64,000 nt of DNA from Caulobacteraceae bacterium (GTDB lineage: Bacteria; Pseudomonadota; Alphaproteobacteria; Caulobacterales; Caulobacteraceae): assembly GCA_947475845.1 (NCBI GenBank), contig CANJMO010000002.1, positions 1 to 64,000 on the forward strand, written 5' to 3'. The notes under the pieces were generated by a model. The model was not told the DNA's origin, searched no databases, and was given only the letters and a program-made list of their open reading frames with translations. Made by a program: the position numbers and the translations under genes. Positions 1 through 64,000 of the stretch are shown here, one piece after another (position 1 is the stretch's first letter; each line of letters opens with the position of its first letter).

Positions 1-157
1 CGATGGTCGCGTCGGCGTCCGCCGTCAGGGTGTTGGTCATCGACTGCACCGTGATCGGCGCGTCGCCCCCAACCTCGACCGAGCCCACGCGAATCTTGCG
101 CGACGGACGGCGCTGGATCATGCGCCAGGGACGAACGGTGGTGTGATCTGCTGACAT
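1..157 (-). CDS. ispG: 4-hydroxy-3-methylbut-2-enyl diphosphate synthase, N-terminal part
   Basis: Only the first 52 codons lie in the window; the gene runs off the left edge. The reading frame from the ATG at 157 gives the typical IspG (GcpE) opening: a short basic leader, then [20 protein letters not shown], the conserved strand and QSMTNT motif at the mouth of the TIM barrel. IspG is the [4Fe-4S] enzyme that makes HMBPP in the MEP isoprenoid pathway. It is divergent from ispH, which uses its product, so the two last MEP steps share one intergenic region (158-317). The identification is firm from the motif, but the catalytic cysteines are outside the window. Confidence 0.9.
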
Positions 158-317
158 GCCTAAATAATAGGGGCGCTCGGGCCACAGGGGAAGCGTAACC
201 GCCACCGCGACTGCACAGAAATGCCGCAGCGCACTTTGCATATCGGGCCAAGCGGCCTAAGTGATAGTTTCGCTTCGAGGATGCGCCGGGCGTGCGCTGT
301 GCGGGAGCTATATTTCT

Positions 318-1265
318 ATGCGAGTGATGTTGGCTCAGCCTCGCGGCTTCTGTGCAGGAGTCGTCCGCGCGATCGACATCGTCGAGAAGTCCATCGAGAA
401 GTTCGGCGCGCCGGTCTATGTGCGCCATGAGATCGTCCACAACAAACACGTCGTCGACAGCCTGAAGGCCAAGGGCGCGGTGTTCGTCGAGGAAATTTCC
501 GAGATTCCCGACGGCGCCACCACCATCTTCAGCGCCCACGGCGTGGCCCGCAGCGTGGTCGACGAGGCCGCCGGCCGCGGCCTGCCGGTGCTCGACGCCA
601 CCTGCCCTCTGGTGTCCAAGGTCCATGCCCAGGGCAAACGCTACGTCGCCCGCGGCCGCACCCTGATTCTGATCGGCCACGCCGGCCACCCGGAGGTCGA
701 AGGCACGCTGGGCCAGGTCGACGGCCCGGTGCTGCTGGTCTCCACCGAGGAAGACGTCCAGAGGCTGGAACTGCGCAACGACGCGCCGGTCTCCTACGTC
801 ACCCAGACCACCCTCAGCGTCGACGAGACCAAGGGCGTGATCGCCGCCCTGCAACGTCGCTTCTCCAACCTGACCGGCCCCAACACCTCAGACATTTGCT
901 ATGCGACCCAGCATCGCCAGTCGGCTGTGCGCGACCTGTGCAAGGTGTCCGACATCATCCTGGTCGTGGGCGCCGCCAACAGCTCCAACTCCAACCGCCT
1001 GTGCGAAATCGGGCGCGAGGAAGGGCTGCCGAGCTATCTGATCGCCGACGCCACGGCGATCGACCCGTCCTGGCTGGACGGCAAGAAAGCGGTCGGCCTC
1101 ACCGCCGGCGCCTCGGCGCCTGAAGAACTCGTTCTGGGCGTGATCAAGCGCCTGCGCGAGTTCGGCCCGGTCGATGTCGTGCCGATGCACGGCGTCGAAG
1201 AAACCATCGAATTCCGCCTGCCTCCGGAACTTCGCGAACCTAGCGACGACCTGGAAGTGGCTTAA
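318..1265 (+). CDS. ispH: 4-hydroxy-3-methylbut-2-enyl diphosphate reductase
   Basis: IspH (LytB) converts HMBPP to IPP and DMAPP with a [4Fe-4S] cluster, the last MEP step. At 315 residues it has the normal length. The three cluster cysteines are visible in their usual contexts: GFCAG near residue 12, DATCPLV near 96 and SDICYATQ near 197. The start at 318 is chosen because the protein then opens [14 protein letters not shown] as in the family; an in-frame start at 261 would add 19 atypical residues. It is 9 bp from hpnH, so isoprenoid supply and hopanoid side-chain synthesis are probably co-transcribed. Confidence 0.97.
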
Positions 1266-1274
1266 GGACCAGAC

Positions 1275-2435
1275 ATGGGCAAAAGTATCCCCTTCGCGCA
1301 GGCCGCCCGCATCGGCTCTTACGTCGTCGGCCAGACCCTCCGGGGCAACAAGCACTACCCGCTGGTGCTGATGCTGGAGCCTCTGTTCCGCTGCAACCTG
1401 GCCTGCGCCGGCTGCGGCAAGATCGACTATCCCGACGAGATCCTGAACCAGCGCCTGTCCTACGAGCAGTGCATGGAAGCGATCGACGAGTGCGGCGCCC
1501 CCGCCGTCTCCATCGCCGGCGGCGAGCCACTGCTGCACCGTGACATGCCCAAGATCGTCGAGGGCTATCTGAAGCGGAAGAAGTTCGTGATCCTGTGCAC
1601 GAACGCCCTGCTGCTGGCCAAGAAGATCGACCAGTACAAGCCCAACCCCTTCTTCACCTGGTCCATCCACCTGGACGGCGATCAGGCCATGCACGACAAG
1701 TCGGTGTGCGAGGACGGCGTCTACGAGAAGGCCGTCGAGGCCATCCTGCTGGCCAAGTCCAAGGGCTTCCGCACCCAGATCAACTGCACCCTGTTCGAAG
1801 GCTCCGACCCCGAGCGCGTGGCCAAGTTCTTCGACGAGATGACCGCGCTTGGCCTGGACGGCATCACCGTCTCGCCCGGCTACAGCTACGAGCGCGCGCC
1901 CGATCAGGAGCACTTCCTGAACCGCGCCAAGACCAAGCAGCTGTTCCGCGACGTGCTCAAGCGCGGCAACGGCGGCAAGGACTGGGACTTCACCCAGTCC
2001 AGCCTGTTCATGAACTTCCTGGCCGGCAACGAAGCCTACGAGTGCAGCCCCTGGTCGATGCCCGCGCGCACCGTGTTCGGCTGGCAGAAGCCCTGCTACC
2101 TGCTCGGCGAAGGCTATGTGAAGACCTTCAAGGAGCTGATGGAAGGCACCGAGTGGGAAAAGTACGGCGTCGGCAACTATGAGAAGTGCGCCGACTGCAT
2201 GGTCCACTGCGGCTTCGAAGGCACCGCCGTCGCCCACTCGGTCAAGAACCCGTTGAAGGTGGCCATGCTGGCCATGAAGGGGATCAAGACCGACGGCCCC
2301 ATGGCCACCGACATCTCCCTCGCCAACCAGCGCCCCGCCGACTACGTCTTCTCCGGCCACGTCGAGAAGAAGCTGACGGAAATCCGTATCGCCCAGCCGC
2401 GCGCTTCCAAGAGCGTGGTCACGGTCCAGGACTAG
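1275..2435 (+). CDS. hpnH: Adenosyl-hopene transferase (radical SAM)
   Basis: HpnH joins a 5'-deoxyadenosyl group to diploptene, the first step of C35 hopanoid side-chain extension. The 386-residue protein carries the radical-SAM motif C40-x3-C44-x2-C47 (RCNLACAGC) and a GGEP stretch typical of SAM binding, followed by a C-terminal Cys-rich segment (CADCMVHCGFEG). Length and opening (GKSIPFAQAARIGSYVV) match HpnH closely. It follows ispH by 9 bp and precedes the Rieske gene by 10 bp. The partner nucleosidase gene hpnG and the cyclase gene shc lie about 10 kb away on the other strand. Confidence 0.96.
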   Translation: MGKSIPFAQAARIGSYVVGQTLRGNKHYPLVLMLEPLFRCNLACAGCGKIDYPDEILNQRLSYEQCMEAIDECGAPAVSIAGGEPLLHRDMPKIVEGYLKRKKFVILCTNALLLAKKIDQYKPNPFFTWSIHLDGDQAMHDKSVCEDGVYEKAVEAILLAKSKGFRTQINCTLFEGSDPERVAKFFDEMTALGLDGITVSPGYSYERAPDQEHFLNRAKTKQLFRDVLKRGNGGKDWDFTQSSLFMNFLAGNEAYECSPWSMPARTVFGWQKPCYLLGEGYVKTFKELMEGTEWEKYGVGNYEKCADCMVHCGFEGTAVAHSVKNPLKVAMLAMKGIKTDGPMATDISLANQRPADYVFSGHVEKKLTEIRIAQPRASKSVVTVQD

Positions 2436-2445
2436 GGGACGCCTT

Positions 2446-3537
2446 ATGTCGGACGCCTTGCATTCGCCCCGGCTGACCGCTGGCGTCGATCTGCGCAAGA
2501 CCGACTGCCACCCGGACTTCTGGTACCCGATCGCCTGGTCCGAGCAGGTCAAGCCCGGCAAGATGCTGGCGCGTGAATACGCCGGCGAGCCGGTCGCCGT
2601 GGTCCGCGGCAAGGACGGCAAACTCTTCGCGCTCGAGAACCGCTGCGCCCACCGCCAGGTGCCGCTCACGCATGGCGTGGTCCAGGGCTGCACCGTCAAA
2701 TGCGGCTATCACGGCTGGGCCTACAACGCGTCCGGCGACTGCATCGACGTGCCCTACCTGGGCAAGGAGCGCCTGCCTAACGGCGTGAAGTCCTACCCCT
2801 GCGCCGAGGTCGACGGCCTGATCTTCATCTTCCCCGGCGACCCGGCCCTGGCCGAGGGCCGCCTGCCGACCGCGCTCGGCTCCAAGGCCGACGGCGCCTA
2901 CAAGACCCGCCAGCTCAACCGCGAGGTCGCCGCCCACTACACGTTCATGCACGAGAACCTGTTCGACATGAACCACCAGTTCCTGCACCGCAAGCAGATG
3001 GGCATGATCAAGGCCACCTGCCTCGGCCGCCGTCACGGCGCCGACTGGGCCGAGGTCGACTACACCTTCAGCCGCACCGAAGGCACCTCCACCGTCGGCG
3101 AGACCGCCATCCTCGGCGTGATGCGCAAGCGCGGCGAAGGCGACAACACCGACCTGATGACCATCCGCACCGGCTACCCCTACCAGAACCTGCGGGTGTG
3201 GGTCGGCGACGGCGAGCCGGTGCTCAACGTCTGGCTGGGATACACCCCGCTCGACAAGGAACAGCGCACCAACCGTACCTTCGGCTACCTGTCGGTCAAG
3301 CGCCCCAAGATCCCCGGCCTGATCGACGCCGCCTGGCCGTTCATCACCATGTTCACCGAGCAGATCTTCAAGGAAGACAAGGAGATCGTCGAGTTCGAGC
3401 AGAACGCCCACGACAATCAGGGCGCTGACTGGAACAACGAGGTGTTCCCCCCGATCCGCGATCTGCGCGAGGTCCTGGCCCGCTGCGGCGTGCCCAATGG
3501 CCAGCAACCCGACTCCAAGCGCTTCGCGGCCGAATAG
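2446..3537 (+). CDS. Rieske non-heme iron oxygenase, candidate hopanoid-modifying enzyme
   Basis: A 363-residue oxygenase alpha-subunit-like protein. The N-terminal Rieske domain binds a [2Fe-2S] cluster through C67-x-H69 and C86-x2-H89 (CAHR, CGYHGW). The mononuclear iron site is recognisable at residues 170-181 (ENLFDMNHQFLH), with D174, H177 and H181; the usual spacing between the two histidines is four residues, here three. No reductase gene is nearby. It is 10 bp downstream of hpnH in an ispH-hpnH operon. Family assignment is firm. A role in hydroxylating or demethylating hopanoids is inferred from position, by analogy with Rieske enzymes of bacterial sterol demethylation; a generic VanA/KshA-like oxygenase acting on another substrate is the alternative. 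Confidence 0.88.
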   Translation: MSDALHSPRLTAGVDLRKTDCHPDFWYPIAWSEQVKPGKMLAREYAGEPVAVVRGKDGKLFALENRCAHRQVPLTHGVVQGCTVKCGYHGWAYNASGDCIDVPYLGKERLPNGVKSYPCAEVDGLIFIFPGDPALAEGRLPTALGSKADGAYKTRQLNREVAAHYTFMHENLFDMNHQFLHRKQMGMIKATCLGRRHGADWAEVDYTFSRTEGTSTVGETAILGVMRKRGEGDNTDLMTIRTGYPYQNLRVWVGDGEPVLNVWLGYTPLDKEQRTNRTFGYLSVKRPKIPGLIDAAWPFITMFTEQIFKEDKEIVEFEQNAHDNQGADWNNEVFPPIRDLREVLARCGVPNGQQPDSKRFAAE

Positions 3538-3744
3538 ATGAAAGCCCTCGCCCTCGTCACGCTCTTGGCTCTGATGCTCGGCGGCGGGGAAGCCATCGCC
3601 AAGCCCTGCGTCGATCCCAAGGGCAAGACGATCAAGTGCCCGGCCGAAACCACCCAGCCGGCCGGCAACCGCTGCATCAACTCTAAGACCCGCAAATTCG
3701 TGAAGTGCGGCTCGCCCAACTCCGAGCCGGTTCCGCAGAACTAA
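3538..3744 (+). CDS. Small secreted four-cysteine protein
   Basis: A 68-residue protein whose ATG directly follows the stop codon of the Rieske gene (TAGATG), which suggests translational coupling. Residues 1-21 form a Sec signal peptide ending in AIA. The remaining mature part of about 47 residues is rich in Lys, Pro and Thr and contains four cysteines (PCVDP, IKCP, NRCIN, VKCG) spaced so that two disulfides are possible. No family is recognised. Its position suggests a link to the ispH-hpnH-Rieske operon, but no function can be read from the sequence. Confidence 0.75.
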   Translation: MKALALVTLLALMLGGGEAIAKPCVDPKGKTIKCPAETTQPAGNRCINSKTRKFVKCGSPNSEPVPQN

Positions 3745-3753
3745 GACCGCGCG

Positions 3754-4290
3754 CTAGCCGAACAGGTCCGCTTGCCCCGCGGCGGCCGCGCCCTCTATCG
3801 TCAGCAGCTTGAGCTTGGTCTGCGCCCCACCCCGCGCCGAAAACCCGCCGAGCTTGCCGCCCGCCGCCGTCACCCGGTGGCACGGCACAACGATCGGCCA
3901 GGGATTCTGACCGAGCGCCGTACCGACATCGCGCGCGAGCAGCCTATCGCCCAGCATCGTGGCGATCTCGCCATAGGTGAGGGTCTCACCCGGCGGGATC
4001 GCCCGCGCGATGGCGTAGACCTTGGCGTTGAACTCGGGGGCCCGGGCGATGTCGAGTGGCGCGTCCGACAGGTCGGCCTTCTCGCCCCGCATCAGGGCGC
4101 GCACGCCCGCCACCATCGGCCCCAGCGTTTCTGGGACCCCGGCCTCGACCGCCTCAGGAAACTGGCGCAGCAGCCCGCGCCGCGCAGCCTCTGGATTGGC
4201 CTCGGGCAGGTACATGCCGACCAGGCCCTGGTCGGCCCAGGCCATGCCGGTCCAGCCGATCTCGGTATCGAACAGGGCGTAACGGATCAT
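3754..4290 (-). CDS. ogt: Methylated-DNA--protein-cysteine methyltransferase
   Basis: Suicide repair protein that moves alkyl groups from O6-alkylguanine onto its own cysteine. The acceptor motif PCHRV is at residues 136-140 with C137. The recognition-helix region precedes it (GETLTYGEIATMLG, GTALGQNPWPIVV), and the gly-rich tail GGFSARGG follows. At 178 residues the protein fits the Ogt type without an Ada regulatory domain. It is convergent with the small secreted gene and does not appear to be part of the neighbouring operons. Confidence 0.93.
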   Translation of the reverse strand: MIRYALFDTEIGWTGMAWADQGLVGMYLPEANPEAARRGLLRQFPEAVEAGVPETLGPMVAGVRALMRGEKADLSDAPLDIARAPEFNAKVYAIARAIPPGETLTYGEIATMLGDRLLARDVGTALGQNPWPIVVPCHRVTAAGGKLGGFSARGGAQTKLKLLTIEGAAAAGQADLFG

Positions 4291-4356
4291 GCAGGCAACA
4301 TAGGCCCATCATGGTCCATCCGCCCGCCCGGCTCGCGGTTTTCGGACCGGCTCAAC

Positions 4357-5136
4357 TCAGTCCGGCGCCTCGGCCATGCGCTTGCCGCCGCCGTCATTGC
4401 CGCACTGCTGCTCGTCGAACTCGCCCTGGGTCAGCTGGTAGCGCAGGTGCACCTTCCACGGCTTGGCGAAGGCGCGCGGATCGTCGGCGGTCATGTCGTC
4501 GATCAGGGTGTCGAAGGTCGGTCGGCTGATCCGCTGGACGATGTGCAGCGACTGGCTGTGCGGCTCGGTCTCGTGCAGCACCATGGTCCCGCCCAGGTTG
4601 ATGGTGTCGATCACCAGGGTGTCGCCATCCCAGCGGCCGATATTGTCGCCGTACAGGCCGTACTCCAGGAACTCGGTCTTGTGCGGGCGGCCGAAGTAGA
4701 CGGTGTAGTTGTTGGCCAGCAGCTCGCGTTGGAACAGGATCCGCTCGCCGCTCTGGAAGATTTCCACCGGCCCGTTCCACGCCATCATCGCCCACAGGCC
4801 GCTGGGCCGGCACATGTAGCCGGTGCGGTAGGGGTGTCCGGCGTCGAACTCCGCCTGCAGACGCTTGTGGATCGCCTCGAACTCGGGGGTCAGTTGGATC
4901 GGGATCGGCGGATGGTTGTTCAGGAAGGTGCGCGGTTCGATGAACGGGCCCTTGGTGTTCGGATCGTTCATCCGCAACATCTTCTCGAATCCGGCGGCGT
5001 CCTGGAACGGCCCCTCCACCAGCTTCCAGAAGCCGGTCAGGTCGTGACGGTCATAGGGTTTGTCGGCGGCCATGGCCGGGGCCGCGCAGGCGATAAGCGC
5101 GGCGATGCCGGCGCTGAGAAAGCGATTACGGCTCAT
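4357..5136 (-). CDS. Secreted protein of the GDTLVxDT family, copy 1
   Basis: A 259-residue protein with a clear Sec signal peptide (residues 1-23, ending AMA) followed by the family opening DLTGFWKL. The signature (G/A)xWxGDTLVIDT occurs as RWDGDTLVIDTINLGG, then a TDDP-like stretch and PWKVHLRYQL. It is the most divergent of five copies in this window (others at 9396, 10070, 30913, 31590). No catalytic motif was recognised and the function is unknown. The start at 5136 is chosen because it precedes the signal peptide; the open frame continues upstream only antisense to the next gene. It is divergent from a PQQ sugar dehydrogenase gene, with 186 bp between them. Confidence 0.85.
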   Translation of the reverse strand: MSRNRFLSAGIAALIACAAPAMAADKPYDRHDLTGFWKLVEGPFQDAAGFEKMLRMNDPNTKGPFIEPRTFLNNHPPIPIQLTPEFEAIHKRLQAEFDAGHPYRTGYMCRPSGLWAMMAWNGPVEIFQSGERILFQRELLANNYTVYFGRPHKTEFLEYGLYGDNIGRWDGDTLVIDTINLGGTMVLHETEPHSQSLHIVQRISRPTFDTLIDDMTADDPRAFAKPWKVHLRYQLTQGEFDEQQCGNDGGGKRMAEAPD

Positions 5137-5322
5137 ATCCTCACCTTTGTTTTCGGCGTCTGACGCGCCTGTCGCCTTGCGGCTTATCCGGTCACTATAG
5201 GCCGGTCCGCGAAACTTGGGAGGGGCTTGCGCGGGCCGTATCCGCCAGAACATCGTTCTGGACCCCGCTCCCGATTTCAGCCTTGATTGGCGGCGACAAA
5301 CAGAGACCTGAGGAAACCGCGC

Positions 5323-6627
5323 ATGAAGCGCCTGCTGCTGGCGACCACCCTGGCGTTCGTCGCCGCAGTTCCCGCCGCCGTCCTGGCCCAGGCCCCGCCG
5401 CCGTTCCCGCTGACCGGCATGCCGCCCGGCGCCACCGCCCTGCAGAACAAGAATTCCAGGGGTTTCCCGGACCCCAAAACCATCCCCGGCCAACCGATCG
5501 AAACCCGCACGCCGGAACTGTCCACCGACAAGCCGGCCTTCCCCGGGCAGACCCGCGCGCCGTTCAAGAAGACCGTCCCCTACAAGGTCACCACGATCAC
5601 CGAGAAGCTGAAGCAGCCCTGGAGCCTGGCCTTCCTGCCCAGCGGCAAGATGCTGGTCACCGAGAAGCCCGGAACCCTGCGCATCGTCAGCCCGTCCGGC
5701 GATGTCTCGGCCCCGGTCGCCGGCGTGCCGGCGGTCAACTACGCCGGCCAGGTCGGCCTGCTGGACGTGGCGCTCGACGCCAAGTTCGCCGCCAACAAGC
5801 GCATCTTTCTGTCGTTCAGCCAGCCGGTCGGCGCCGACAAGAGCACCATCGCCATCGCCATCGCCAGCGGCATCCTCGACGAGGCCGGCGGCGCCCTGAA
5901 GGACGTCAAGGTCATCTTCCGCGCCATGCCGATCCTGCCCAAGACGCTTGGCCCCAACGAAGGCGGCCGTATCGCCGTGGCCAAGGACGGCACCCTCTAC
6001 ATGACCGTCGGCGACCGTTCGCGCTCCCCGCCGTGGGAGATCGCCCAGCGCCTCGACACCACGCTCGGCAAGGTGATCCACATCACCCCCACCGGCGCGC
6101 CCGCGCCCGGCAACCCCTTCATCGGCAAGGCCGGCGCCCTGCCCGAGATCTGGAGCCTCGGCCACCGCAGTCAGGAAGGCCTCGCCTTCGACGGCCAAGG
6201 GCGTCTGTGGGAAACCGAGCACGGGCCGCGCGGCGGCGACGAGCTGAACCTGATGAAGGCCGGCAGCAACTACGGCTGGCCCCTGATCGTGCACGGCATC
6301 GACTATCCCGGGCAGCTGATCGCCGAGGGCCTGACCAAGAAGCAGGGCCTGGTCCAGCCGCGCTACTATTGGGATCCGGTGATCGCCCCCTCGGGCCTGG
6401 CCTTCTATACGGGCAATCTGTTCCCCGCCTGGAAGAACAGCGTGTTCGTCGGCAGCCTGCGCGGGACCATGCTCGACCGCCTGACCCTGGTCGGCGACAA
6501 GGTGGTCGACGAGGAGCCCCTGCTGGTGGAGGAGAAATCCCGCATCCGCGACGTGCGGGTCGGGCACGACGGCGCGCTCTACCTGCTGACCGACGACACC
6601 CGCCTGCTCAAGATCACGCCGAAGTAG
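5323..6627 (+). CDS. PQQ-dependent aldose (glucose/sorbosone-type) dehydrogenase
   Basis: A 434-residue secreted beta-propeller enzyme of the soluble GSDH/YliI family, which oxidises sugars in the periplasm with PQQ. Signal peptide at residues 1-23 (ending VLAQ). Family blocks visible: LKQPWSLAFLPSGKMLVTEK, GGRIAVAKDGTLYMTVGDR, SLGHRSQEGLAFD and TEHGPRGGDELN, the last holding the metal/PQQ-site region. The ATG at 5323 follows a GAGGAAA ribosome binding site; an earlier in-frame start at 5287 would put a basic leader before the signal peptide. Convergent with the molybdenum hydroxylase, only 6 bp apart. Confidence 0.92.
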   Translation: MKRLLLATTLAFVAAVPAAVLAQAPPPFPLTGMPPGATALQNKNSRGFPDPKTIPGQPIETRTPELSTDKPAFPGQTRAPFKKTVPYKVTTITEKLKQPWSLAFLPSGKMLVTEKPGTLRIVSPSGDVSAPVAGVPAVNYAGQVGLLDVALDAKFAANKRIFLSFSQPVGADKSTIAIAIASGILDEAGGALKDVKVIFRAMPILPKTLGPNEGGRIAVAKDGTLYMTVGDRSRSPPWEIAQRLDTTLGKVIHITPTGAPAPGNPFIGKAGALPEIWSLGHRSQEGLAFDGQGRLWETEHGPRGGDELNLMKAGSNYGWPLIVHGIDYPGQLIAEGLTKKQGLVQPRYYWDPVIAPSGLAFYTGNLFPAWKNSVFVGSLRGTMLDRLTLVGDKVVDEEPLLVEEKSRIRDVRVGHDGALYLLTDDTRLLKITPK

Positions 6628-6633
6628 GCGCGG

Positions 6634-8901
6634 TCACGCCTTCGCCAGCGCGGCCTTCATGCGCTGGCGAGTGAACGGCGCGCGGCGCATGCGCGCGCCC
6701 GTGGCGTCGTAGATGGCGTTGGCGATGGCGGCGGCCACCGGCCGCGTCGACGGCTCGCCCGCGCCGGACGGCGGCAGGTCCGGCCGGTTCAGCAACACCA
6801 TCTCCATGGTCTCGGGCGCGTCTTCCATACCCAGGATCGGATAGCTGATCCAGTCGGTGGTGGTGACATTGTCGGCGTCGAACTTGACCTCTTCGAACAG
6901 GGCGCGGCTGGCGCCGTGCACCACGTTGCCCTCGATCACCAGCTTGAGATTGTCAGGGTTGATCACCAGCCCGCACTCGTGGGCGACCCAGAAGCGGCGG
7001 GGCCACACCCGGCCGGTTGTCTTGTCGACCTCGACCTCCGACACCACCGCCACGATGGTCTGTCCACGGTTGGCGTAGGCGAAGCCCGTGCCGGTGACGG
7101 TCGAACCGGAACCGCCCCGGCGCGCGCCGGGCGGGCCGGCTTTCCAGTTGGCCGCCTTGGCCGCCGCTTCGATCACCGCGCGGTGGCGGGGGGCCTGGAT
7201 GTGCGCCAGGCGGAAGGCGACCGGGTCGGCCTTGGCCGCCGCGGCGCATTCGTCGATGAACGACTCGCTGGCGAAATGGATCTGCGGACCGAGCGGGTCG
7301 CGCAGGTGGGAGGTGCGCAGGGGCGACGCGCCCTCCATCAGCTTGGGGATCGTCTCCCAGGCCATGCGCCGGTTGGGCACCACATAGGAATCCTCGGGCG
7401 TGCCGAAGTTGGGCGTCGGCGTATTGGGAAAGCCCAGCCGTTGCCCGGCCAGGAAGTCCTGCGGGTCCTGCTCGAAGGTGTTGACGTCCATCCGGTTGAC
7501 GCCCTTGGACAGGTAGTCGTAGGCGGCCATCTTGCCATCGGCGCCGATCGCCGCGCGCACCTCGTGGATCGAGGCGGCGCCCTTGGGGTCCCAGCCGTGG
7601 CCGTCGGCGCGCATCCATTGCACCCGCACCGGCTTGCCCGCCAGCGACGACATCACCGCCGCGTCGGCGCAGGCGTCGCCCGCGTCGTTGCGGCCGTAGG
7701 AGCCCGGCCCCTGGACGTAGATCGAGTGCACGCTCTCCACAGGCCTGCCGAGCAGCTTGGCCACGCCCTGCGCCGTCGCGAAGGTCTTCTGCGACGGATT
7801 CCACAGGGTGATCCCGTCCGGCCGCACATCGGCGACGGCGCAGCCGGGGCCCATGCTGGCGTGGGTCTGGAACGGCCATTCGTACTCGGCTTCCACCAGC
7901 AGACCGCCGCCCTTCAGCGTCTCATCCACCGCGCCGAGATTCTGCACCACCTCGCGCTTCACCACCGGCGCCTTGCGGATGTGATCGTACAGGGTCTCGG
8001 AATCGAACAGCGGCGACGGGCCCTGCGACCACGTCACCTTCAGCGTCCGCGCGGCCTGGATCGCGTCCCACTCGCGCGGCGCCACCACGCCGATGAAGTC
8101 GCCCTTGCGCAGGACCTTCGCCCTTGAGAAGCGGGCGATACTGGCCTCGTCCACCGATACAGGCTTTGCGCCGGCCACGGGCGGTTGGATCGTGCGCCCG
8201 TGCAGCATGCCCGGCGGGCGGTAGTCGGCGGCGTAGGGGTAGGTGCCGTGCACCTTGCCCGGGATATCGCGCCGCTTGGGCGAGGTTCCCACCAGACGGT
8301 ACTGGTCCGGCGTCTTGGGCTTGGCCTTGCCTGTGGCCAGCAGGGTGTTGCCGGTCTTGCCGTTCCAGTCGAGTTTGGCGTCGAAGCGCCCGCCCTTGAT
8401 CAGCTGGGCGTAGGTCACTTTCTTGCGCGGCGCGCCGATCACCGAGACCACGCCGTCGCGGACCTCCAGCTTGTCGGTTGCGACGCCGAGCTTCACCGAA
8501 GCCTGTTCCACCAAAAGACGCCGCGCCTCGGCCGCCGCGCCGCGCAGCATGGCTCCGCCCAGCTGCACGCCGGTCGAGCCGGACACCCCGCCCTGGTCGC
8601 AGGTGCGCTTGGTGTCGGCCATGACGATCGACACCCGGTCGAGCGGTACGTCCAGTTCCTCGGCGACGATCTGGGCGATGGCCATCTCGACCCCCAGTCC
8701 CACATCCGGCTTGCCGAAGAAGGCGGTGACCTTGCCGTCCGCGGCGATGGCGATCCACGAGTCCAGCTCGGCCGGATGCGGCAGGCCGTCTGTGATCTTG
8801 GCGGTCTGGGCCAGCACCTCGGCCGGGGCGCTGATCAACACCACCAGGGCGCCCATGCCCTGGAGCAACTGACGGCGGGAAGCGGCGGTATGTGCGTTCA
8901 T
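6634..8901 (-). CDS. Molybdenum hydroxylase large subunit (isoquinoline 1-oxidoreductase beta-like)
   Basis: A 755-residue xanthine-dehydrogenase-family subunit that binds molybdopterin and hydroxylates an aromatic or aldehyde substrate. A Tat-like signal (SRRQLLQGMGALVV) at residues 9-22 indicates periplasmic export of the folded complex. The active-site glutamate lies in GAGEPST (E716) near the C-terminus, and GPGSYGRNDAGDACADAA marks the substrate channel. The long reading frame extends upstream of 8901, but the ATG there gives the signal peptide. It follows the iron-sulfur subunit gene by 14 bp. No cytochrome subunit or CoxG/XdhC-type maturation gene is adjacent. Confidence 0.93.
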   Translation of the reverse strand: MNAHTAASRRQLLQGMGALVVLISAPAEVLAQTAKITDGLPHPAELDSWIAIAADGKVTAFFGKPDVGLGVEMAIAQIVAEELDVPLDRVSIVMADTKRTCDQGGVSGSTGVQLGGAMLRGAAAEARRLLVEQASVKLGVATDKLEVRDGVVSVIGAPRKKVTYAQLIKGGRFDAKLDWNGKTGNTLLATGKAKPKTPDQYRLVGTSPKRRDIPGKVHGTYPYAADYRPPGMLHGRTIQPPVAGAKPVSVDEASIARFSRAKVLRKGDFIGVVAPREWDAIQAARTLKVTWSQGPSPLFDSETLYDHIRKAPVVKREVVQNLGAVDETLKGGGLLVEAEYEWPFQTHASMGPGCAVADVRPDGITLWNPSQKTFATAQGVAKLLGRPVESVHSIYVQGPGSYGRNDAGDACADAAVMSSLAGKPVRVQWMRADGHGWDPKGAASIHEVRAAIGADGKMAAYDYLSKGVNRMDVNTFEQDPQDFLAGQRLGFPNTPTPNFGTPEDSYVVPNRRMAWETIPKLMEGASPLRTSHLRDPLGPQIHFASESFIDECAAAAKADPVAFRLAHIQAPRHRAVIEAAAKAANWKAGPPGARRGGSGSTVTGTGFAYANRGQTIVAVVSEVEVDKTTGRVWPRRFWVAHECGLVINPDNLKLVIEGNVVHGASRALFEEVKFDADNVTTTDWISYPILGMEDAPETMEMVLLNRPDLPPSGAGEPSTRPVAAAIANAIYDATGARMRRAPFTRQRMKAALAKA

Positions 8902-8915
8902 GGCCCTGCCCTCCC

Positions 8916-9383
8916 CTAGACGTTCATGGCGGCGGCGCGTTTGACCGCGCGCATGATCGCCATATGCGTGCCGCAGCGGCACTTGAGCCCCGCCAGCGCC
9001 TCGCGGATTTCGGCGTCGGTGGGGTGCGGCTTTTCCTTGAGCAGGGCTGCGGCGGTCATCATCCAGCCGGAGATGCAGTAACCGCACTGCGGGGTCTGTT
9101 CCTCGATATAGGCGGCCTGGATCGGGTGCGGATGTTCGGGCGTGCCGAGACCGATGAGGGTGGTGACCGTCTTGCCCTCGGCGGCGGACGCCGGTGTCAC
9201 GCAGGAGCGCACCGGCTTGCCGTCGATCTGCACGGTGCAGGCGCCGCATTGGCCCAGCCCGCAGCCGAAGTGGGGCGAGTTCAGCTCCAGATCGTCGCGC
9301 AGGATGTAGAGCAGAGGCGTGCGCGGATCGGCGGCGACCTTGCGCTTCTTCCCGTCGACGGTCAGCGAAACCTGGTCAGCCAT
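8916..9383 (-). CDS. Molybdenum hydroxylase (2Fe-2S) subunit (isoquinoline 1-oxidoreductase alpha-like)
   Basis: A 155-residue protein with two [2Fe-2S] clusters that passes electrons from the molybdenum subunit. The plant-ferredoxin-type cluster ligands are C41, C46, C49 and C61 (CGLGQCGACT, SCVTP). The C-terminal helical cluster uses QCGYC and KCRCGTH. No signal peptide, so it probably travels with the Tat-exported large subunit. It is 12 bp downstream of a copy of the GDTLVxDT family, giving an operon of two secreted proteins followed by the two enzyme subunits. Confidence 0.95.
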   Translation of the reverse strand: MADQVSLTVDGKKRKVAADPRTPLLYILRDDLELNSPHFGCGLGQCGACTVQIDGKPVRSCVTPASAAEGKTVTTLIGLGTPEHPHPIQAAYIEEQTPQCGYCISGWMMTAAALLKEKPHPTDAEIREALAGLKCRCGTHMAIMRAVKRAAAMNV

Positions 9384-9395
9384 CGCGCGGCCTCC

Positions 9396-10061
9396 TCACA
9401 TCTTGTGGTCGCGCGTACAGGCGGTTTCCGTCAGGCGCATGCCCGGCAGTTTGTTGTAGCGGACCGTGGTGCTCCACGGTGCGGTGAAGGTCTTCGGATC
9501 GTCAATGGTTATGCGGTCAACAAGGGTCTTGCCTCCCGCCCCCATGCTGATCCGCTCAGTGACCTTCAGCTGGTCCGAATGCGGCAGGCCGGCCTTGTCG
9601 AGCCAGGTCTTGTCGTTGAACTGAGTGGTCTCCACCACCAGAGTCGCGCCTTCCCAGTGGCCGACGGCCGAGCCGAACCACTTGGGATCGCCGTCCTCGG
9701 GGTGGACGCTATTGATGTAGATCATGCGGTAGCTGTGGTTGGCTTCCTGGATCAGGTTCACTTGCTTGGCCGTGTGCAGGATCAGCATCGGATAGGGCGC
9801 GTACATCAAGCGGGGCACGCCATGCGGCATGCACTCGTCCAGGGGATCGTCGACCTTCTTGCCGGCGGCGCGGTCGGCCACGCGCTTCTTGTAGATGGCG
9901 GCGGCTTCGGGCCGCAGGGGCGGCAGGGCGCCCTTGTCGGTCTTCAGCGTCGGGATGAAGGTCGGCGTGCGCCAGATGCCGGTGAAGTTCGGCTCGGCGG
10001 CGGAAGCGACCGTGGCGAGGGCGAGCGCCAGCACGGCGCCGGAAAGTGCGCTGGTTTTCAT
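9396..10061 (-). CDS. Secreted protein of the GDTLVxDT family, copy 2 (short type)
   Basis: A 221-residue protein with a signal peptide (residues 1-21, ending ASA) and the opening PNFTGIWRTP. The signature appears as GHWEGATLVVETTQFND, followed by GLPHSDQLKVTERI and a DDPKTFTAPWSTTVRY block. It closely resembles the copy at 30913 in length, order of motifs and the DECMPHGVPRLM segment. The ATG at 10061 is just 8 bp below the stop of the preceding long-type copy. Function unknown; placement upstream of the molybdenum hydroxylase genes suggests a periplasmic accessory or substrate-handling role, which is inference. Confidence 0.85.
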   Translation of the reverse strand: MKTSALSGAVLALALATVASAAEPNFTGIWRTPTFIPTLKTDKGALPPLRPEAAAIYKKRVADRAAGKKVDDPLDECMPHGVPRLMYAPYPMLILHTAKQVNLIQEANHSYRMIYINSVHPEDGDPKWFGSAVGHWEGATLVVETTQFNDKTWLDKAGLPHSDQLKVTERISMGAGGKTLVDRITIDDPKTFTAPWSTTVRYNKLPGMRLTETACTRDHKM

Positions 10062-10069
10062 TGGCGATC

Positions 10070-10897
10070 CTATCGGGCGGTGGTCTTGCCGTCGGCGTTG
10101 GAGACGTTGCGGTTGTTCTCTTCGCAGACGTACTCGGTGATCTGGATATCGGGCCGCCAGGCCAGCACCGCGCGCCCGACCCAGGGCTTGGTGTAGGCGA
10201 TCGGGTCTTCGAAGGTCATCAGGTCCTCGAGCTGGGTGTTGTTCTTGATCCAGCGCAGGCGCTCGGTAATCTTCAGCTTGTCCGAGTGCGGCGTGCCGAT
10301 CTCGTCGAAGATCGACTTGCCCGAGCTGCCGACGGTCTCGATCACCAGGGTGTCGCCCTCCCAGTGACCCGAGGACTCGCCCATCATGGTGATTTTCGGG
10401 TTCCTCGGCAGGACCCGGTTCATCGGGATGTAGCGGACGTTGTGGTTGACCTCGAACATCATGGTGATCTGGCCCGGGGTCTGCACGATCTGCATCGGAT
10501 AGGGCGCGATCATGATCCGCGGCATGCCGTGGGGCAGGCAGTCGGTGGACGGATCGGCGATCGGTTCGTTGTTGATGGCGCCGTTGAAGCTGGCGTCGAA
10601 CTTGGCCTTGCCCCAGGCGGTGAACGGCGGCTCCTTGTCGTCCGAGGTCCACAGCACGCGGCTGTGCGGCAGGGCCTTGGGGCCGCGGCCGTTATACTTG
10701 ACCGTACGGTCGGAATTGAGCTGCGCCGCCTCAGTGACGAAGTAGACGCCTGAGAGGTCGTGGGGATCGCCGGCGTGGACGTGGCCTGCGGCGCGGCCCT
10801 CGCCTTCCTGGGCCTGGGCCCCGTGGTGCATCGACACAGCGGCCGCCAGAGCGGCGGCGGTCACGCACAGGGCGAGCTTGGTCGGGTTGCGCATCAT
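10070..10897 (-). CDS. Secreted protein of the GDTLVxDT family, copy 3 (long type)
   Basis: A 275-residue protein, first gene of a four-gene operon leading into the molybdenum hydroxylase. Signal peptide ends near residue 29 (GAQAQ), then a His-rich patch and HDLSGVYFVTE. Signature GHWEGDTLVIETVGSSG, then GTPHSDKLKITERL, a FEDPIAYTKPW block and a C-terminal RPDIQITEYVCEENNRN. The same C-terminus (EYVCEENNRN) ends the copy at 31590, so the two are a distinct subfamily. Two ATGs in tandem (10897, 10894) give alternative starts. No enzymatic motif recognised. Confidence 0.85.
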   Translation of the reverse strand: MMRNPTKLALCVTAAALAAAVSMHHGAQAQEGEGRAAGHVHAGDPHDLSGVYFVTEAAQLNSDRTVKYNGRGPKALPHSRVLWTSDDKEPPFTAWGKAKFDASFNGAINNEPIADPSTDCLPHGMPRIMIAPYPMQIVQTPGQITMMFEVNHNVRYIPMNRVLPRNPKITMMGESSGHWEGDTLVIETVGSSGKSIFDEIGTPHSDKLKITERLRWIKNNTQLEDLMTFEDPIAYTKPWVGRAVLAWRPDIQITEYVCEENNRNVSNADGKTTAR

Positions 10898-10990
10898 TAA
10901 GTCTCCCCCGCTCTACGGCGGCTTCGGTAATTCGGAACTGTATGCAATTCTATAGTCGGTCTTTGGTCATTTGCCAGCGTGGAGCTTGAG

Positions 10991-11569
10991 ATGGTCAACA
11001 GTCGCAATTGCGGGTCCTGCACCGCCTGCTGCACCGTCAAGGCGATCGCGGCGGCGGAGCTGATCAAGGCGCCCGGCCTCCACTGCCCCCAATGCGACAA
11101 GTCCGGCTGCGTCATCTACGAGACCCGGCCGGATCCGTGCCGGACCTATATGTGCGCCTACCTGTCCACCGACTGGTTCGAGGACCGCGGCCGGCCGGAC
11201 CGGTCCGGAGTGTTGGTGGACATCGATGTCGAGCCGCCGCCGGCCGGCTACGCCCACGTCGCCACCATCCATCCCTTCCGCGATCCGGCGCGGGTGCTGG
11301 CGGCGCCCTACCCCGAGCTGATCGCCCGGCTGATCGGGGCCGGCTGCGCGGTCTATCTGTCCGGGTCCGGACCGCCGGGAACCCTCAACGCCATCGCCCT
11401 GCTCAACGGCATGTTCGACGCGGCGGCGGCGGCGGGAGACCTGCAGGCCGTGCGGGCGGGCTTGGAGCACACCCTGGCCAGGATCGCTGCCCACGCCTTC
11501 GTCCCGTTCTCGGTCGCCGACGCCCAGGCGCGGGTGGCGGAGGATGCTAGACGTCGAGGATCGCCATAG
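10991..11569 (+). CDS. YkgJ-family cysteine-cluster protein
   Basis: A 192-residue cytosolic protein with the YkgJ/UPF0153 cysteine pattern: CGSCTACC at the N-terminus, CPQCDKSGC and PCRTYMC further on, likely a zinc- or iron-binding cluster. Members of the family are widespread but their role is not established. The ATG at 10991 has GGAG six bases upstream and is preferred to an in-frame GTG at 10979. The 3' end overlaps the convergent TIM-barrel gene by 23 bp. Confidence 0.85.
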   Translation: MVNSRNCGSCTACCTVKAIAAAELIKAPGLHCPQCDKSGCVIYETRPDPCRTYMCAYLSTDWFEDRGRPDRSGVLVDIDVEPPPAGYAHVATIHPFRDPARVLAAPYPELIARLIGAGCAVYLSGSGPPGTLNAIALLNGMFDAAAAAGDLQAVRAGLEHTLARIAAHAFVPFSVADAQARVAEDARRRGSP

Positions 11570-12413
11570 CCTCGGCGATGTCCTTGACCGGATCGCTGCC
11601 TGGGGTCGGCCGCCATTCGTGGCAGACGTAGCCGTCGTAGCCAGTGTCGGCGATGACCCCCGCGATCATGCGGTAATTGAGCTCCTGGCGCCCGTCGATC
11701 TCCTTGCGCGAAGGCGCCCCCGCCACATGGATATGGCCGATGTGCGCGATGTCGCGGCGGATGCGGGTGGTGACGTCGCCGTCCATCACCTGCAGATGGT
11801 AGATGTCGCACAGCAGTTTGACGTTGGGCGAGCCGACCCGCTCGATCACCTCCAAGCCCCAGTCCCAGTGGCCGAACACCATGTCCTGACGGGCCAGGTC
11901 GGCGTCGGTGCCGCGCCGGTCGTTGACGTTCTCGATCACCAGGGTGACGCCGCCCGCCTCCAGCTTCGGCGCCAGGCGCTTGCAGATGGCCACGGCGTTA
12001 TCGGCGGCGACGCCGTAAGCGAGGCCCCGGCGCTGGCCCGCGGTCAGGCCGATGCGGCGGACGTCGTTCTTCGAGCAGAGGTCGATCTGCTCGCCGATGC
12101 CGGCCAGCACTTGGTCGTGGACCTCCGGATGGACCAGGCCGGTCAGGTAGTCGGTCTTGCCCGGCCCGACCATCAGGGGATCCAGCCCATACTTGCGCAA
12201 GGTCGGCCAGTCGGCCGGGGGTATCACATCGAAGCCGCGCGCCCCCAGCCGCGCCGCCACGGCGCACATCTGGTCGAAGGTCAGGTCCGGCTTCGGGCCG
12301 AAGTTTATCTTCCACAGGCCCTGCTTGATGCGCGAGGTCTTGCGGGCCTGGGCGAAGGCGCTGGGCGCCAGCGTCGCGCCGGCCGCCGCTGCGAAGAACG
12401 CTCTGCGCTGCAT
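11547..12413 (-). CDS. Exported hydroxypyruvate-isomerase-like TIM-barrel protein
   Basis: A 288-residue sugar isomerase/endonuclease-IV-like TIM-barrel protein. The barrel metal-site blocks are visible: VTLVIENVN, LCDIYHLQVMDGD, HIGHIHVAGAPSRKE and GYVCHEW. A Tat-type signal (QRRAFFAAAAGATLAPSAFA) at residues 2-21 predicts export, which is unusual for a cytosolic sugar isomerase fold but common in alphaproteobacterial paralogs. Start 12413 is chosen because the signal begins there and an AGGGCGG lies upstream; a start at 12434 lacks a ribosome site. Lies 52 bp after hpnG on the same strand, but a link to hopanoids is not evident. Confidence 0.87.
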   Translation of the reverse strand: MQRRAFFAAAAGATLAPSAFAQARKTSRIKQGLWKINFGPKPDLTFDQMCAVAARLGARGFDVIPPADWPTLRKYGLDPLMVGPGKTDYLTGLVHPEVHDQVLAGIGEQIDLCSKNDVRRIGLTAGQRRGLAYGVAADNAVAICKRLAPKLEAGGVTLVIENVNDRRGTDADLARQDMVFGHWDWGLEVIERVGSPNVKLLCDIYHLQVMDGDVTTRIRRDIAHIGHIHVAGAPSRKEIDGRQELNYRMIAGVIADTGYDGYVCHEWRPTPGSDPVKDIAEAMAILDV

Positions 12414-12465
12414 GATCCGCCCTGCTTTTGTCATTGGCCGCGCGGGCGCGGCGTGCCGGTCAACC

Positions 12466-13119
12466 CTAGATCAACCCCAGCTCGGGGCCCAGCGCCGCGC
12501 GCACGGTCTTCAGCGCCTTGAACGCTGTTTCGGCGTCGCGGCCGACCCGCATCAGGGCCTGAAGTTGGCCGGGGTTTGCGGCCAGGGCGGCCAGCACGCC
12601 GATCAGGTTCATGCCGCCGTCGGGCTTCATGCCGGCCAGGACCGCGCTGGGCAGGCTCATGCCGGCGGTGTCGGAGACCACCCGCACCAAGGCGAAGGGC
12701 AGTCCCTTGGCCTTGGCCAGCCTGGCGGCGACGTGGCTTTCCATGTCGGCGAGGGCGGCCCCGCCCTTGGCCCGAAGCTTGGCCTTGTCCAGGGCGTGCA
12801 GGACCATGTCGTCGGAGCCGTAGACGGCGGCCAGCTTGGCGCCGGGCAGCCGGGCCATGATCCGCTGGGTCCAGGCGGGATCGGTCTCCCATCGGCCGCG
12901 CGGGCGCAGCACCTCGGAGCCGACCACGATGTCGCCGACGTTCAGGGACTGATCGAGGGCGCCGCCGATGCCGATGGAAATGATCGCGGTCGCGCCATCC
13001 AGCGCCGCCTTGAGCCGCTGCTCCAGCAGGTCCGAGCGGCCGCCGCCCGCCACCGCGCGCACGCCGGCGCCGGCGATGAGCTTGGCCTCCTTGAGCATGC
13101 CGACCGCCGCGAGGATCAT
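12466..13119 (-). CDS. hpnG: Adenosylhopane nucleosidase (phosphorylase family)
   Basis: HpnG removes adenine from adenosylhopane, the product of HpnH, giving ribosyl or phosphoribosyl hopane. The 217-residue protein has the nucleoside phosphorylase fold signatures: ISIGIGGAL, LNVGDIVVGSEV and ADMESHVAARLA, the last with the acidic ribose-contacting residue. The gene starts 2 bp after the shc stop codon, so the two are co-translated. The open frame continues upstream antisense-free into shc in another frame, but the ATG at 13119 gives the family-like opening MILAAVGMLKEAKL. Confidence 0.9.
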   Translation of the reverse strand: MILAAVGMLKEAKLIAGAGVRAVAGGGRSDLLEQRLKAALDGATAIISIGIGGALDQSLNVGDIVVGSEVLRPRGRWETDPAWTQRIMARLPGAKLAAVYGSDDMVLHALDKAKLRAKGGAALADMESHVAARLAKAKGLPFALVRVVSDTAGMSLPSAVLAGMKPDGGMNLIGVLAALAANPGQLQALMRVGRDAETAFKALKTVRAALGPELGLI

Positions 13120-13121
13120 CG

Positions 13122-15083
13122 CTACATGCCGAACGCGACGACGGGGGAATTGGCCTTGATCAGGTTGCGGTAGCGCGCCACCGCCCACAGGGGGAAGAAC
13201 TTCCGATAGCCGTGGTAGCGCAGGTAGAACACCCGCGGGAAACCGCCGCCGGTGAAGTACTCCTCGGGCCACAGCCCGTCCGCGCCCTGCGTCTCGGACA
13301 GCCAGGCGACGCCGCGCGCCACCGCCGGATGATCGACCTGGCCCGCCGCCATCAGCCCGAGCAGGGCCCAGGCGGTCTGCGAGGCGGTCGAGGGGGCCGG
13401 CTGATAGCCCTTGTAGGCGAGGTCGTAGCTGTCGCAGCTCTCGCCCCAGCCGCCGTCCGGGTTCTGGATGGCGACCAGCCAGTCGCAGGCCTTGGCCACG
13501 ACAGGCGCCTGCCCGGTCAGGCCGGCGGCGTTGAAGGCGCACAGGGCCGACCATGTGCCGTAGACGTAGTTCACGCCCCAGCGGCCCCAGAAGCTGCCGT
13601 CCTGCTCCTGCTCGGCTTCGAGGTAGTCCAGCGCGCGCTTGAGGCGGTCGGAGGTTTCGGGCTTTTCGCCCAACTGCGCCAGCAGGGAGACGCAGCGCGC
13701 GGCCACGTCCACCGTCGGCGGGTCGAGCAAGGCGCCGTGGTCGGCGAAGGGGATGTTGTTGAGGTAGTGGTAGGTGTTGTCGGCGTCGAACGCGGCCCAG
13801 CCGCCGTTCTTCGATTGCAGGCCCGCGGTCCATTCGACGGAGCGGTCGATCGCCTCGTCGTAGACGTCGCCCGAGCCGAGGCGAGTGCGGGCCCGGTCCA
13901 TGGCCATGGCCACCACGGCGGTGTCGTCGAGATCGGGGTAGTGGTCGTTGCGGTACTGGAAGGCCCAGCCGCCGGGCCGTACGTCCGGCTTCTCATCGGC
14001 CCAGTCGCCCTTGACGTCGAGCACCTGCAGCGGGGCCAGCCAGGCCAGGGCGTCCTTGGCCTTTTGCTCGGCGACGGGGCCGCCGGCTTCCATCAGGGCG
14101 TGGGCGGCGAGCGCCGTGTCCCACACCGGCGAGACGCAGGGCTGGCAGTAGGTCTCGTGGTCCTTGACCACCAGCAGGTTCTCCACCGACTTGCGGGCGA
14201 TGGCGCGGTGGGGATGGTCTTCGGAATAGCCGAGCACGGCGAACATCATCACGCTGTTGGCCATGGCCGGGTAGATGGCGCCCAGGCCGTCCTCGCCGTT
14301 GAGGCGCTCCACCACCCAGTCGCGGCAGCGGTCAAGGGCGCGGCGGCGCAGGCCCTTGGGCCAGATGGGTTGGAGGGCTTTGAGCACGACATCGATGGCG
14401 TTGAAGCCGACGATCCAGGCTTTCTTAAGGTTGGCGCCCTTGGACGCGCGTGGGACAGGGGTGACCTGTTCGAACAGCTCGGGGACGTGGACGCCGCGGC
14501 GGTTTACGGCCATGGGCTTCAGCGCCTGCAGCACCAGCAGGGGCACGATCACCGTGCGGGCCCAGTAGCTCATCTTGCCCAGGGTGATCGGGAACCAGCG
14601 CGGCAGCATGATGATCTCGGGCGGCATCACCGGGATCTCGGCCCAGTCCATGTCGCCGTAGAGGGCCAGCTGGATGCGGGTGAAGACGTTGACGGCCATG
14701 GCCCCGCCGTTGGCGCGGATCGCGGCGCGGGCGCGGGTCATCACCTCACCGTCGAGCGGCTCGCCGATCATCTTGAGGCAGAAGTAGGCCTTCACGCTGG
14801 CGGAGATGTCGAAGGCGCCGCCGTGATAGAGGGGCCAGCCGCCGTGCTCGCCCTGGATGCGGCGCAGGTAGACGCCGATCTTGCGCTCCAGCTCCAGGTC
14901 CTCGGGCTCGCCGAGGTAGTGCTTCAGGAGCACGAACTCCGAGGGGATGGTGGCGTCGGCTTCCAGCTCGAAGACGAAGTGGCCGTCGGGCTTCTGCAGC
15001 GCCAGCAAGGCGTCCGTGGCGCGCGCCACCAGCCGCTCGACGGCGTCGAGAGAGGGGGCGGCGATGGAAGAAGCGTCGTCCAT
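13122..15083 (-). CDS. shc: Squalene-hopene cyclase
   Basis: Cyclises squalene to hopene and hopanol at the membrane. The 653-residue protein has normal length, and the catalytic D384-L-D386-D387-T-A motif supplies the acid that protonates squalene. QW repeats are frequent, for example QNPDGGWGES, QDGSFWGRWG and QSKNGGWAAFD. It lies between the truncated TonB receptor and hpnG. The ATG at 15083 opens with MDDASSIAAPSLDAVERLV, consistent with other Caulobacterales cyclases. Also called hpnF. Confidence 0.97.
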   Translation of the reverse strand: MDDASSIAAPSLDAVERLVARATDALLALQKPDGHFVFELEADATIPSEFVLLKHYLGEPEDLELERKIGVYLRRIQGEHGGWPLYHGGAFDISASVKAYFCLKMIGEPLDGEVMTRARAAIRANGGAMAVNVFTRIQLALYGDMDWAEIPVMPPEIIMLPRWFPITLGKMSYWARTVIVPLLVLQALKPMAVNRRGVHVPELFEQVTPVPRASKGANLKKAWIVGFNAIDVVLKALQPIWPKGLRRRALDRCRDWVVERLNGEDGLGAIYPAMANSVMMFAVLGYSEDHPHRAIARKSVENLLVVKDHETYCQPCVSPVWDTALAAHALMEAGGPVAEQKAKDALAWLAPLQVLDVKGDWADEKPDVRPGGWAFQYRNDHYPDLDDTAVVAMAMDRARTRLGSGDVYDEAIDRSVEWTAGLQSKNGGWAAFDADNTYHYLNNIPFADHGALLDPPTVDVAARCVSLLAQLGEKPETSDRLKRALDYLEAEQEQDGSFWGRWGVNYVYGTWSALCAFNAAGLTGQAPVVAKACDWLVAIQNPDGGWGESCDSYDLAYKGYQPAPSTASQTAWALLGLMAAGQVDHPAVARGVAWLSETQGADGLWPEEYFTGGGFPRVFYLRYHGYRKFFPLWAVARYRNLIKANSPVVAFGM

Positions 15084-15101
15084 GGCTGGGGTCTAGACGA
15101 T

Positions 15102-15136
15102 TTTGGCCGCGGTGGGATACCCCAACCGCGGCCAAA
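15102..15136 (-). terminator. Perfect 12-bp hairpin downstream of the TonB receptor remnant
   Basis: TTTGGCCGCGGT at 15102-15113 is the exact inverse complement of 15125-15136, with an 11-base loop. It sits between the TonB receptor stop (15163) and the shc start (15083). There is no T-run after the stem on the minus strand, so it is a terminator-like hairpin rather than a classical intrinsic terminator. If active it would separate shc-hpnG transcription from the upstream genes. Confidence 0.5.
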
Positions 15137-15162
15137 GCCGAGAGCGCCGGACGTTGCCGGTA

Positions 15163-16866
15163 TTAGAAGCGGTAGCTGGCTTGCATGCCGATCACCCGCG
15201 GACGCTGGTACTGTTCCTGCACGAACGGGTTGAAGGTGCCGTAAGCGGTACAGGCGGGACTGCCGGCGGTGGTGCAGGAGGCCTGGCCGTTGCCGAACAG
15301 GTTGGCGGTCAGCTGGCGGCTGCCCAGGACGTTGGTCGAGTAGGCGGTCAGGTCCACCTTGCCGAAGGTCACGCCGGCCCGCAGGTTCAAGATGTTGCTG
15401 GCCGGGATGTTGCGCGTCGAGGGCGAGTAGTTCACCGCGCCGAAGCTGGAGCCCTGCTGGTAGCGACCGACGAAGTTCCAGTCGGCGCGGATGAAGACCG
15501 GCTGATCGGACAGGGCGAAGTCGTAGCGCACGCCCAGGGTGCCCTGGATGTTCGGGACCGCGATCGGGTCGCCGGCATTGAAGGCGATGACCGCCTGGCC
15601 GTTACCGACCGGACCCAGCACGTTCTGGGTGTAGTTGGCCTTGTCGTAACCGGCCGACAGAGAGACCAGCCAGCCGGAAACCGGGCGGTAGTCGACCTGC
15701 AGGTCGACGCCCTTGGAGGTCGCGGTGCCGCCGTTCTGTTGCCAGCCCGGGCAGCCGGTGACCGTCTGAGCGACCTGGATGTTGCTCCAGTCGATCTGGA
15801 AGGCCGCGGCGTTCAGCTGCATCTTGTTGTCGAGCAGGCGCAGCTTCGTGCCGAGCTCGTAGCTGACCACCGAGTCCTGGTTATAGACGGTGGGGATGTC
15901 GTTGACGGTCAGGCCGTAGATGGCCAGGCCGGGGGCGCAGGCCGGGTTCAGCGGCGAGTTCAGGCCGCCGGAGCGGTAGCCCTTGGCGACGGTGAAGTAG
16001 GCCATCTTGTCGGAGGTGAAGTCGTACTGGACGTTGACCTTGGGGGTCACCGGCGTCGACTTGATGGTGCCGTCGATATAGGCGCCCGGCGAGGTCAGGA
16101 AGTTACGGCCGACGTTGTAGAAGCCGTAGTTGGCCTGCTGGAAGTGGAAGTTGGTCTGCGAGATGCGCAGGCCAAGGGTCAGCTTCAGCTTGTCGGTGAC
16201 CTTGTAGTTGCCTTCGCCCAGCAGCGCGGTTTCGGTGTCGGTGGTGGTGGCGTGCAGTTCCGACATGACGCCGGGGGTGGCGAAGTTCTGACCCGCGTAA
16301 CGCTGCGAGGCGGTCAGGCCGTCGAACAGCAGGTAGTCGGCGTTGTAGTTGCCCTTGACCTGCCAATCGTACTTGGTCTGGACGCTGGATATGAACACGC
16401 CCGCGACGAAGCTGAAGCGCTTCTCGGCCGGCGAGGACAGGCGGAATTCCTGCTCAATGCCGGAGCGTTCGTTCTTGGCGTCGAACACGCCCGCGTATTG
16501 CAGGTTGCCGGCCCACAGCGGCAGGCCGGTGCGGCCGGGATTTTCCAGCGTCGGCTGGGTGCGCAGGATGTCGTAGCCTTCGTCGGTCAGGCCCACGGTG
16601 CGGTCGTGCAGGTAGGAGGTGACCGACTTCAGGGCGTATTCGCCGGCCTGGTAGTCGAGGGTCAGGGAGGCGACGTCGTTCTGGGTCGAGGTGTCGTAGG
16701 AGCGCGGCGCATAGGGCGACAGGCTGGAGTTCTCGCCCAGGTTATAGGGGCCGTAGGTGTAGGACGGGCGCTTGTACCAGCCGGCCGCAAGCGCAAGCTG
16801 GGGCACCAGCCCAACGTCCGGACCGTTGGCGCGGCTGGACACCGGGAAGCACGCCGCCCTGGACAC
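15163..16866 (-). pseudogene. TonB-dependent receptor, lacking signal peptide and plug
   Basis: The open frame holds about 550 residues of outer-membrane beta-barrel: alternating strands, SYLHDRTVGLTDEGYDI, GYRSGG with the usual conserved NPACAPG neighbourhood, and the terminal QYQRPRVIGMQASYRF ending in aromatic F. The signal peptide, TonB box and plug domain (about 250-280 residues) are missing. The barrel similarity fades upstream of about 16800, where the frame enters unrelated sequence. Without plug and export signal the product cannot work as a receptor. It interrupts the hopanoid operon between hpnE and shc. Substrate cannot be inferred. A real gene with a start beyond a frameshift is excluded by the absence of plug sequence in any frame up to 17058. 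Confidence 0.8.
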
Positions 16867-16969
16867 GGTCGCCGCCGATCAAGCCGCCTGCCTCGACTAC
16901 AAGAGGCACTTAGAGGTCGTCGCCACGCCGTGGCGGCTTCGCGACGTCATCAAGAAAGGGTTTTGCTGA
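16844..16969 (+). pseudogene. Possible 3' fragment of an unidentified gene
   Basis: On the plus strand, just beyond the point where the TonB receptor sequence is lost, a frame ending at the TGA at 16967-16969 encodes KHAALDTVAADQAACLDYKR and then HLEVVATPWRLRDVIKKGFC. The composition looks like a real protein C-terminus rather than noise, but the protein is not recognised and there is no start or 5' part. It may be what remains of a gene fused to the receptor by a deletion. Low confidence. Confidence 0.3.
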
Positions 16970-16980
16970 CGCTTGGCGGT

Positions 16981-17016
16981 CCCCTCCCGCCATTTCGCTG
17001 GCGGCAACGGGGGAGG
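16981..17016. repeat. Nested intergenic palindrome
   Basis: CGCCA at 16988-16992 pairs with TGGCG at 16999-17003 around a 6-base loop, and CCTCC at 16983-16987 pairs with GGAGG at 17012-17016, giving a nested stem. It lies 40 bp below the hpnE stop, in the spacer that also holds the TonB receptor breakpoint. The form resembles short dispersed palindromic elements seen near gene ends in Caulobacterales; no second copy was found in this window. Confidence 0.35.
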
Positions 17017-17057
17017 TGATGTCCGCTCGCCACCTTGCGCCCGGTCGGGCCGGCCAA

Positions 17058-18311
17058 TCAGCGCAGGGTCAGGCCCGCCGCCGTCTCGCCCGAGCGCAGC
17101 GCGCCTTCGATTGTGGCGGGCAGGCCGGTGGCGGTCCAGTCGCCGGCGAGGACCAGGTTGGCGAGCGCGGTCCTGGCCGGGGGACGCTTGGCGTCCTGCT
17201 CGGGCGTCGCGGCGAAGGTGGCGCGCTTTTCCTTGACGATCTGCCAGGCGGGCAAGGCCGCGTCGCCGAGGTTGAGGGTGGCGGCGACATCGGCCCAGAG
17301 GGTGCGGGCCAAGTCCTCGCGGTCGCGGTCGACGATGGCGTCGGCGCCGGAGACGGTGACGGAGATGCGGTCGTGGAAGACGAATACCCATTCGGCGACG
17401 GCGCCGATGACGCCGGTCATGGGGGCGTGGGCGCGGTAGTCGAAGCCCGGCGGCAGGGCGAAGTGGGCGTTGACGATGGCGCGGAAGTCGTCGGGAGCGT
17501 CGAGGCCCGGCAGCAGGCCCTGGGCCGGGGCCGGGGCGACGGCGAGGATCACCTTGTCGTCAGGCGTCAGGGCGACATCGCCGTCGGCGAAGGTCAGGGA
17601 TGTGGCGCGGCCGTCCGCCTGAGCGATGGCCTTGAGCGAGCGGCGCAGGCGGACTTCGACGCCCTTGGTCTTCAGATACTCCAGCGCCGGTTCGACGAAG
17701 GCAGCGGCCAGGGTCGGTTCGGCGATACGGGGGCGGCTGGCCATGCCGCCCAGGGCCAGGCTTTCGCGCACCACGGCGCCTGCGAGGTCCATGGAGCCGA
17801 TGGCGGGGTCGGTGTTGAGCACCGCCAGCATGACCGGCCGCAGCATCTTTTCCCAGAGCGGGCCCGAGCAGGCGATGACCTGGTCCATGCGCTTGCCGGG
17901 ATGGCGGGTCATGAACTTGGCGAGGACGGCGTAGTCGAGGGCGGTTGTGCCGGGGACGCGTCGCGTCTTGTCGAAGATCCACCAGGGGATGCGGCCGTCG
18001 CTGGGGCGCATGCGCCAGCGGGCGCCGTCGCGGATGTCGAAGAAGGTGAAGTCGGCCTTGTCCGGCCCGGCCAGCCGGTCCGAGGCGCCGATGCGGGCGA
18101 GGTAGTCCTGCACCGCGCGGTTGCCAGACAGGACGAGGTGGTTGCCGTTGTCGATGGTCATGCCGAGCTGAGGATCGAAGTAGGAGCGGCAGCGGCCGCC
18201 GGCCTGGGCGGCGGCTTCGGACAAGATCACGCGCTCGCCGCGCCCGGCCAGGAGGGTGGCGGCGGACAGGCCCGCGAGGCCGGCGCCCACAACATGGACG
18301 ACGCCCGTCAC
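17058..18311 (-). CDS. hpnE: Hydroxysqualene dehydroxylase
   Basis: FAD-dependent enzyme that reduces hydroxysqualene to squalene, the third step of the HpnCDE route. The 417-residue protein opens with the dinucleotide-binding motif VVGAGLAGLSAATLLAGRGE and ends with the flavin-contacting block LVLAGDWTATGLPATIEGAL, as in amine-oxidase-like phytoene desaturases. The start is the GTG at 18311, which overlaps the hpnD stop as GTGA; this coupling and the immediately following Rossmann motif fix the start. The next gene downstream is the broken TonB receptor. Confidence 0.95.
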   Translation of the reverse strand: MTGVVHVVGAGLAGLSAATLLAGRGERVILSEAAAQAGGRCRSYFDPQLGMTIDNGNHLVLSGNRAVQDYLARIGASDRLAGPDKADFTFFDIRDGARWRMRPSDGRIPWWIFDKTRRVPGTTALDYAVLAKFMTRHPGKRMDQVIACSGPLWEKMLRPVMLAVLNTDPAIGSMDLAGAVVRESLALGGMASRPRIAEPTLAAAFVEPALEYLKTKGVEVRLRRSLKAIAQADGRATSLTFADGDVALTPDDKVILAVAPAPAQGLLPGLDAPDDFRAIVNAHFALPPGFDYRAHAPMTGVIGAVAEWVFVFHDRISVTVSGADAIVDRDREDLARTLWADVAATLNLGDAALPAWQIVKEKRATFAATPEQDAKRPPARTALANLVLAGDWTATGLPATIEGALRSGETAAGLTLR

Positions 18312-19147
18312 GGCAGGAGGCCGTAGCGCAGCAGGACCCACAGCTTCTCGGCCTTGCTGAGGCTGACGCGGGTGCGGGGCGGGGCCCAGCCCTGGACCAG
18401 CATGTGCTCGAGGATCTTGCCGTAGGCGGCGCGCATCAGGCGCGGGGCCTTGATGGAGCCCTGGCGCGAGGCGTTCATGACCCGGTCGGCGGCGGCGTAG
18501 TGGCCCCTCGCCGCCTGGGCCAGCACCCGCGCGGCGGCGTCGATGCGCGGGTCGGCGATGATGGTCGCCGGGTCGGAGACGGGGATGCCGGCGACGGCCA
18601 GGGCGTCGCTGGAGACGTAGAGGCGGCCTATGCCGGCGTCCTCGTCGAAATCGCGCAGGATGTTGGTCAGCTGCAGGGCGCGGCCAAGGTGGTGGGAAAG
18701 CTCGATACCCTGCTGGCGCTCCATGCCGAACACCTTGACCGAGAGGCGGCCGACGGCGCTGGCCACGCGGTCGCAGTAGAGGTCGAGGGTGGCCGCGTCG
18801 GGGGCCACGATGTCGCCGGCCACGTCCATGGCCATGCCGTCGATCACGGCGACGAAGTCGGGCTTTTCGAGATCGAAGTCTCGGACGGGCTCCACCAGGA
18901 AGGCGGCCTGGCCGGGGTCGCCGCCGGCGTAGAGGGCGTCGAGGTCGGCGCGCCATTGGTCGAGGGCGGCGGCGCGCTGCGGGCGCGAGCCCTGCTGATC
19001 GTCGGCGATGTCGTCGACCGCGCGGCAGAAGGCGTAGATGGCGAACATGCCGGCCCGGCCCTTGGGCGGCATCATCTTCATGGCCGCATAGAACGAGCTC
19101 TTGGCGACCTTGGCTTCGAGCGCCGCCATGTCGGGCCCGGCGCTCAC
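18308..19147 (-). CDS. hpnD: Presqualene diphosphate synthase
   Basis: Condenses two farnesyl diphosphates to presqualene diphosphate. The 279-residue all-alpha prenyl synthase has the first Asp-rich motif FCRAVDDIADD and the second NILRDFDEDAGIGRLYV, both with the aspartates needed to hold magnesium and diphosphate. The GTG at 19147 overlaps the hpnC stop (GTGA), the same arrangement as at the hpnD-hpnE join, and is taken as the start; an ATG at 19129 is an alternative that would remove six residues. Confidence 0.95.
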   Translation of the reverse strand: MSAGPDMAALEAKVAKSSFYAAMKMMPPKGRAGMFAIYAFCRAVDDIADDQQGSRPQRAAALDQWRADLDALYAGGDPGQAAFLVEPVRDFDLEKPDFVAVIDGMAMDVAGDIVAPDAATLDLYCDRVASAVGRLSVKVFGMERQQGIELSHHLGRALQLTNILRDFDEDAGIGRLYVSSDALAVAGIPVSDPATIIADPRIDAAARVLAQAARGHYAAADRVMNASRQGSIKAPRLMRAAYGKILEHMLVQGWAPPRTRVSLSKAEKLWVLLRYGLLP

Positions 19148-20010
19148 GCCTTCTTGCCCATGCGGGTGACCAGGGTGCGGACCATGGCCGAGAGGCCCAG
19201 GGTCGCCATGCGCATCTTGTCGTGGTGCATCTCCTGGCTGAGGGGATCGCGGGTCAGCAGCAGCTTGCACAGGTCGTCCGCCAGGGCCTGGATCACGCCG
19301 ACCTCCAGCGCCAGGCGGCCGTCCTTGATCGCGCGGGCGAAGGGCCGCGAGACGTCGAGCAGGTCCATGGTCTGGCGGGTCAGGCCGATGATCACGCCGC
19401 GCAGGGCGGGCGAGGCGGCGTCGGCGTCGAGCGCCTCGACCCCCAGGCCGGCGGCGTGCAGACGGTCGAGCGGGATGTAGATGCGGTCGATCTCGCGGCG
19501 GTCCTTGCCGCAGTCCTGCAGGTGATTGATGACCTGGAGCGCGGCGCACAGGGCGTCGTTCATCGGCCACAGGTCGCGGCTCTCGCCGTGGACGTCGAGG
19601 ACGAAGCGGCCGACCGGGGCCGCGGAGTAGCGGCAGTAGTCCATCAGGTCGGCCCAGTCGTCGTAGCGCAGCTTGGTGACGTCGCGGCGGAAGGCTTCGA
19701 GCAAATCGAGCCCATGCTGGGCCGACAGGTCCCGCTCAATAAGCGCGGCGCGCAGGTCGCGGCCCTCGGGCGCTTCGCGGGTCTCGCCTTGCAGGCTGGC
19801 GCGAAGGGCCTCCAGCATCTCCAGCTTGGTGCCGGGCTCGGCCAGGGCGTTGTCGGCCACGTCGTCGGCGGCGCGGGCGAAGCGGTAGAAGGCCATCACT
19901 ACCGGACGGTGACGCGGGGCGATCAGGGCCGAGGCGACGGGGAAGTTCTCGTTGGTCGAGCCCTTGCCGGACGCCAGGTCCTCGGCGGCCAGGGTCATTG
20001 GATTGTCCAT
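19144..20010 (-). CDS. hpnC: Hydroxysqualene synthase
   Basis: Converts presqualene diphosphate to hydroxysqualene. The 288-residue protein is a paralog of HpnD with FARAADDVADN as first Asp-rich motif; the second is altered to NHLQDCGKDRREIDRIYIP, as is usual in HpnC. The opening STNENFPVAS (residues 18-27) is an HpnC hallmark. It lies 12 bp after hpnB and overlaps hpnD by 4 bp. Confidence 0.95.
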   Translation of the reverse strand: MDNPMTLAAEDLASGKGSTNENFPVASALIAPRHRPVVMAFYRFARAADDVADNALAEPGTKLEMLEALRASLQGETREAPEGRDLRAALIERDLSAQHGLDLLEAFRRDVTKLRYDDWADLMDYCRYSAAPVGRFVLDVHGESRDLWPMNDALCAALQVINHLQDCGKDRREIDRIYIPLDRLHAAGLGVEALDADAASPALRGVIIGLTRQTMDLLDVSRPFARAIKDGRLALEVGVIQALADDLCKLLLTRDPLSQEMHHDKMRMATLGLSAMVRTLVTRMGKKA

Positions 20011-20022
20011 GCGGCCCTCAAC

Positions 20023-21159
20023 TCACGTTATGGCCTGGGCGCGGCCCTTCCAGAGCCCGCCCTTGCCGCGCCACATCTGCACCGCCGACTGCACGGTGAA
20101 CAGGGTATAGGCCGCGCCGATCGCCGGCAGGGCCAGGCCCCATAGCGGCGAGACCTTGTAGAACTTCAGCATGGGTTGGAACGACAGCGCCATCAGCAGC
20201 CAGGTGATCAGGCCAATCCCATCGAGGGGCGGGCCACACAGAATCGCCGCCACCGGGGCGATGTAGACCAGCAGCATGCCCAAGACCACGCTAACCAGCT
20301 TCAGCGGGCTGTAGTCGAGCTGGGCGTAGGCAGAGCGGGAGACCATGCGGCCGATCTCGGCCACCGTCTGGTAGGGGCGCAGGGAGGTGGCGCGATGGGT
20401 CAGGCCGAGCCAGATCGGGCCCTGCTGTTTCATGAGGGCGCCCAGGGCGCAGTCGTCGATCAGGGCCGCGCGGATGGCGGCGATGCCCCCTGCCCGCTTG
20501 AGCGCCTCGCGCTCGGCCAGCATGACGCCGCCGGCGGCCGCGGCGGTGGGGCCGGGGCGGTTCACCTTGGGGAACGGGTAGACCATCTGGAAGAAGAAGA
20601 CGAAGGCGGGGATCAGGAAGCGCTCGGCCCGGGTCTGGCAGTGCAGCTGGGCCATCAGGGAGGTGAGGACGAGCTTTTCCTGTTCGGCGCGGCAAACGAG
20701 GTTGCGCAGGTTGTCGGGTGTGTGGCCGATGTCGGCGTCGGTGAGGAGCAGGTATTTGGGCTCGGTCTCCTCGGCCCGCAGCGCGCCCTGATGCACGGCC
20801 CACAGCTTGCCGGTCCAGCCGGATGGCAGGGGCGCGCCGGTGAGGATGTCCAGGCGATGGGGGCGGCCGAGACGGTCGGCCTCGGCGCGGGCGGCGGCGG
20901 CGGTTCCGTCGGAGGAGCTATCGTCGACCAGGATCACCTTGAAGTCGCCGGGATAGTCCTGGGCTAGCAAGGAGCCGACCGAGCGGCCGATGACGTCGGC
21001 CTCATCGCGGGCGGGGACAACAGCGATCACGGAGGGCCAGACGGCGGGATGCAGCGGCGGGACCAGGTCGTCGCGCTGGTCGGCTTTCCAGAAGCCGCCG
21101 TGGGCCAGCAGCAGGCCGAGCCAGATGATGAGGGGGATGACGCCGAGCAGCAGGGTCAT
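20023..21159 (-). CDS. hpnB: Hopene-associated glycosyltransferase
   Basis: A 378-residue membrane-bound family-2 glycosyltransferase. Hydrophobic segment at residues 2-20, then the GT-A domain with VIAVVPARDEADVIGRSVGS, VDDSSSDGT and the metal-binding DAD in LLLTDADIGHTPD, then C-terminal membrane segments (about residues 295-365). HpnB accompanies hopanoid operons and is thought to act on hopanoid sugars, but its exact reaction is not settled. The ATG at 21159 overlaps the hpnA stop by one base (TGATG). Confidence 0.92.
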   Translation of the reverse strand: MTLLLGVIPLIIWLGLLLAHGGFWKADQRDDLVPPLHPAVWPSVIAVVPARDEADVIGRSVGSLLAQDYPGDFKVILVDDSSSDGTAAAARAEADRLGRPHRLDILTGAPLPSGWTGKLWAVHQGALRAEETEPKYLLLTDADIGHTPDNLRNLVCRAEQEKLVLTSLMAQLHCQTRAERFLIPAFVFFFQMVYPFPKVNRPGPTAAAAGGVMLAEREALKRAGGIAAIRAALIDDCALGALMKQQGPIWLGLTHRATSLRPYQTVAEIGRMVSRSAYAQLDYSPLKLVSVVLGMLLVYIAPVAAILCGPPLDGIGLITWLLMALSFQPMLKFYKVSPLWGLALPAIGAAYTLFTVQSAVQMWRGKGGLWKGRAQAIT

Positions 21160-22163
21160 CAGAGGTAGCCGTGCTCGCGGAACCAGCTCATGGCGTCGGC
21201 GATGGCTTCTTTGTACGGGCGCGCCGTGTAGCCCAGCTCGGCCTGCGCCTTGGCCGAGGTGAAGAACATGTGCCGCTTGGACATGGTCAGGGCGTCGCGG
21301 GTCAGCATCGGCTCCTTGCCGGTGATCTGGGCGACGGCTTCGAACAGCGAGGCCAGGGGATAGAGCGGGCCGCGCGGCAGGTTGACGGTGGGGGGCTTGC
21401 GCCCGGCCAGGGCGGCGATGTCGGCCAGCATCTGGCGCAGGGTGACGTCCTGACCGCCGAGGATGTAGCGCTGGCCGATGCGGCCCTTGTCGAGCGCCAG
21501 CAGGTGGCCGCGGGCGACGTCGTCGACGTGGGCGAGGTTGAGGCCGGTATCGACGAAGGCGGGCACCTTGCCGGCGGCGGCCTCGACGATGATGCGGCCG
21601 GTGGGGGTCGGCTTGACGTCGCGCGGGCCGATCGGGGTCGAGGGATTGACGATCACGGCGGGCAGGCCGTGCTCGGCGACCATCTGTTCGACCAGCCGTT
21701 CGGCGATCACCTTGGAGCGCTTGTAGGCGCCGATGGCGGTCTGCTCGGTAAGGGGCGCGCTCTCGTCGGCGGGGGCCATGCGGTCCTGGCCGGGCGGTAT
21801 GCCGAGGGTGGCGACGGAGGAGGTGTAGACGACGCGCTCGACACCCGCCTTGAGTGCGGCGTTCATCACCGCCTGGGTCCCCTGGCGGTTGGCGCGAACG
21901 ATGTCTTCGGGGTCGCGGGCCCACAGGCGGTAGTCGGCGGCGACGTGGAACAGGTGGCGGGCGCCCTTGGCGGCGGCCTCCATGCTGGCCTGATCGGTCA
22001 TGTCGCCATAGGCGATCTCGACGTCGAGGCCGTCGAGGTTGGTGGAGGGGCTGGTGCGGCGGGCCAGGACCACGACCTGGCATCCCCGCGCCAGCAGCAG
22101 GCGGGCCACGGCCGAGCCGACGAAGCCGGTGGCTCCGGTCACCAGAACCCGGTCTGCGCTCAA
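21159..22163 (-). CDS. hpnA: Hopanoid-associated sugar epimerase
   Basis: A 334-residue extended short-chain dehydrogenase. NAD-binding motif VLVTGATGFVGSAVARLLL at residues 6-24 and the catalytic YKRSK (Y-x3-K) in AIGAYKRSKVIAERL. HpnA occurs in many hopanoid operons as a presumed sugar nucleotide epimerase/dehydratase; the substrate is not known. The start codon is TTG at 22163, supported by GGGAG nine bases upstream and by the Rossmann motif beginning at residue 6. Follows the mlaA-like gene by 16 bp. Confidence 0.93.
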   Translation of the reverse strand: MSADRVLVTGATGFVGSAVARLLLARGCQVVVLARRTSPSTNLDGLDVEIAYGDMTDQASMEAAAKGARHLFHVAADYRLWARDPEDIVRANRQGTQAVMNAALKAGVERVVYTSSVATLGIPPGQDRMAPADESAPLTEQTAIGAYKRSKVIAERLVEQMVAEHGLPAVIVNPSTPIGPRDVKPTPTGRIIVEAAAGKVPAFVDTGLNLAHVDDVARGHLLALDKGRIGQRYILGGQDVTLRQMLADIAALAGRKPPTVNLPRGPLYPLASLFEAVAQITGKEPMLTRDALTMSKRHMFFTSAKAQAELGYTARPYKEAIADAMSWFREHGYL

Positions 22164-22179
22164 ATCACGCCGCTCCCTG

Positions 22180-23094
22180 TCACCCGGCCTGCGGGGACTC
22201 CACGAACACGGGGACCAGTTCGCCGGTGACCATGTCGGGCGCCATCAGCCGCAGGGGCTTGTTCAGACGGGCGTTGACGATGCTGTCGATGACGGCGCTG
22301 GGCTTGACCTCGGGCGGCGGCGGGGCCGAGACGGGGGCGGCGCCGGGATCGTCGAAGTCCTGGAACACCGGCTCGGCCGAGCCGGTCCGGCCGGTGACGG
22401 CGTCTTGAATCTGACCCGCGCGGTTCTGCTCGAACAGGGAGCGCAGGCTGGCGTAGGGGTCGGTCGACATGTCGTCGATGGCGCGCAGCTGCTCGTCGGC
22501 CTGGGCCCGCTGATCCAGCCCGTCGACCAGGGCCCGGGCATAGATCACCTGGCCGTCGTGGAACGGCTGGAACGCCAGGGGGTCGGTGACGGCGTCGGCG
22601 ATGTAACCGAGGAAGTCGCGGAAGTTGGTCGGGCCCACCAGGGGGATGAACAGATAGGGGCCGGGCTGCACGTTGTAGCGGCCGGCGGTGGCGCCGAAGC
22701 CGTTGTCGTGGTGCACGAAGCCCATGTCGTGAGCGAAGTCGAACACGCCGGCTATGCCGACGGTCGAGTTGATCACGAACCGGGCGACGGTCTTGGCGGT
22801 GCGGTCCGGGTGCGCCTGCAGCAGGTCGTTGGCCGCGATGCTGGGCTCTTTAAGATTGGTGATGACGTTGCGGAAGCCTTTGCGCAGCTGCTCGGGCAAG
22901 ACGGCCTTATAGGCGCGCGCGGCGGGGCCGAAGATGGCGGCGTCGAGGGCGCGGTGGAAGGCGTAGAACGCGCGGTTCATGCCCTCGTAGGGGTCGTCGG
23001 GCGTCGCCGCCCAGGCGCCCATGGGCTGCGCAGCGTAGATCAGCGCGATCAGAGCTATCGCCGTCGGTTTGTTGGGCGAGCGTCTTGATCCCAT
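22180..23094 (-). CDS. mlaA: MlaA/VacJ-family phospholipid-transport protein
   Basis: A 304-residue MlaA homolog: DPYEGMNRAFYAFHRALD, the pore-helix region LKEPSIAANDLLQ and GPYLFIPLVGPTNFRDFLG are classic. MlaA removes misplaced phospholipids from the outer leaflet of the outer membrane together with porins. Here the signal peptide (residues 1-35, ending WAA) has no lipobox cysteine, so it is not an obvious lipoprotein. The start at 23094 gives a normal signal; an in-frame GTG at 23142 would add 16 residues. First gene of the hopanoid operon, linking lipid trafficking to hopanoid synthesis, as the MlaC-like HpnM does in other bacteria. Confidence 0.92.
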   Translation of the reverse strand: MGSRRSPNKPTAIALIALIYAAQPMGAWAATPDDPYEGMNRAFYAFHRALDAAIFGPAARAYKAVLPEQLRKGFRNVITNLKEPSIAANDLLQAHPDRTAKTVARFVINSTVGIAGVFDFAHDMGFVHHDNGFGATAGRYNVQPGPYLFIPLVGPTNFRDFLGYIADAVTDPLAFQPFHDGQVIYARALVDGLDQRAQADEQLRAIDDMSTDPYASLRSLFEQNRAGQIQDAVTGRTGSAEPVFQDFDDPGAAPVSAPPPPEVKPSAVIDSIVNARLNKPLRLMAPDMVTGELVPVFVESPQAG

Positions 23095-23161
23095 GCAAAG
23101 GCATTTAACATCGGCGGGCGTACAATCAAGATGAACCGTCACCGTGACGCCTGACGGACGG

Positions 23162-23800
23162 TTATTGATCGCCGTAGTTGCGCCGCCACACCGGCTGAAG
23201 CGTGTGGATGCCGTCGACGCGGCGGGCGATGGCGGCGATCTTCGGGCAGCAGCTTTCGAACCATGCGCGGCGCGGACGCCAGCGGACCATGGCGCAGAGG
23301 TAGATATCCAGGGCGCTGAACCGTTCGCCGAGGGCGAACGGGCCGGGGCCGAGCTGGGCTTCGAACGTAAGCCACAGGTCCTGGCGATGGCCGTCCACGC
23401 GGGCCTTGAAGGCGTCGGGTTCGGAGGCGACCCAGCGGTCCGGATAGTCGGCGTAGGTGAAGGTCGGATAGACGGCGGCCACCAGCCACACCAGCCAGCG
23501 CAGGAAGGCGGGACGGTCGGGGTGGCCAGGCGGCGGGGCGAGGCCGGCCTCAGGATACATCTCCGATAGCAGCAGGGCGATGGCCGCGCTTTCGGCCATG
23601 ACCTGGCCGTCCGGCAAGACCACGGTCGGGACCTGGGCCAGGGGGTTGGCGGCCAGCAGGCGGTCCCGGGCGGGACCGGGCGTGTCGAAGCCGTCGACGT
23701 CCTCGAACGCGAAGGGGACGCCGCACCAAGTCAGCATGGCCTCGGCCAGCACCGAACCCCAGCCAGGCGCGCCATAGAGTGTCCAGAGTTGCTGCGCCAT
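23162..23800 (-). CDS. Glutathione S-transferase family protein
   Basis: A 212-residue two-domain protein: thioredoxin-fold N-terminus (WTLYGAPGWGSVLAEAML) with the conserved cis-proline and glutathione-contact block NPLAQVPTVVLPDGQVMAESAAI, then an all-helical C-terminal domain (FALGERFSALDIYLCAMVRW). Substrate unknown. The ATG at 23800 lies six bases after AGGCGGA; the ATG at 23806 directly abuts that site and is less likely. It is 68 bp upstream of the mlaA-like gene on the same strand. Confidence 0.9.
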   Translation of the reverse strand: MAQQLWTLYGAPGWGSVLAEAMLTWCGVPFAFEDVDGFDTPGPARDRLLAANPLAQVPTVVLPDGQVMAESAAIALLLSEMYPEAGLAPPPGHPDRPAFLRWLVWLVAAVYPTFTYADYPDRWVASEPDAFKARVDGHRQDLWLTFEAQLGPGPFALGERFSALDIYLCAMVRWRPRRAWFESCCPKIAAIARRVDGIHTLQPVWRRNYGDQ

Positions 23801-23870
23801 CGTCATTCCGCCTAAGGCCTGAAGCACCAAAGTCCTATAGTCAGAAGCGGGCGGCAATGTGGGAGGCGGG

Positions 23871-24812
23871 GTGAAACGGCGCGGGGTCATCGCGGGTCTG
23901 ATGCTGGCGCTGGCGGCGGGCGTCGCCCAGGCGCAGCCGGTCGGTGCGGACTGCCGCGTGGCCGTGCAGGCCCAGCTGCCGCTGAGTTTCAGCCGCGGCA
24001 GGGCGTCGGCGCCGGTCAATCTGGACGGGCAGGACCTGCAGATGCTGGTGGACAGCGGGGCCCAGCGCGCGGCCCTGACGCGGCAGATGGCCGACAAGCT
24101 CGGCCTGCCGATGGACTCCAGTCAGAGCTTCCGCGCCAACGGGGTCGGCGGCTCGAGCCTGCCGGAAAATCCCCGGCTGGTGGGACAGATGCGTTTCGGC
24201 CCCGTGGTCTGGCCGCGCTACGCCATATCGACCGTCAACGGCCTGCCGCCGCCGGGGCCCGGCGATCCCCTGGCGCCGGTCGGCATCGTCGGCGCGGACA
24301 TGATGTCGTCGTTCGACGTGGAGCTGGATTTTCCCGCCCGCGTCATGCGGCTCTATTCGGTCACCGGCTGCGTGGGCCCGGTCGTTCCCAACCGCGGCGG
24401 GTACGAGGCCCTGATCACGCTCGATGCGCCGCGAAACCTGTTCATCGTCGAGGTGGCGCTCAACGGCCGCAAGATCAGGGCGCTGCTGGACACCGGGGCC
24501 AATGCGTCGAGCCTGAGCCGGACGGCGGCGCGGTCGGTGGGGGTGGACGCCGCCATGCTCAAGGCCGACCCAGCGGGCTCGGCCACCGGAATCCAGGGCG
24601 TTCCGGTCGTCTCGCACCGGCACCGCTTCGCCAGCCTGATCGTCGGGTCGACCACCTTCGCCGGACCGCAGATCGCCGTGCAGGACTCCGATTTCGGCGC
24701 CTTCGACATGCTGCTGGGCATGGACTACCTGCGCACCCGCAGCCTGTGGCTGTCCTATGCCACCGGCCAGGTTTTCATCCGCGCCGGGGGACCAAGGCCA
24801 CCGCCACCCTGA
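23871..24812 (+). CDS. Exported retropepsin-like aspartyl protease, two domains
   Basis: A 313-residue protein with a signal peptide (residues 1-22, ending AQA) and two tandem retropepsin-like domains. Each has an active-site motif: LVDSGAQRA in the first and LLDTGANASS in the second, and each ends in an ILG-like turn (GIVGADMM, DMLLGMDYL). With two half-sites in one chain it could form an intramolecular pepsin-like active site. The GTG at 23871 follows GGAGGCGGG; another GTG at 23859 is too close to that site. Substrate unknown. Confidence 0.85.
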   Translation: MKRRGVIAGLMLALAAGVAQAQPVGADCRVAVQAQLPLSFSRGRASAPVNLDGQDLQMLVDSGAQRAALTRQMADKLGLPMDSSQSFRANGVGGSSLPENPRLVGQMRFGPVVWPRYAISTVNGLPPPGPGDPLAPVGIVGADMMSSFDVELDFPARVMRLYSVTGCVGPVVPNRGGYEALITLDAPRNLFIVEVALNGRKIRALLDTGANASSLSRTAARSVGVDAAMLKADPAGSATGIQGVPVVSHRHRFASLIVGSTTFAGPQIAVQDSDFGAFDMLLGMDYLRTRSLWLSYATGQVFIRAGGPRPPPP

Positions 24813-24911
24813 GCGCCGACGCGAAAAGTCTTGCGGCGTCGGACACGGACGGGTTCGATGCGGAAACACTGCGGCCATACATCCGCCGCCTGCGGAGCCT
24901 ATGATCCGCCG

Positions 24912-25535
24912 ATGCCGAGAAAGTCCGCCGTGCGCCGCTGTTCCGCCGTCCTGATCGTGAGCGTCGGCCTGTTGGCTAGGCCCGCCCTCGCCGCCCCGAT
25001 CGACGCCAATCCGCTGCCCCCCGGCGCGTCCAGCCCCGTACCCGGCGGCGCCGTGCCGCTGAGCGGCGTGGTGGTGTCCGCGCCGAGCAGGACCCTGCCC
25101 TCTATCGTCAGCACCTATCCGGCGGCCGGCGACGTCGTGGCCCCGGGCGCCCTGGTGCTCAAGCTCACCTTCGACCAGCGCATGAACCCCGAGAGCTGGC
25201 GCTTCGACCGGGGCGGAGACGACCGCTATCCTTCGTGTCTGGCGCGGCCGCGCCTGCTGGCCAACGAGAAGACCTTCGTCCTTCTGTGCACCGTTGGGGC
25301 CAACGGCAAGTTCGCGATCCAGATGAACGGTGAGGGCGACGGGGGATTCGAAAATCAGGCCAACCAGAGGGCCCAGCCCCTGCTGCTGCAGTTCTCGACC
25401 AAGGACGGCGCCTCGCAGGCGACGATCAAGGACGCCATGAAATCGGCCGGGCTGAAGGACGAGGAAAACCCGGTGATGGACAAGAAACCCGCCGCCGTGG
25501 CCCTGGCCCGCCCCCCTGCCCCGCCGGCGCCCTAG
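24912..25535 (+). CDS. Exported protein with a bacterial Ig-like (SbsA-type) domain
   Basis: A 207-residue protein with signal peptide (residues 1-27, ending ALA), a Pro/Ser-rich linker, then IVSTYPAAGDVVAPG and LVLKLTFDQRMNPESWRF, the typical opening of a Big_5/SbsA Ig-like domain. Two cysteines (SCLARPR, LLCTVG) could form a disulfide. The tail is Ala/Pro rich. No enzymatic motif. The start at 24912 leads directly into the signal peptide. It is followed after 2 bp by the DUF3052 fragment. Confidence 0.75.
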   Translation: MPRKSAVRRCSAVLIVSVGLLARPALAAPIDANPLPPGASSPVPGGAVPLSGVVVSAPSRTLPSIVSTYPAAGDVVAPGALVLKLTFDQRMNPESWRFDRGGDDRYPSCLARPRLLANEKTFVLLCTVGANGKFAIQMNGEGDGGFENQANQRAQPLLLQFSTKDGASQATIKDAMKSAGLKDEENPVMDKKPAAVALARPPAPPAP

Positions 25536-25537
25536 AG

Positions 25538-25853
25538 ATGGCCGCGCCCGTCTCGACCAAATCGGTCGTCGAACGCCTGCAGGCCAAGCCGCCGCGCACC
25601 CTGTCGGCGCTGAACGCGCCCCTGGCCATCGGAGACAGCCTGGCCGGCGAGCGGCGCACCCCCGCCGAGGAAGCCGATGTGATCGTGCTGTTCGTGCGCG
25701 ACCGGGCCGAGTTCGACCTGCTGCTGCCGGATGCGATCAAGGCGCTGAAGCCGGGCGCGATCCTGTGGCTGGCCTATCCGAAGCTGACCTCGTCCCTGGC
25801 CGGGGACCTGAACCGCGACCTGATCCATGGGGCGGTGGAGGCCATGGGCGTGA
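25538..25853 (+). pseudogene. DUF3052-family protein, 3' end lost
   Basis: From the ATG at 25538 about 105 residues resemble the small DUF3052 family: LNAPLAIGDSLAGE, then [36 protein letters not shown] and [15 protein letters not shown]. The family normally continues about 20-30 residues after this point. Here the frame runs instead into antisense sequence of the RND pump and stops at 26050 after unrelated residues. Join at roughly 25848-25862. The gene is thus truncated, and its loss coincides with the truncation of the facing pump gene. Confidence 0.72.
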
Positions 25854-27210
25854 CCACGGCGGTCAGCACCAGGGCGATGCCGATCAGGGCGCCGGTGATC
25901 TCGTCCATCGACTTGCGGGTCGCTTCCTTAGGCGACAGCCCCTCCTCGGTCATGATCCGCTCGACGTTCTCGACCACGACGATGGCGTCGTCGACCAATA
26001 GGCCGATGGCCAGGACCATGCCGAACATGGTCAGGGTGTTGATCGAGTAGCCGGCCAGGCTGAGCACGCCGAAGGTGCCCAGCAGCACCACCGGCACGGC
26101 GATGGCCGGGATCAGGGTGGCGCGCCAGTTCTGCAGGAACACGAACATCACCACCACGACGAGGACGATGGCCTCGATCAGGGTCTTGATGACCTCATGG
26201 ATCGAGATCTTGATGAAGGGCGTGGAGTCGAACGGATAGGCGACCTTCATCCCCGGCGGGAAGGCGGCCGACAGCTCGGTGATCTTGGCCTTGACGTCCT
26301 CGGAAGTCTGCAGGGCGTTGGAGCCGGGCGCCAGGCTGATGGCGAGGCCGGCGGCGGGCTTGCCGTTGAGGCGGGCCAGGAAGTTGTAGTTCTCGTTGCC
26401 GAGCTCGACCCGCGCCACGTCGCTGAGACGGATGACCGCGCCGGTGGCCGAGCCCTTGACCACGATGTTGCGGAATTCCTCAGGCGTATGCAGTCGCGAC
26501 TGAGCGGTGACGGTGGCGTTGAGCTGCTGGCCCGCGATCGCCGGCTGAGCGCCGATCTGGCCGGCGGAGACCTGGGCGTTCTGCGCCACGATGGCGGCGC
26601 TGATGTCCTCGGTGGTGAGGCTGTAGGTGTTGAGCTTGAGCGGATCCAGCCAGATGCGCATGGCGTACTGGCCGCCGAAAATCTGGGCCTGGCCGACGCC
26701 GGTGATGCGGCTGATCGGGTCTTGCAGGCGGCTGCCGACATAGTCGCCGATGTCGCTGGTGGCGAGTTTGCCGCTCTCGTCGTAGAGGGCGGCGATCATC
26801 AGGAAGCCGCCCTGCGCCTTGTTGACGAAGATGCCGCTGCGCTGGACTTCCTGCGGCAGGCGCGAGACCGCCAGCTGGACCTTGTTCTGCACCTGCACCT
26901 GGGCGATGTCGGGATTGGTGCCGGCCTTGAAGGTGACGCTGATGTTGGCGCCGCCGTTGGAGTCGCTGCTGGACGAGAAATAGATCAGGCCGTCCAGGCC
27001 GGTGAGCTGCTGCTCGATGATCTGGACGACCGAGGCCTCCACCGTCTCGGGCGAGGTGCCGGGGTAGTTGGCATTGATGTTGACCTGGGGCGGGGCGATG
27101 TCCGGGTACTGGGCGATCGGCAGCTGAGTGATCGCCAGGGCGCCCGCCAGCATGATGACGATGGCGATGACCCAGGCGAAGATCGGCCGGTCGATGAAGA
27201 AGCGTGACAT
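25854..27210 (-). pseudogene. RND efflux pump inner-membrane subunit (AcrB-like), C-terminal half missing
   Basis: The first about 452 residues are a normal hydrophobe/amphiphile efflux pump: [20 protein letters not shown], the [11 protein letters not shown] porter block, [20 protein letters not shown], transmembrane segments and the proton-relay [16 protein letters not shown] with its Asp pair. Family members have about 1040 residues; here similarity ends at [12 protein letters not shown] near 25857, where sequence of the facing DUF3052 gene begins, and the frame closes at 25774. Lacking the second porter domain and half of the membrane helices, it cannot function. It starts 3 bp after the adaptor gene. 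Confidence 0.88.
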
Positions 27211-27213
27211 CGG

Positions 27214-28413
27214 CTAGGGCCTGCGGCCCGGCTGGCCCCCGCCGGGAGGACCGCCGGGGCCCGGAGCGCTTCTGGGCGGCGAGCCGGCGGGCACGGCGCG
27301 CACCGTGTCGTCGGGCTTCACCTTTTGCAGGCCTTCGGTGATGACCTTGTCGCCGGCCGCGAGCCCCTTGGTCACCAGCCAGGCGGCGCCGACCGACTGG
27401 CCAATCTCGATCGGCCGCGTCTCGGCCTTGTTCTGGGCGTTGACCACCAGCACGGTGGCGCCGCCCTTGGGATCGCGGGTGACGCCCTGTTACGGGACCA
27501 GGATGCCGTTCTGGTCGACCGCCTCGACGATCTGGGCGCGCACGAACATGCCGGGCAGCAAGGTGCCCTTGGGGTTGGCGAACAGGGCGCGCAGTTTGAC
27601 CGCGCCCGAGGCCGGATCGACGGTGACGTCGGTGAACTGCAGCCTGCCGTCCAGCGGATAGGCCGAGCCGTCCTCCAGCAGCAGGCGCGCCCGGGCGGTG
27701 AGCGCCCCCTTCTGCACCTGACCGGAGGCGACCGAGCGCTGCAGGCGCAGCAGTTCGGTGGTGGACTGGGTCAGATCGACATAGATCGGATCCAGGGTCT
27801 GGATCACCGCCAGGGCGTCCGCCTGACCGGCGATGACCAGCCCGCCCTGGGTGAAGGCGGAGGCGCCGATGCGGCCGGAGATCGGGGCCTTGATCTCGGT
27901 GTAGCCGAGGCTGATCTCGGCGGCGCGCAGGGCGGCGCGGGCCTGGAGCACAGAGGCCTGGGCCTGGCCGTAGACGGCCTGGGCGTCGTCCACATCCTGG
28001 CGGGCGATGGAGTCGCTCTTGAGCAGCTGGGCCAGGCGTTCGGCCTTCAGCTTCTGGGTGACGGCGGCGGCTTGGGCGCTGGCGAGCACGGCCCTGGCCT
28101 GGTCGGCGGCCGCGCGGTAGGGTGCCGGGTCGATGCGATAGAGCACCTGGCCGGCGCGCACGACGGCGCCTTCCTGGAACTGGCGCGCCTGGATGATCCC
28201 GCCGATCTGGGGACGGACCTGGGCGATGGCGAACGGCGAGGTGCGGCCGGGCAGCTCGGTCGGCAGGGGCACCGCCTCGACCTTCATGACCACGATCCCA
28301 ACCTCGGGCGGGGGCCTGGGCGGCGGGGTCTTCTTGCCGCCACAGGCGGTCAGGACCAGGGCGAGGGACGCAATGGCCAGGGCGGGAGCTTTGGATCGAA
28401 TAGACAAACTCAA
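27214..28413 (-). pseudogene. RND periplasmic adaptor (AcrA-like) with in-frame stop
   Basis: Membrane-fusion protein of the adjacent pump. It has a lipoprotein signal (LALVLTAC, lipid-bearing Cys at about 24), lipoyl halves (VRPQIGGIIQARQFQEG, YTEIKAPISGRIG), a coiled-coil hairpin and a beta-barrel. At 27490-27492 a TAA interrupts the frame after GILVP; the same frame continues with QGVTRDPKGGATVLVVNAQN and ends normally at 27214, so a single C-to-T change in a Gln codon (CAA) would explain it. The loss removes the last about 92 residues, including the membrane-proximal domain. Expected intact length is 399 residues. Confidence 0.88.
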
Positions 28414-28545
28414 GACCGCCTCGCCGTGTGGATCGGACGCGCCACGGTCTGGCCGGGTTGTAGAGGCAAGTCAATCACTGGCGCGGTCATGCCGCAGGGG
28501 CGGGCCGAGGCGGTCAAAATCCGGGCCGATGCGGCGGGCCGTCGC

Positions 28546-29106
28546 CTAGCCGCCGCCCGCGGCCAGCTCCTGGGTGGTGCAGGCGGTGACCGCGTCGCTC
28601 TGATACTCCACCAGATAGGTGAAGCTGGACGCGCTGCGGGCCAGGGCCACCACCGACACCTCGCGCACCTTCTTGAGCGCCCCGCCGCTCTTGATCCGCC
28701 AGCGATAGCCGTAGCGGCGCTCGCCGGTGGCCATGTCGACGCCCCAGAACTCGGGGGCGCAGATCATGCTTCTGCAGGTATCGAGTTTCTCGGGCGCGCC
28801 GAGCGCCGGGCTGTAGGCCTCGGCCAGGCGGTCGATGGCGGCGCGCACCTTGACCCCTTCCGGATCGGCGACGATCAGGGCGCTGACGCCCTGGATCACG
28901 CAGACGCCGGTGGCGCGGTAGGCCTCCACGGCGAACTTCTCGAACTGGGGATCGGGCTGGGGCGGGGTGACCTGATACCAGCCGGGCTTGAACGGCTTGG
29001 CGCCGAGCTGCGAGGCCGGGCCGCCCATGGGGATACCGAACAGATCCTGAGCGTGGGCGGCGCCGGCGGACGCGGCCAGCAGGGCCAGGGCGAGGCGCAG
29101 CGTCAT
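28546..29106 (-). CDS. Exported protein of unknown function
   Basis: A 186-residue protein with a signal peptide (residues 1-19, ending AHA). The mature part contains FKPGWYQVTPPQPDPQFEKF, three cysteines (GVCVIQG, DTCRSMICAPEFWG) and one near the C-terminus. No family was recognised. Its ATG overlaps the stop of the upstream methionine-sulfoxide reductase gene as ATGA, so the two are co-translated; the functional meaning of that pairing is not clear. Confidence 0.7.
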   Translation of the reverse strand: MTLRLALALLAASAGAAHAQDLFGIPMGGPASQLGAKPFKPGWYQVTPPQPDPQFEKFAVEAYRATGVCVIQGVSALIVADPEGVKVRAAIDRLAEAYSPALGAPEKLDTCRSMICAPEFWGVDMATGERRYGYRWRIKSGGALKKVREVSVVALARSASSFTYLVEYQSDAVTACTTQELAAGGG

Positions 29107-29609
29107 AGGTCGCTGAAGGTCGTGGTCAGGATGCGTTCGAGGCCGTCGGCGTCGGTGCGGTCGAAGGCGGCCAGCTCGGCGGCGTCGACATCGAACACCG
29201 CGATCAGGCGGCCGAGCCCGTCCAGCACCGGCACCACGATTTCGCTGAGCGAGCGGCTGTCGCAGGCGATGTGGCCGGGGAAGGCGTGGACGTCCTCGAC
29301 GATCTGGGTGCGGCGGCTGGAGGCGGCGGCGCCGCAGACCCCGCGGCCGAAGGCGATGCGCAGGCAGCCGAGCGTGCCCTGATAGGGGCCGACCACCAGC
29401 TCCTGCGGGTTTTCCGGATCGACCACGTAGAAGCCGGCCCAGAAGAAGTGATCGAAGCTCGATTTCAACATCGCGGCGACGGTGGCCATGCGCGCGGTGC
29501 GGTCGCTCTCGCCGTCCAGCACGGCGGCGATCTCGACCGCCAGCTCGGCGTAGCGGGCGGCCTTGTCGGCGGACAGGCGATGGGGAGCGAAGGTTTCGGC
29601 CATGGTCAT
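29103..29609 (-). CDS. Free methionine-(R)-sulfoxide reductase (GAF domain)
   Basis: A 168-residue single GAF-domain enzyme that reduces free methionine-R-sulfoxide in the cytosol. The three family cysteines are present as C82 (LGCLRIAFG), C92 (GVCGAAA) and C116 (HIACDS); their spacing (10 and 24 residues apart) is that of the yeast enzyme. WAGFYVV and the acidic VFDVD near the pocket also fit. The start is 29609 or the second ATG at 29603. It is the first gene of a two-gene unit. Confidence 0.92.
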   Translation of the reverse strand: MTMAETFAPHRLSADKAARYAELAVEIAAVLDGESDRTARMATVAAMLKSSFDHFFWAGFYVVDPENPQELVVGPYQGTLGCLRIAFGRGVCGAAASSRRTQIVEDVHAFPGHIACDSRSLSEIVVPVLDGLGRLIAVFDVDAAELAAFDRTDADGLERILTTTFSDL

Positions 29610-29661
29610 AGAGTGCGGCGCCGGGGCCCGGCTTGGAACCCAGCAATTCTCGAAGGCCGAT

Positions 29662-29689
29662 CAGGGCCCCTCGCGGACGAGAGGCCCTG
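29662..29689 (-). terminator. Hairpin downstream of the hemerythrin gene
   Basis: CAGGGCCCCTCG at 29662-29673 pairs with CGAGAGGCCCTG at 29678-29689 with one mismatch and a CGGA loop. It lies 13 bp below the stop of the hemerythrin-domain gene and above the sulfoxide reductase start. No T-run follows, so it is terminator-like only. Confidence 0.5.
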
Positions 29690-29701
29690 GCCGTTATTTG
29701 A

Positions 29702-30223
29702 TCAGGACGGACGCTTGCCGGCCATTTCGGCCATCAGTTGTTCCTTGCGGGCCTTCATGCGCTGGCCCATTTCCTCGAGGTCCTCGTCGCCCTTCTTGGC
29801 CTGGGCGAAGATGCCGCCGGGCTGTTCCTCTTCCTTGACGTGGTGGGCGATATATTCGCCGAGCACCTTGACCTTGGCGTCGTAGAAATCGTCGGAGGGC
29901 TTCATAGTCTCGATCTCGGCGATCAGGTTCTTGGCGCCCGCGTGTTCGACATAGGCCTCATCGAGCATGTCGTCTTCGACGTCGCCGCGTTCTTCCGGAT
30001 AGAGGATCTCTTCCTCGATCTGGGTGTGGACCTTGAGCGCCAGGGCGATCTTGTTGAACAGGGCCAGCTTCTCGGACTCGGCTTCCAGCTGCTCGTATTC
30101 CTCGAACCAGGCAGCGACTTCGCGGTGGTCCTTCTTGAGCAAGGTGATGGCCAGGGGATCGCGCTTGCCGGTGCGGCGGGTGCGGCGGGCCTTGGTCGCG
30201 GTGGATTTCTGGGTGTCGGCCAT
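29702..30223 (-). CDS. Hemerythrin HHE-domain protein
   Basis: A 173-residue protein: a basic, Thr-rich leader (residues 1-22), then a four-helix hemerythrin-like domain. The iron-ligand pattern is visible: KKDHREVAAWFEEYE, HTQIEEEILYP, DEAYVEHAGAKNLI and YIAHHVKEEEQPGG. Such proteins bind a di-iron centre and are linked to oxygen, nitric oxide or general stress responses. The ATG at 30223 has GGAG eight bases upstream and removes an upstream non-homologous extension. The charged C-terminus has no recognised motif. Confidence 0.92.
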   Translation of the reverse strand: MADTQKSTATKARRTRRTGKRDPLAITLLKKDHREVAAWFEEYEQLEAESEKLALFNKIALALKVHTQIEEEILYPEERGDVEDDMLDEAYVEHAGAKNLIAEIETMKPSDDFYDAKVKVLGEYIAHHVKEEEQPGGIFAQAKKGDEDLEEMGQRMKARKEQLMAEMAGKRPS

Positions 30224-30317
30224 GAGCGTATCTCCGAAGGTTGAGTTCGGACACAGCAACCCGCAGAGGCGCAGGCGGTTCCGGCCCAGCGTCGGACGCC
30301 TTACATAGTGGCGGAAG

Positions 30318-30821
30318 CTAGAGTTCCAGCTTGCCCGGACCGGCCATTTCGTCGGCCAGTTTGGACAGGTCCGGCACATTGACCGCCAGGCGCTGCAGGT
30401 AGTCGACCAGCAGGATGCGCTCGTTGTCGGTGAAGTTGGTCAGCAGGCGCCGTTCGCGCTCCTCGGATATGCATTTGACCGCGCCATGCATGATCAATCC
30501 CTTGGGCGTCAGAGACAGGGAGGCGATCGGGCCGGACGAGCGCTCGAGCAGACGGCGGGCCACCAGAGCCTTGAGCGTCCGGCTGATCGCCGCGCGGTCC
30601 ATGCCGAGCGCCTTGGAGATGCGGGCCGCGGTCATCGGGCCTTCGTCGAGGACGAACAGGACCTTGGCCTCGACCGAGCCGATGCCGATGCGGGCGTAGG
30701 TGGCGCTGGCCGTGGTCACCACCGAGCCGGCCAGGGAGCCGAGCCGGGCGGAAATCTTGGTGCCCACCGAAGGCCTCCGGATGAACTCCGAAGCCTCGTT
30801 CATGTTGATCGCGCGATCCAT
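30318..30821 (-). CDS. MarR-family transcriptional regulator
   Basis: A 167-residue winged-helix regulator: IGIGSVEAKVLFVLDEGPMT, the recognition helix region ARISKALGMDRAAISRTLKA and the wing ERSSGPIASLSLTPKG match MarR. It likely binds as a dimer to a palindrome near its own promoter or near neighbouring genes. Start is uncertain: ATG 30821 is chosen; TTG 30866 or ATG 30803 are possible. It lies 91 bp below the pair of secreted-family genes on the same strand, which it could regulate; that is inference. Confidence 0.9.
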   Translation of the reverse strand: MDRAINMNEASEFIRRPSVGTKISARLGSLAGSVVTTASATYARIGIGSVEAKVLFVLDEGPMTAARISKALGMDRAAISRTLKALVARRLLERSSGPIASLSLTPKGLIMHGAVKCISEERERRLLTNFTDNERILLVDYLQRLAVNVPDLSKLADEMAGPGKLEL

Positions 30822-30912
30822 AACGCCCACCGGCAGGTCCAGCTTGGCTGGCCGTTTATCGAACAAGTTTCCGCCTAGTCTGAAGGCGGGTCAACCGTTT
30901 GGGTGCGGCCGA

Positions 30913-31590
30913 TCAGCCTTTTGCCTTCTTCGCATAGAGTTTTTCGGCGCAGATCTCCTCCGGCATCTGGAAGCCGGCCGGTTTCCTGGCGTAGGTGGCG
31001 CGGAAGCTCCAGGGCGCGGTGAAGGTGTTGGGATCGGTGACCGTGGTGCGCACGGAGAGGGTCTTGCCGCCCTTGCCCAGGGTGTAGCGCTCGGTCAGGC
31101 GCAGGGCTTCGGAATGGGGCAGGCCCTTGTCGTCGAGCAGGGTGGTGTCGCGAAAGCCCGAGGAGTCGACCACGAGGGCGTCGCCGTCCCACCGGGCCAC
31201 CGAAAAGCCGAGGTAGAACGGATCGGCGTCGGTCGGCAGCTGCTCGTTGAAATAGGCGGTGTGGACCAGGCGGTTCTGGTGGACGAAGAACACCCCGCGC
31301 GGGCGCTGGATGATCTCGAACGGCTTGGGGCCCAGCATCAGCCGGGGCAGGCCTTCGGGCAGGCAGGCCTCGACCTCGTCATAGCTCTTGTCGCCCTTGG
31401 CGGCGGCGGCGAGGTGCTTGGCGTAGACCGCCTGGGCTGCGGGTTTCAGCGGCGGGGCCTTGCCATCCAGGGTCTTGAGGCCGGGGCGGTAACCCGTGAT
31501 CGACCAGATGCCCGAAAGATCGGGCGCGGCGTGGGCGGCGGCGGGAAGCGCGAGGGCGGCCAGGATGGCGAGTTTGGCGAACAGTTTCAT
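30913..31590 (-). CDS. Secreted protein of the GDTLVxDT family, copy 4 (short type)
   Basis: A 225-residue protein with signal peptide (residues 1-21, ending AHA) and opening PDLSGIWSITG. The signature is ARWDGDALVVDSSGFRD, then GLPHSEALRLTERY and TDPNTFTAPWSFRATY. It matches the copy at 9396 in size and motif order (EACLPEGLPRLM against DECMPHGVPRLM). Its ATG overlaps the stop of the upstream long-type copy by one base (TAATG). As at 9396-10897, a long copy precedes a short one, so the pair behaves as a two-gene module. Function unknown. Confidence 0.85.
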   Translation of the reverse strand: MKLFAKLAILAALALPAAAHAAPDLSGIWSITGYRPGLKTLDGKAPPLKPAAQAVYAKHLAAAAKGDKSYDEVEACLPEGLPRLMLGPKPFEIIQRPRGVFFVHQNRLVHTAYFNEQLPTDADPFYLGFSVARWDGDALVVDSSGFRDTTLLDDKGLPHSEALRLTERYTLGKGGKTLSVRTTVTDPNTFTAPWSFRATYARKPAGFQMPEEICAEKLYAKKAKG

Positions 31591-32450
31591 TATTGGGCCA
31601 CCGTCACGCCGTTGACCGGCGCGTTTCTGTTGTTCTCTTCGCAGACGTACTCGGTGCGGCGAATGTCCGGCCGCCAGTGGTAGATGCGGTAGTAGCTGTA
31701 GGGGTGCTCCAGCGTCACCGGGTCGATCACGGTGATGACCATCTCCAGGTTCTTGCCGCCGTCGATCTTACGGTAGCGCTCGACGATCCGTTCCTGGTCG
31801 GAGTGGGCGTCGCCCTCGTCGTCGATGAAGGTGCGGTCGTTGAGGCCAACAGTGTCCACGACCAGGGTGTCGCCTTCCCAGTGGGCCACCGAGTGGCCGA
31901 GGAAGGTGTGGCCCGGGTTCTTGGGGTGTTTGCCGCCGATGTAGAAGCGGCGGACGTTGTGGGCGACCTCGTGCAGGATGGTCATCCGCTTGGGCGTCTG
32001 CACGATCTCGATCGGATAGGGGCTCTCGGTCAGGCGCGGCAGGCCGTGCGGGAAGCATTGGGTGGAGGCGTCGGCCTCCGGTTTGCCGGCGTTCTTGTCG
32101 CGGATGCGCTGTTCCAGCAGGCGCTGGTACTTAGGCTTCAGCGGGGCCTGCACGCCGGGCCCGGGGCCGAGCAGATATTCGTAGCCCTTCAGCCACCACA
32201 CGCCCTCGAAGTTCTTCGGATCGGGATTGGGCGGCGCCGAGCCGGCAGGGGCTTCGGTCGCGCCGCGCAGGGGCCCAGTGAGGGCGAGAGTGGGATCGCC
32301 GCTGTTGTTGAGGGTCCTGGGCCGGTTCTTCAGCTGGTCGGCGGTGGGCGCCTGGGCCGGCGATTGGCTGCCTTGAGCGAAGGCGGCGGCGGCCACGGCC
32401 AGTAGCGCCACTGACGCCAAGGCGGCGCCTAGGCGGATGTTCGTTTTCAC
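31590..32450 (-). CDS. Secreted protein of the GDTLVxDT family, copy 5 (long type)
   Basis: A 286-residue protein with signal peptide (residues 1-25, ending AFAQ), a Pro/Gln-rich linker and NFEGVWWLKGYEYLLGPGPG. Signature AHWEGDTLVVDTVGLND, then DAHSDQERIVERYRK, an IDPVTLEHPYSYY block and the C-terminus RPDIRRTEYVCEENNRN shared with the copy at 10070. Start GTG 32450 follows GGAAGAG; a GTG at 32456 is also in frame. First gene of a module with copy 4. No known domain recognised. Confidence 0.85.
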   Translation of the reverse strand: MKTNIRLGAALASVALLAVAAAAFAQGSQSPAQAPTADQLKNRPRTLNNSGDPTLALTGPLRGATEAPAGSAPPNPDPKNFEGVWWLKGYEYLLGPGPGVQAPLKPKYQRLLEQRIRDKNAGKPEADASTQCFPHGLPRLTESPYPIEIVQTPKRMTILHEVAHNVRRFYIGGKHPKNPGHTFLGHSVAHWEGDTLVVDTVGLNDRTFIDDEGDAHSDQERIVERYRKIDGGKNLEMVITVIDPVTLEHPYSYYRIYHWRPDIRRTEYVCEENNRNAPVNGVTVAQ

Positions 32451-32599
32451 GTTCACTCTTCCATTCCCGATATTCTTTTGCGGTCCCGCCTGGCGAGAGT
32501 CGGGCCGTGTTGACCTGACCACTCTAATCCCTCGACGCGGCTGCGCCTAGGCGTCGGTTTGGGGTTGTCCACCGGCGCGGTTGGGCATATCGCGGGGTC

Positions 32600-33214
32600 A
32601 TGCTCGATCATCTGAAAGACAACAACCGGGCCTGGGCCGCGCGCAAGATCGCCGCCGACGCCGGATTCTTTCAGCGCCTGGAGGGCCAGCAGGCGCCCGA
32701 ATACCTGTGGATCGGCTGCTCGGACAGCCGGGTGCCGGCCAACGAGATCGTCGATCTGGATCCCGGCGAGCTGTTCGTCCACCGCAACGTCGCCAACCTC
32801 GCCCCGCCTCAGGACGCCAACTACCTGAGCGTGCTGCAGTTCGCCGTGGACGTGATCAAGGTGAAGCACATCATGGTGGTGGGCCACTACGGCTGCGGAG
32901 GCATCGCCGCCGCCGTCGACGGCAAGCGCCGGGGGCTGGTGGATCACTGGCTGCACCCGATCCGCGAAGTGGCGCATGAGCACAAGCACGAGCTGGACGC
33001 GATCCCGGCCGAGCGCGACCGCATGGACCGGCTGACCGAACTGAACGTGATCCGCCAGGTGAAGAACGTCGCCTCAGATGTGTTCGTGCAGGATGCCTGG
33101 GCGCGCGGCCAGACGATCTGCGTGCACGGCTGGGTCTATTCGCTGCACACCGGCCTGATCAACGACCTGGGCGTCACCGTCGGCGGCCCGGCCGAGGTCG
33201 AAAAACTGGGCTAG
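32600..33214 (+). CDS. Beta-class carbonic anhydrase
   Basis: A 204-residue cytosolic enzyme that interconverts carbon dioxide and bicarbonate. Zinc ligands and active-site dyad are all present: C40-S-D42-S-R44 in WIGCSDSRVP, and H96 and C99 in VGHYGCGGI. Length is typical. The ATG at 32600 opens MLDHLKDNNRAWA like other proteobacterial Can proteins. Single gene, divergent from the secreted-family pair. Confidence 0.96.
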   Translation: MLDHLKDNNRAWAARKIAADAGFFQRLEGQQAPEYLWIGCSDSRVPANEIVDLDPGELFVHRNVANLAPPQDANYLSVLQFAVDVIKVKHIMVVGHYGCGGIAAAVDGKRRGLVDHWLHPIREVAHEHKHELDAIPAERDRMDRLTELNVIRQVKNVASDVFVQDAWARGQTICVHGWVYSLHTGLINDLGVTVGGPAEVEKLG

Positions 33215-33267
33215 CCTGGAGCGTATGATCCGGCCCGGCGTTTTCAGTCCAGGCCAAGGCGAAACCG

Positions 33268-33693
33268 ATGAGCGATACGATCCAGGTCGTCTGTGCGGCG
33301 TGCAACGGCGTCAACCGCCTGCCCATCGACCGTGACGCCAAGGCGGCCAAGTGCGGGCGCTGTAAAAAGCCGCTGTTCTCGGGCGCGCCGGTTTCGCTGA
33401 CCACCGAGCAGTTTAAAAAGCAGCTGGCGTCAAGCGACGTGCCGCTGGTGGTGGATTTCTGGGCCGCCTGGTGCGGGCCCTGCCGGGCGATGGCGCCGGT
33501 GTTCGACCGGGCCGCGGCGGAGCTGGAGCCCAAGGCCCGGTTCATCAAGATCGACGTCGATGCGGAGCCTGGGCTGTCGCAGCACTACGGGATCAAGGGG
33601 ATTCCGGCGCTGTTCCTATTCAAGAGCGGCAAGGTGGCCGCGCAGCATGCGGGGGTGGCGGACCTGGCTTTGATGCGCAGTTGGGTGGGTTAG
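33268..33693 (+). CDS. trxC: Thioredoxin 2 (zinc-binding)
   Basis: A 141-residue thioredoxin with the TrxC zinc-binding N-terminus (C9, C12, C29, C32 in two CxxC pairs) and the redox site W68-C69-G-P-C72. The FIKIDVDAEPGLSQHYGIKGIPALFLFKSG stretch holds the cis-proline. It reduces protein disulfides in oxidative stress. Its stop overlaps the convergent ThDP enzyme gene by 4 bp. Confidence 0.95.
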   Translation: MSDTIQVVCAACNGVNRLPIDRDAKAAKCGRCKKPLFSGAPVSLTTEQFKKQLASSDVPLVVDFWAAWCGPCRAMAPVFDRAAAELEPKARFIKIDVDAEPGLSQHYGIKGIPALFLFKSGKVAAQHAGVADLALMRSWVG

Positions 33694-35396
33694 GGCAGCC
33701 ACACCTCGAGTACCGCCGCGCGCTTCTCCTCGCGCACCGCCTTGAGGGCGGCGGCGATGGCTTCTTCGACCTCATCCGGCGCGGCGACCCGGCCGGCATA
33801 GGCGCCCCCCGCGGCGGCGGCGATGCCGGCGTAGTCGGGCGAGGGATCGAAGCTGATGTCGAGGGTGTTGGCGCGGCTGGCGTAGCCGTCGGGATGGACC
33901 GACAGGGCCGAGAAGCGCGGGGCGTTCCAGCCGCGGTTATTGAGCACGATGTGCAGGTAGGGCGTCTCGTAACGCCTCGCCATCCACTGCACCGACGAGG
34001 GCACGCCGAACATGTAGGAGCCGTCGCCGCTGATGGCGACCACGGTGCGGTCCGGCGCCGCCAGCTTGGCCCCGATGGCGGCGCCGCCGCTCCAGCCCAA
34101 TGAGCCGGCGCCACTGGTGAACAGGGTTCCCGGCCGGGTGCGGATCAGGTGGTCGCAGATCGGCTGGTAGTTGGTGATGCCTTCGTTGAGGCAAATGGCG
34201 TCGTCTTCCAACTGGCGGCGCAGGCAGGCGATCAGCCAGGGCATGGTGATGGCGCCGCGGGGCTCGGCCTCGGCGGCCGCAAGTTTGGCGCGGCGCTCGG
34301 CGGAGCGGGCCGACCAGTGGGCGCGGCGGGCCTCGACCTTGGCCGCGTTGATCCGGCGTTTGTCGAGGGCGGCGTTGAGCTGGCGCAGAGCGGTCAGGCT
34401 GTCGGCCTGGTGCGAGGATACGGCCGGGATGTACCAGAGGGGGATGTCGGTCTTCAGCGGATCGACGTCGATGTGACGAATGATGGCGCGGGCGTTGGGC
34501 TTCGAAATCGTCGGAATCCATGGCACGTCGCTGTCGAGCACCAGCACCATGTCGGCCTCACCGAGCGCCTGATTCTGGAACGGCTGGTTCCATTGAGTGC
34601 CGGTGTAGAGGTCGTGATCCTGGGGGAAGTTGAGGGTCGAGGGGCAGGATTCGTAGACTCCGGCGCCGATGCGCTCGCACAGCTTGACCAGTTCGCCGAC
34701 CGCTTCGGGCTGGCGGCCGACATAAGAGGTGGCGATGAGGGGACGCTTGGCCTTGAGCAGATCGTCCAGCACCGCGTCGATAGCGCCTTGCGTCAAGGCG
34801 GTCGGCTGCAGGGGCGCGAAGGCGGCGGGCGAGGCCTTCACCGGCTTGGACTTCTGCTCCATCACCTCGCGCGCGCCGGTCAGATAGACCGGGCCCTTGG
34901 GGTCGCTCGAGGCGAACTGCAGGGCGCGCAGGACCATCTGCTTGACGTTGGCGCCGGTCCGCAGTTCGGCCTCGTACTTCACATAGCCGCGCACGATGCC
35001 GCGCTGGTCGGCCACGTCCTGCAGCCACATGATGAACTCGTTGCGGCTGCCGGTGCGCTCGCCTTCCTGGGTGTAGGGCGGCAGGCCGGCGAAGATCAGC
35101 ACCGGAGCCCGGCCCTTGGCCACGTTGTGCAGGGCGCCGCCGAGCGTCAGGGTGCCTGAGTCGACGTGGACCACAACCGCCTGCGGCTTGCCGGTGACCT
35201 GGGCATAACCCTGGGCGGCGTGCAGCCCGACCATCTCGAACGGGCAGGTGATCACCTCGGGAATCGGCCGGCCATGGGCGCGCGCTTCGGCGATGGCTTC
35301 CAGCAGGGCCGGATGGTCGCTGCCGAAGTTGCCGAAGATGAAGGCCACGCCGGCCTCCTGCAGAGCCTCCAGGAAGGCGGTGCTGGCGGTGTACAT
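33690..35396 (-). CDS. Thiamine-diphosphate enzyme, acetolactate-synthase-like
   Basis: A 568-residue member of the ThDP decarboxylase/carboligase family. The catalytic glutamate is E54 (CPFEMVGLHAAQGYA); the ThDP-magnesium motif spans residues 457-487 (GDGSYMFG to LNN). The middle domain is present (VLVLDSDVPWIPTI). The substrate is not readable: such enzymes include benzoylformate decarboxylase, oxalyl-CoA decarboxylase and carboligases. It is 30 bp downstream of the PQQ dehydrogenase gene and likely ends the same operon, so a 2-oxoacid decarboxylase or aldehyde-ligating role is plausible, but this is inferred. Confidence 0.88.
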   Translation of the reverse strand: MYTASTAFLEALQEAGVAFIFGNFGSDHPALLEAIAEARAHGRPIPEVITCPFEMVGLHAAQGYAQVTGKPQAVVVHVDSGTLTLGGALHNVAKGRAPVLIFAGLPPYTQEGERTGSRNEFIMWLQDVADQRGIVRGYVKYEAELRTGANVKQMVLRALQFASSDPKGPVYLTGAREVMEQKSKPVKASPAAFAPLQPTALTQGAIDAVLDDLLKAKRPLIATSYVGRQPEAVGELVKLCERIGAGVYESCPSTLNFPQDHDLYTGTQWNQPFQNQALGEADMVLVLDSDVPWIPTISKPNARAIIRHIDVDPLKTDIPLWYIPAVSSHQADSLTALRQLNAALDKRRINAAKVEARRAHWSARSAERRAKLAAAEAEPRGAITMPWLIACLRRQLEDDAICLNEGITNYQPICDHLIRTRPGTLFTSGAGSLGWSGGAAIGAKLAAPDRTVVAISGDGSYMFGVPSSVQWMARRYETPYLHIVLNNRGWNAPRFSALSVHPDGYASRANTLDISFDPSPDYAGIAAAAGGAYAGRVAAPDEVEEAIAAALKAVREEKRAAVLEVWLP

Positions 35397-35425
35397 GACG
35401 GAGCCTCCTGCGCGTATTGGGACGC

Positions 35426-37558
35426 CTATTTGACGCCCGCCTTCTTCGCCTCGGTAGCCTGATAGACGATGTAGGCGCGGATGGCTTTGGCCTTATCGGC
35501 GTCGACCTCCTCGCCGAATGGCGCCATGCCCTGGTGCTGAAGCAGGCCCTTGATCACCACCTGGTCAAACGCGTCCTGAGCCTGGATGAAAGGCGTGCGG
35601 CGCAGGTCCGCCGGGCCGGTGGCGCCGAGCCCGCCGCCCGCCGCCCCGCCGCCGTGGCAGCGCGTGCAGTAGCGGACATAGAGGCCCTCGCCCCGGCCCA
35701 CGGTCTGCTGGCTTTCGGTCTGGGCAGGGGGATCCAGCGGCGGCGGCTCGTAGGCCGGCTTGGGCGGCAGCTTGTCCGTGCCGCCGATCTTGAACACCAG
35801 CAGGCGCGCCGGGCCGTTGGAGTCCGAATGGGCGGAATAGGGCGCGGTGGTGCCGCCCCAGCCGGCCATGATCGCCACATACTGGACGCCGTCCAGTTCG
35901 TAGGACGCCGGCCCGGCGATGACCCCGGTCTGGGCGTCGAAGGTCCACAGCTTCTGGCCGGTGTCGTCCTTGTAGGCGGAGAAGTCGTTGGTCTGGGAGC
36001 CTTCGAAGACCAGGCCGCCGGCTGTCGATAGGGTCCCGCCGTTGAAGTTCTTGATCTGCGGCGACTTCCAGGCGGCTTTGCCTTTCACCGGGTCCCAGGC
36101 CAGCAGATAGGCGTCGCGGTGACCGAAGGCGGTGTCGTAGCCGGCCAGGTTGACGTTGGCCGCGGTGGGGGTCGGGACGGTGGCCGAGAAGGCGCCGGCG
36201 CCGGTGTTGAAGCCGAGCTTGCTGCGGCCCGTGCCGCCCTCGGTGGGGTCGTTCTTGTAGGGATAGCTGCCCTCGGCCACGGGGATGTAAACCAGGCCCG
36301 TTCGGGCGCTGTAGGACATCGGCTGCCAGTTGTGGGCGCCGCCGGGGCCGGGCATGGAGACGAACGGCTTGCCGGTGTCGCCATAGCGGGCGCCGGGGGT
36401 TTCGATCGGACGGCCGGTCTTGTCCAGGCCCGAGGCCCAGTTCACGGGGGCGTAGTTGGTCCCCTGGATGAACTTTCCGGTGGCGCGGTCCAGCACATAG
36501 AAGAAGCCGTTCTTAGGCGCGTGCAGCAGGGTCTTGCGCTTTTTCCCGTCGATGGTCAGGTCGGCCAGGATGATCGGCTGGGTCGAGGTGTAGTCCCAGT
36601 TGTCGCCGGGCGTTTCCTGGAAGTGCCAGACGTACTGGCCGGTCGAGGGCCGCAGGGCGACGATCGAACCGAGGAACAGGTTGTCGCCGCCGCCGGGGCT
36701 GCGCATGGCCGCGTTCCAGGGCGAGCCGTTGCCGCCGCCGACGTAGAGCAGGTCGAGCTCGGGATCGTAGGCCATGCCGTCCCACGGCGTGCCGCCGCCG
36801 CCGAGCTTCCACCACTCGCCATGCCAGGTCTTGTAGGCGACCTCCTTCATGGCCTTGTCGGAGACGTCTCCGTCCTGGGCGGTCTTGCCGGGCACCATCC
36901 AGAAGCGCCACTTGCGCTTGCCGGTATCCGCGTCATAGCCGGCCACGAAGCCGCGCACGCCGAGCTCGGCGCCGCCGTTGCCGATGACCACGACGCCCTT
37001 GATCACGCGCGGCGCGCCGGTGATCGAAAGACGGGTGGTCTTGGGGAAGGTCTGGGTCGACCAGGCCACCTTGCCGGTCTTGGCATTGAGCGCGATCAGG
37101 CGGCCGTCCAGCGCCCCGACGAAGACCTTGTCGCCCCAGATGGCGACGCCGCGATTGGCTGGGGAGCAGCAGGTGTTGATCTGCCAGGCGCGTGTGCCCG
37201 GATCGTAGTTCCACAGCTTCCGGCCGGTGCGCGCGTCGAAGGCGAACACTTCGGCGAAATCGGTCGACACATAGATGACGCTGTTGTGGACGATGGGCGT
37301 GGATTCCAGCCCCTGACGGTCGCCGAAGTCGAAATGCCAGGCCAGACCCAGATGCTTGACGGTGGCGGTGGAGACCTGTGCCAGGGGGCTGAAGCGCTGT
37401 TCGTGATAGTCGCGGCCGTAGCCCAGCCACTCGCCGGGCGCGGCGGCGATGATGTGTTTGGCGGCGACGCCGGTCGCAGGGGCTTTGGAGGCGGCCAGGG
37501 CCGCGCCGCAGGCCGCGGCGGCGAGAATCGCTCCCATCATCAGCTTGACGATCTTCAT
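35426..37558 (-). CDS. PQQ-dependent alcohol dehydrogenase with cytochrome c domain
   Basis: A 710-residue periplasmic quinohemoprotein (type II ADH-like) that oxidises alcohols or aldehydes. Signal peptide at residues 1-22. The eight-bladed propeller contains the vicinal disulfide C130-C131 (INTCCSP) that sits over PQQ, and tryptophan-docking repeats. The C-terminal cytochrome c domain binds haem through C631-T-R-C634-H635, with QGMAPFG supplying the Met ligand. Follows the PPC-domain gene by 37 bp. No dedicated external cytochrome gene is adjacent. Confidence 0.94.
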   Translation of the reverse strand: MKIVKLMMGAILAAAACGAALAASKAPATGVAAKHIIAAAPGEWLGYGRDYHEQRFSPLAQVSTATVKHLGLAWHFDFGDRQGLESTPIVHNSVIYVSTDFAEVFAFDARTGRKLWNYDPGTRAWQINTCCSPANRGVAIWGDKVFVGALDGRLIALNAKTGKVAWSTQTFPKTTRLSITGAPRVIKGVVVIGNGGAELGVRGFVAGYDADTGKRKWRFWMVPGKTAQDGDVSDKAMKEVAYKTWHGEWWKLGGGGTPWDGMAYDPELDLLYVGGGNGSPWNAAMRSPGGGDNLFLGSIVALRPSTGQYVWHFQETPGDNWDYTSTQPIILADLTIDGKKRKTLLHAPKNGFFYVLDRATGKFIQGTNYAPVNWASGLDKTGRPIETPGARYGDTGKPFVSMPGPGGAHNWQPMSYSARTGLVYIPVAEGSYPYKNDPTEGGTGRSKLGFNTGAGAFSATVPTPTAANVNLAGYDTAFGHRDAYLLAWDPVKGKAAWKSPQIKNFNGGTLSTAGGLVFEGSQTNDFSAYKDDTGQKLWTFDAQTGVIAGPASYELDGVQYVAIMAGWGGTTAPYSAHSDSNGPARLLVFKIGGTDKLPPKPAYEPPPLDPPAQTESQQTVGRGEGLYVRYCTRCHGGGAAGGGLGATGPADLRRTPFIQAQDAFDQVVIKGLLQHQGMAPFGEEVDADKAKAIRAYIVYQATEAKKAGVK

Positions 37559-37595
37559 GCGCGACAGGGCCTCCCCGCCCGTTCGATGGAATTGG

Positions 37596-38168
37596 TCATG
37601 GAATGGCGACCTCCCTGCCCGGCCCCAGATCGGTGACGAACACCTCCAGGATCGGGTTGACGACGGCCGAAATCAGGTGGCCCGAGACGGTCGAGCCGTC
37701 GGTGCGGGTCAGGACCAGATGGGCGTGGACGGTCAGCTTGCCCGCGGCGTCGGTAATGATCGTGCCGGTGAAGCCTGAGATTTCGCACTTCTCGTCGACC
37801 GTGATCGGCTTGAAGGCCAGGGCCTTGGGATCGAACCAGGCCAGGCGGGCCGACAGCACTCCGCCAACGCCGGTCATCTGCGCCTGGACCATCGGCCGGG
37901 CGGCGGCGAAGCGGTAGAGGCCGGCGAGGATCTCATCCCCCGGCCGCATGGTCACCTTGTAGGTCTTGCCGGCGCCCGGCGCGAACTCCTGCACCCTCAT
38001 GCCCGGCGCGGAGCCGGTCGGCGGCGGGGCGGTGCGCGGTAGGTAGCCCGGCGGAAGGGGTGATGTTTGGGGCGGCGTTTGGGCGAAGGCCTTCGCGGCG
38101 AAGGGCAGGCTCGCCAGGATCACGGCGACAGAGCGGCGCGACGGGAATCCGTGCCTCATCATTGCCAT
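37596..38168 (-). CDS. Exported PPC-domain (DUF296) protein
   Basis: A 190-residue protein with a twin-arginine-like signal (SRRSVAVILASLPFAAKAFA, residues 10-29), a Pro-rich linker and a PPC/DUF296 fold: GDEILAGLYRFAAARPMVQA, GVGGVLSARLAWFDP, the metal-binding HAHLVLTRTDGSTVSGHLIS and a final VEVFVTDL-like strand. Most PPC proteins are cytosolic or DNA-binding; this one is evidently exported. ATG 38168 has GGGAGG nine bases upstream. Lies between cupin and PQQ dehydrogenase genes, so it may act on the same periplasmic substrate. Confidence 0.85.
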   Translation of the reverse strand: MAMMRHGFPSRRSVAVILASLPFAAKAFAQTPPQTSPLPPGYLPRTAPPPTGSAPGMRVQEFAPGAGKTYKVTMRPGDEILAGLYRFAAARPMVQAQMTGVGGVLSARLAWFDPKALAFKPITVDEKCEISGFTGTIITDAAGKLTVHAHLVLTRTDGSTVSGHLISAVVNPILEVFVTDLGPGREVAIP

Positions 38169-38227
38169 GTCCGCAGCCTCCCGGCCGATGTGGGCGCGGG
38201 TCGATACCCGCTCCTCATGGTGTTGGA

Positions 38228-38245
38228 GGCGGCCCGAAGGCCGCC
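38228..38245 (-). terminator. TTCG-tetraloop hairpin downstream of the cupin gene
   Basis: On the minus strand GGCGGCC-TTCG-GGCCGCC forms a perfect 7-bp stem with an extra-stable tetraloop, 13 bp below the cupin stop. No T-run follows. It may stabilise the upstream mRNA end or attenuate transcription into the PPC-PQQ dehydrogenase genes. Confidence 0.5.
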
Positions 38246-38257
38246 CCAGGGCAGAGC

Positions 38258-38725
38258 TTATTTCACTTCCTTGTCGATGGTCGGCGCGGGGCCCATCCCG
38301 GTGATCAGGATCACCGCGTCCTCGTCGCGGGCGCCGTCATAGTGGATCTCATTGGCCTTGTGCACGACCAGTTCGCCGGGCTTCACCGGGGTGGCGCTGG
38401 CGGGATCGAACTTGGGCCCGGTCGAAACCCACCAGGTGCCTTCCAGCACGGTGATGTAGCGATCTTGCGGGTGCAGGTGCGGGTGGCTGCCGTCATGGGC
38501 GCGCCAACGGATGATGATGGCGTAGGGGCCGGCTTTCGCGGGGTCGCCGTAGACCTTGTAGACCAGGGGATCGTGCGGGCCGCCCTCGAACTTCAGCTTG
38601 TCGAAGGGGGTGATGGTGATCGCGGCGGGGTTCAGCGGGGCCACGGCGGCCAAGGCGGCGCTGCTTGTGAAGGCGGCGGCGGCCAGGACGGCGGCGGTCA
38701 TGGCCAGGCGTGAACGGATGCTCAT
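38258..38725 (-). CDS. Exported cupin-domain protein
   Basis: A 155-residue protein with signal peptide (residues 1-26, ending ALA) and one cupin barrel. The metal-binding histidines are in DGSHPHLHPQDRYITVLEG and VHKANEIHYDGA. Such periplasmic cupins may be dioxygenases, isomerases or binding proteins; the substrate cannot be told. It lies 94 bp below the FAD oxidase gene, on the same strand as the whole oxidative cluster. Confidence 0.87.
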   Translation of the reverse strand: MSIRSRLAMTAAVLAAAAFTSSAALAAVAPLNPAAITITPFDKLKFEGGPHDPLVYKVYGDPAKAGPYAIIIRWRAHDGSHPHLHPQDRYITVLEGTWWVSTGPKFDPASATPVKPGELVVHKANEIHYDGARDEDAVILITGMGPAPTIDKEVK

Positions 38726-38819
38726 CAGACAGGTGTCTCCCTATGCCGGCCGTGACGGCCGGATCTTGGTTTTGACGAAACCTGTTACGAACCGGAGCCC
38801 GGCGCAAGCGCTAAGGGCG

Positions 38820-40184
38820 CTAGAGCACCTTGCCGGGGTTGAGGATGCCGTTGGGATCGAGCGCCAGTTTGATGGCGGCCATCAGACCGAGCTCGTCTGG
38901 GCTGCGCGAGAAGCCGAGGTATTTGCGCTTTTCCGTGCCGATACCGTGTTCGGCGGAGACCGAGCCGTTCCAGTCGCGCACCGTGTCGTAGACCACCGAC
39001 TTGACCGCCGCCGGGTCCTCGCCGTGAGCGGCCTGGATGCCGATGTGCAGGTTGGCGTCGGCGATGTGGCCGAAATAGATGGCGCCGAGGGTGGGGAAAG
39101 CCGCCTTCAGCCGCGCGTCGACGTCGTCGCGGAAGGCGCCGATGGAGCCGGTCGGAGTGGAGACGTCGAACGGGATGTGAGGGGCGAACACCCGGTTGAA
39201 CTCGGCCGGCAGCTCGCGGATCTTCCAGAAATCCAGGGTCTCGCGGGTCGATTGGGCGATCACCGCGTCCTCGACCTCGCCGGCCTCGATGGCCGAGGCG
39301 ATCATCAGCTCAAACCTCGCGGCGTCGGCGTCCGGGTCCGAACCCAGGGCGTCGAGCAGGACGTAGATCGGATAGCGGCCTTCCAGAGGGCGACGGGCTT
39401 CCTGGGTGGCCAGCTCGTAGAAATCCGCCCACATCGCCTCGAACGCCGACAGGGTGCCGCCCAGCGCGGAGCGGGCGCGCCGCAGGAAGGCCAGGGCGGC
39501 GGCGTAGTCGGGCAGGCCGCAGAAGGCGGTCACCGTCGAGGCGGGCTTGGGATAGAGCTTGAGGTTGGCGCGGGTGATCACGCCCAGCGTGCCCTCGGCC
39601 CCGACGAACAGCTGCTTGAGGTCGTAGCCGGTGTTGTTTTTCAGCATCTTGTTGAGCGACGAGATGATCCGCCCGTCGGGCAGCACCGCTTCGATGCCCA
39701 TCACCAGGTCGCGCATCATGCCGTAGCGCAGGACGCGGTTGCCGCCGGCGTTGGTGGAGATCAGGCCGCCGACCTGGGCCGAGCCGCGGCCGCCGAGATC
39801 GAGCGGGAAGAACATGCCCGCCGCGTCGGCTTCCTCCTGCACGGTCTGCAGCACGGCGCCGGCCTGGACGGTGATGGTCTGGGCGTCGACGTCGATCTCC
39901 TCGATGGCGCGCATGCGGTCCATGGAGACGACGACCATGCCGGCCGAGCCGGGGGTGGCGCCGCCCGACAGGCCGGTGAGGCCGCCTTGCGGGACGACCG
40001 GCTGTCGGGCCTCGTTGCACAGGGCCATGACCTTGGACAACTCTTCGGTGGAGGTCGGGTAGACCACCGCCAGGGGCGCGTGGCCGCGGGTCATGAAGTC
40101 GCCGCCACGGCGGTCGCCCTCGATGGCGTCGCAGGCGATGGCGCGGTCGCCGATGATGGCCTGCAGGTTTTCGAGGATGCTCAT
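38820..40184 (-). CDS. FAD-linked 2-hydroxyacid oxidase/dehydrogenase (GlcD/D-lactate dehydrogenase-like)
   Basis: A 454-residue flavoprotein oxidising D-2-hydroxyacids such as glycolate or D-lactate. The FAD-binding PCMH domain is clear: VVPQGGLTGLSGGATPGSAG, DLGGRGSAQVGGLISTNAGG and GAEGTLGVITRANLKLYPKP. The C-terminal substrate domain has HIADANLHIGIQ, SAEHGIGTEKRKYL and the final LDPNGILNPGKVL. The ATG overlaps the larB stop (ATGA). Coupling to nickel-pincer maturation genes suggests that a Lar-type racemase or epimerase supplies or removes its substrate, which is inference. Confidence 0.92.
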   Translation of the reverse strand: MSILENLQAIIGDRAIACDAIEGDRRGGDFMTRGHAPLAVVYPTSTEELSKVMALCNEARQPVVPQGGLTGLSGGATPGSAGMVVVSMDRMRAIEEIDVDAQTITVQAGAVLQTVQEEADAAGMFFPLDLGGRGSAQVGGLISTNAGGNRVLRYGMMRDLVMGIEAVLPDGRIISSLNKMLKNNTGYDLKQLFVGAEGTLGVITRANLKLYPKPASTVTAFCGLPDYAAALAFLRRARSALGGTLSAFEAMWADFYELATQEARRPLEGRYPIYVLLDALGSDPDADAARFELMIASAIEAGEVEDAVIAQSTRETLDFWKIRELPAEFNRVFAPHIPFDVSTPTGSIGAFRDDVDARLKAAFPTLGAIYFGHIADANLHIGIQAAHGEDPAAVKSVVYDTVRDWNGSVSAEHGIGTEKRKYLGFSRSPDELGLMAAIKLALDPNGILNPGKVL

Positions 40185-40843
40185 TTGGCCAACTTGGGTG
40201 CAGCGTGGATGAAGCGTAGGGCGGCGCTGGCGGCGCCGTAGCCGTTGTCGATGTTCACCACCAGCACGCCGGGGGCGCAACTGGCCAGGACCGCGTTCAG
40301 CGCCGTGTGGCCGCCCTCCGCCACGCCGTAGCCGACCGAGGTGGGGACCGCGATGATCGGGCCGGAGAGCAGACCGCCGAGCACGCTGGGCAGGGCCGCG
40401 TCCATGCCGGCGGCGACGATGGCGATGGGATGGGCGCGCAGGTCGGGCAGGCGCTCGGTCAGACGCCACAGGCCCGCCACCCCGATGTCGAGGAACAGGC
40501 TGGAGGCGTGGCCGTGGTAGCGCAGGGTCCGCTCGGCCTCGCGGGCGACCGGGACGTCGGAGGTTCCGGCGGCGACGATGGCGACCTGGGCCGGCCCGAC
40601 GAGGGGGCGCAGCTGACCGAAGAAGGCGGTGCGTGAGACGGGGCAGTAGTCGATCTGGTCTTGCCGCGTCAGGGCGGCGAACTTGCCGGGGTCGAGGCGG
40701 GTCAGCAGCAGGGGCGCGCCCTTGGCTGAGGCGAGGTCGAGGATGGCGACGATCTGCTCGGCCGACTTGCCGGCGCAATAGACCGCTTCCTCCATACCGA
40801 TCCGCTCCTGGCGGCCGAAGTCGAGCACCACCTCGTCGGTCAT
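40181..40843 (-). CDS. larB: Nickel-pincer cofactor carboxylase/hydrolase LarB
   Basis: LarB carboxylates the pyridinium ring of nicotinic acid adenine dinucleotide and splits off AMP, the first step of nickel-pincer nucleotide synthesis. The 220-residue protein has an AIR-carboxylase-like PurE fold: VAIVAAGTSDVPVAREAERT, IAIVAAGMDAALPSVLGGL and VPTSVGYGVAEGGHTALNA. It opens with VVLDFGRQERIGMEEAVYC, a LarB hallmark. It overlaps larE and the FAD oxidase gene by 4 bp each. Confidence 0.95.
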   Translation of the reverse strand: MTDEVVLDFGRQERIGMEEAVYCAGKSAEQIVAILDLASAKGAPLLLTRLDPGKFAALTRQDQIDYCPVSRTAFFGQLRPLVGPAQVAIVAAGTSDVPVAREAERTLRYHGHASSLFLDIGVAGLWRLTERLPDLRAHPIAIVAAGMDAALPSVLGGLLSGPIIAVPTSVGYGVAEGGHTALNAVLASCAPGVLVVNIDNGYGAASAALRFIHAAPKLAK

Positions 40844-41640
40844 CGGGCGTGGACCAGGAAGGCGCTGCCGACGCGGTAGGGGGCGAAGCGGAGGCTCGAT
40901 GCGTCGACGCGGGGCGGGGCGGCGGCGCGGATGCGGGCGGTGAGGCCCTGGGCGTCCTCGGGCGACAGGCGGTCGTGGGCGGCGGCGTCGAGCTCGATCA
41001 CCACGCCCTCCCCGCGCACGCGGCAGCGGACGGTGTTCGGCTGGAGCGCGGTCTGGACCAGCTGTTCGGCGGCGTGGACGAAGGCCAGGGTGTCGGCCTC
41101 GATGCGGATGCCGGTCTCCACGCGGCTGGACAGGCAGGGCGATGCGGCGAGGTCGGCGACATCGGCGAGGCCAAGCTCGCGGGCCAGGGCGCGGACGGCG
41201 GCCTTATCGAATCCAGCCTCGACGTAGGGGTGGCGGACGGCGTGCTTCTGGGCGGCGTCGAGGCCGGGGCGGTACTCGCCGAGGTCGTCGAGGTTGGCGC
41301 CGGAGACGATCGGCCGGTCGGTATGGGCGGCGACCACGGCGTAGAGGTTCATCTTGCAGAAGAAGCAGCGGTTAACCGGATTGGCCCGGTAGTCGGGATC
41401 GTCGAATTCACCGGCCTGGACGACGGTCAGGTCCCAGTCCTCGCGTGCGGCGTGGAGGCGGACGCGGTCGGTGCCCTCGGGCTGGACGGCGGGGGAGACG
41501 GCGTGGGCCATCAGGGCGCGGCCTTTGCCGAGCAGGGGGTGGGCGAGCACCGCCAGGGTCAGGCTGTCGACGCCGCCGGAGACGGCGACCGCGAGCGGGC
41601 CGATGTCCCGCAGGACGGCTTCGAGTTTGGCTCTACTCAT
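40840..41640 (-). CDS. larE: Pyridinium dithiodicarboxylate synthase LarE (sulfur transferase)
   Basis: LarE converts the two carboxylates of the cofactor precursor to thioacids. The 266-residue protein has the ATP-pyrophosphatase P-loop S21-GGVDS-S26 and cysteines C92 and C95 (NRCFFCKMNLY) plus C169 (ASPCLSSR). C169 corresponds to the sacrificial cysteine site of the lactobacillar enzyme. With the CxxC pair, the three-cysteine set suggests the class of LarE that holds an iron-sulfur cluster and reuses external sulfur rather than sacrificing its own; this is inference. Overlaps larC by 8 bp. Confidence 0.94.
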   Translation of the reverse strand: MSRAKLEAVLRDIGPLAVAVSGGVDSLTLAVLAHPLLGKGRALMAHAVSPAVQPEGTDRVRLHAAREDWDLTVVQAGEFDDPDYRANPVNRCFFCKMNLYAVVAAHTDRPIVSGANLDDLGEYRPGLDAAQKHAVRHPYVEAGFDKAAVRALARELGLADVADLAASPCLSSRVETGIRIEADTLAFVHAAEQLVQTALQPNTVRCRVRGEGVVIELDAAAHDRLSPEDAQGLTARIRAAAPPRVDASSLRFAPYRVGSAFLVHAR

Positions 41641-42862
41641 CGCTGAGCGCCTTGGCCTCGGCGAGGCGGCGCAGCTGGGCGCGGCGGGCGTGGCCCTCGT
41701 GGGCGGCGATGTCGTCGGACTCGGTCTTGGCGGTGGCGCCGCCTGGGCGCTGCACGATCTTGACGCGGAAGCGGTGGCCCTCGACCTCGACCTCGGCCAT
41801 GCGGCGGGGCAGGACGGCGCCGGCCATGATCCGGTGGCGCAGGCCGATGGTGGCGGTTTCGTCGAACACGGCGGCGACCACGGCGTCCAGACCCTGCGGC
41901 TCGGCCAGCAGGCGCACGGCGGTCATGACGCGGCCCTTCTTGCCGATCACGGGCGACTGCACGGCGTCGATCACGCAGCGGTGGGCGCGCAGGCGGTCGA
42001 GGCCGGTGGCGATGTCCTCGGCCGACTGGTCGTCGATCTCGAACTCGATCACGGCGAGCTCGCGGGCGGCGGGGCCGGTTTCGGCGGCTTCGAACGTCAG
42101 GACGCGCAGGCAGTTGCTCATGCCGGGCAGGACGCGGGTCCCGAAGCCGACGCCGGAGCCGGTCAGGGTGCGCGGGCCGGCGGGCGGCGCCGGGTCGCGG
42201 CAGAGGTAGCGGATGATCGCCGCGCCGGTCGGGGTGACGCGCTCGCCGGAGACGCCGTCGTCGATGGTGGCAAGGCCCTCCATCAGGATGGCGGTGGCGG
42301 GAGCCGGGATCGGCAGGAAGCCGTGGGCGGTCTGCACCCTACCGGAGCCCAGCGGCAGCGGTCCGCAGGTCCAGCGCTCGGCGCCCAGGGTGGCGATGAT
42401 GTAGGCGGCGCCGACGACGTCGGCGATGGAGTCCCAGGCGCCGACCTCGTGGAACTCTACCTCGACGGCGGGGATGCCATGGACCCGGCCCTCGGCCTCG
42501 GCGAGGCCCTCGAAGATGCCGATGGCGTGGCGGGCGACGTCTGGGGCGAGGGCGCAGGACTGAAGGTGTGCGCGGATGTCTCGCCACGGGCGATGGCCGC
42601 CGTGGTCGTGGCCGTGATCGTGGTGATGGTGGCCGTCGTCGTGACTGTGGTCGTGGCCGCAGGCGTGGACCTTGAGGCCGACGGCGAAGCGTTGGCCGTC
42701 GAGGACGCCGTCATTGTGGCGGATCAGCCTGCAATCGACCTGGGGCGCGGCGCGGCGGATGGCGCGAACGACCCCGTCCTGCAGCTCGGGAAACGCGCCG
42801 AGGAGCGCAGCGATGAACATATCGCCGGCGACGCCCCCAACGGGATCCAGGTGAATTTGCAT
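41633..42862 (-). CDS. larC: Nickel-inserting cyclometallase LarC (single chain)
   Basis: LarC inserts nickel into the pincer cofactor. The 409-residue protein opens MQIHLDPVGGVAGDMFIAAL, the family signature, and has a His-rich nickel-binding loop (about residues 68-90, CGHDHSHDDGHHHHDHGHDH). Its C-terminal part contains the CTP-binding LarC2 region. In Lactiplantibacillus larC is split and joined by programmed frameshift; here it is one continuous frame. The ATG at 42862 is chosen over 42889 because of the family-like opening. First gene of a tight operon larC-larE-larB-FAD oxidase. Confidence 0.95.
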   Translation of the reverse strand: MQIHLDPVGGVAGDMFIAALLGAFPELQDGVVRAIRRAAPQVDCRLIRHNDGVLDGQRFAVGLKVHACGHDHSHDDGHHHHDHGHDHGGHRPWRDIRAHLQSCALAPDVARHAIGIFEGLAEAEGRVHGIPAVEVEFHEVGAWDSIADVVGAAYIIATLGAERWTCGPLPLGSGRVQTAHGFLPIPAPATAILMEGLATIDDGVSGERVTPTGAAIIRYLCRDPAPPAGPRTLTGSGVGFGTRVLPGMSNCLRVLTFEAAETGPAARELAVIEFEIDDQSAEDIATGLDRLRAHRCVIDAVQSPVIGKKGRVMTAVRLLAEPQGLDAVVAAVFDETATIGLRHRIMAGAVLPRRMAEVEVEGHRFRVKIVQRPGGATAKTESDDIAAHEGHARRAQLRRLAEAKALSDE

Positions 42863-42979
42863 GAGGGGTCCGCAATTGCTGGTTCTCAATGCCGCCGCCG
42901 GGACGATGTTGCAAGCCGGGCATGGCCTTGACCGCGCCGGTCTTGCGGAGCGCGCCGCCGTGACGGACGGTGGCGTCCG

Positions 42980-44923
42980 ATGACAAGGACCCTGCCCGTG
43001 CGCTCCATCCTTCTATCCCTGCTCGCCGTCACCGCCCTTGCCGGGGCCAGTCACGCCGCCTCGCCCCTGGCCCAGCCGACCGCCATGCCGCCGGGGATGC
43101 CGGCGCCGAAGGACGTGGCCTTTCCTGGGGTGATCAAGCTGCACGTCGACGCCACCGACCTTCAGCGGCGCATCTTCCGGGTGCGCGAGACCGTTCCGGT
43201 GGAGGGCGGCAAGCGGATCACCCTGCTCTATCCGATGTGGCTGCCGGGCCATCACTCGCCGACAGCGCCCCTGGCCGACGTGGCGGGGCTGACGGTCAAG
43301 GCCGACGGCCAGCGTGTCGAATGGACGCGCGACCCGGTGACGGTGTCGGCCTTCCACATCACCCCGCCCAAGGGGGCCAAGAGCATCGAGGTGGAGTTCC
43401 AGTTCGTTTCGGCCACCGAGCGCGACCAGGGCCGGATCGTGATGACGCCGGAGATGCTGAACCTGCAGTGGGATTCGGTGTCGCTCTATCCGGCCGGCTA
43501 TTTCACCCGCCGGATTCCGGTCGAGGCCAGCGTGACCCTGCCGGCGGGCTGGAGCTTCGGCACGGCGATGGAGACGGCCTCGCAGGCCGGCGCGACCACC
43601 CAGTTCAAGACCACGCCCTACGAGACCCTGGTGGACTCGCCGATGTTCGCCGGGCGGTTCTTCAAGCGGCTGGACCTCGATCCCGGCGCCGCGGTCCCGG
43701 TGCACATGAACGTGGTGGCCGACCGGCCCGAGGCGCTGGAGATCAAGCCCGACCAGTTGAAGGCGCACCAGGCCTTGGTGCAGCAGGCCTACAAGCTGTT
43801 CAACTCGCGCCACTACGACCACTACGACTTCCTGCTGTCGGTCACCGACCGCATGAGCGGGATCGGGCTGGAGCATCACCGTTCGAGCGAGGACGGGGTC
43901 GGCGACGACTATTTCACCGACTGGGACAAGACCGTGCCGTACCGGGACCTGCTGCCGCACGAGTTCACCCACAGCTGGAACGGCAAGTTCCGGCGGCCGG
44001 CCGACCTGTTCACGCCCAACTACGACGTGCCGATGCGCAATTCGCTGCTGTGGGTCTACGAGGGCCAGACGCAGTACTGGGGCTATGTGCTGGGCGCGCG
44101 CTCGGGGCTGATCAGCAAGGCGCAGGCGCTGGACGCCATCGCCCTGACCGCCGCGGTCTACGACAACACCCCGGGGCGGGCGTGGAAGAGCCTGCTGGAC
44201 ACCACCAACGACCCGATCGTCAACCAGCGCCGGCCGGTTCCGTGGCGCAGCTGGCAGCGCAGCGAGGACTACTATTCGGAGGGCGAGCTGATCTGGCTGG
44301 ACGCCGACACCCTGATCCGTGAGCGGTCGGGCGGCAAACGCTCCCTCGACGACTTCGCCAAGGGCTTCTTCGGCGTCGACGACGGCAGCTACGCCGACCT
44401 GCCCTATGCGTTCGAGGACGTTGTGAAGGCGCTGAACGCGGTCGAGCCCTACGACTGGGCCAGTTTCCTGCGCACTCGGCTGGACGGGCATGGGCCGGGG
44501 GTGCCGCTGGACGGGGTGGCGCGCGGCGGCTACCGGCTGGTCTACCGCGATGCGCCGAGCGACTACCAAAAGCAGCTGCTGGCCATGCGCAAGGGCCAGG
44601 ACTTCACCTTCTCGCTGGGGTTCGCGGTCGGCCGCGAGGACACCCTCAGCGCCGTGATCTGGGACAGCCCCGCGTTCAAGGCCGGCCTGACGCTCGGGAC
44701 CAGGCTGATCGCGGTCAACGGCATCGCCTATGACGCCGACCGGCTGAAGGAGGACGTGACCAAGGCCAAGACGGCGCGGGCGCCGCTGGAACTGCTGGTC
44801 AAGAACGGCGACCACTACCGGATGGTCTCGATCCCTTACTACGACGGCCTGCGCTATCCGCATCTGGAGAAGGTGGGGACCGGCGAGGCGTCGCTAGACG
44901 CGATCCTGACCCCGCGACCTTAG
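42980..44923 (+). CDS. M61-family aminopeptidase with PDZ domain
   Basis: A 647-residue exported metallopeptidase, related to glycyl aminopeptidase. Signal peptide at residues 1-26 (ending SHA). The zinc site is H327-E328-F-T-H331, with a third ligand E361 in WVYEGQTQYWG. A PDZ-like domain follows near the C-terminus (SAVIWDSPAFKAGLTLGTRL). Substrates are presumably peptides with N-terminal Gly or Ala. Divergent from larC, 117 bp away. A single gene with no operon partners. Confidence 0.93.
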   Translation: MTRTLPVRSILLSLLAVTALAGASHAASPLAQPTAMPPGMPAPKDVAFPGVIKLHVDATDLQRRIFRVRETVPVEGGKRITLLYPMWLPGHHSPTAPLADVAGLTVKADGQRVEWTRDPVTVSAFHITPPKGAKSIEVEFQFVSATERDQGRIVMTPEMLNLQWDSVSLYPAGYFTRRIPVEASVTLPAGWSFGTAMETASQAGATTQFKTTPYETLVDSPMFAGRFFKRLDLDPGAAVPVHMNVVADRPEALEIKPDQLKAHQALVQQAYKLFNSRHYDHYDFLLSVTDRMSGIGLEHHRSSEDGVGDDYFTDWDKTVPYRDLLPHEFTHSWNGKFRRPADLFTPNYDVPMRNSLLWVYEGQTQYWGYVLGARSGLISKAQALDAIALTAAVYDNTPGRAWKSLLDTTNDPIVNQRRPVPWRSWQRSEDYYSEGELIWLDADTLIRERSGGKRSLDDFAKGFFGVDDGSYADLPYAFEDVVKALNAVEPYDWASFLRTRLDGHGPGVPLDGVARGGYRLVYRDAPSDYQKQLLAMRKGQDFTFSLGFAVGREDTLSAVIWDSPAFKAGLTLGTRLIAVNGIAYDADRLKEDVTKAKTARAPLELLVKNGDHYRMVSIPYYDGLRYPHLEKVGTGEASLDAILTPRP

Positions 44924-44990
44924 GGTCCCTCGCGGTACCGTCCGTAATCGGACATTATCGGGGGTGATTCACCACAAGGCCGCTCCCTCG

Positions 44991-45632
44991 ATGCTCAAAT
45001 GGTTCCAGGCGCTCCTTCCCAAGGAGGAGAAGTTCTTCGACCTGTTCGAAGCCCATGCGGCGGTGCTGTGCTCGGGGGCGCGCGAGCTGCGCCTGCTGCT
45101 GGACGGCGGCGAAGGCGTACCGGCCCACGCCGCCGAGGTGGCCCGGCTGGAGAACGAGGCCGACGCCATCGCCCGCCATGTGCAATCGGCGGTGCGGCGC
45201 ACCTGCATCACCCCGTTCGACCGGATCGACATCAGCGATCTGATCAACCTGATGGATGACGCCATCGACCAGATGCACAAGACGGCCAAGGCGATCATGC
45301 TGTTCGAGCAGCGCAGCTTCACCCCCGACATGGTGACCCTGGGCAAGCTGGTGGTGCGCACCGCCGACCTGACCGCCGAAGCCGTGCCGTTGCTCCGTTC
45401 GCTGAGCGTCAACGCCGCCCGCATCACCACCATCGCCGAACAGGTGGCGCAGCTGGAGGAACAGTCGGACCGGCTCTACGACAAGGGCGTCGCGGCGCTC
45501 TACAAGGGCGGACAGGCCGACCCAATGGCGTTCATCGTCGGCGTCGAGATCTACGATCACCTGGAGAAGGTGGTCGATCGGTTCGAGGACGTGGCCAACC
45601 GGATCAGCGGCGTGCTGATCGAAAACATGTAG
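44991..45632 (+). CDS. DUF47/PhoU-like phosphate transport accessory protein
   Basis: A 213-residue all-helical protein, opening MLKWFQALLPKEEKFFDLFE, typical of the DUF47 family that partners PiT transporters. Helical repeats carry the PhoU-like acidic metal sites (ENEADAIARHV, EQSDRLYDKG, IYDHLEKVVDRFEDVANRI). It probably regulates or stabilises the phosphate transporter encoded directly after it; the stop and next ATG abut (TAGATG). Start 44991 fits the family opening better than the ORF start at 44964. Confidence 0.93.
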   Translation: MLKWFQALLPKEEKFFDLFEAHAAVLCSGARELRLLLDGGEGVPAHAAEVARLENEADAIARHVQSAVRRTCITPFDRIDISDLINLMDDAIDQMHKTAKAIMLFEQRSFTPDMVTLGKLVVRTADLTAEAVPLLRSLSVNAARITTIAEQVAQLEEQSDRLYDKGVAALYKGGQADPMAFIVGVEIYDHLEKVVDRFEDVANRISGVLIENM

Positions 45633-46649
45633 ATGAGCCTGGACTCCTCCACCCTACTGCTGTTCGCGCTGGTCGCCGTCGCTCTGCTGTTCGACTTCCT
45701 GAACGGCCTGCACGACGCGGCCAATTCGATCGCCACCATCGTTTCCACGCGGGTGCTGTCGCCGCAATACGCGGTGCTGTGGGCGGCCTTTTTCAACTTC
45801 ATCGCCTTCACCGTGTTCGGCCTGCATGTGGCGCAGACGGTGGGCAAGGGCATCATTCAGCCGGGCATCGTCTCGGACGCGGTGATCTTCGGCGCGCTCG
45901 GCGGGGCGATCACCTGGAACGTCGCCACCTGGATGCTGGGCATCCCGTCTTCCAGTTCGCACGCCCTGATCGGCGGGCTGGTGGGAGCGGGAATCGCCAA
46001 GGGCGGGCTGCAGCCGGTGGTGTGGTCGGGCGTGATCAAGACCGCGCTGGGCATCGTGGTGTCGCCGGCGGTGGGTTTCGCCCTGGCCCTGCTGATGGTG
46101 CTGCTGGTGTCGTGGCTGTTCGTGCGCAGCCGCCCGGCGATGGCCGATCAGACCTTCCGCAAGCTGCAGTTCGTCTCCGCCTCGCTCTATTCCCTGGGCC
46201 ACGGCGGCAACGACGCGCAGAAAACCATGGGGGTGATCGCGGTCCTGCTCTACGCCCACGGCAAGCTCAATGGGGAGTTCCATGTCCCCCTATGGGTGGT
46301 GCTGAGCTGCCAGAGCGCGATGGCGCTGGGTACATTGTTCGGCGGCTGGCGGATCGTCCACACCATGGGATCGCGGATTACCCGCCTGTCGCCGCAGCAG
46401 GGGTTCTGCGCCGAGACCGGCGGGGCCCTGACCCTGTTCCTGGCGACCAATCTTGGTGTGCCGGTCTCCACCACCCACACCATCACCGGAGCGATCATCG
46501 GCGTCGGGGCGGCGCGGCGGGTGTCGGCGGTGCGCTGGAACGTCGCCACCAGCATCGTCTGGGCCTGGGTCATCACCATGCCCATCGCCGCCGTGATGGG
46601 AGCCCTGTTCTACTTCCTGGCGCGCGGCGCCCATCTGATGCTGAGCTGA
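45633..46649 (+). CDS. pit: PiT-family inorganic phosphate transporter
   Basis: A 338-residue integral membrane protein that imports metal-phosphate by cation symport. It has the duplicated PiT signature: FDFLNGLHDAANSIATIVST in the first half and SLGHGGNDAQKTMGVIAV in the second, plus GIPSSSSHALIGGLVGAGIA and the matching VPVSTTHTITGAIIGVGAAR. About ten transmembrane segments are evident. Co-translated with the DUF47 protein gene. Confidence 0.96.
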   Translation: MSLDSSTLLLFALVAVALLFDFLNGLHDAANSIATIVSTRVLSPQYAVLWAAFFNFIAFTVFGLHVAQTVGKGIIQPGIVSDAVIFGALGGAITWNVATWMLGIPSSSSHALIGGLVGAGIAKGGLQPVVWSGVIKTALGIVVSPAVGFALALLMVLLVSWLFVRSRPAMADQTFRKLQFVSASLYSLGHGGNDAQKTMGVIAVLLYAHGKLNGEFHVPLWVVLSCQSAMALGTLFGGWRIVHTMGSRITRLSPQQGFCAETGGALTLFLATNLGVPVSTTHTITGAIIGVGAARRVSAVRWNVATSIVWAWVITMPIAAVMGALFYFLARGAHLMLS

Positions 46650-46657
46650 AGCGCGCG

Positions 46658-47092
46658 ATGCCTGACAAACACAAAGATCTAGGCGAGGAGCAGTTCGCCG
46701 CCCTGCCCTGGCGCCGCCGGCCCGGGGGCCGCATCGAGGTGCTGGTGATCACCTCGCGCGAGACCCGTCGCTGGGTCCTGCCCAAGGGCTGGCCGATGAA
46801 GGACCGCACGCCGTCCGAGGCCGCCGCCCAGGAAGCCTACGAAGAAGCCGGGGTGCTGGGCGAAGCCGAAGCCGAACCGATCGGAGACTACGGCTACGGC
46901 AAGCGCCTGCCGGGCGGCGTGGTGCAGGACGTGCGGGTCTCGGTGTTCGCCATGGAGGTGTTCGTCGAGCAGATGGCCTGGCCGGAAAAGCACCAGCGCG
47001 AAAAGCTGTGGACCACCCAGGAGGAGGCCGCCGATCTGGTCGACGAGCCGGAGCTGCAGGACCTGATCCGGGTTTTCAATCCAAGGGCCTAG
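46658..47092 (+). CDS. Nudix hydrolase (DIPP-like)
   Basis: A 144-residue hydrolase. The Nudix box is AAAQEAYEEAGVLGEA preceded by RRWVLPKGWPMKDRTPSE, a form common to diphosphoinositol-polyphosphate/diadenosine-polyphosphate-type Nudix enzymes; the expected Arg of the box is Gln. It hydrolyses a nucleoside diphosphate-linked or polyphosphate substrate that cannot be specified. ATG 46658 lies 8 bp after the pit stop, so it probably shares its transcript. Confidence 0.92.
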   Translation: MPDKHKDLGEEQFAALPWRRRPGGRIEVLVITSRETRRWVLPKGWPMKDRTPSEAAAQEAYEEAGVLGEAEAEPIGDYGYGKRLPGGVVQDVRVSVFAMEVFVEQMAWPEKHQREKLWTTQEEAADLVDEPELQDLIRVFNPRA

Positions 47093-47167
47093 GGTGCGGG
47101 TTACGCCTCGCTTGCGCCATCAGCTTGTAGGATGTGGGATGCGAGAGTGAACCGAGAGCGCTTTTCC

Positions 47168-47599
47168 ATGTCCAAGACCGGCCCGATCCTGACCACCATC
47201 GCCCTGCTGGCCTGCGGCCCGGCCCTGGCCCAGACCGTGCCTACCGACCTCGGCCAGGCGGCCAAGGCCTATGACCAGGCCCAGCTGACCGCCAACGGCG
47301 CGGCGCTGGGGCGGCTGCTGGCCGACGACTACGTCCTCATCAACAGCAACGGCGGCAGCGAGACCAAGGCCCAGTTCATCGCCGAGCTGACCGATCCGGA
47401 CTACCGGCTGGGCCCGTTCAGCGTCGAGCAGTCGATCACCCGGGTGTGGGGCGACGGCGCCATCCTCGGCGGGGTCACCACCCTGCGCGGGACCGACCAT
47501 GGGACGGCGTTTTCGGTGAAGGTGCATTTCGCCGACGTCTGGGCCAAGCGCGGCGAGAAGTGGCAGGTTATCTTCACCCAGGTGACCAAGGCGCCATAG
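47168..47599 (+). CDS. Exported NTF2-like (DUF4440) protein
   Basis: A 143-residue protein with signal peptide (residues 1-22, ending ALAQ) followed by an NTF2-like cone fold: AAKAYDQAQLTANGAALGRL, LADDYVLINSNGGSETKAQF, and a C-terminal WAKRGEKWQVIFTQVTK strand. DUF4440 proteins are diverse; no catalytic residue is evident. Start 47168 begins the signal peptide. It is 2 bp upstream of the broken GFA gene. Confidence 0.85.
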   Translation: MSKTGPILTTIALLACGPALAQTVPTDLGQAAKAYDQAQLTANGAALGRLLADDYVLINSNGGSETKAQFIAELTDPDYRLGPFSVEQSITRVWGDGAILGGVTTLRGTDHGTAFSVKVHFADVWAKRGEKWQVIFTQVTKAP

Positions 47600-47601
47600 G
47601 G

Positions 47602-48075
47602 ATGAGCGAGATTCGGATTCCGGCCTAAGGCGGCTGCCGTTGCGGCAAGGTGCGCATGCGCGTGACGGCGCCGCCGCTGCTGACCATGGCCTGCCATTGC
47701 ACCGGCTGCCAGCGCATGAGCGCCAGCGCCTACTCGCTGAGCATGGCGATCCCGGCGGCCGCCTTCAAGGTGATCCAGGGCGACACCGTGATCGGCGGAC
47801 TGCACGGCGAGGCGCAGCACAACTTCTGCGCCTGGTGCATGAGCTGGATGTTCACCCGCCTGCCCGGCATGCCGTTCGTGAACGTGCGGCCGACGCTGAT
47901 GGACGATCCGTCTGGCTTCGAGCCGTTCATCGAGACCTATCGGGCCGAGGCGCTGGCCTGGGCGGCGACGACGGCCGTGCATAGCTTCGACAGGTTCCCG
48001 CCGATGGACGCCTGCATGGGTCTGATCGCGGATTACGCCAAGGGGCAGGGACGCGAACCCTCGCCGTTCGGCTAG
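47602..48075 (+). pseudogene. GFA (glutathione-dependent formaldehyde-activating)-family protein with in-frame stop
   Basis: From the ATG at 47602 the frame reads MSEIRIPA, then TAA at 47626-47628, then continues GGCRCGKVRMRVTAPPLLTM, ACHCTGCQRMSASAYS and NFCAWCMSW to a normal stop at 48075. The CRC and CHCxxC cysteines are the zinc ligands of the GFA/CENP-V fold, and the first pair lies just past the stop, so a downstream restart (GTG 47650) would lose them. A single base change in the ninth codon would restore a 157-residue protein. Read as a pseudogene by nonsense mutation; a sequencing error is the alternative. Confidence 0.82.
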
Positions 48076-48084
48076 GCCTGGGCG

Positions 48085-49194
48085 TCAGGCGGCGCCGGTG
48101 TCGCTGAACAGGTCCTGCAGCATGTGATGGGCCCGGTGCGCCTTGGTGTGCAGGTATCCGTTGTTCTGCACGGTGACCGCGCCGAACAGGGGCTGACGGC
48201 CGACCACCTCGATCCCGGCGCGGGTCAGGGCGCCGATCTTCTCGGGGTTGTTGGTCAAAAGCGTGATCCGGCGGTAGCCGAGGGTGTGCAGGATCGAGGC
48301 GGCGTATTCGTAGCGCCGCTCGTCGGCCGAGAAGCCCAGCACCGCGTCGGCGTCGATGGTGTCGAAGCCGTCGTCCTGCAGGGCGTAGGCGCGCATCTTG
48401 TTGCCGATGCCGATGCCCCGGCCTTCCTGATCGAGATAGAGCAGGACGCCGCCGCCCTCTTCCGACAGGCGGGCCATGGCGTTCTTCAGCTGATCGCCGC
48501 AGTCGCAGCGCAGGGAGCCGAACAGGTCGCCGGTCAGGCAGGCGGAGTGGGGGCGCACCAGGACCGGCTTGGCCGGGTCCGGATCGCCGACGACGATGGC
48601 CACCTGGTCGCGCGGAGCCGGGCCGCCGCGGAACACCATGAACCGGCCCTTGATGCCGCTGGCGAGCGGCACGTCGGCCTGGGACACGATCTCCAGGTCG
48701 TAGGGGGCGTTGGGCTCGCCCGCCACACCGTCGATACGGTAGCGCTGCAGGCGCGCCGGCAGGTCGGCGTCCAGCGGCAGGGGCGCGGCCAGGACGGCCG
48801 GGAGCAACAGGGCGGTCTTGCACAGATCGATGGCGCCCAGGGCGCCGGCCGAGGCCTCGCTCCAGGTCTTGGGCGCCTTGAGGCGCGGATCGTAGGCCAG
48901 GTGCTTGGCGGTTTGCAGATCGAGGCCCGCCAGGGGCAGGGCCACTTCATAGTCCACCGCCAGGCCCATCATGCGAGCGCGCTGCGGGGTCAGGGCGAGC
49001 ACGCCGTTGTCCAGGCCGGCGAACACCGCGAACAGGGAGGGCGAGGCGCCGTCAAGGGCCGCGGTCAGCGTCAGGCGGCCCGCCGCCTCGATCAGCAAAG
49101 GACGGCCGGCGCGCAGCTCTGCGGCGGCTCGATCGCGGGCCAGGTGAGCGTCATCGCTCAGCACCTTGCCCAGACGGGTCGAAAAATCGCTCAA
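48085..49194 (-). CDS. ribA: GTP cyclohydrolase II with degenerate N-terminal domain
   Basis: First enzyme of riboflavin synthesis. The C-terminal cyclohydrolase II domain has the zinc ligands C219, C230 and C232 (HSACLTGDLFGSLRCDC) and the LDQEGRGIGIGNKMRAYALQ active-site block. The first about 165 residues recall the DHBP-synthase half of RibBA (ELRAGRPLLIEAAGRLTL) but lack its DDEDREGE acidic site, so this half is probably inactive. Start is TTG 49194 with GGAGGG five bases upstream. Divergent from a reductase gene of the same pathway. Confidence 0.93.
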   Translation of the reverse strand: MSDFSTRLGKVLSDDAHLARDRAAAELRAGRPLLIEAAGRLTLTAALDGASPSLFAVFAGLDNGVLALTPQRARMMGLAVDYEVALPLAGLDLQTAKHLAYDPRLKAPKTWSEASAGALGAIDLCKTALLLPAVLAAPLPLDADLPARLQRYRIDGVAGEPNAPYDLEIVSQADVPLASGIKGRFMVFRGGPAPRDQVAIVVGDPDPAKPVLVRPHSACLTGDLFGSLRCDCGDQLKNAMARLSEEGGGVLLYLDQEGRGIGIGNKMRAYALQDDGFDTIDADAVLGFSADERRYEYAASILHTLGYRRITLLTNNPEKIGALTRAGIEVVGRQPLFGAVTVQNNGYLHTKAHRAHHMLQDLFSDTGAA

Positions 49195-49355
49195 AGATCC
49201 CTCCGAGTGGACCGAACTTAAAACTGCACCGCGGGTTCGGATAGATGGCCTGACCCCTGAACCACGCGGGCCTGACCTTTCAATGAACGCAGCCTGCTGT
49301 ATCTAATAATGCAGTGCGGTACAAACCGGATGCAGGCCAAGGCCGCCAAGGGGAT

Positions 49356-50141
49356 ATGTTGCTTAGCCAACGCGAAAACCAGGGCAATTCCGTGTCTGCT
49401 TTGAACAAAGTTTGGCCGCAGCTGGTCGATCTCGCGGCAGGCCGGGCGAGCGGCGAGGCGCCGTCCTCCGAGCACTGTCCGCTGTGGAGCTTGTACGCGC
49501 CCATCGCCCAAGGCAGCGCCGGCCCCGCCTTCGTCGTCGGCCAGCTTGGCCAGTCGCTGGACGGGCGAGTCGCCACCGCCACCGGCAAGTCACGCTACAT
49601 CAACGGCCCCGAGGCGATCCGCCACCTGCACCGCCTGCGCGCCCTGGTGGACGCGGTGGTGGTGGGGATCGGCACGGTGATCGCCGACGATCCGCAGCTG
49701 AACGTGCGCGAGGTCGAGGGCCCCTGCCCCGCCCGCGTGGTGATCGACCCCAATTTCCGCCTGCCCGACTGCGCGCGGATGGTCGGCGACGGGGCGTCCG
49801 CGATGTTCGCGATTCAAAGCGAGGCGCGCGGGCGGCCGGAGGGGGTGACCCCCATCGTCGTCCCGACGACCGGCGGCTCGATCGCTCCGGCCGATATCGT
49901 CGCGTCCCTGGCCGAGCGCGGTTTCAAACGCATCCTGATCGAGGGCGGGGCGACCACGGTTTCGGCGTTCCTGGCGGCGGGGGCGCTGAACCGGCTGCAC
50001 CTGTCGATCGCGCCGGTGGTGATCGGGTCGGGGCCGGTGGGCATCAACCTGCCGCCCATCGACGAGCTGGACTGCGCCTTGAGGCCGGCAGCCGCGACCT
50101 ATCATCTGGGCGAGGACGTGGTGTTCGATCTGGCGTTTTAG
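49356..50141 (+). CDS. RibD C-terminal-type pyrimidine reductase
   Basis: A 261-residue protein with a dihydrofolate-reductase-like RibD_C domain: FVVGQLGQSLDGRVATATGK, ALVDAVVVGIGTVIADDPQL, ARVVIDPNFRLP and RILIEGGATTVSAFLAAGAL. It would reduce the ribosylaminopyrimidine intermediate of riboflavin synthesis with NADPH. The deaminase half of RibD is absent. About 75 N-terminal residues have no recognised motif. The ATG at 49356 follows AAGGGG; GTG 49314 and GTG 49392 are alternatives. Divergent from ribA. Confidence 0.87.
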   Translation: MLLSQRENQGNSVSALNKVWPQLVDLAAGRASGEAPSSEHCPLWSLYAPIAQGSAGPAFVVGQLGQSLDGRVATATGKSRYINGPEAIRHLHRLRALVDAVVVGIGTVIADDPQLNVREVEGPCPARVVIDPNFRLPDCARMVGDGASAMFAIQSEARGRPEGVTPIVVPTTGGSIAPADIVASLAERGFKRILIEGGATTVSAFLAAGALNRLHLSIAPVVIGSGPVGINLPPIDELDCALRPAAATYHLGEDVVFDLAF

Positions 50142-50149
50142 CGCGGGCG

Positions 50150-51202
50150 TTAGAGGCGCTCGAGGGCGGCGGAGATGGTCGACGCCGTGACGTCCCAGCC
50201 GGTGAGCGCTTCGCCGGCGCGGCGGGCGCCTTCGGCTAGCGACAGGCGCAAGTCTGGATCGGCGAGCACCGAGCGCAGGGCCAACGCGAACGCATCCGGA
50301 TCGCCCGGTTCGACCAGCAGACCCGCCTCCTGCGGTACGGCCTCGGGGATGGCCCCGCCGGTGGTGGCGACGATGGGCAGGCCGAAGGCGAGGGCCTCGG
50401 AGAAGACCATGCCAAAGCCTTCGTAGACGCTGGCCAGGGCGAACAGGTCGGCGTCGGCGTAGAGCCTGGCCGCTTCCGCCTGGGTGACCTCGCCGACCAG
50501 GGCGATGCGGTCGGTCAGGCCGAGGTCCGCGATCAGCGCGCCAAGCGCCTCGGCGGTCTCGGGGTCGCGGTCGATGTTGCCGGCGATGACGCAGGTCCAG
50601 TCGAGGTCGGCGACCCGGGCCAGGGCCTGGACCAGGACATCGTGCGCCTTGCGCGGCGTGACCGATCCCAAGGCGAAGATACGCGGCGGGCCGGGACGGC
50701 GCGGCTCGGGCGGCGCCTGAGGCGCGACCTCGATCCCAGGCGGGGCGACCGTGATCGTCTCTCCGGACACGCCGAAGGCGGCCTCGACGATGGCGGCGGT
50801 GGTCTGGCTGGTGACGATCACCGCGCGGACTGATGCCAGGGCCTCGCGCTCGGAGGCGGCGAACTCGGCGGCGATGTTGGGCGACAGGCCCGTTTCCAAC
50901 GCCAGGGGATGGTGGACCAGGGCGACCAGCTTCAGCCGCTGGGCGTGCTGGCGGGCGAGGCCGGACAGAACGCCGAACGCCAGGCCGTCGATCAGGATCA
51001 GCGAGCCGTCGGGCACGGCGGCGAGGCTGTCCTCGACCTCGTCGCGGCAGGCCTCAGAGGGGAACGGGAAACTGCCCGGCCAGGCCAGCAGCTCCACGCG
51101 CCAGCCGTCCTCGCGCAGGGCCTCCATGATGTGGCGGTCGTACAGGGTGCCGCCGGTGCGGGTCTCGATGTCTCCGGGAACGGCGAAATAGAGCCTAGGC
51201 AA
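50150..51202 (-). CDS. Family-4 glycosyltransferase
   Basis: A 350-residue GT-B glycosyltransferase. N-terminal acceptor domain opens LPRLYFAVPGDIETRTGGTL; the C-terminal nucleotide-sugar domain has ALGSVTPRKAHDVLVQALAR and the EGFGMVFSEALAFGLPIV retaining-transferase signature. Acceptor unknown. Start is taken as TTG 51202, with GAGGG five bases upstream; a GTG at 51241 lies 45 bases inside the upstream gene. Third gene of a unit with a dehydrogenase and a pterin-synthase-like protein. Confidence 0.86.
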   Translation of the reverse strand: MPRLYFAVPGDIETRTGGTLYDRHIMEALREDGWRVELLAWPGSFPFPSEACRDEVEDSLAAVPDGSLILIDGLAFGVLSGLARQHAQRLKLVALVHHPLALETGLSPNIAAEFAASEREALASVRAVIVTSQTTAAIVEAAFGVSGETITVAPPGIEVAPQAPPEPRRPGPPRIFALGSVTPRKAHDVLVQALARVADLDWTCVIAGNIDRDPETAEALGALIADLGLTDRIALVGEVTQAEAARLYADADLFALASVYEGFGMVFSEALAFGLPIVATTGGAIPEAVPQEAGLLVEPGDPDAFALALRSVLADPDLRLSLAEGARRAGEALTGWDVTASTISAALERL

Positions 51203-51599
51203 GGGGGCCCTCGTACCAGGCGCGGGCGACGTGGCTTTCACCCAGGGTGACGCGCAGCTTGGTCAGGCCGGGGGCATGGGGGCCGAGCTCGCCGGCTTTG
51301 ATGGCCTTGGCCATCTCGTCGAAGATGTGCCGCGACAGGAATTCGGTGGTCGTCGCGCCCTTGCCCTTGAACGGGGCGTGGGCGTCGAGGTTGGCGTAGT
51401 TGATCGGCTTGAGGATGGCCTTGAGGGTGTCGGTGGCGCGGCCGATGTCGACCACGATGTTGTCGGGGTCGAGCGCGTCGCGGAAGAAGGCGACGTCGAC
51501 GACGAAGGTGGCGCCATGCAGGCCCTGGGCGGGGCCGAACACGTCGCCCGGCAGGCTGTGGGCAATCATAATGTGGTCGCGGACTTCGACGGCGAACAT
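51195..51599 (-). CDS. 6-pyruvoyl-tetrahydropterin synthase-like protein with degenerate site
   Basis: A 134-residue T-fold protein of the PTPS/QueD family. The family site C-x3-H-G-H is here A24-QGL-H28-G-A30, so the catalytic Cys and one of three zinc histidines are gone; H14 (MIAHSL) and H28 remain. The later TTTEFLSRHIFDEM block and terminal GESHVARAWYEG fit the fold. It is unlikely to run the normal QueD reaction. It starts one base before the dehydrogenase stop and overlaps the glycosyltransferase start, giving a tightly coupled three-gene unit. Confidence 0.88.
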   Translation of the reverse strand: MFAVEVRDHIMIAHSLPGDVFGPAQGLHGATFVVDVAFFRDALDPDNIVVDIGRATDTLKAILKPINYANLDAHAPFKGKGATTTEFLSRHIFDEMAKAIKAGELGPHAPGLTKLRVTLGESHVARAWYEGPLA

Positions 51600-52571
51600 T
51601 CAGGCAGTCTCCGGGTACTGGATCAGGTGGCAGAGGGTATCGGGGTCGGCGAGGATATCGCCCATTCGTGACGGCATCTCGGCAAGAGGCGTGCGAGCGG
51701 CGACCAGGATATCGAGGCGCGGATCGGCGCAGAGCGCCAGGGCCTCGGTGAGGCGGCGGGTGTAGTCGTAGGTGGCGCGGCGGCTGGGGGCGACATGGCC
51801 GACCTGCGAGGCCTTCAGGGTCAGACGCCGGCTGTGGAAGGCGGCGCCGAGGTTCACGGAGACGGGCTGATCGCCGTACCAGCTGAGCTCGATCACCGTT
51901 CCTTCGAAGCGGGCCAGGGACAGGGCGAGGTTGAGGCCCGCCGCGCTGGCCGAGGCGTGGAACACCAGATCGCGGTCGCCGGGCGCCTGATCGGGGGCGG
52001 CGAAGGCCAGCCCCAGCGCCTGGGCCACGGCGGCGCGGGCGGGGTTGATGTCGGTCACCGTCACCTCAGCCCCCTCGCGGGCGCAAAGGTATGCGGTGAG
52101 CAGGCCGATGACGCCGGCGCCGATCACGGCGATGCGTTGGCCCGGCTGGACGTCCGCGTCCCAAGTGGCGTTGAGGGCGGTCTCCATCTGCGGGGCGAGC
52201 ACGGCGCGCTCCGTCGGCACGGCGTCGGGCACGGGGATCGCGGAGCCCGCGGGAATGTCGAACAGGCTCTGGTGCGGATGCAGGCTGAACACCCGCCGCC
52301 CGCCGCTCTCGCCGACCATGGCGTAGCCGTACTTCACCGGATGCGGGAAAGCGCCCTCCTGGAACGGGCAGCGCATGCGCTCCCATTCGCTCTCGGGGAC
52401 CTGGCCTTTGAACACCAAGCCTTCGGTGCCCTTGCTGATCCCGCTGACCAGGGCGCGGACGCGGACATGGCCCGGCGCCAGGGGTCCGAGCACGCCGGAG
52501 CGCAGCTCAGCGCGGCCGGGCGCCGCCGTCCAAAGCGCATGGCTGCGAGAGATTTCGTTGGCCGCGTTCAC
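51600..52571 (-). CDS. MDR-family (zinc-type) dehydrogenase without catalytic cysteine
   Basis: A 323-residue medium-chain dehydrogenase. Rossmann motif GQRIAVIGAGVIGLLTAYLC (near residues 143-162). The usual zinc Cys-containing GxCGSD is replaced by SGISKGTEGLVFKGQ, as in BchC-like dehydrogenases, and the structural zinc loop is absent, so it is probably zinc-independent. Substrate unknown; many such enzymes accompany carbohydrate or pigment synthesis. First gene of a unit with the pterin-synthase-like protein and glycosyltransferase; divergent from mdoH, 24 bp apart. Confidence 0.88.
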   Translation of the reverse strand: MNAANEISRSHALWTAAPGRAELRSGVLGPLAPGHVRVRALVSGISKGTEGLVFKGQVPESEWERMRCPFQEGAFPHPVKYGYAMVGESGGRRVFSLHPHQSLFDIPAGSAIPVPDAVPTERAVLAPQMETALNATWDADVQPGQRIAVIGAGVIGLLTAYLCAREGAEVTVTDINPARAAVAQALGLAFAAPDQAPGDRDLVFHASASAAGLNLALSLARFEGTVIELSWYGDQPVSVNLGAAFHSRRLTLKASQVGHVAPSRRATYDYTRRLTEALALCADPRLDILVAARTPLAEMPSRMGDILADPDTLCHLIQYPETA

Positions 52572-52595
52572 CCCGCGCCCTTAACACGTCGGCCC

Positions 52596-54389
52596 ATGGA
52601 CCAAATCCACAAATCGATATTCGAGCGTGAAGACGCCGTCCTTGCCCGGCGTCGCTGGCTGGTGCTGGGCCTGTGCCTGGCCAGCATGGCCGGTCTCGCC
52701 TGGGCCATGGGCAAGGTTCTGGACAGCCGCGGCTGGTCGGCGCCGACCGTGACCTTCCTGGTGATCTACCTGATCGGCCTGCCGTGGACCCTGTTGGGGT
52801 TCTGGAATTCGGTGTTCGGCTTCATCATTCTGCGCGTGGTCAAGGATCCGGCCGGCTACGTCAATCCGGCCCTGGCCGCGACCCCGCCGTCGAGCCCGAT
52901 CACGACGCGCACCGCCGTCTGCCTATGCCTGCGCAACGAGGAAGTCGCCGCCGCCTTCGGTCGTCTGCGGACCATGATCGACAGCGTCCTAGCCACCGGC
53001 CACGGCGAGCACTTCGACTTCCATGTGCTGAGCGACACCTCCGACTTCGAGATCGGCGCCCTGGAGGAGGTGATGTTCCTGCGGCTGCAGGTGGAATATG
53101 CGCGGACCGGCCTGCGCTACCGGCGGCGGCGCGAGAACACCGGCTACAAGGCCGGCAACCTCGAGGAATTCGCCGCCCGCGCGCAGGGGCAGTACGACCA
53201 CATGGTCGTGCTGGACGCCGACAGCGTGATGTCGGGCGGCTCCATGCTGCGGCTGGTGCGGGCGATGCAGGCCAATCCCACGCTGGGCATATTGCAGACC
53301 CTGGTGGTGGGGCGGCCGGCCGAGAGCGGCTTCACCCGCATCTTCCAGTTCGGCATGCGCCACGGGATGCGCGCGCAGACCACCGGCGGGGCCTGGTGGC
53401 AGGGATCGGCGGGACCCTACTGGGGCCACAACGCCATCATCCGCATCGATCCGTTCGTCGAGCACTGCAAGCTGCCGACCCTGCCGGGCAAGGCGCCGAT
53501 GGGCGGCTGGGTGCTGAGCCACGATCAGGTCGAGGCGGCGCTGATGCGCGGGGCTGGCTGGGACGTGCGGGTGACGCCCGATGAATACGAGAGCTGGGAA
53601 GAGAACCCAACCAACCTGCCCGACTTCATCAAGCGCGACCTGCGCTGGTGCCAGGGCAACCTGCAGTACCTGGGCCTTTTGAAGATGCCGGGGCTGAAGC
53701 CTATGGGCCGCTTCCAGCTGATCAACGCGATCATGATGTACGCCGGCGCGCCGATGAACCTGCTGATGCTGATCGCCGGCCTGACCATCGCCGTGACGCC
53801 CAATCCGCCGGACCTGGCCACCAGCATGGCCTTCGGGCTGTACGCCATGGCCCTGTTCCTCGGCTTCGCCCCGCGCCTGCTGGGCGTGCTGGACACCCTG
53901 CTGAGCGGCCGGGCGCGGCTTTATGGCGGGGCGCCCAGGATGCTGACCGGCTGCGTGCTCGACTTCGCCTTCAGTTTCCTTGTCGGGCCGGTGATGATGA
54001 TCGCCCAGACGGTGTTCATCGGCGGACTGTGCTTCGGTAAGAAGGTGATGTGGGACGCCCAGAACCGGGCCGACCGTTCGGTGACCCTGGGCGAAGCGAT
54101 CCAGGGCCTGTGGCCGCAGTTCGCCTTTGGCCTGCTGACCGTGACTGTCCTTGCCCTGACCGTGCCCGCCGCGATCTTCTGGGCCGCCCTGACCATCTTC
54201 CCCTGTCTGCTGGCTATCCCGTTCGCCTGCGTCACCGCAGGGCGCGGGTTCAGCCGTCTGCTGGTGAAGACGCGCCTGTGCGCCGTGCCTGACGAATATG
54301 CTCCGGCCTGGGAGCTGCTTGGCGAGGAGGAGCGGCCGGCCCTGGTCAAGGGCATGTCGGCCTCGGCCCCGCATACGGCCGAGCCATGA
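52596..54389 (+). CDS. mdoH: Glucans biosynthesis glucosyltransferase H
   Basis: A 597-residue inner-membrane GT2 enzyme that polymerises the periplasmic glucan backbone. Hydrophobic segments flank a cytosolic domain with VCLCLRNEEVAAAFGRL, VVLDADSVMSG, the DESFE-like YESWEENPTNLPDFI and RDLRWCQGNLQYL (QxxRW-like acceptor site). Several transmembrane helices follow, ending with CVTAGRGFSRLLVKTRLCAV. The ATG at 52596 is the first in the region without neighbouring gene. No mdoG is adjacent. Overlaps a 38-residue gene. Confidence 0.94.
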   Translation: MDQIHKSIFEREDAVLARRRWLVLGLCLASMAGLAWAMGKVLDSRGWSAPTVTFLVIYLIGLPWTLLGFWNSVFGFIILRVVKDPAGYVNPALAATPPSSPITTRTAVCLCLRNEEVAAAFGRLRTMIDSVLATGHGEHFDFHVLSDTSDFEIGALEEVMFLRLQVEYARTGLRYRRRRENTGYKAGNLEEFAARAQGQYDHMVVLDADSVMSGGSMLRLVRAMQANPTLGILQTLVVGRPAESGFTRIFQFGMRHGMRAQTTGGAWWQGSAGPYWGHNAIIRIDPFVEHCKLPTLPGKAPMGGWVLSHDQVEAALMRGAGWDVRVTPDEYESWEENPTNLPDFIKRDLRWCQGNLQYLGLLKMPGLKPMGRFQLINAIMMYAGAPMNLLMLIAGLTIAVTPNPPDLATSMAFGLYAMALFLGFAPRLLGVLDTLLSGRARLYGGAPRMLTGCVLDFAFSFLVGPVMMIAQTVFIGGLCFGKKVMWDAQNRADRSVTLGEAIQGLWPQFAFGLLTVTVLALTVPAAIFWAALTIFPCLLAIPFACVTAGRGFSRLLVKTRLCAVPDEYAPAWELLGEEERPALVKGMSASAPHTAEP

Positions 54390-54502
54390 ACAGACGCAGG
54401 CGCGCCGACCGCATCCGCGAGATCATCCTGAACTGGGCGTTCCCGATCGCCGGGACCATCGGCTTGCTGGCCGCGTTCGTGGCCGCTCTGTTCGCCCGCT
54501 AG
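54386..54502 (+). CDS. 38-residue single-pass membrane protein
   Basis: An ATG overlapping the mdoH stop as ATGA opens a 38-codon frame: a basic, Arg-rich start (MNRRRRADRIREII, residues 1-14), then a hydrophobic helix (residues 15-37), ending at TAG 54502. The layout (tight coupling, positive-inside leader, one membrane segment) is that of a real small membrane protein, probably interacting with MdoH. Convergent with the histidine kinase gene by 4 bp. No family known. Confidence 0.65.
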   Translation: MNRRRRADRIREIILNWAFPIAGTIGLLAAFVAALFAR

Positions 54503-56166
54503 CGCGTCGGGTTGAAGGCGATGACCTTGGCCGAGGGGCGGTCCTCGGCGTCTGCCTGGACCAGGCCGGGCAGGCGCACCAGCACCGAGGTGCCTTCGCC
54601 CAGGGTGCTTTCGATGATCATCTCACCGCCGTGCAGTTCGGCGAAGCCGCGCACCAGGGACAAGCCAAGGCCGGTGCCGAGCGAGCGCTGCATGGAATCG
54701 CCGGCCTGCTCGTAGGGGCAGCCCAGGCGCTTGAGGTCCTCGGCCGAGATGCCCATGCCGGTGTCGGCCACAGACAGCTCCAAGGCGTCGGCCTGGCTGG
54801 CCAGGGTCAGGGTCACCTGACCGCCGCGCGGGGTGAACTTCAGGGCGTTGGACAAAAGGTTCAGCACGATCTGCTTGAGGGCGCGGGGATCGGCCTCGAT
54901 CTCCAGGGGCTCGGGCGGCAGGGTCGCGCGAAGAGACAGGCCGGCGTCGTCGGCCTGAACCCGCATCAGGCGCAGGGCCGCGGAGATCGGCTCGCGGGCG
55001 TCGAGCATCTCGACCTGCAGCTGGAAGCGCTCGGCCTCGATCTTGGACATGTCGAGCAGGTCGTTGATCAGGTCGAGCAGGTGGCGGCCGGACTCGTGGA
55101 TCAGCTCGGCGTATTCGGCGTATTTGGTCGGCAGGGGCCCGAACAGGCGCGCGCGCATGATGTCGGAGAAGCCCATGATGGTGTTGAGCGGGGTGCGCAG
55201 CTCATGGCTCATGTTGGCCAGGAAGCGCGACTTGCCGCTGTTGAGCGCCTCGGCGGCGGTCTTGGCCTCCACCAGCTTGAGTTCATGGGCGTGCTGCTGG
55301 GTCGCGTCGCGCATCACGCCATAGAGGCGTCCGTCCTGGGCCCGCCGCAGGCTGAGAGCGACAACCCCGCCGGTCTGGCCGGCGGGCGCCAGCATCGCCT
55401 CGGCCTGACCCGTGACCATGGCGGCGGCGAGGGCTTCGGCCAGGCGCGGACGGTCGTCGTCCGCCACCACGCCTTCGAGGCCGCCGCTGAGCAGCGCCTT
55501 GTGCGCCACGCCTTTGGGGGCGAAGCCGAAGGCCGACAGCACACGCCCGGCCTCGTCCAGGGCCAGCAGCAGATGCGGCTGTTCCACCAGCAGGCGCTCG
55601 ACCTCGACGCCGGACACGGCGGGCGCGGTGCGGCGCGAGCGGGCCAGGCCGGTGGCGATCGACATGCCAAGGGACACCAGGGCGTAAAGGCCGAGCAGAA
55701 ATCTCAGGGGTTCGGCAGGGGCGGCCGGCTCGAACCCGGCGACCTGGCCCAGGGCGGCGACGGCGACGCCAAGCACCGCCAGGGCGGCAGCCTGGGCCAT
55801 CCATAGGCCTGGCCCGAGCAGGGCGGCGAAGGCCAGGGGCAGCAGGCACCACGGGGTCAGGGGACCGGACAGGCCGCCGGTCAGGGCGCAGGCCCCGGCG
55901 CCGGCGGCGGTCCACAGGATCAGCAGCAGACTGCGCGCGGCGGGACTGTCGCGCCAGGCCAGCAGCAGGGAGAGGACGGCGGGCGCGCCGGCCAGGGCGG
56001 CGGCGGCGAGGACCTCGACGGGGGGCCGGCCCTGGGTCAGCCAAAGGGCGCCCGTTCCAGCCGCTAGAGCGGTCAGCCAGCCGAGGCACCACATCGCCGC
56101 CACGCGCCCGGCGCCCACGCTGCGGCGGGCGGCGTCTGCACGGACGTTGGAGGCGGCAGAGGCCAA
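54499..56166 (-). CDS. Membrane sensor histidine kinase, DivJ/PleC-like
   Basis: A 555-residue kinase. The first about 175 residues are mostly hydrophobic (five to six membrane segments), followed by a PAS-like sensor (VEVERLLVEQPHLLLALDEA, DDDRPRLAEALA). The dimerisation domain has the phospho-accepting H321 (ANMSHELRTPLN), and the ATP-binding domain has LLSNALKFTPRGG, DTGMGISAEDLKR and GTGLGLSLV. The layout resembles DivJ of Caulobacter, but the match to a specific cell-cycle kinase is inference. No response regulator is adjacent. Divergent from the soluble kinase gene. Confidence 0.9.
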   Translation of the reverse strand: MASAASNVRADAARRSVGAGRVAAMWCLGWLTALAAGTGALWLTQGRPPVEVLAAAALAGAPAVLSLLLAWRDSPAARSLLLILWTAAGAGACALTGGLSGPLTPWCLLPLAFAALLGPGLWMAQAAALAVLGVAVAALGQVAGFEPAAPAEPLRFLLGLYALVSLGMSIATGLARSRRTAPAVSGVEVERLLVEQPHLLLALDEAGRVLSAFGFAPKGVAHKALLSGGLEGVVADDDRPRLAEALAAAMVTGQAEAMLAPAGQTGGVVALSLRRAQDGRLYGVMRDATQQHAHELKLVEAKTAAEALNSGKSRFLANMSHELRTPLNTIMGFSDIMRARLFGPLPTKYAEYAELIHESGRHLLDLINDLLDMSKIEAERFQLQVEMLDAREPISAALRLMRVQADDAGLSLRATLPPEPLEIEADPRALKQIVLNLLSNALKFTPRGGQVTLTLASQADALELSVADTGMGISAEDLKRLGCPYEQAGDSMQRSLGTGLGLSLVRGFAELHGGEMIIESTLGEGTSVLVRLPGLVQADAEDRPSAKVIAFNPTR

Positions 56167-56308
56167 GGGATCCGATCACGGGTGGCGGGGATTCGGAGTC
56201 TACTCCGCCCCACGCCCCGGCTCCAGCGCATGAGCAAGACTGCGTGATATCAGGCGGGGGTGGTTTGGGGATAACCGATTGGTAAGCGGGGCAGTCCAGA
56301 TTGCCGGC

Positions 56309-57067
56309 ATGGCTAACGCGCTGGCTTCCCCCGATCTGCCTCCCCTTTCGGCCCAGCCGATTCCGGGTCGCCTCGACGACGAGGCTAAGCGCTCGTTCCT
56401 GCGCATGATCAGCCATGAGCTGCGCACGCCGCTCAATTCGATCATCGGCTTCTCCGAAGTGCTGCGCCAGGAGCTGTGCGGGCCGCTCGGTTCGGAGCAG
56501 TACAAGGACTACGCCGCCTTCATCAGCGAGAGCGGCCACAAGATGCTGCGGCTGGTGAACCAGATCGTCGAGATCGTGCGCCTGGAAAGCCAGGCGGAGG
56601 CGATGGACCTTGCGGCCGAGCCGCTCGACCTTGCCATCGGCGAAGCGATCCAGACCCTGGCTGCGGAGTCCCAGGCCCTGGGCGTGCGCCTGACGGTCGA
56701 GGGCCTCGACGACATGCCCACGGTTCTGGCCGATGCGCGGGCGCTGCGCACGGTGCTGCTGAACCTGATGCAGAACGGCCTGTCGCATTCGCCGAGGGGC
56801 GACGCGGTGCGGGTGCGCGCCTACCGGGCCGGCGGACTGGTGATGATCGAGATCCAGGACCACGGCCCCGGCCTGGACCCGCAGGACCTGCCGCGGCTGA
56901 TGCGCCCGTTCGAGCAGGGCGAGCACACCTTGACCCGCGCCGGCGACGGCGCCGGCCTTGGCCTGCCGATCGCCAAGCTGCTGACCGAGGCCATGGGTGG
57001 AAACCTGGTGGTCCGCACCTCTTCCGGCGCGGGCCTGACCGCCATGATCGCCCTGACCGCCGCCTGA
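56309..57067 (+). CDS. Soluble histidine kinase without sensor domain
   Basis: A 252-residue kinase with phosphorylated H36 (RMISHELRTPLNSIIGFSEV) and HATPase motifs (LLNLMQNGLSHSPRG, DHGPGLDPQDL, GAGLGLPIAKLL). No membrane segment or PAS domain precedes the H-box, so only a short leader of about 30 residues could sense a signal. It is divergent from the membrane kinase at 54499 and shares with it the segment following the H-box (FGPL/CGPL linker). ATG 56309 is used because the in-frame upstream start has no ribosome site. Confidence 0.9.
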   Translation: MANALASPDLPPLSAQPIPGRLDDEAKRSFLRMISHELRTPLNSIIGFSEVLRQELCGPLGSEQYKDYAAFISESGHKMLRLVNQIVEIVRLESQAEAMDLAAEPLDLAIGEAIQTLAAESQALGVRLTVEGLDDMPTVLADARALRTVLLNLMQNGLSHSPRGDAVRVRAYRAGGLVMIEIQDHGPGLDPQDLPRLMRPFEQGEHTLTRAGDGAGLGLPIAKLLTEAMGGNLVVRTSSGAGLTAMIALTAA

Positions 57068-57110
57068 ACGCGCGTTGCCATAGCCGCGCCGGCCTCTTAA
57101 GTGCTGCGCC

Positions 57111-57545
57111 ATGTCCGCGACGATGACCCAAGAGCTGCAAGACCTGGCCGCCGAATTCGACCTGATGGGCGATTGGGAGGAGCGCTATCGCTATGTCATC
57201 GACCTGGGGCGCGAACTGGAGCCGCTGTCGGACGTCGAGCGCTCTGAAAGCAACAAGGTGCGCGGCTGCGCCAGTCAGGTATGGCTGGTGACCGAGGCCG
57301 GGCCGGACGGGACCCTGGTGTTCCGCGGCGATTCCGACGCCCACATCGTGCGCGGCCTGATCGCCATCGTGGTGCGGCTCTATAGCGGACGGGCGCCGGA
57401 CGAGATCATGGCCTTCGATCCGCGCGCGGCGTTCGACAAGCTGGGCTTGGCCGGGGCCCTGTCGACCCAACGGTCCAACGGGTTGTTCTCGATGATCGAG
57501 CGCATCCGCAGGGACGCGATGGCCGTGCAGGCCGCGAGCAACTAG
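57111..57545 (+). CDS. sufE: SufE cysteine-desulfuration protein
   Basis: A 144-residue SufE homolog that accepts sulfur from the SufS cysteine desulfurase for iron-sulfur cluster assembly. The active-site cysteine is C53 (VRGCASQVWLV), with YVIDLGRELEPL before it and GLIAIVVRLYSGRAPDEI after it, all typical. Overlaps the convergent PAS gene by 4 bp. Other suf genes are not in the window. Confidence 0.94.
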   Translation: MSATMTQELQDLAAEFDLMGDWEERYRYVIDLGRELEPLSDVERSESNKVRGCASQVWLVTEAGPDGTLVFRGDSDAHIVRGLIAIVVRLYSGRAPDEIMAFDPRAAFDKLGLAGALSTQRSNGLFSMIERIRRDAMAVQAASN

Positions 57546-58021
57546 GCCGCGCGGATGCCGGTGCTTTCGCTCTGCTGGCCGATGACCACGTCGAAGCCGA
57601 GAATCATGTCGACATCGACGCCGTTGGTGGCCAGCGGCATGCGCAGCCACAGGATCGACAGGTGCGAGGCGCCGCGCCAAGCCAGGTTGTGTACGCCGAC
57701 GCCGGCCCGGCGGGTCTCGACGATCTTGTCCAGTTCCGTACGCCAATAGCCGGCGGCCGGGGCGGCGTAGACGTCTTCCAGCTTGGAGCCAGTGATTTCG
57801 CGGCCGTAGACGCCGTAAAGGCCGGTGCCGGCGAGACGCAGACGGTATTGATTCTGACCCGGCAGCACGTCGATCAGGCTGATGGTCGGCAGGTGACGCT
57901 TGAAATGGTCCGGGCTGATGGCGTCGCGGCCAGGCAGACGTCCACCCTGACGGCGCGAAGCCCAGTAGGCGAACATCTCCTCATGCGCCCGCACCGCGCT
58001 GACCGGCGTACCTATTTGCAT
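57542..58021 (-). CDS. PAS-domain protein (PAS_5 type)
   Basis: A 159-residue cytosolic protein consisting of one PAS_5-type domain, frequent in Caulobacterales and Rhodospirillales: MFAYWASRRQGGRLPGRDAI, ISLIDVLPGQNQYRLRLAGTGL, GVYGREITGSKLEDVY and the ATNGVDVDMILGFD end. No output domain, so it may act as a sensor partner. ATG 58021 has AGAGGGG upstream; the longer frame from 58096 lacks homology. Confidence 0.87.
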   Translation of the reverse strand: MQIGTPVSAVRAHEEMFAYWASRRQGGRLPGRDAISPDHFKRHLPTISLIDVLPGQNQYRLRLAGTGLYGVYGREITGSKLEDVYAAPAAGYWRTELDKIVETRRAGVGVHNLAWRGASHLSILWLRMPLATNGVDVDMILGFDVVIGQQSESTGIRAA

Positions 58022-58186
58022 CGACCCCTCTGGATTCCTGAGCAAGCTATTGGAATCACTTGATTCACTATCTCTTAACCAACGAATCGGTGGCAAGCGT
58101 TATTCGCGGGGCCGAGTCATAAAAATGCGAACAGAGTCAATCGGTCGCAGGCGAATCCGCAGACTCGAGTCGAGCATGAATCAAAA

Positions 58187-58210
58187 CGCCCGCCGGAGGA
58201 CCGGCGGGCG
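58187..58210 (-). terminator. Intrinsic terminator of the mucR gene
   Basis: CGCCCGCCGG at 58187-58196 pairs perfectly with CCGGCGGGCG at 58201-58210 around an AGGA loop. On the minus strand the stem is followed by TTTT (58183-58186). It lies 25 bp below the mucR stop, a standard intrinsic terminator, though with a short T-run. Confidence 0.85.
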
Positions 58211-58234
58211 TAGTAGTGAAAGTAGAGTCAGAGT

Positions 58235-58651
58235 CTAGCGTTTACGCGCAGCCTGGCGTCCGCCCTGGCCCAGACCCATCTGCTTGGCGAGGTCGGAGCG
58301 GGCCTTGGCGTAGTTGGGCGCGACCATCGGGTAATCCTTGGCCAGGCCCCACTTGGCGCGATAGTCCTCGGGGCTCATGTTGTACTTGGTGCGCAGGTGG
58401 CGCTTGAGCGACTTGAACTTGCGGCCATCCTCAAGGCAGATCAGGAATTCCGGGGTGATCGAGCGCTTGACCGGCACCGCCGGCTCCTGCGGCGCGGCCT
58501 CGACCGCCTCGGCTTCGCCGGACACGCCGGCCAGAGCGCGGTGCACCGCCTGGATCAGGCTGGGAAGCTCGGCCGCCGTCAGGGTATTGGCGCCCACATA
58601 GGCGGACACGATGTCCGCGGTCATTTCGATAACGTCGGCTCGATCGTCCAT
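58235..58651 (-). CDS. MucR/Ros-family zinc-finger transcriptional regulator
   Basis: A 138-residue regulator. N-terminal helical region (MDDRADVIEMTADIVSAYVG, residues 1-20) for oligomerisation, Ala/Pro linker, then the Ros zinc finger TPEFLICLEDGRKFKSLKRH, followed by KYNMSPEDYRAKWGLAKDYP and a basic tail. In Caulobacter MucR proteins act with CtrA and SciP at cell-cycle promoters. ATG 58651 is chosen over 58717 by family length. The 287-bp spacer up to the protease gene probably holds its promoter. Confidence 0.93.
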   Translation of the reverse strand: MDDRADVIEMTADIVSAYVGANTLTAAELPSLIQAVHRALAGVSGEAEAVEAAPQEPAVPVKRSITPEFLICLEDGRKFKSLKRHLRTKYNMSPEDYRAKWGLAKDYPMVAPNYAKARSDLAKQMGLGQGGRQAARKR

Positions 58652-58938
58652 GGGGGGATACCTGTTACTGCGCCAGATCAAGATCAGGTGCATAGCGATG
58701 TTCGTTTCGACCGACAACAGTCAAAAGCAAGAAACGGCGGTCTCTGCGGGTAAAATCATCATGGCCTAACCGCTCAACAAACGATCAACTCCGGCGATCT
58801 TCAGGAAATCATGAAGGCGTCGAAGGAGATCGATTGCGCTGCTGCAACATAAGCTTCTGTGGATGCTGGACATTTGTCCGCGCGTTTCAATCCAAGGCCG
58901 AACAGGGACGGCGACGGCGAGCGCGGCCTTGCGAAGAC
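58652..58938. other. AT-richer spacer upstream of mucR
   Basis: This 287-bp spacer holds no convincing gene. It is noticeably richer in A and T than its surroundings (for example AAAATCATCATGG and AACAAACGATCAACT near 58750-58800). MucR proteins bind AT-rich sites and often repress their own genes, so autoregulatory sites here are plausible. No exact promoter could be assigned. Confidence 0.4.
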
Positions 58939-59715
58939 TCAGTTGTTCGGAATCGAATCCGGGACAGCCGCCGGCGCATCCAGCTGCTGAAGGACCTGGC
59001 GCACATACATGGCGTGGACGATCAGACCGAGGCTGATCGGCTGGCCGGCGGGTACGATCTGGCCGGAAACGATGCCGGCGATGAACTCGTCGGGCTGCGG
59101 ACCCTCGGCGCCGACCAGGGGCGGCCTGTCGCCGACGCGGCGGCTGATGAAAACGGGTCCGCCGGAATTGCCCTGCACCACCGGCGAGTCGAGCAGGAAG
59201 GTGCCTTCGGTGGCCGGAGTCAGGGGATAGGAGGCCAGATGGCCCACGCGCAGGATCGGGAAGCCGCGCCCGTCCGAGGCATAGCCGCCGGGATAGCCCA
59301 GGGCCTGCATGGTCGCGCCGGGCAGGGTCTGCTGCTGGTCGAAGGTGTTGGCGTCGGCGAACCAGGAGACCGGGATCGCGGTGGCGGCGACTTCGGCCGG
59401 CACGCTGACCGGCAGGACGGCGACGTCATAGTTGGCATGTTTGGCCCAGATCGGCTTTTCCCCGTCCAGCGTCGGCTCGGCCCGCCATTCGCGCCGCCAC
59501 GAGCCGTCGGGATTGCGCAGGCGCAGCAGGATCTGCACTTCCGAGCCGCCGATGTTCTGGATCACATGGCGGGCGGTGACGAGGACGACGCGCGGGGTCC
59601 CGTCGGGCGTCGGATCGCTGACCAGGACGCCCGTGCCGGTGGTCGTCTGGCCACCCGGGTTCTGAGCCACCGGGACCGTGGCCTGGATCATCGCAGTCGT
59701 GAAATCGAAGGGCAT
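58939..59715 (-). CDS. Trypsin-like serine protease without signal peptide
   Basis: A 258-residue S1-fold protease. The triad is H50 (VLVTARHVIQN), D97 (NYDVAVLPV) and S184 (GNSGGPVF). No PDZ domain and no N-terminal signal peptide, so it may stay in the cytosol or use another export route. The protein ends with a short tail after the catalytic domain. ATG 59715 is the family-like start; 59739 adds a basic leader. Divergent from the oligopeptidase gene. Confidence 0.88.
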   Translation of the reverse strand: MPFDFTTAMIQATVPVAQNPGGQTTTGTGVLVSDPTPDGTPRVVLVTARHVIQNIGGSEVQILLRLRNPDGSWRREWRAEPTLDGEKPIWAKHANYDVAVLPVSVPAEVAATAIPVSWFADANTFDQQQTLPGATMQALGYPGGYASDGRGFPILRVGHLASYPLTPATEGTFLLDSPVVQGNSGGPVFISRRVGDRPPLVGAEGPQPDEFIAGIVSGQIVPAGQPISLGLIVHAMYVRQVLQQLDAPAAVPDSIPNN

Positions 59716-59808
59716 TGGCGCTCTCTGGCGAGACCTCATTGATCACAGCCGGATGCGGCGCGCACAAGGCGCCTTGCCTGAGCGGCGATCCCCTTCCAGA
59801 ACGGAGAG

Positions 59809-61902
59809 ATGACCAGCGCCCCCGTTCCCCCCGTCGCCAAGATCGAGCCCGTCCGCCACGAGCAGCTCGGGCGCACCCGCACCGACGACTACGCCTGGAT
59901 GAAGGACGACAACTGGCGCGAGGTGCTGCGCGATCCGTCCGTGATCAAGGCCGACGTGAAGGGCTATCTGCAGGCCGAGAACGCCTACACCAAGGCCATG
60001 CTGGCCTCGACCGAAGCGCTGCAGGCGCAGATGTTCGGCGAGATGAAGGGCCGCATCAAGGAGGATGACTCCTCGGTCCCCGCCCCCGACGGGCCCTGGG
60101 ACTACTATGCGCGCTACGTTCCCGGCGCCCAGCACCCGGTCCACGCCCGCCGGCCGCGCGGCTCTGAAGACGGCGAACAGGTGCTGTTGGACGCGGACGC
60201 CGAGGCCAAGGGCAAGGCCTTCTTCCAGGTCAACGGCGCCGAACACAGTCCGGACCACGCCCTCTATGGCTATGCGGTGGACGAGCAGGGCTCCGAGGTC
60301 TGCCGCATCTATGTGAAGGACCTGGCGACAGGGGCCGTGCTGCCGGGCCCTGTGGAGAGCTCGACCGGCGACTTCGTGTTCTCGCCCTGCTCGCAATGGC
60401 TGTTCTGGATCTGGCGCGACGCGGAGGGCCGCCCGGCCCGCCTGTACCGCCGTCCGGCGCGGGGCGGCGAGGACTTGCTGGTCTATGACGAGCCGGACGA
60501 CGGCTTCTTCATGGGCGTCGGGGTGACCTCGTCGCGGGCCTATATCGCGCTGGGGCTCGGCAACCAGGAGACCAGCGAAGCGCGGCTGATCCCGGCTTCG
60601 GACCCGACGCTGGACCCGTTCATCGTCGAGCCGCGCACCGACGGCCTGCGCTACGAGGTCGATCACTGGAACGACCATTTCGTGATCCGGACCAACGCCG
60701 ACGAGGCCACCGACTTCAAGCTGGTGCTGGCCAGCGAGGATGATCCCTCGCGGCGCACCTGGCGCGACCTGGTCCCGCACCAGCCGGGGCGCTTCATCGC
60801 CGGCATGACGACGTTCAAGGGCCACCTGGCCCGGTTGGAACGCGTCGACGCCAACAACCGGATCGTGATCACTGAGGCCGGATCCCTGGCCGAGCACGCC
60901 ATCGACTTCGACGAGGAGGCCTACGCCCTCAATCTGGAAGGCGGCTACGAGTACGACACCGCCGTGCTGCGCTTCGTCTACCAGTCGCCGACCACGCCCC
61001 GGCAATGGTTCGACTACGACATGGCCAACCGGACGCGGACCCTGCGCAAGACCCAGGAAATCCCCTCCGGCCACGACCCGGCCGCCTATGTCACCCGCCG
61101 GCTCTATGCGACGGCCCCGGATGGCGCCCAGGTTCCGATCACGGTGCTGATGAAGGCAGGGACGCCGCTGGACGGCTCGGCGCCCCTGCTGCTGTACGGC
61201 TACGGCTCCTATGGGATGGCGATGGAGCCGTCGTTCTCGATCCGCAACCTGTCTTTGGTGGACCGGGGCTGGATCTGGGCGACGGCTCATATCCGCGGCG
61301 GCTCGGAAAAGGGCTGGGGCTGGTTCCAGGACGGGCGGCGGTTCAACAAGCGCAATACCTTCACCGACTTCATCGCCTGCGCCGAACATCTGACCGAGGA
61401 CGGCTACGGCAGCGCCGGGCGCATCGTCGCTTATGGCGGATCGGCCGGCGGGATGCTGATGGGCGCCATCGCCAACATGAGGCCCGACATGTGGGCCGGG
61501 ATCATCGGGGCGGTGCCGTTCGTCGACGTGCTCAACACCATGAGCGACACCTCCCTGCCCCTGACCCCGCCGGAATGGCCGGAGTGGGGCAATCCGCTGG
61601 AGGATGAGGCGGCCTACGACTACATCGCCGGCTACAGCCCCTACGACAACGTCGCGCCCATGCCCTATCCGGCGGTCCTGGCCACCGGGGGACTGTCGGA
61701 CCCACGCGTCACCTATTGGGAGCCGGCCAAGTGGGTCGCGCGACTGCGCCGCGAGACCACCAGCGACAATCCGGTGCTGCTTAAGATCAATATGGAAGCC
61801 GGGCACGGCGGGGCCTCGGGTCGGTTCGATTTCCTCAAGGAGATCGCCCTCGACTACGCCTTCGCTGTCTGGGCGGCGGACAAGGGATGGGCCCAGCCGT
61901 GA
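59809..61902 (+). CDS. ptrB: Oligopeptidase B (S9 serine peptidase)
   Basis: A 697-residue cytosolic peptidase cutting small peptides after Lys or Arg. An N-terminal beta-propeller is followed by the alpha/beta-hydrolase domain with catalytic S545 (YGGSAGGMLMG), D631 (LSDPRVTYWEP) and H666 (EAGHGG). The basic-residue pocket segment TSLPLTPPEWPEWGNP is typical for PtrB. It has no signal peptide. Overlaps the acetyltransferase gene start as GTGA. Confidence 0.95.
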   Translation: MTSAPVPPVAKIEPVRHEQLGRTRTDDYAWMKDDNWREVLRDPSVIKADVKGYLQAENAYTKAMLASTEALQAQMFGEMKGRIKEDDSSVPAPDGPWDYYARYVPGAQHPVHARRPRGSEDGEQVLLDADAEAKGKAFFQVNGAEHSPDHALYGYAVDEQGSEVCRIYVKDLATGAVLPGPVESSTGDFVFSPCSQWLFWIWRDAEGRPARLYRRPARGGEDLLVYDEPDDGFFMGVGVTSSRAYIALGLGNQETSEARLIPASDPTLDPFIVEPRTDGLRYEVDHWNDHFVIRTNADEATDFKLVLASEDDPSRRTWRDLVPHQPGRFIAGMTTFKGHLARLERVDANNRIVITEAGSLAEHAIDFDEEAYALNLEGGYEYDTAVLRFVYQSPTTPRQWFDYDMANRTRTLRKTQEIPSGHDPAAYVTRRLYATAPDGAQVPITVLMKAGTPLDGSAPLLLYGYGSYGMAMEPSFSIRNLSLVDRGWIWATAHIRGGSEKGWGWFQDGRRFNKRNTFTDFIACAEHLTEDGYGSAGRIVAYGGSAGGMLMGAIANMRPDMWAGIIGAVPFVDVLNTMSDTSLPLTPPEWPEWGNPLEDEAAYDYIAGYSPYDNVAPMPYPAVLATGGLSDPRVTYWEPAKWVARLRRETTSDNPVLLKINMEAGHGGASGRFDFLKEIALDYAFAVWAADKGWAQP

Positions 61903-62435
61903 TCGTGCGCGACGCCACAGCGGCGGACGCTGAGGCCATGGCCGCGATCTACGGCCACGACGCCGTGCACGGGACCGGCACCTTCGAGGAAGCGCCGCCG
62001 AGCGTTACCGACATGGCCGCGCGCCTCGCCGCCGTGCAGGAGCGGGGGATGCCGTGGGTGGTGGCCGACGACAATGGCCGGGTGCTGGCCTTCGCCTATG
62101 CCGCGCCCTACCGCACCCGCGCCGCCTACCGCTACACCGCGGAGGACAGTGTCTATGTGGCGCCGGACGCCATGCGCCGGGGCGCCGGGCGGGCGGTGCT
62201 GGCCGAGGTGATCGCGCGCTGCGAGGCGCTGGGCCTGCGCCAGCTGGTGGCGGTGATCGGCGATTCGGCCAACGCCGGATCGGTAGGCCTGCATGCGGCG
62301 CTGGGCTTCGAGCCGGCCGGGGAGCTGCCCGACGTCGGCTACAAGCACGGCCGCTGGCTGGACGTGGTGCTGATGCAAAAGGCGCTGAACGGCGGAGCGG
62401 CGAGCGCGCCCACAGGCGGCGGCATCGATCTTTAG
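61899..62435 (+). CDS. GNAT N-acetyltransferase (phosphinothricin-type)
   Basis: A 178-residue acyltransferase. Opening MIVRDATAADAEAMAAIYGH, then GTGTFEEAPPS, and the acetyl-CoA binding block RRGAGRAVLAEVIARC followed by GDSANAGSVGLHAALGFEPA match phosphinothricin/methionine-sulfoximine acetyltransferases. Start GTG 61899 overlaps the ptrB stop and gives the family opening; ATG 61887 is an alternative. The substrate could be a toxic amino-acid analogue. Confidence 0.9.
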   Translation: MIVRDATAADAEAMAAIYGHDAVHGTGTFEEAPPSVTDMAARLAAVQERGMPWVVADDNGRVLAFAYAAPYRTRAAYRYTAEDSVYVAPDAMRRGAGRAVLAEVIARCEALGLRQLVAVIGDSANAGSVGLHAALGFEPAGELPDVGYKHGRWLDVVLMQKALNGGAASAPTGGGIDL

Positions 62436-62451
62436 CGCGGCATCCGAAAGC

Positions 62452-62466
62452 TGGCTGGGGGACTAG
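62452..62466 (-). repeat. 15-bp copy of the tRNA-Gln 3' end
   Basis: The 15 bases TGGCTGGGGGACTAG at 62452-62466 are identical to 62664-62678, the 3' end of tRNA-Gln (acceptor stem, discriminator and CCA). The copy lies 212 bp downstream of the tRNA and within its own hairpin-forming segment (GGGGG then CCCCC). Such partial tRNA 3' copies mark attachment sites left by integrative elements, but no integrase remnant is seen. Chance similarity cannot be excluded. Confidence 0.45.
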
Positions 62467-62663
62467 ACACCCCCGAAGCAGCCTTGAAGCGGTTTCTCGA
62501 AAGCCCTGCCGGCAAACGGGCGGTTCCTGAAACCGTCGCGTTACCTGTAAAATCAAGGCGTTAGCTAAGACCGTTTACCGACGGCCGCGTGGCGTTTACA
62601 GCCGAGCGACAAAGCAAAAAGCCGCCAGAAACGCCGTAAGATAATGATTTAATTGGGCTTTTT

Positions 62664-62737
62664 TGGCTGGGGGACTAGGACTCGAACCTAGAATGACGGT
62701 ACCAAAAACCGCAGTGTTACCATTACACCATCCCCCA
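62664..62737 (-). tRNA. tRNA-Gln (anticodon TTG)
   Basis: A 74-base gene with encoded CCA. The 7-bp acceptor stem (TGGGGGA with TCCCCCA, U1-A72 as in other tRNA-Gln), D-arm ATGGTGTAATGGTAACAC, anticodon loop TTTTTGG with TTG, and T-arm CTAGGTTCGAGTCCTAG are all present. The identity follows from the anticodon and the U1-A72 pair. Confidence 0.97.
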
Positions 62738-62903
62738 ACGGGACGCCCGCGGCCGGGGCCACGAAGGCGGTGGAGATAGCGCAAGCCCCAGGGCATTGCA
62801 ACGTCCGCTTCGCGCTTCTTGAGCCCTGCAAACGGCCCGCCGAATCCGGCGCCGACGTCGCTTGCGGGGGTGGGGGGCCTGCTCTATAAGGCGCGCCTCA
62901 CGT

Positions 62904-62980
62904 CGGAGTATAGCTCAGTCTGGTAGAGCACCGTCTTCGGGAGGCGGGGGTCGCAGGTTCAAATCCTGCTACTCCGACCA
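62904..62980 (+). tRNA. tRNA-Pro (anticodon CGG)
   Basis: A 77-base gene with encoded CCA. Acceptor stem CGGAGTA/TACTCCG, D-arm TAGCTCAGTCTGGTAGAGCA, anticodon loop TTCGGGA with CGG, variable loop, and T-arm GCAGGTTCAAATCCTGC. The C1-G72 acceptor pair and the CGG anticodon identify proline. Confidence 0.96.
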
Positions 62981-63100
62981 AATTTCCCGCCCCCGTCCAC
63001 GCCCGAAATTTCATGACCATTTGACCCTGGCCAGCCGGGGCCTAGATTGCGTGGGCGGAGCCGAAATCGGCAAGGCCGAGGCGGCGTTGGAAATTCCTGA

Positions 63101-64000
63101 ATGAAGCAGTTTGTCTTGACCGTGGCCGGCGTGTTCGTCGGGCTGCTGCTGTTCTTTGTCGGCCTGCCGATGCTGGCGATCGCCATGCTGGCCGGGGCCG
63201 CCCGCCCCGCCGCCGCCCCGGCGATCAGCGTCTTGCAGCTGGATCTGCGCGGCGCCCTGCCCGACCAGGACCCCGGCAGCGCCATCACCGCGCTTCGCGC
63301 CCATGCCCCGTCCGTCCTGGCCATCGAACAGACCCTGCGCCGCGCGGAGTCCGACGAGAAGGTCAAGGCGCTATTCGTTCGCCTGCCCGAAGGCGGCATC
63401 GCCCCCGCCGCGGCCGACGAGCTGCGCCTGGCGTTCAAGCATTTCAGGGGATCGGGCAAGAAGGTCTATGTCCACAGCCAGGGCCTGTACGCCTCGGGCA
63501 TCGTCACCTCGACCTATATGCTGGGCTCCTCGGGCGACGAGTTCTGGATGCAGCCGGGCGCCCCGTTCCAGGCGACGGGCCTGGCCAGCGAGGAGATGTT
63601 CTTCAAGCGCTTCTTCGACAAATACGCGGTCCGTCCCGACTTCGAGCAGCGCTACGAGTACAAGACCGCGGTCAACCCGTACCTGCATGACGACTTCACC
63701 CCGGCGCACCGGGAATCGGACCTGTCGTGGATGGGCTCGATCTATCAGACGACCCTGGCGACGGCCGCAGCCGACCGCAAGATGACCCCGGAAGCGATGA
63801 AGCTGGCGGTCGAGGCCGGGCCCTATACCGCCGAGGAAGCCCAGACGCGGCGCCTGGTGGACAAGATCGGCCAGGTGCACGACGCCGAGACCACCGCCCT
63901 GGCCGCCTCGGGCCCCGGGGCCAAGCTGATCGACCTGGACGACTACAAGAGCTCCTTGCGCGGCCAGCCCGACGGCGCGGCCACCGATCCGGTGATCGCG
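63101..64000 (+). CDS. sppA: Signal peptide peptidase SppA, partial (5' part)
   Basis: 300 codons without a stop, running off the right edge. Residues 6-34 form a membrane anchor (VLTVAGVFVGLLLFFVGLPM). The rest is a SppA long-form N-terminal domain: ISVLQLDLRGALPDQDPGS, the segment LFVRLPEGG and the catalytic lysine K188 in YEYKTAVNPY, matching K209 of the E. coli enzyme. The nucleophile serine is in the missing C-terminal half. SppA clears signal peptides from the inner membrane. Start ATG 63101 is the first residue before the anchor. Confidence 0.92.
   Translation, partial: MKQFVLTVAGVFVGLLLFFVGLPMLAIAMLAGAARPAAAPAISVLQLDLRGALPDQDPGSAITALRAHAPSVLAIEQTLRRAESDEKVKALFVRLPEGGIAPAAADELRLAFKHFRGSGKKVYVHSQGLYASGIVTSTYMLGSSGDEFWMQPGAPFQATGLASEEMFFKRFFDKYAVRPDFEQRYEYKTAVNPYLHDDFTPAHRESDLSWMGSIYQTTLATAAADRKMTPEAMKLAVEAGPYTAEEAQTRRLVDKIGQVHDAETTALAASGPGAKLIDLDDYKSSLRGQPDGAATDPVIA

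Follow-up and report, generated by a model that had tools for sequence, protein, structure and literature searches.

A Rieske oxygenase subfamily that accompanies hopanoid synthesis in Alpha- and Gammaproteobacteria is a candidate for a hopanoid-modifying step

Results

The ispH–hpnH–Rieske block and the other hopanoid genes of the window

The window (the whole stretch of DNA analysed, 64,000 nt of a contig labelled Caulobacteraceae bacterium) begins with ispH, hpnH and a gene for a Rieske non-heme iron oxygenase, all co-directional and separated by gaps of 9 bp (ispH/hpnH) and 10 bp (hpnH/Rieske). This arrangement, which had been noted in an earlier sequence-only reading, was borne out by the open reading frames and by curated models (Table 1). 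The sequence AGGGGA, located 5′ of the ATG of the Rieske gene, is a plausible ribosome site, and the 9–10 bp gaps make co-transcription with ispH and hpnH probable in the genus of the window. In a second species of this genus (loci L004 and L105), the hpnH–Rieske block was kept with 90% nucleotide identity, and the DNA downstream differed. An open reading frame for 68 aa (3538–3744, + strand), with a signal-peptide-like start and four cysteines, starts right after the Rieske stop codon; it had no match in Pfam or NCBIfam, and it was rejected as part of the Rieske unit because a homologue was absent from every other fetched locus.

The genes shc and hpnA–E, which had been overlooked in the sequence-only reading, were found at 13–22 kb, and the first 22 kb of the window is a single hopanoid region with unrelated genes interspersed. 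A glucose/sorbosone-dehydrogenase-like protein (5287–6627, + strand) and the large subunit and [2Fe-2S] small subunit of a molybdopterin hydroxylase (6634–9383, − strand) are encoded between the hpnH and shc parts, and a TonB-dependent receptor (15163–16866, − strand) between shc and hpnE within the hopanoid cluster.

Table 1. Genes and protein motifs of the hopanoid region, with positions in the window
Feature	Position	Strand	Evidence
ispH, 4-hydroxy-3-methylbut-2-enyl diphosphate reductase, last step of the MEP pathway	318..1265	+	NCBIfam NF002188, 482 bits (cut-off 420)
hpnH, adenosyl-hopene transferase (radical SAM)	1275..2435	+	TIGR03470, 527 bits (cut-off 225)
Rieske non-heme iron oxygenase, 363 aa, ATG start	2446..3537	+	Pfam Rieske 88 bits and VanA_C 44 bits, both above cut-off
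[2Fe-2S] Rieske motif, C67-x-H69 ... C86-x2-H89	2644..2712	+	4/4 ligands invariant in 48 orthologues
Mononuclear iron motif, N171-x2-D174-x2-H177-x3-H181	2956..2988	+	Invariant in 48 orthologues
D311, probable carboxylate ligand of the mononuclear iron	3376..3378	+	Invariant in 48 orthologues
shc, squalene-hopene cyclase	13122..15083	−	TIGR01507, 755 bits (cut-off 431)
hpnE, hydroxysqualene dehydroxylase	17058..18310 (5′ end approximate)	−	TIGR03467, 387 bits
hpnD, presqualene diphosphate synthase	18308..19132 (5′ end approximate)	−	TIGR03465, 302 bits (cut-off 279)
hpnC, squalene synthase HpnC	19144..20010	−	TIGR03464, 275 bits
hpnB, hopene-associated glycosyltransferase	20023..21180 (5′ end approximate)	−	TIGR03469, 521 bits
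hpnA, hopanoid-associated SDR with homology to SdmB, a sterol demethylase reductase	21159..22163	−	TIGR03466, 484 bits

Motifs, predicted fold and family of the Rieske protein

The Rieske protein was aligned with 48 orthologues, which were 56–96% identical to it, and the alignment was good over the full length. Pfam scores above cut-off, the invariance of the cluster and iron motifs and of the distal carboxylate among the 48 orthologues, and a fold match identified the protein as the alpha subunit of a Rieske oxygenase. From what is known of the family, D311 is presumably the carboxylate ligand of the mononuclear iron. The mononuclear iron motif of the window protein reads E-N-L-F-D-M-N-H-Q-F-L-H, that is, H-x3-H. 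The sequence-only reading had recognized this spacing and regarded it as unusual; the spacing is present, but the terminal oxygenase of carbazole 1,9a-dioxygenase (CARDO) has it too (DTTHIFMH and DPSHIYIH), while dicamba O-demethylase (DdmC) carries H-x4-H. As CARDO shares the spacing, H-x3-H was rejected as a mark of novelty; it is a fixed feature among the orthologues.

The AlphaFold2 model of the Rieske protein (pLDDT 85, pTM 0.85) matched DdmC, guaiacol O-demethylase and SxtT/GxtA at a TM score of about 0.7. When the 18,950 NCBIfam models were searched, SdmA (NF052579), which oxidises the C-4 methyl group of sterols in bacteria, was matched by 48 of 48 members and was their only match at E<1e-15. 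The window protein scored 164 bits against this model, whose cut-off is 600 bits, and is related to SdmA at a level below membership. Rieske non-heme iron oxygenases need a reductase or ferredoxin as electron donor; no such partner was found beside the Rieske gene in the window.

Co-occurrence with hopanoid synthesis

Of the 50 genomes carrying an orthologue of the Rieske gene, 49 had shc (47 with scores over the curated cut-off and two as fragments; one genome had none), and HpnH was found in 47. In the Caulobacteraceae-type family, to which the window belongs, shc was present in 30 of 259 genomes, including all 14 Rieske carriers (Fisher p 3e-15); in the gammaproteobacterial family of genome G039 (labelled Steroidobacteraceae), shc and the Rieske gene each occurred in 20 of 120 genomes, 18 of them in common (p 3e-17); and in the Sphingomonadaceae-type family of genome G004, shc occurred in 35 of 331 genomes and in 4/4 carriers (p 1e-4). 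The significance expressed by these p values is overstated, since related genomes are not independent. When the three families were pooled, 36 of the 38 carriers had shc, against a family background of 11–17%. At the genus level, the Rieske gene was found in 7 of the 22 genera of the Caulobacteraceae-type family, all within the 8 genera with shc. In an order-level sample, 32 of 200 genomes had shc, among them the sole Rieske carrier, the genome of the window itself. Many of the carriers are metagenome-assembled genomes (MAGs) with generic or doubtful labels; Sphingomonas oligoaromativorans (DSM 102246, locus L007) is a cultured carrier.

The Rieske gene is accessory among hopanoid producers, because many genomes with shc were without it (16 of 30 in the Caulobacteraceae-type family, 2 of 20 in the G039 family and 31 of 35 in the Sphingomonadaceae-type family). 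No shc was seen in G038 and G255, two carriers of the G039 family (about 2.5 Mb). In a further genome, G589, the shc gene looked split or frameshifted (C1:1278276-1279936), and the Rieske protein (L121) was the most divergent orthologue (55–56% identity, long branch); possibly, hopanoid synthesis is decaying there, with the Rieske gene drifting alongside. In the gene tree, the Caulobacteraceae rows fell into three separate parts and were mixed with gammaproteobacterial rows, and this scatter suggests that the gene was passed from one lineage to another within the hopanoid makers.

Gene neighbourhoods of the Rieske orthologues

A pattern scan, which was not exhaustive and may miss relatives, yielded 80 related loci. 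The sequence-only reading had looked to a conserved hpnH–Rieske adjacency. Of the 80 loci, hpnH lay in the examined flank at L004 (of the window genus), L031/L038 and L050 only, and adjacency to hpnH, being rare outside the window genus, was rejected as the main argument. The gene order was Rieske-idi-hpnH-ispA-dxs-sqs-shc in L031/L038, with hpnA next in L038; Rieske-dxs-ispA-ispH-hpnH-shc-hpnE-hpnD in L050; and hpnA-shc-sqs-(four lipid-type genes)-Rieske-dxs in L043. At least four independent arrangements (the window genus, L031/L038, L043 and L050) therefore place the Rieske gene near isoprenoid or hopanoid genes, a count that is a minimum because the flanks were short at many loci. Linkage to hpn genes was found in more than one lineage, though at a minority of loci; at most loci, no hopanoid gene lay within the examined flank.

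Among the annotated neighbours, no catabolic gene recurred beside the Rieske gene. A shared catabolic neighbourhood was rejected, since the neighbours were varied (phosphoglycerate kinase, SRAP, ketosynthase, ABC-type ATPase and glycosidase) and no partner recurred across lineages. A recurring cassette near the Rieske gene was observed in the gammaproteobacterial loci L026, L032, L039, L043, L046 and L051, comprising genes for a CDP-alcohol phosphotransferase, a HalD-like protein, an LPG-synthase-like membrane protein and an NTP-transferase-like protein; neither a HalD-like nor an LPG-synthase-like gene was seen in L026, and in L043 the cassette separates squalene synthase/shc from the Rieske gene.

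Discussion

A candidate for hopanoid oxidation

Hopanoids, the counterparts of cholesterol in bacteria, are major membrane lipids, and common molecular fossils derive from them. The best reading of the present data is that the Rieske proteins form a subfamily, so far undescribed, that probably oxidises hopanoids. Hopanoid oxidation is favoured because a mobile gene with only occasional linkage to hpn genes is nearly confined to hopanoid producers, and because its nearest named relative oxidises a triterpenoid. The subfamily is thus a strong new candidate for a hopanoid-modifying step, and its product would be a demethylated or otherwise oxidised hopanoid. Hopanoid tailoring by the Rieske enzyme had been put forward in the sequence-only reading; the idea is supported by the co-occurrence with shc and HpnH, the independent placements and the homology with SdmA, whereas hpnH adjacency does not hold in most relatives and the H-x3-H spacing lends no support. 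No work joining hopanoid, Rieske and hpnH was found in the literature searched, and the titles and abstract openings of the papers there that mention both hopanoids and Rieske proteins describe no such enzyme.

In the Rieske oxygenase family, O2 is activated at the mononuclear iron by electrons passed on from the Rieske cluster. By analogy, the window protein would act as terminal oxygenase in a monooxygenase of the Rieske non-heme iron type, and its substrate may be a hopanoid in the form of either the pentacyclic C30 core or a bacteriohopanepolyol. NAD(P)H would supply electrons, which would pass through a reductase, the presumed donor, to the [2Fe-2S] cluster, and from the cluster through D174 to the mononuclear iron bound by H177, H181 and probably D311. 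O2 activated at this iron would then hydroxylate one C–H of the triterpenoid, or oxidise it repeatedly.

Alternative explanations

A catabolic or detoxifying role, in which a Rieske O-demethylase or monooxygenase acts on plant phenolics, exogenous triterpenoids or steroids, is unlikely. Such an enzyme would share an acid-soil or peat guild with hopanoid producers and the adjacency to hpnH would be incidental, and the nearest solved structures (DdmC and guaiacol O-demethylase), the mobility and frequent solitude of the gene, and the several carriers labelled as bog, palsa or lichen MAGs are in keeping with it. However, sharing a guild would hardly yield shc in 36 of 38 carriers over the 11–17% background in three separate families, the repeated placement in MEP and hopanoid clusters is not easily explained, and the annotated neighbours offer no recurring catabolic genes. 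It is less probable still that the substrate is another isoprenoid product (squalene or a precursor, a carotenoid or a quinone) or another membrane lipid supplied alongside hopanoids. The linkage to the general isoprenoid genes idi, dxs, ispA and ispH speaks for an isoprenoid of this kind, and the nearby CDP-alcohol phosphotransferase/LPG-synthase-like cassette of the gammaproteobacterial subset for another lipid; yet MEP genes are general in these bacteria, the Rieske gene tracks shc specifically, and the homology with SdmA points to cyclic triterpenoids.

That the Rieske protein is a true SdmA acting on sterols is highly improbable. SdmA is its nearest named family, but the score of the window protein is far from the cut-off, and nearly every carrier had one cyclase match, of the squalene-hopene type, with no second match suggesting an oxidosqualene cyclase. 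Sterol synthesis in the carriers was rejected on this ground, which is indirect, being drawn from matches to the squalene-hopene cyclase model.

The SdmA/SdmB parallel and HpnA

A parallel with sterol demethylation by SdmA and SdmB can be drawn. Hopanoids are without the C-3 hydroxyl that SdmB chemistry needs. SdmA homologues alone give the 4-methylaldehyde, and SdmB or SdmC completes the demethylation (PMC10202945). Against the SdmB model (NF052578), HpnA scored 215 bits in the window and 205 bits in L038 (L038:13745-14839), both below the cut-off of 600 bits. It was also observed that the SdmA-like Rieske protein and the SdmB-like HpnA occupy the same hopanoid regions in the window and in L038. 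HpnA is described, in a 2025 survey of alphaproteobacterial hopanoids, as present in most hopanoid producers and of unknown function (PMC12583986); the Rieske gene is far less widespread. The Rieske oxygenase, possibly with HpnA, might oxidise a ring methyl of hopanoids stepwise (alcohol, aldehyde, acid) to give demethylated or carboxylated hopanoids. This is an unlikely proposal, because HpnA is far more widespread and because of the missing C-3 hydroxyl. If it were true, ring-methyl oxidation with HpnA would give nor-hopanoids a direct biological source and HpnA a function.

Significance

With its close association with hopanoid producers in both Alpha- and Gammaproteobacteria, the Rieske family offers a concrete candidate for an oxidative step, one that can be deleted, and it leads to the prediction that oxidised hopanoids occur in scarcely profiled lineages. 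The 2025 survey lists the genes for bacteriohopanepentols and -hexols (BHpentols/BHhexols) and for Delta6 and Delta11 hopanoids as unknown, and reports that its scan around hpn clusters gave no candidate for a pentol/hexol gene (PMC12583986). A role of the Rieske enzyme as the general source of BHpentols/hexols or Delta6 hopanoids was unsupported, as the producers named in the survey (Enhydrobacter, Acetobacteraceae and Afipia; PMC12583986) were absent among the locus labels, a weak comparison given that the pattern scan can miss relatives and that many locus labels are generic.

Comparison with known systems

SdmA, the 4beta-methylsterol monooxygenase that works with SdmB in aerobic methanotrophs and some other bacteria, is a Rieske oxygenase that aligns with the window protein over residues 20–339, and it acts on a polycyclic triterpenoid, like the proposed hopanoid oxidase. 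The two differ in that the Rieske protein reaches 164 bits of the 600-bit cut-off, and in that its carriers show a hopene cyclase and nothing to suggest one for sterols. DdmC and guaiacol O-demethylase (3gb4 and 7qwt), the best fold matches (TM about 0.7; E 4e-20 and 2.5e-19), have the same architecture of Rieske cluster and mononuclear iron, but they are 21–24% identical, take aromatic ethers as substrates and have no link to hopanoids, and DdmC has H-x4-H. CARDO resembles the window protein in its H-x3-H spacing, but it is about 20% identical, acts on carbazole and fits the model more poorly (TM about 0.6). KshA, the 3-ketosteroid 9alpha-hydroxylase, is likewise a Rieske enzyme acting on steroid rings, with a profile match of 64 bits, but this match is confined to the N-terminal half and KshA serves steroid catabolism. 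To our knowledge, none of the hopanoid enzymes HpnP, HpnR, HpnO, HpnI, HpnK and HpnJ is a Rieske oxygenase. The Rieske gene resembles them in being accessory and unevenly distributed; for hpnP, hpnR and hpnO, the 2025 survey describes an uneven distribution and a position that is usually unlinked to the hpn cluster (PMC12583986).
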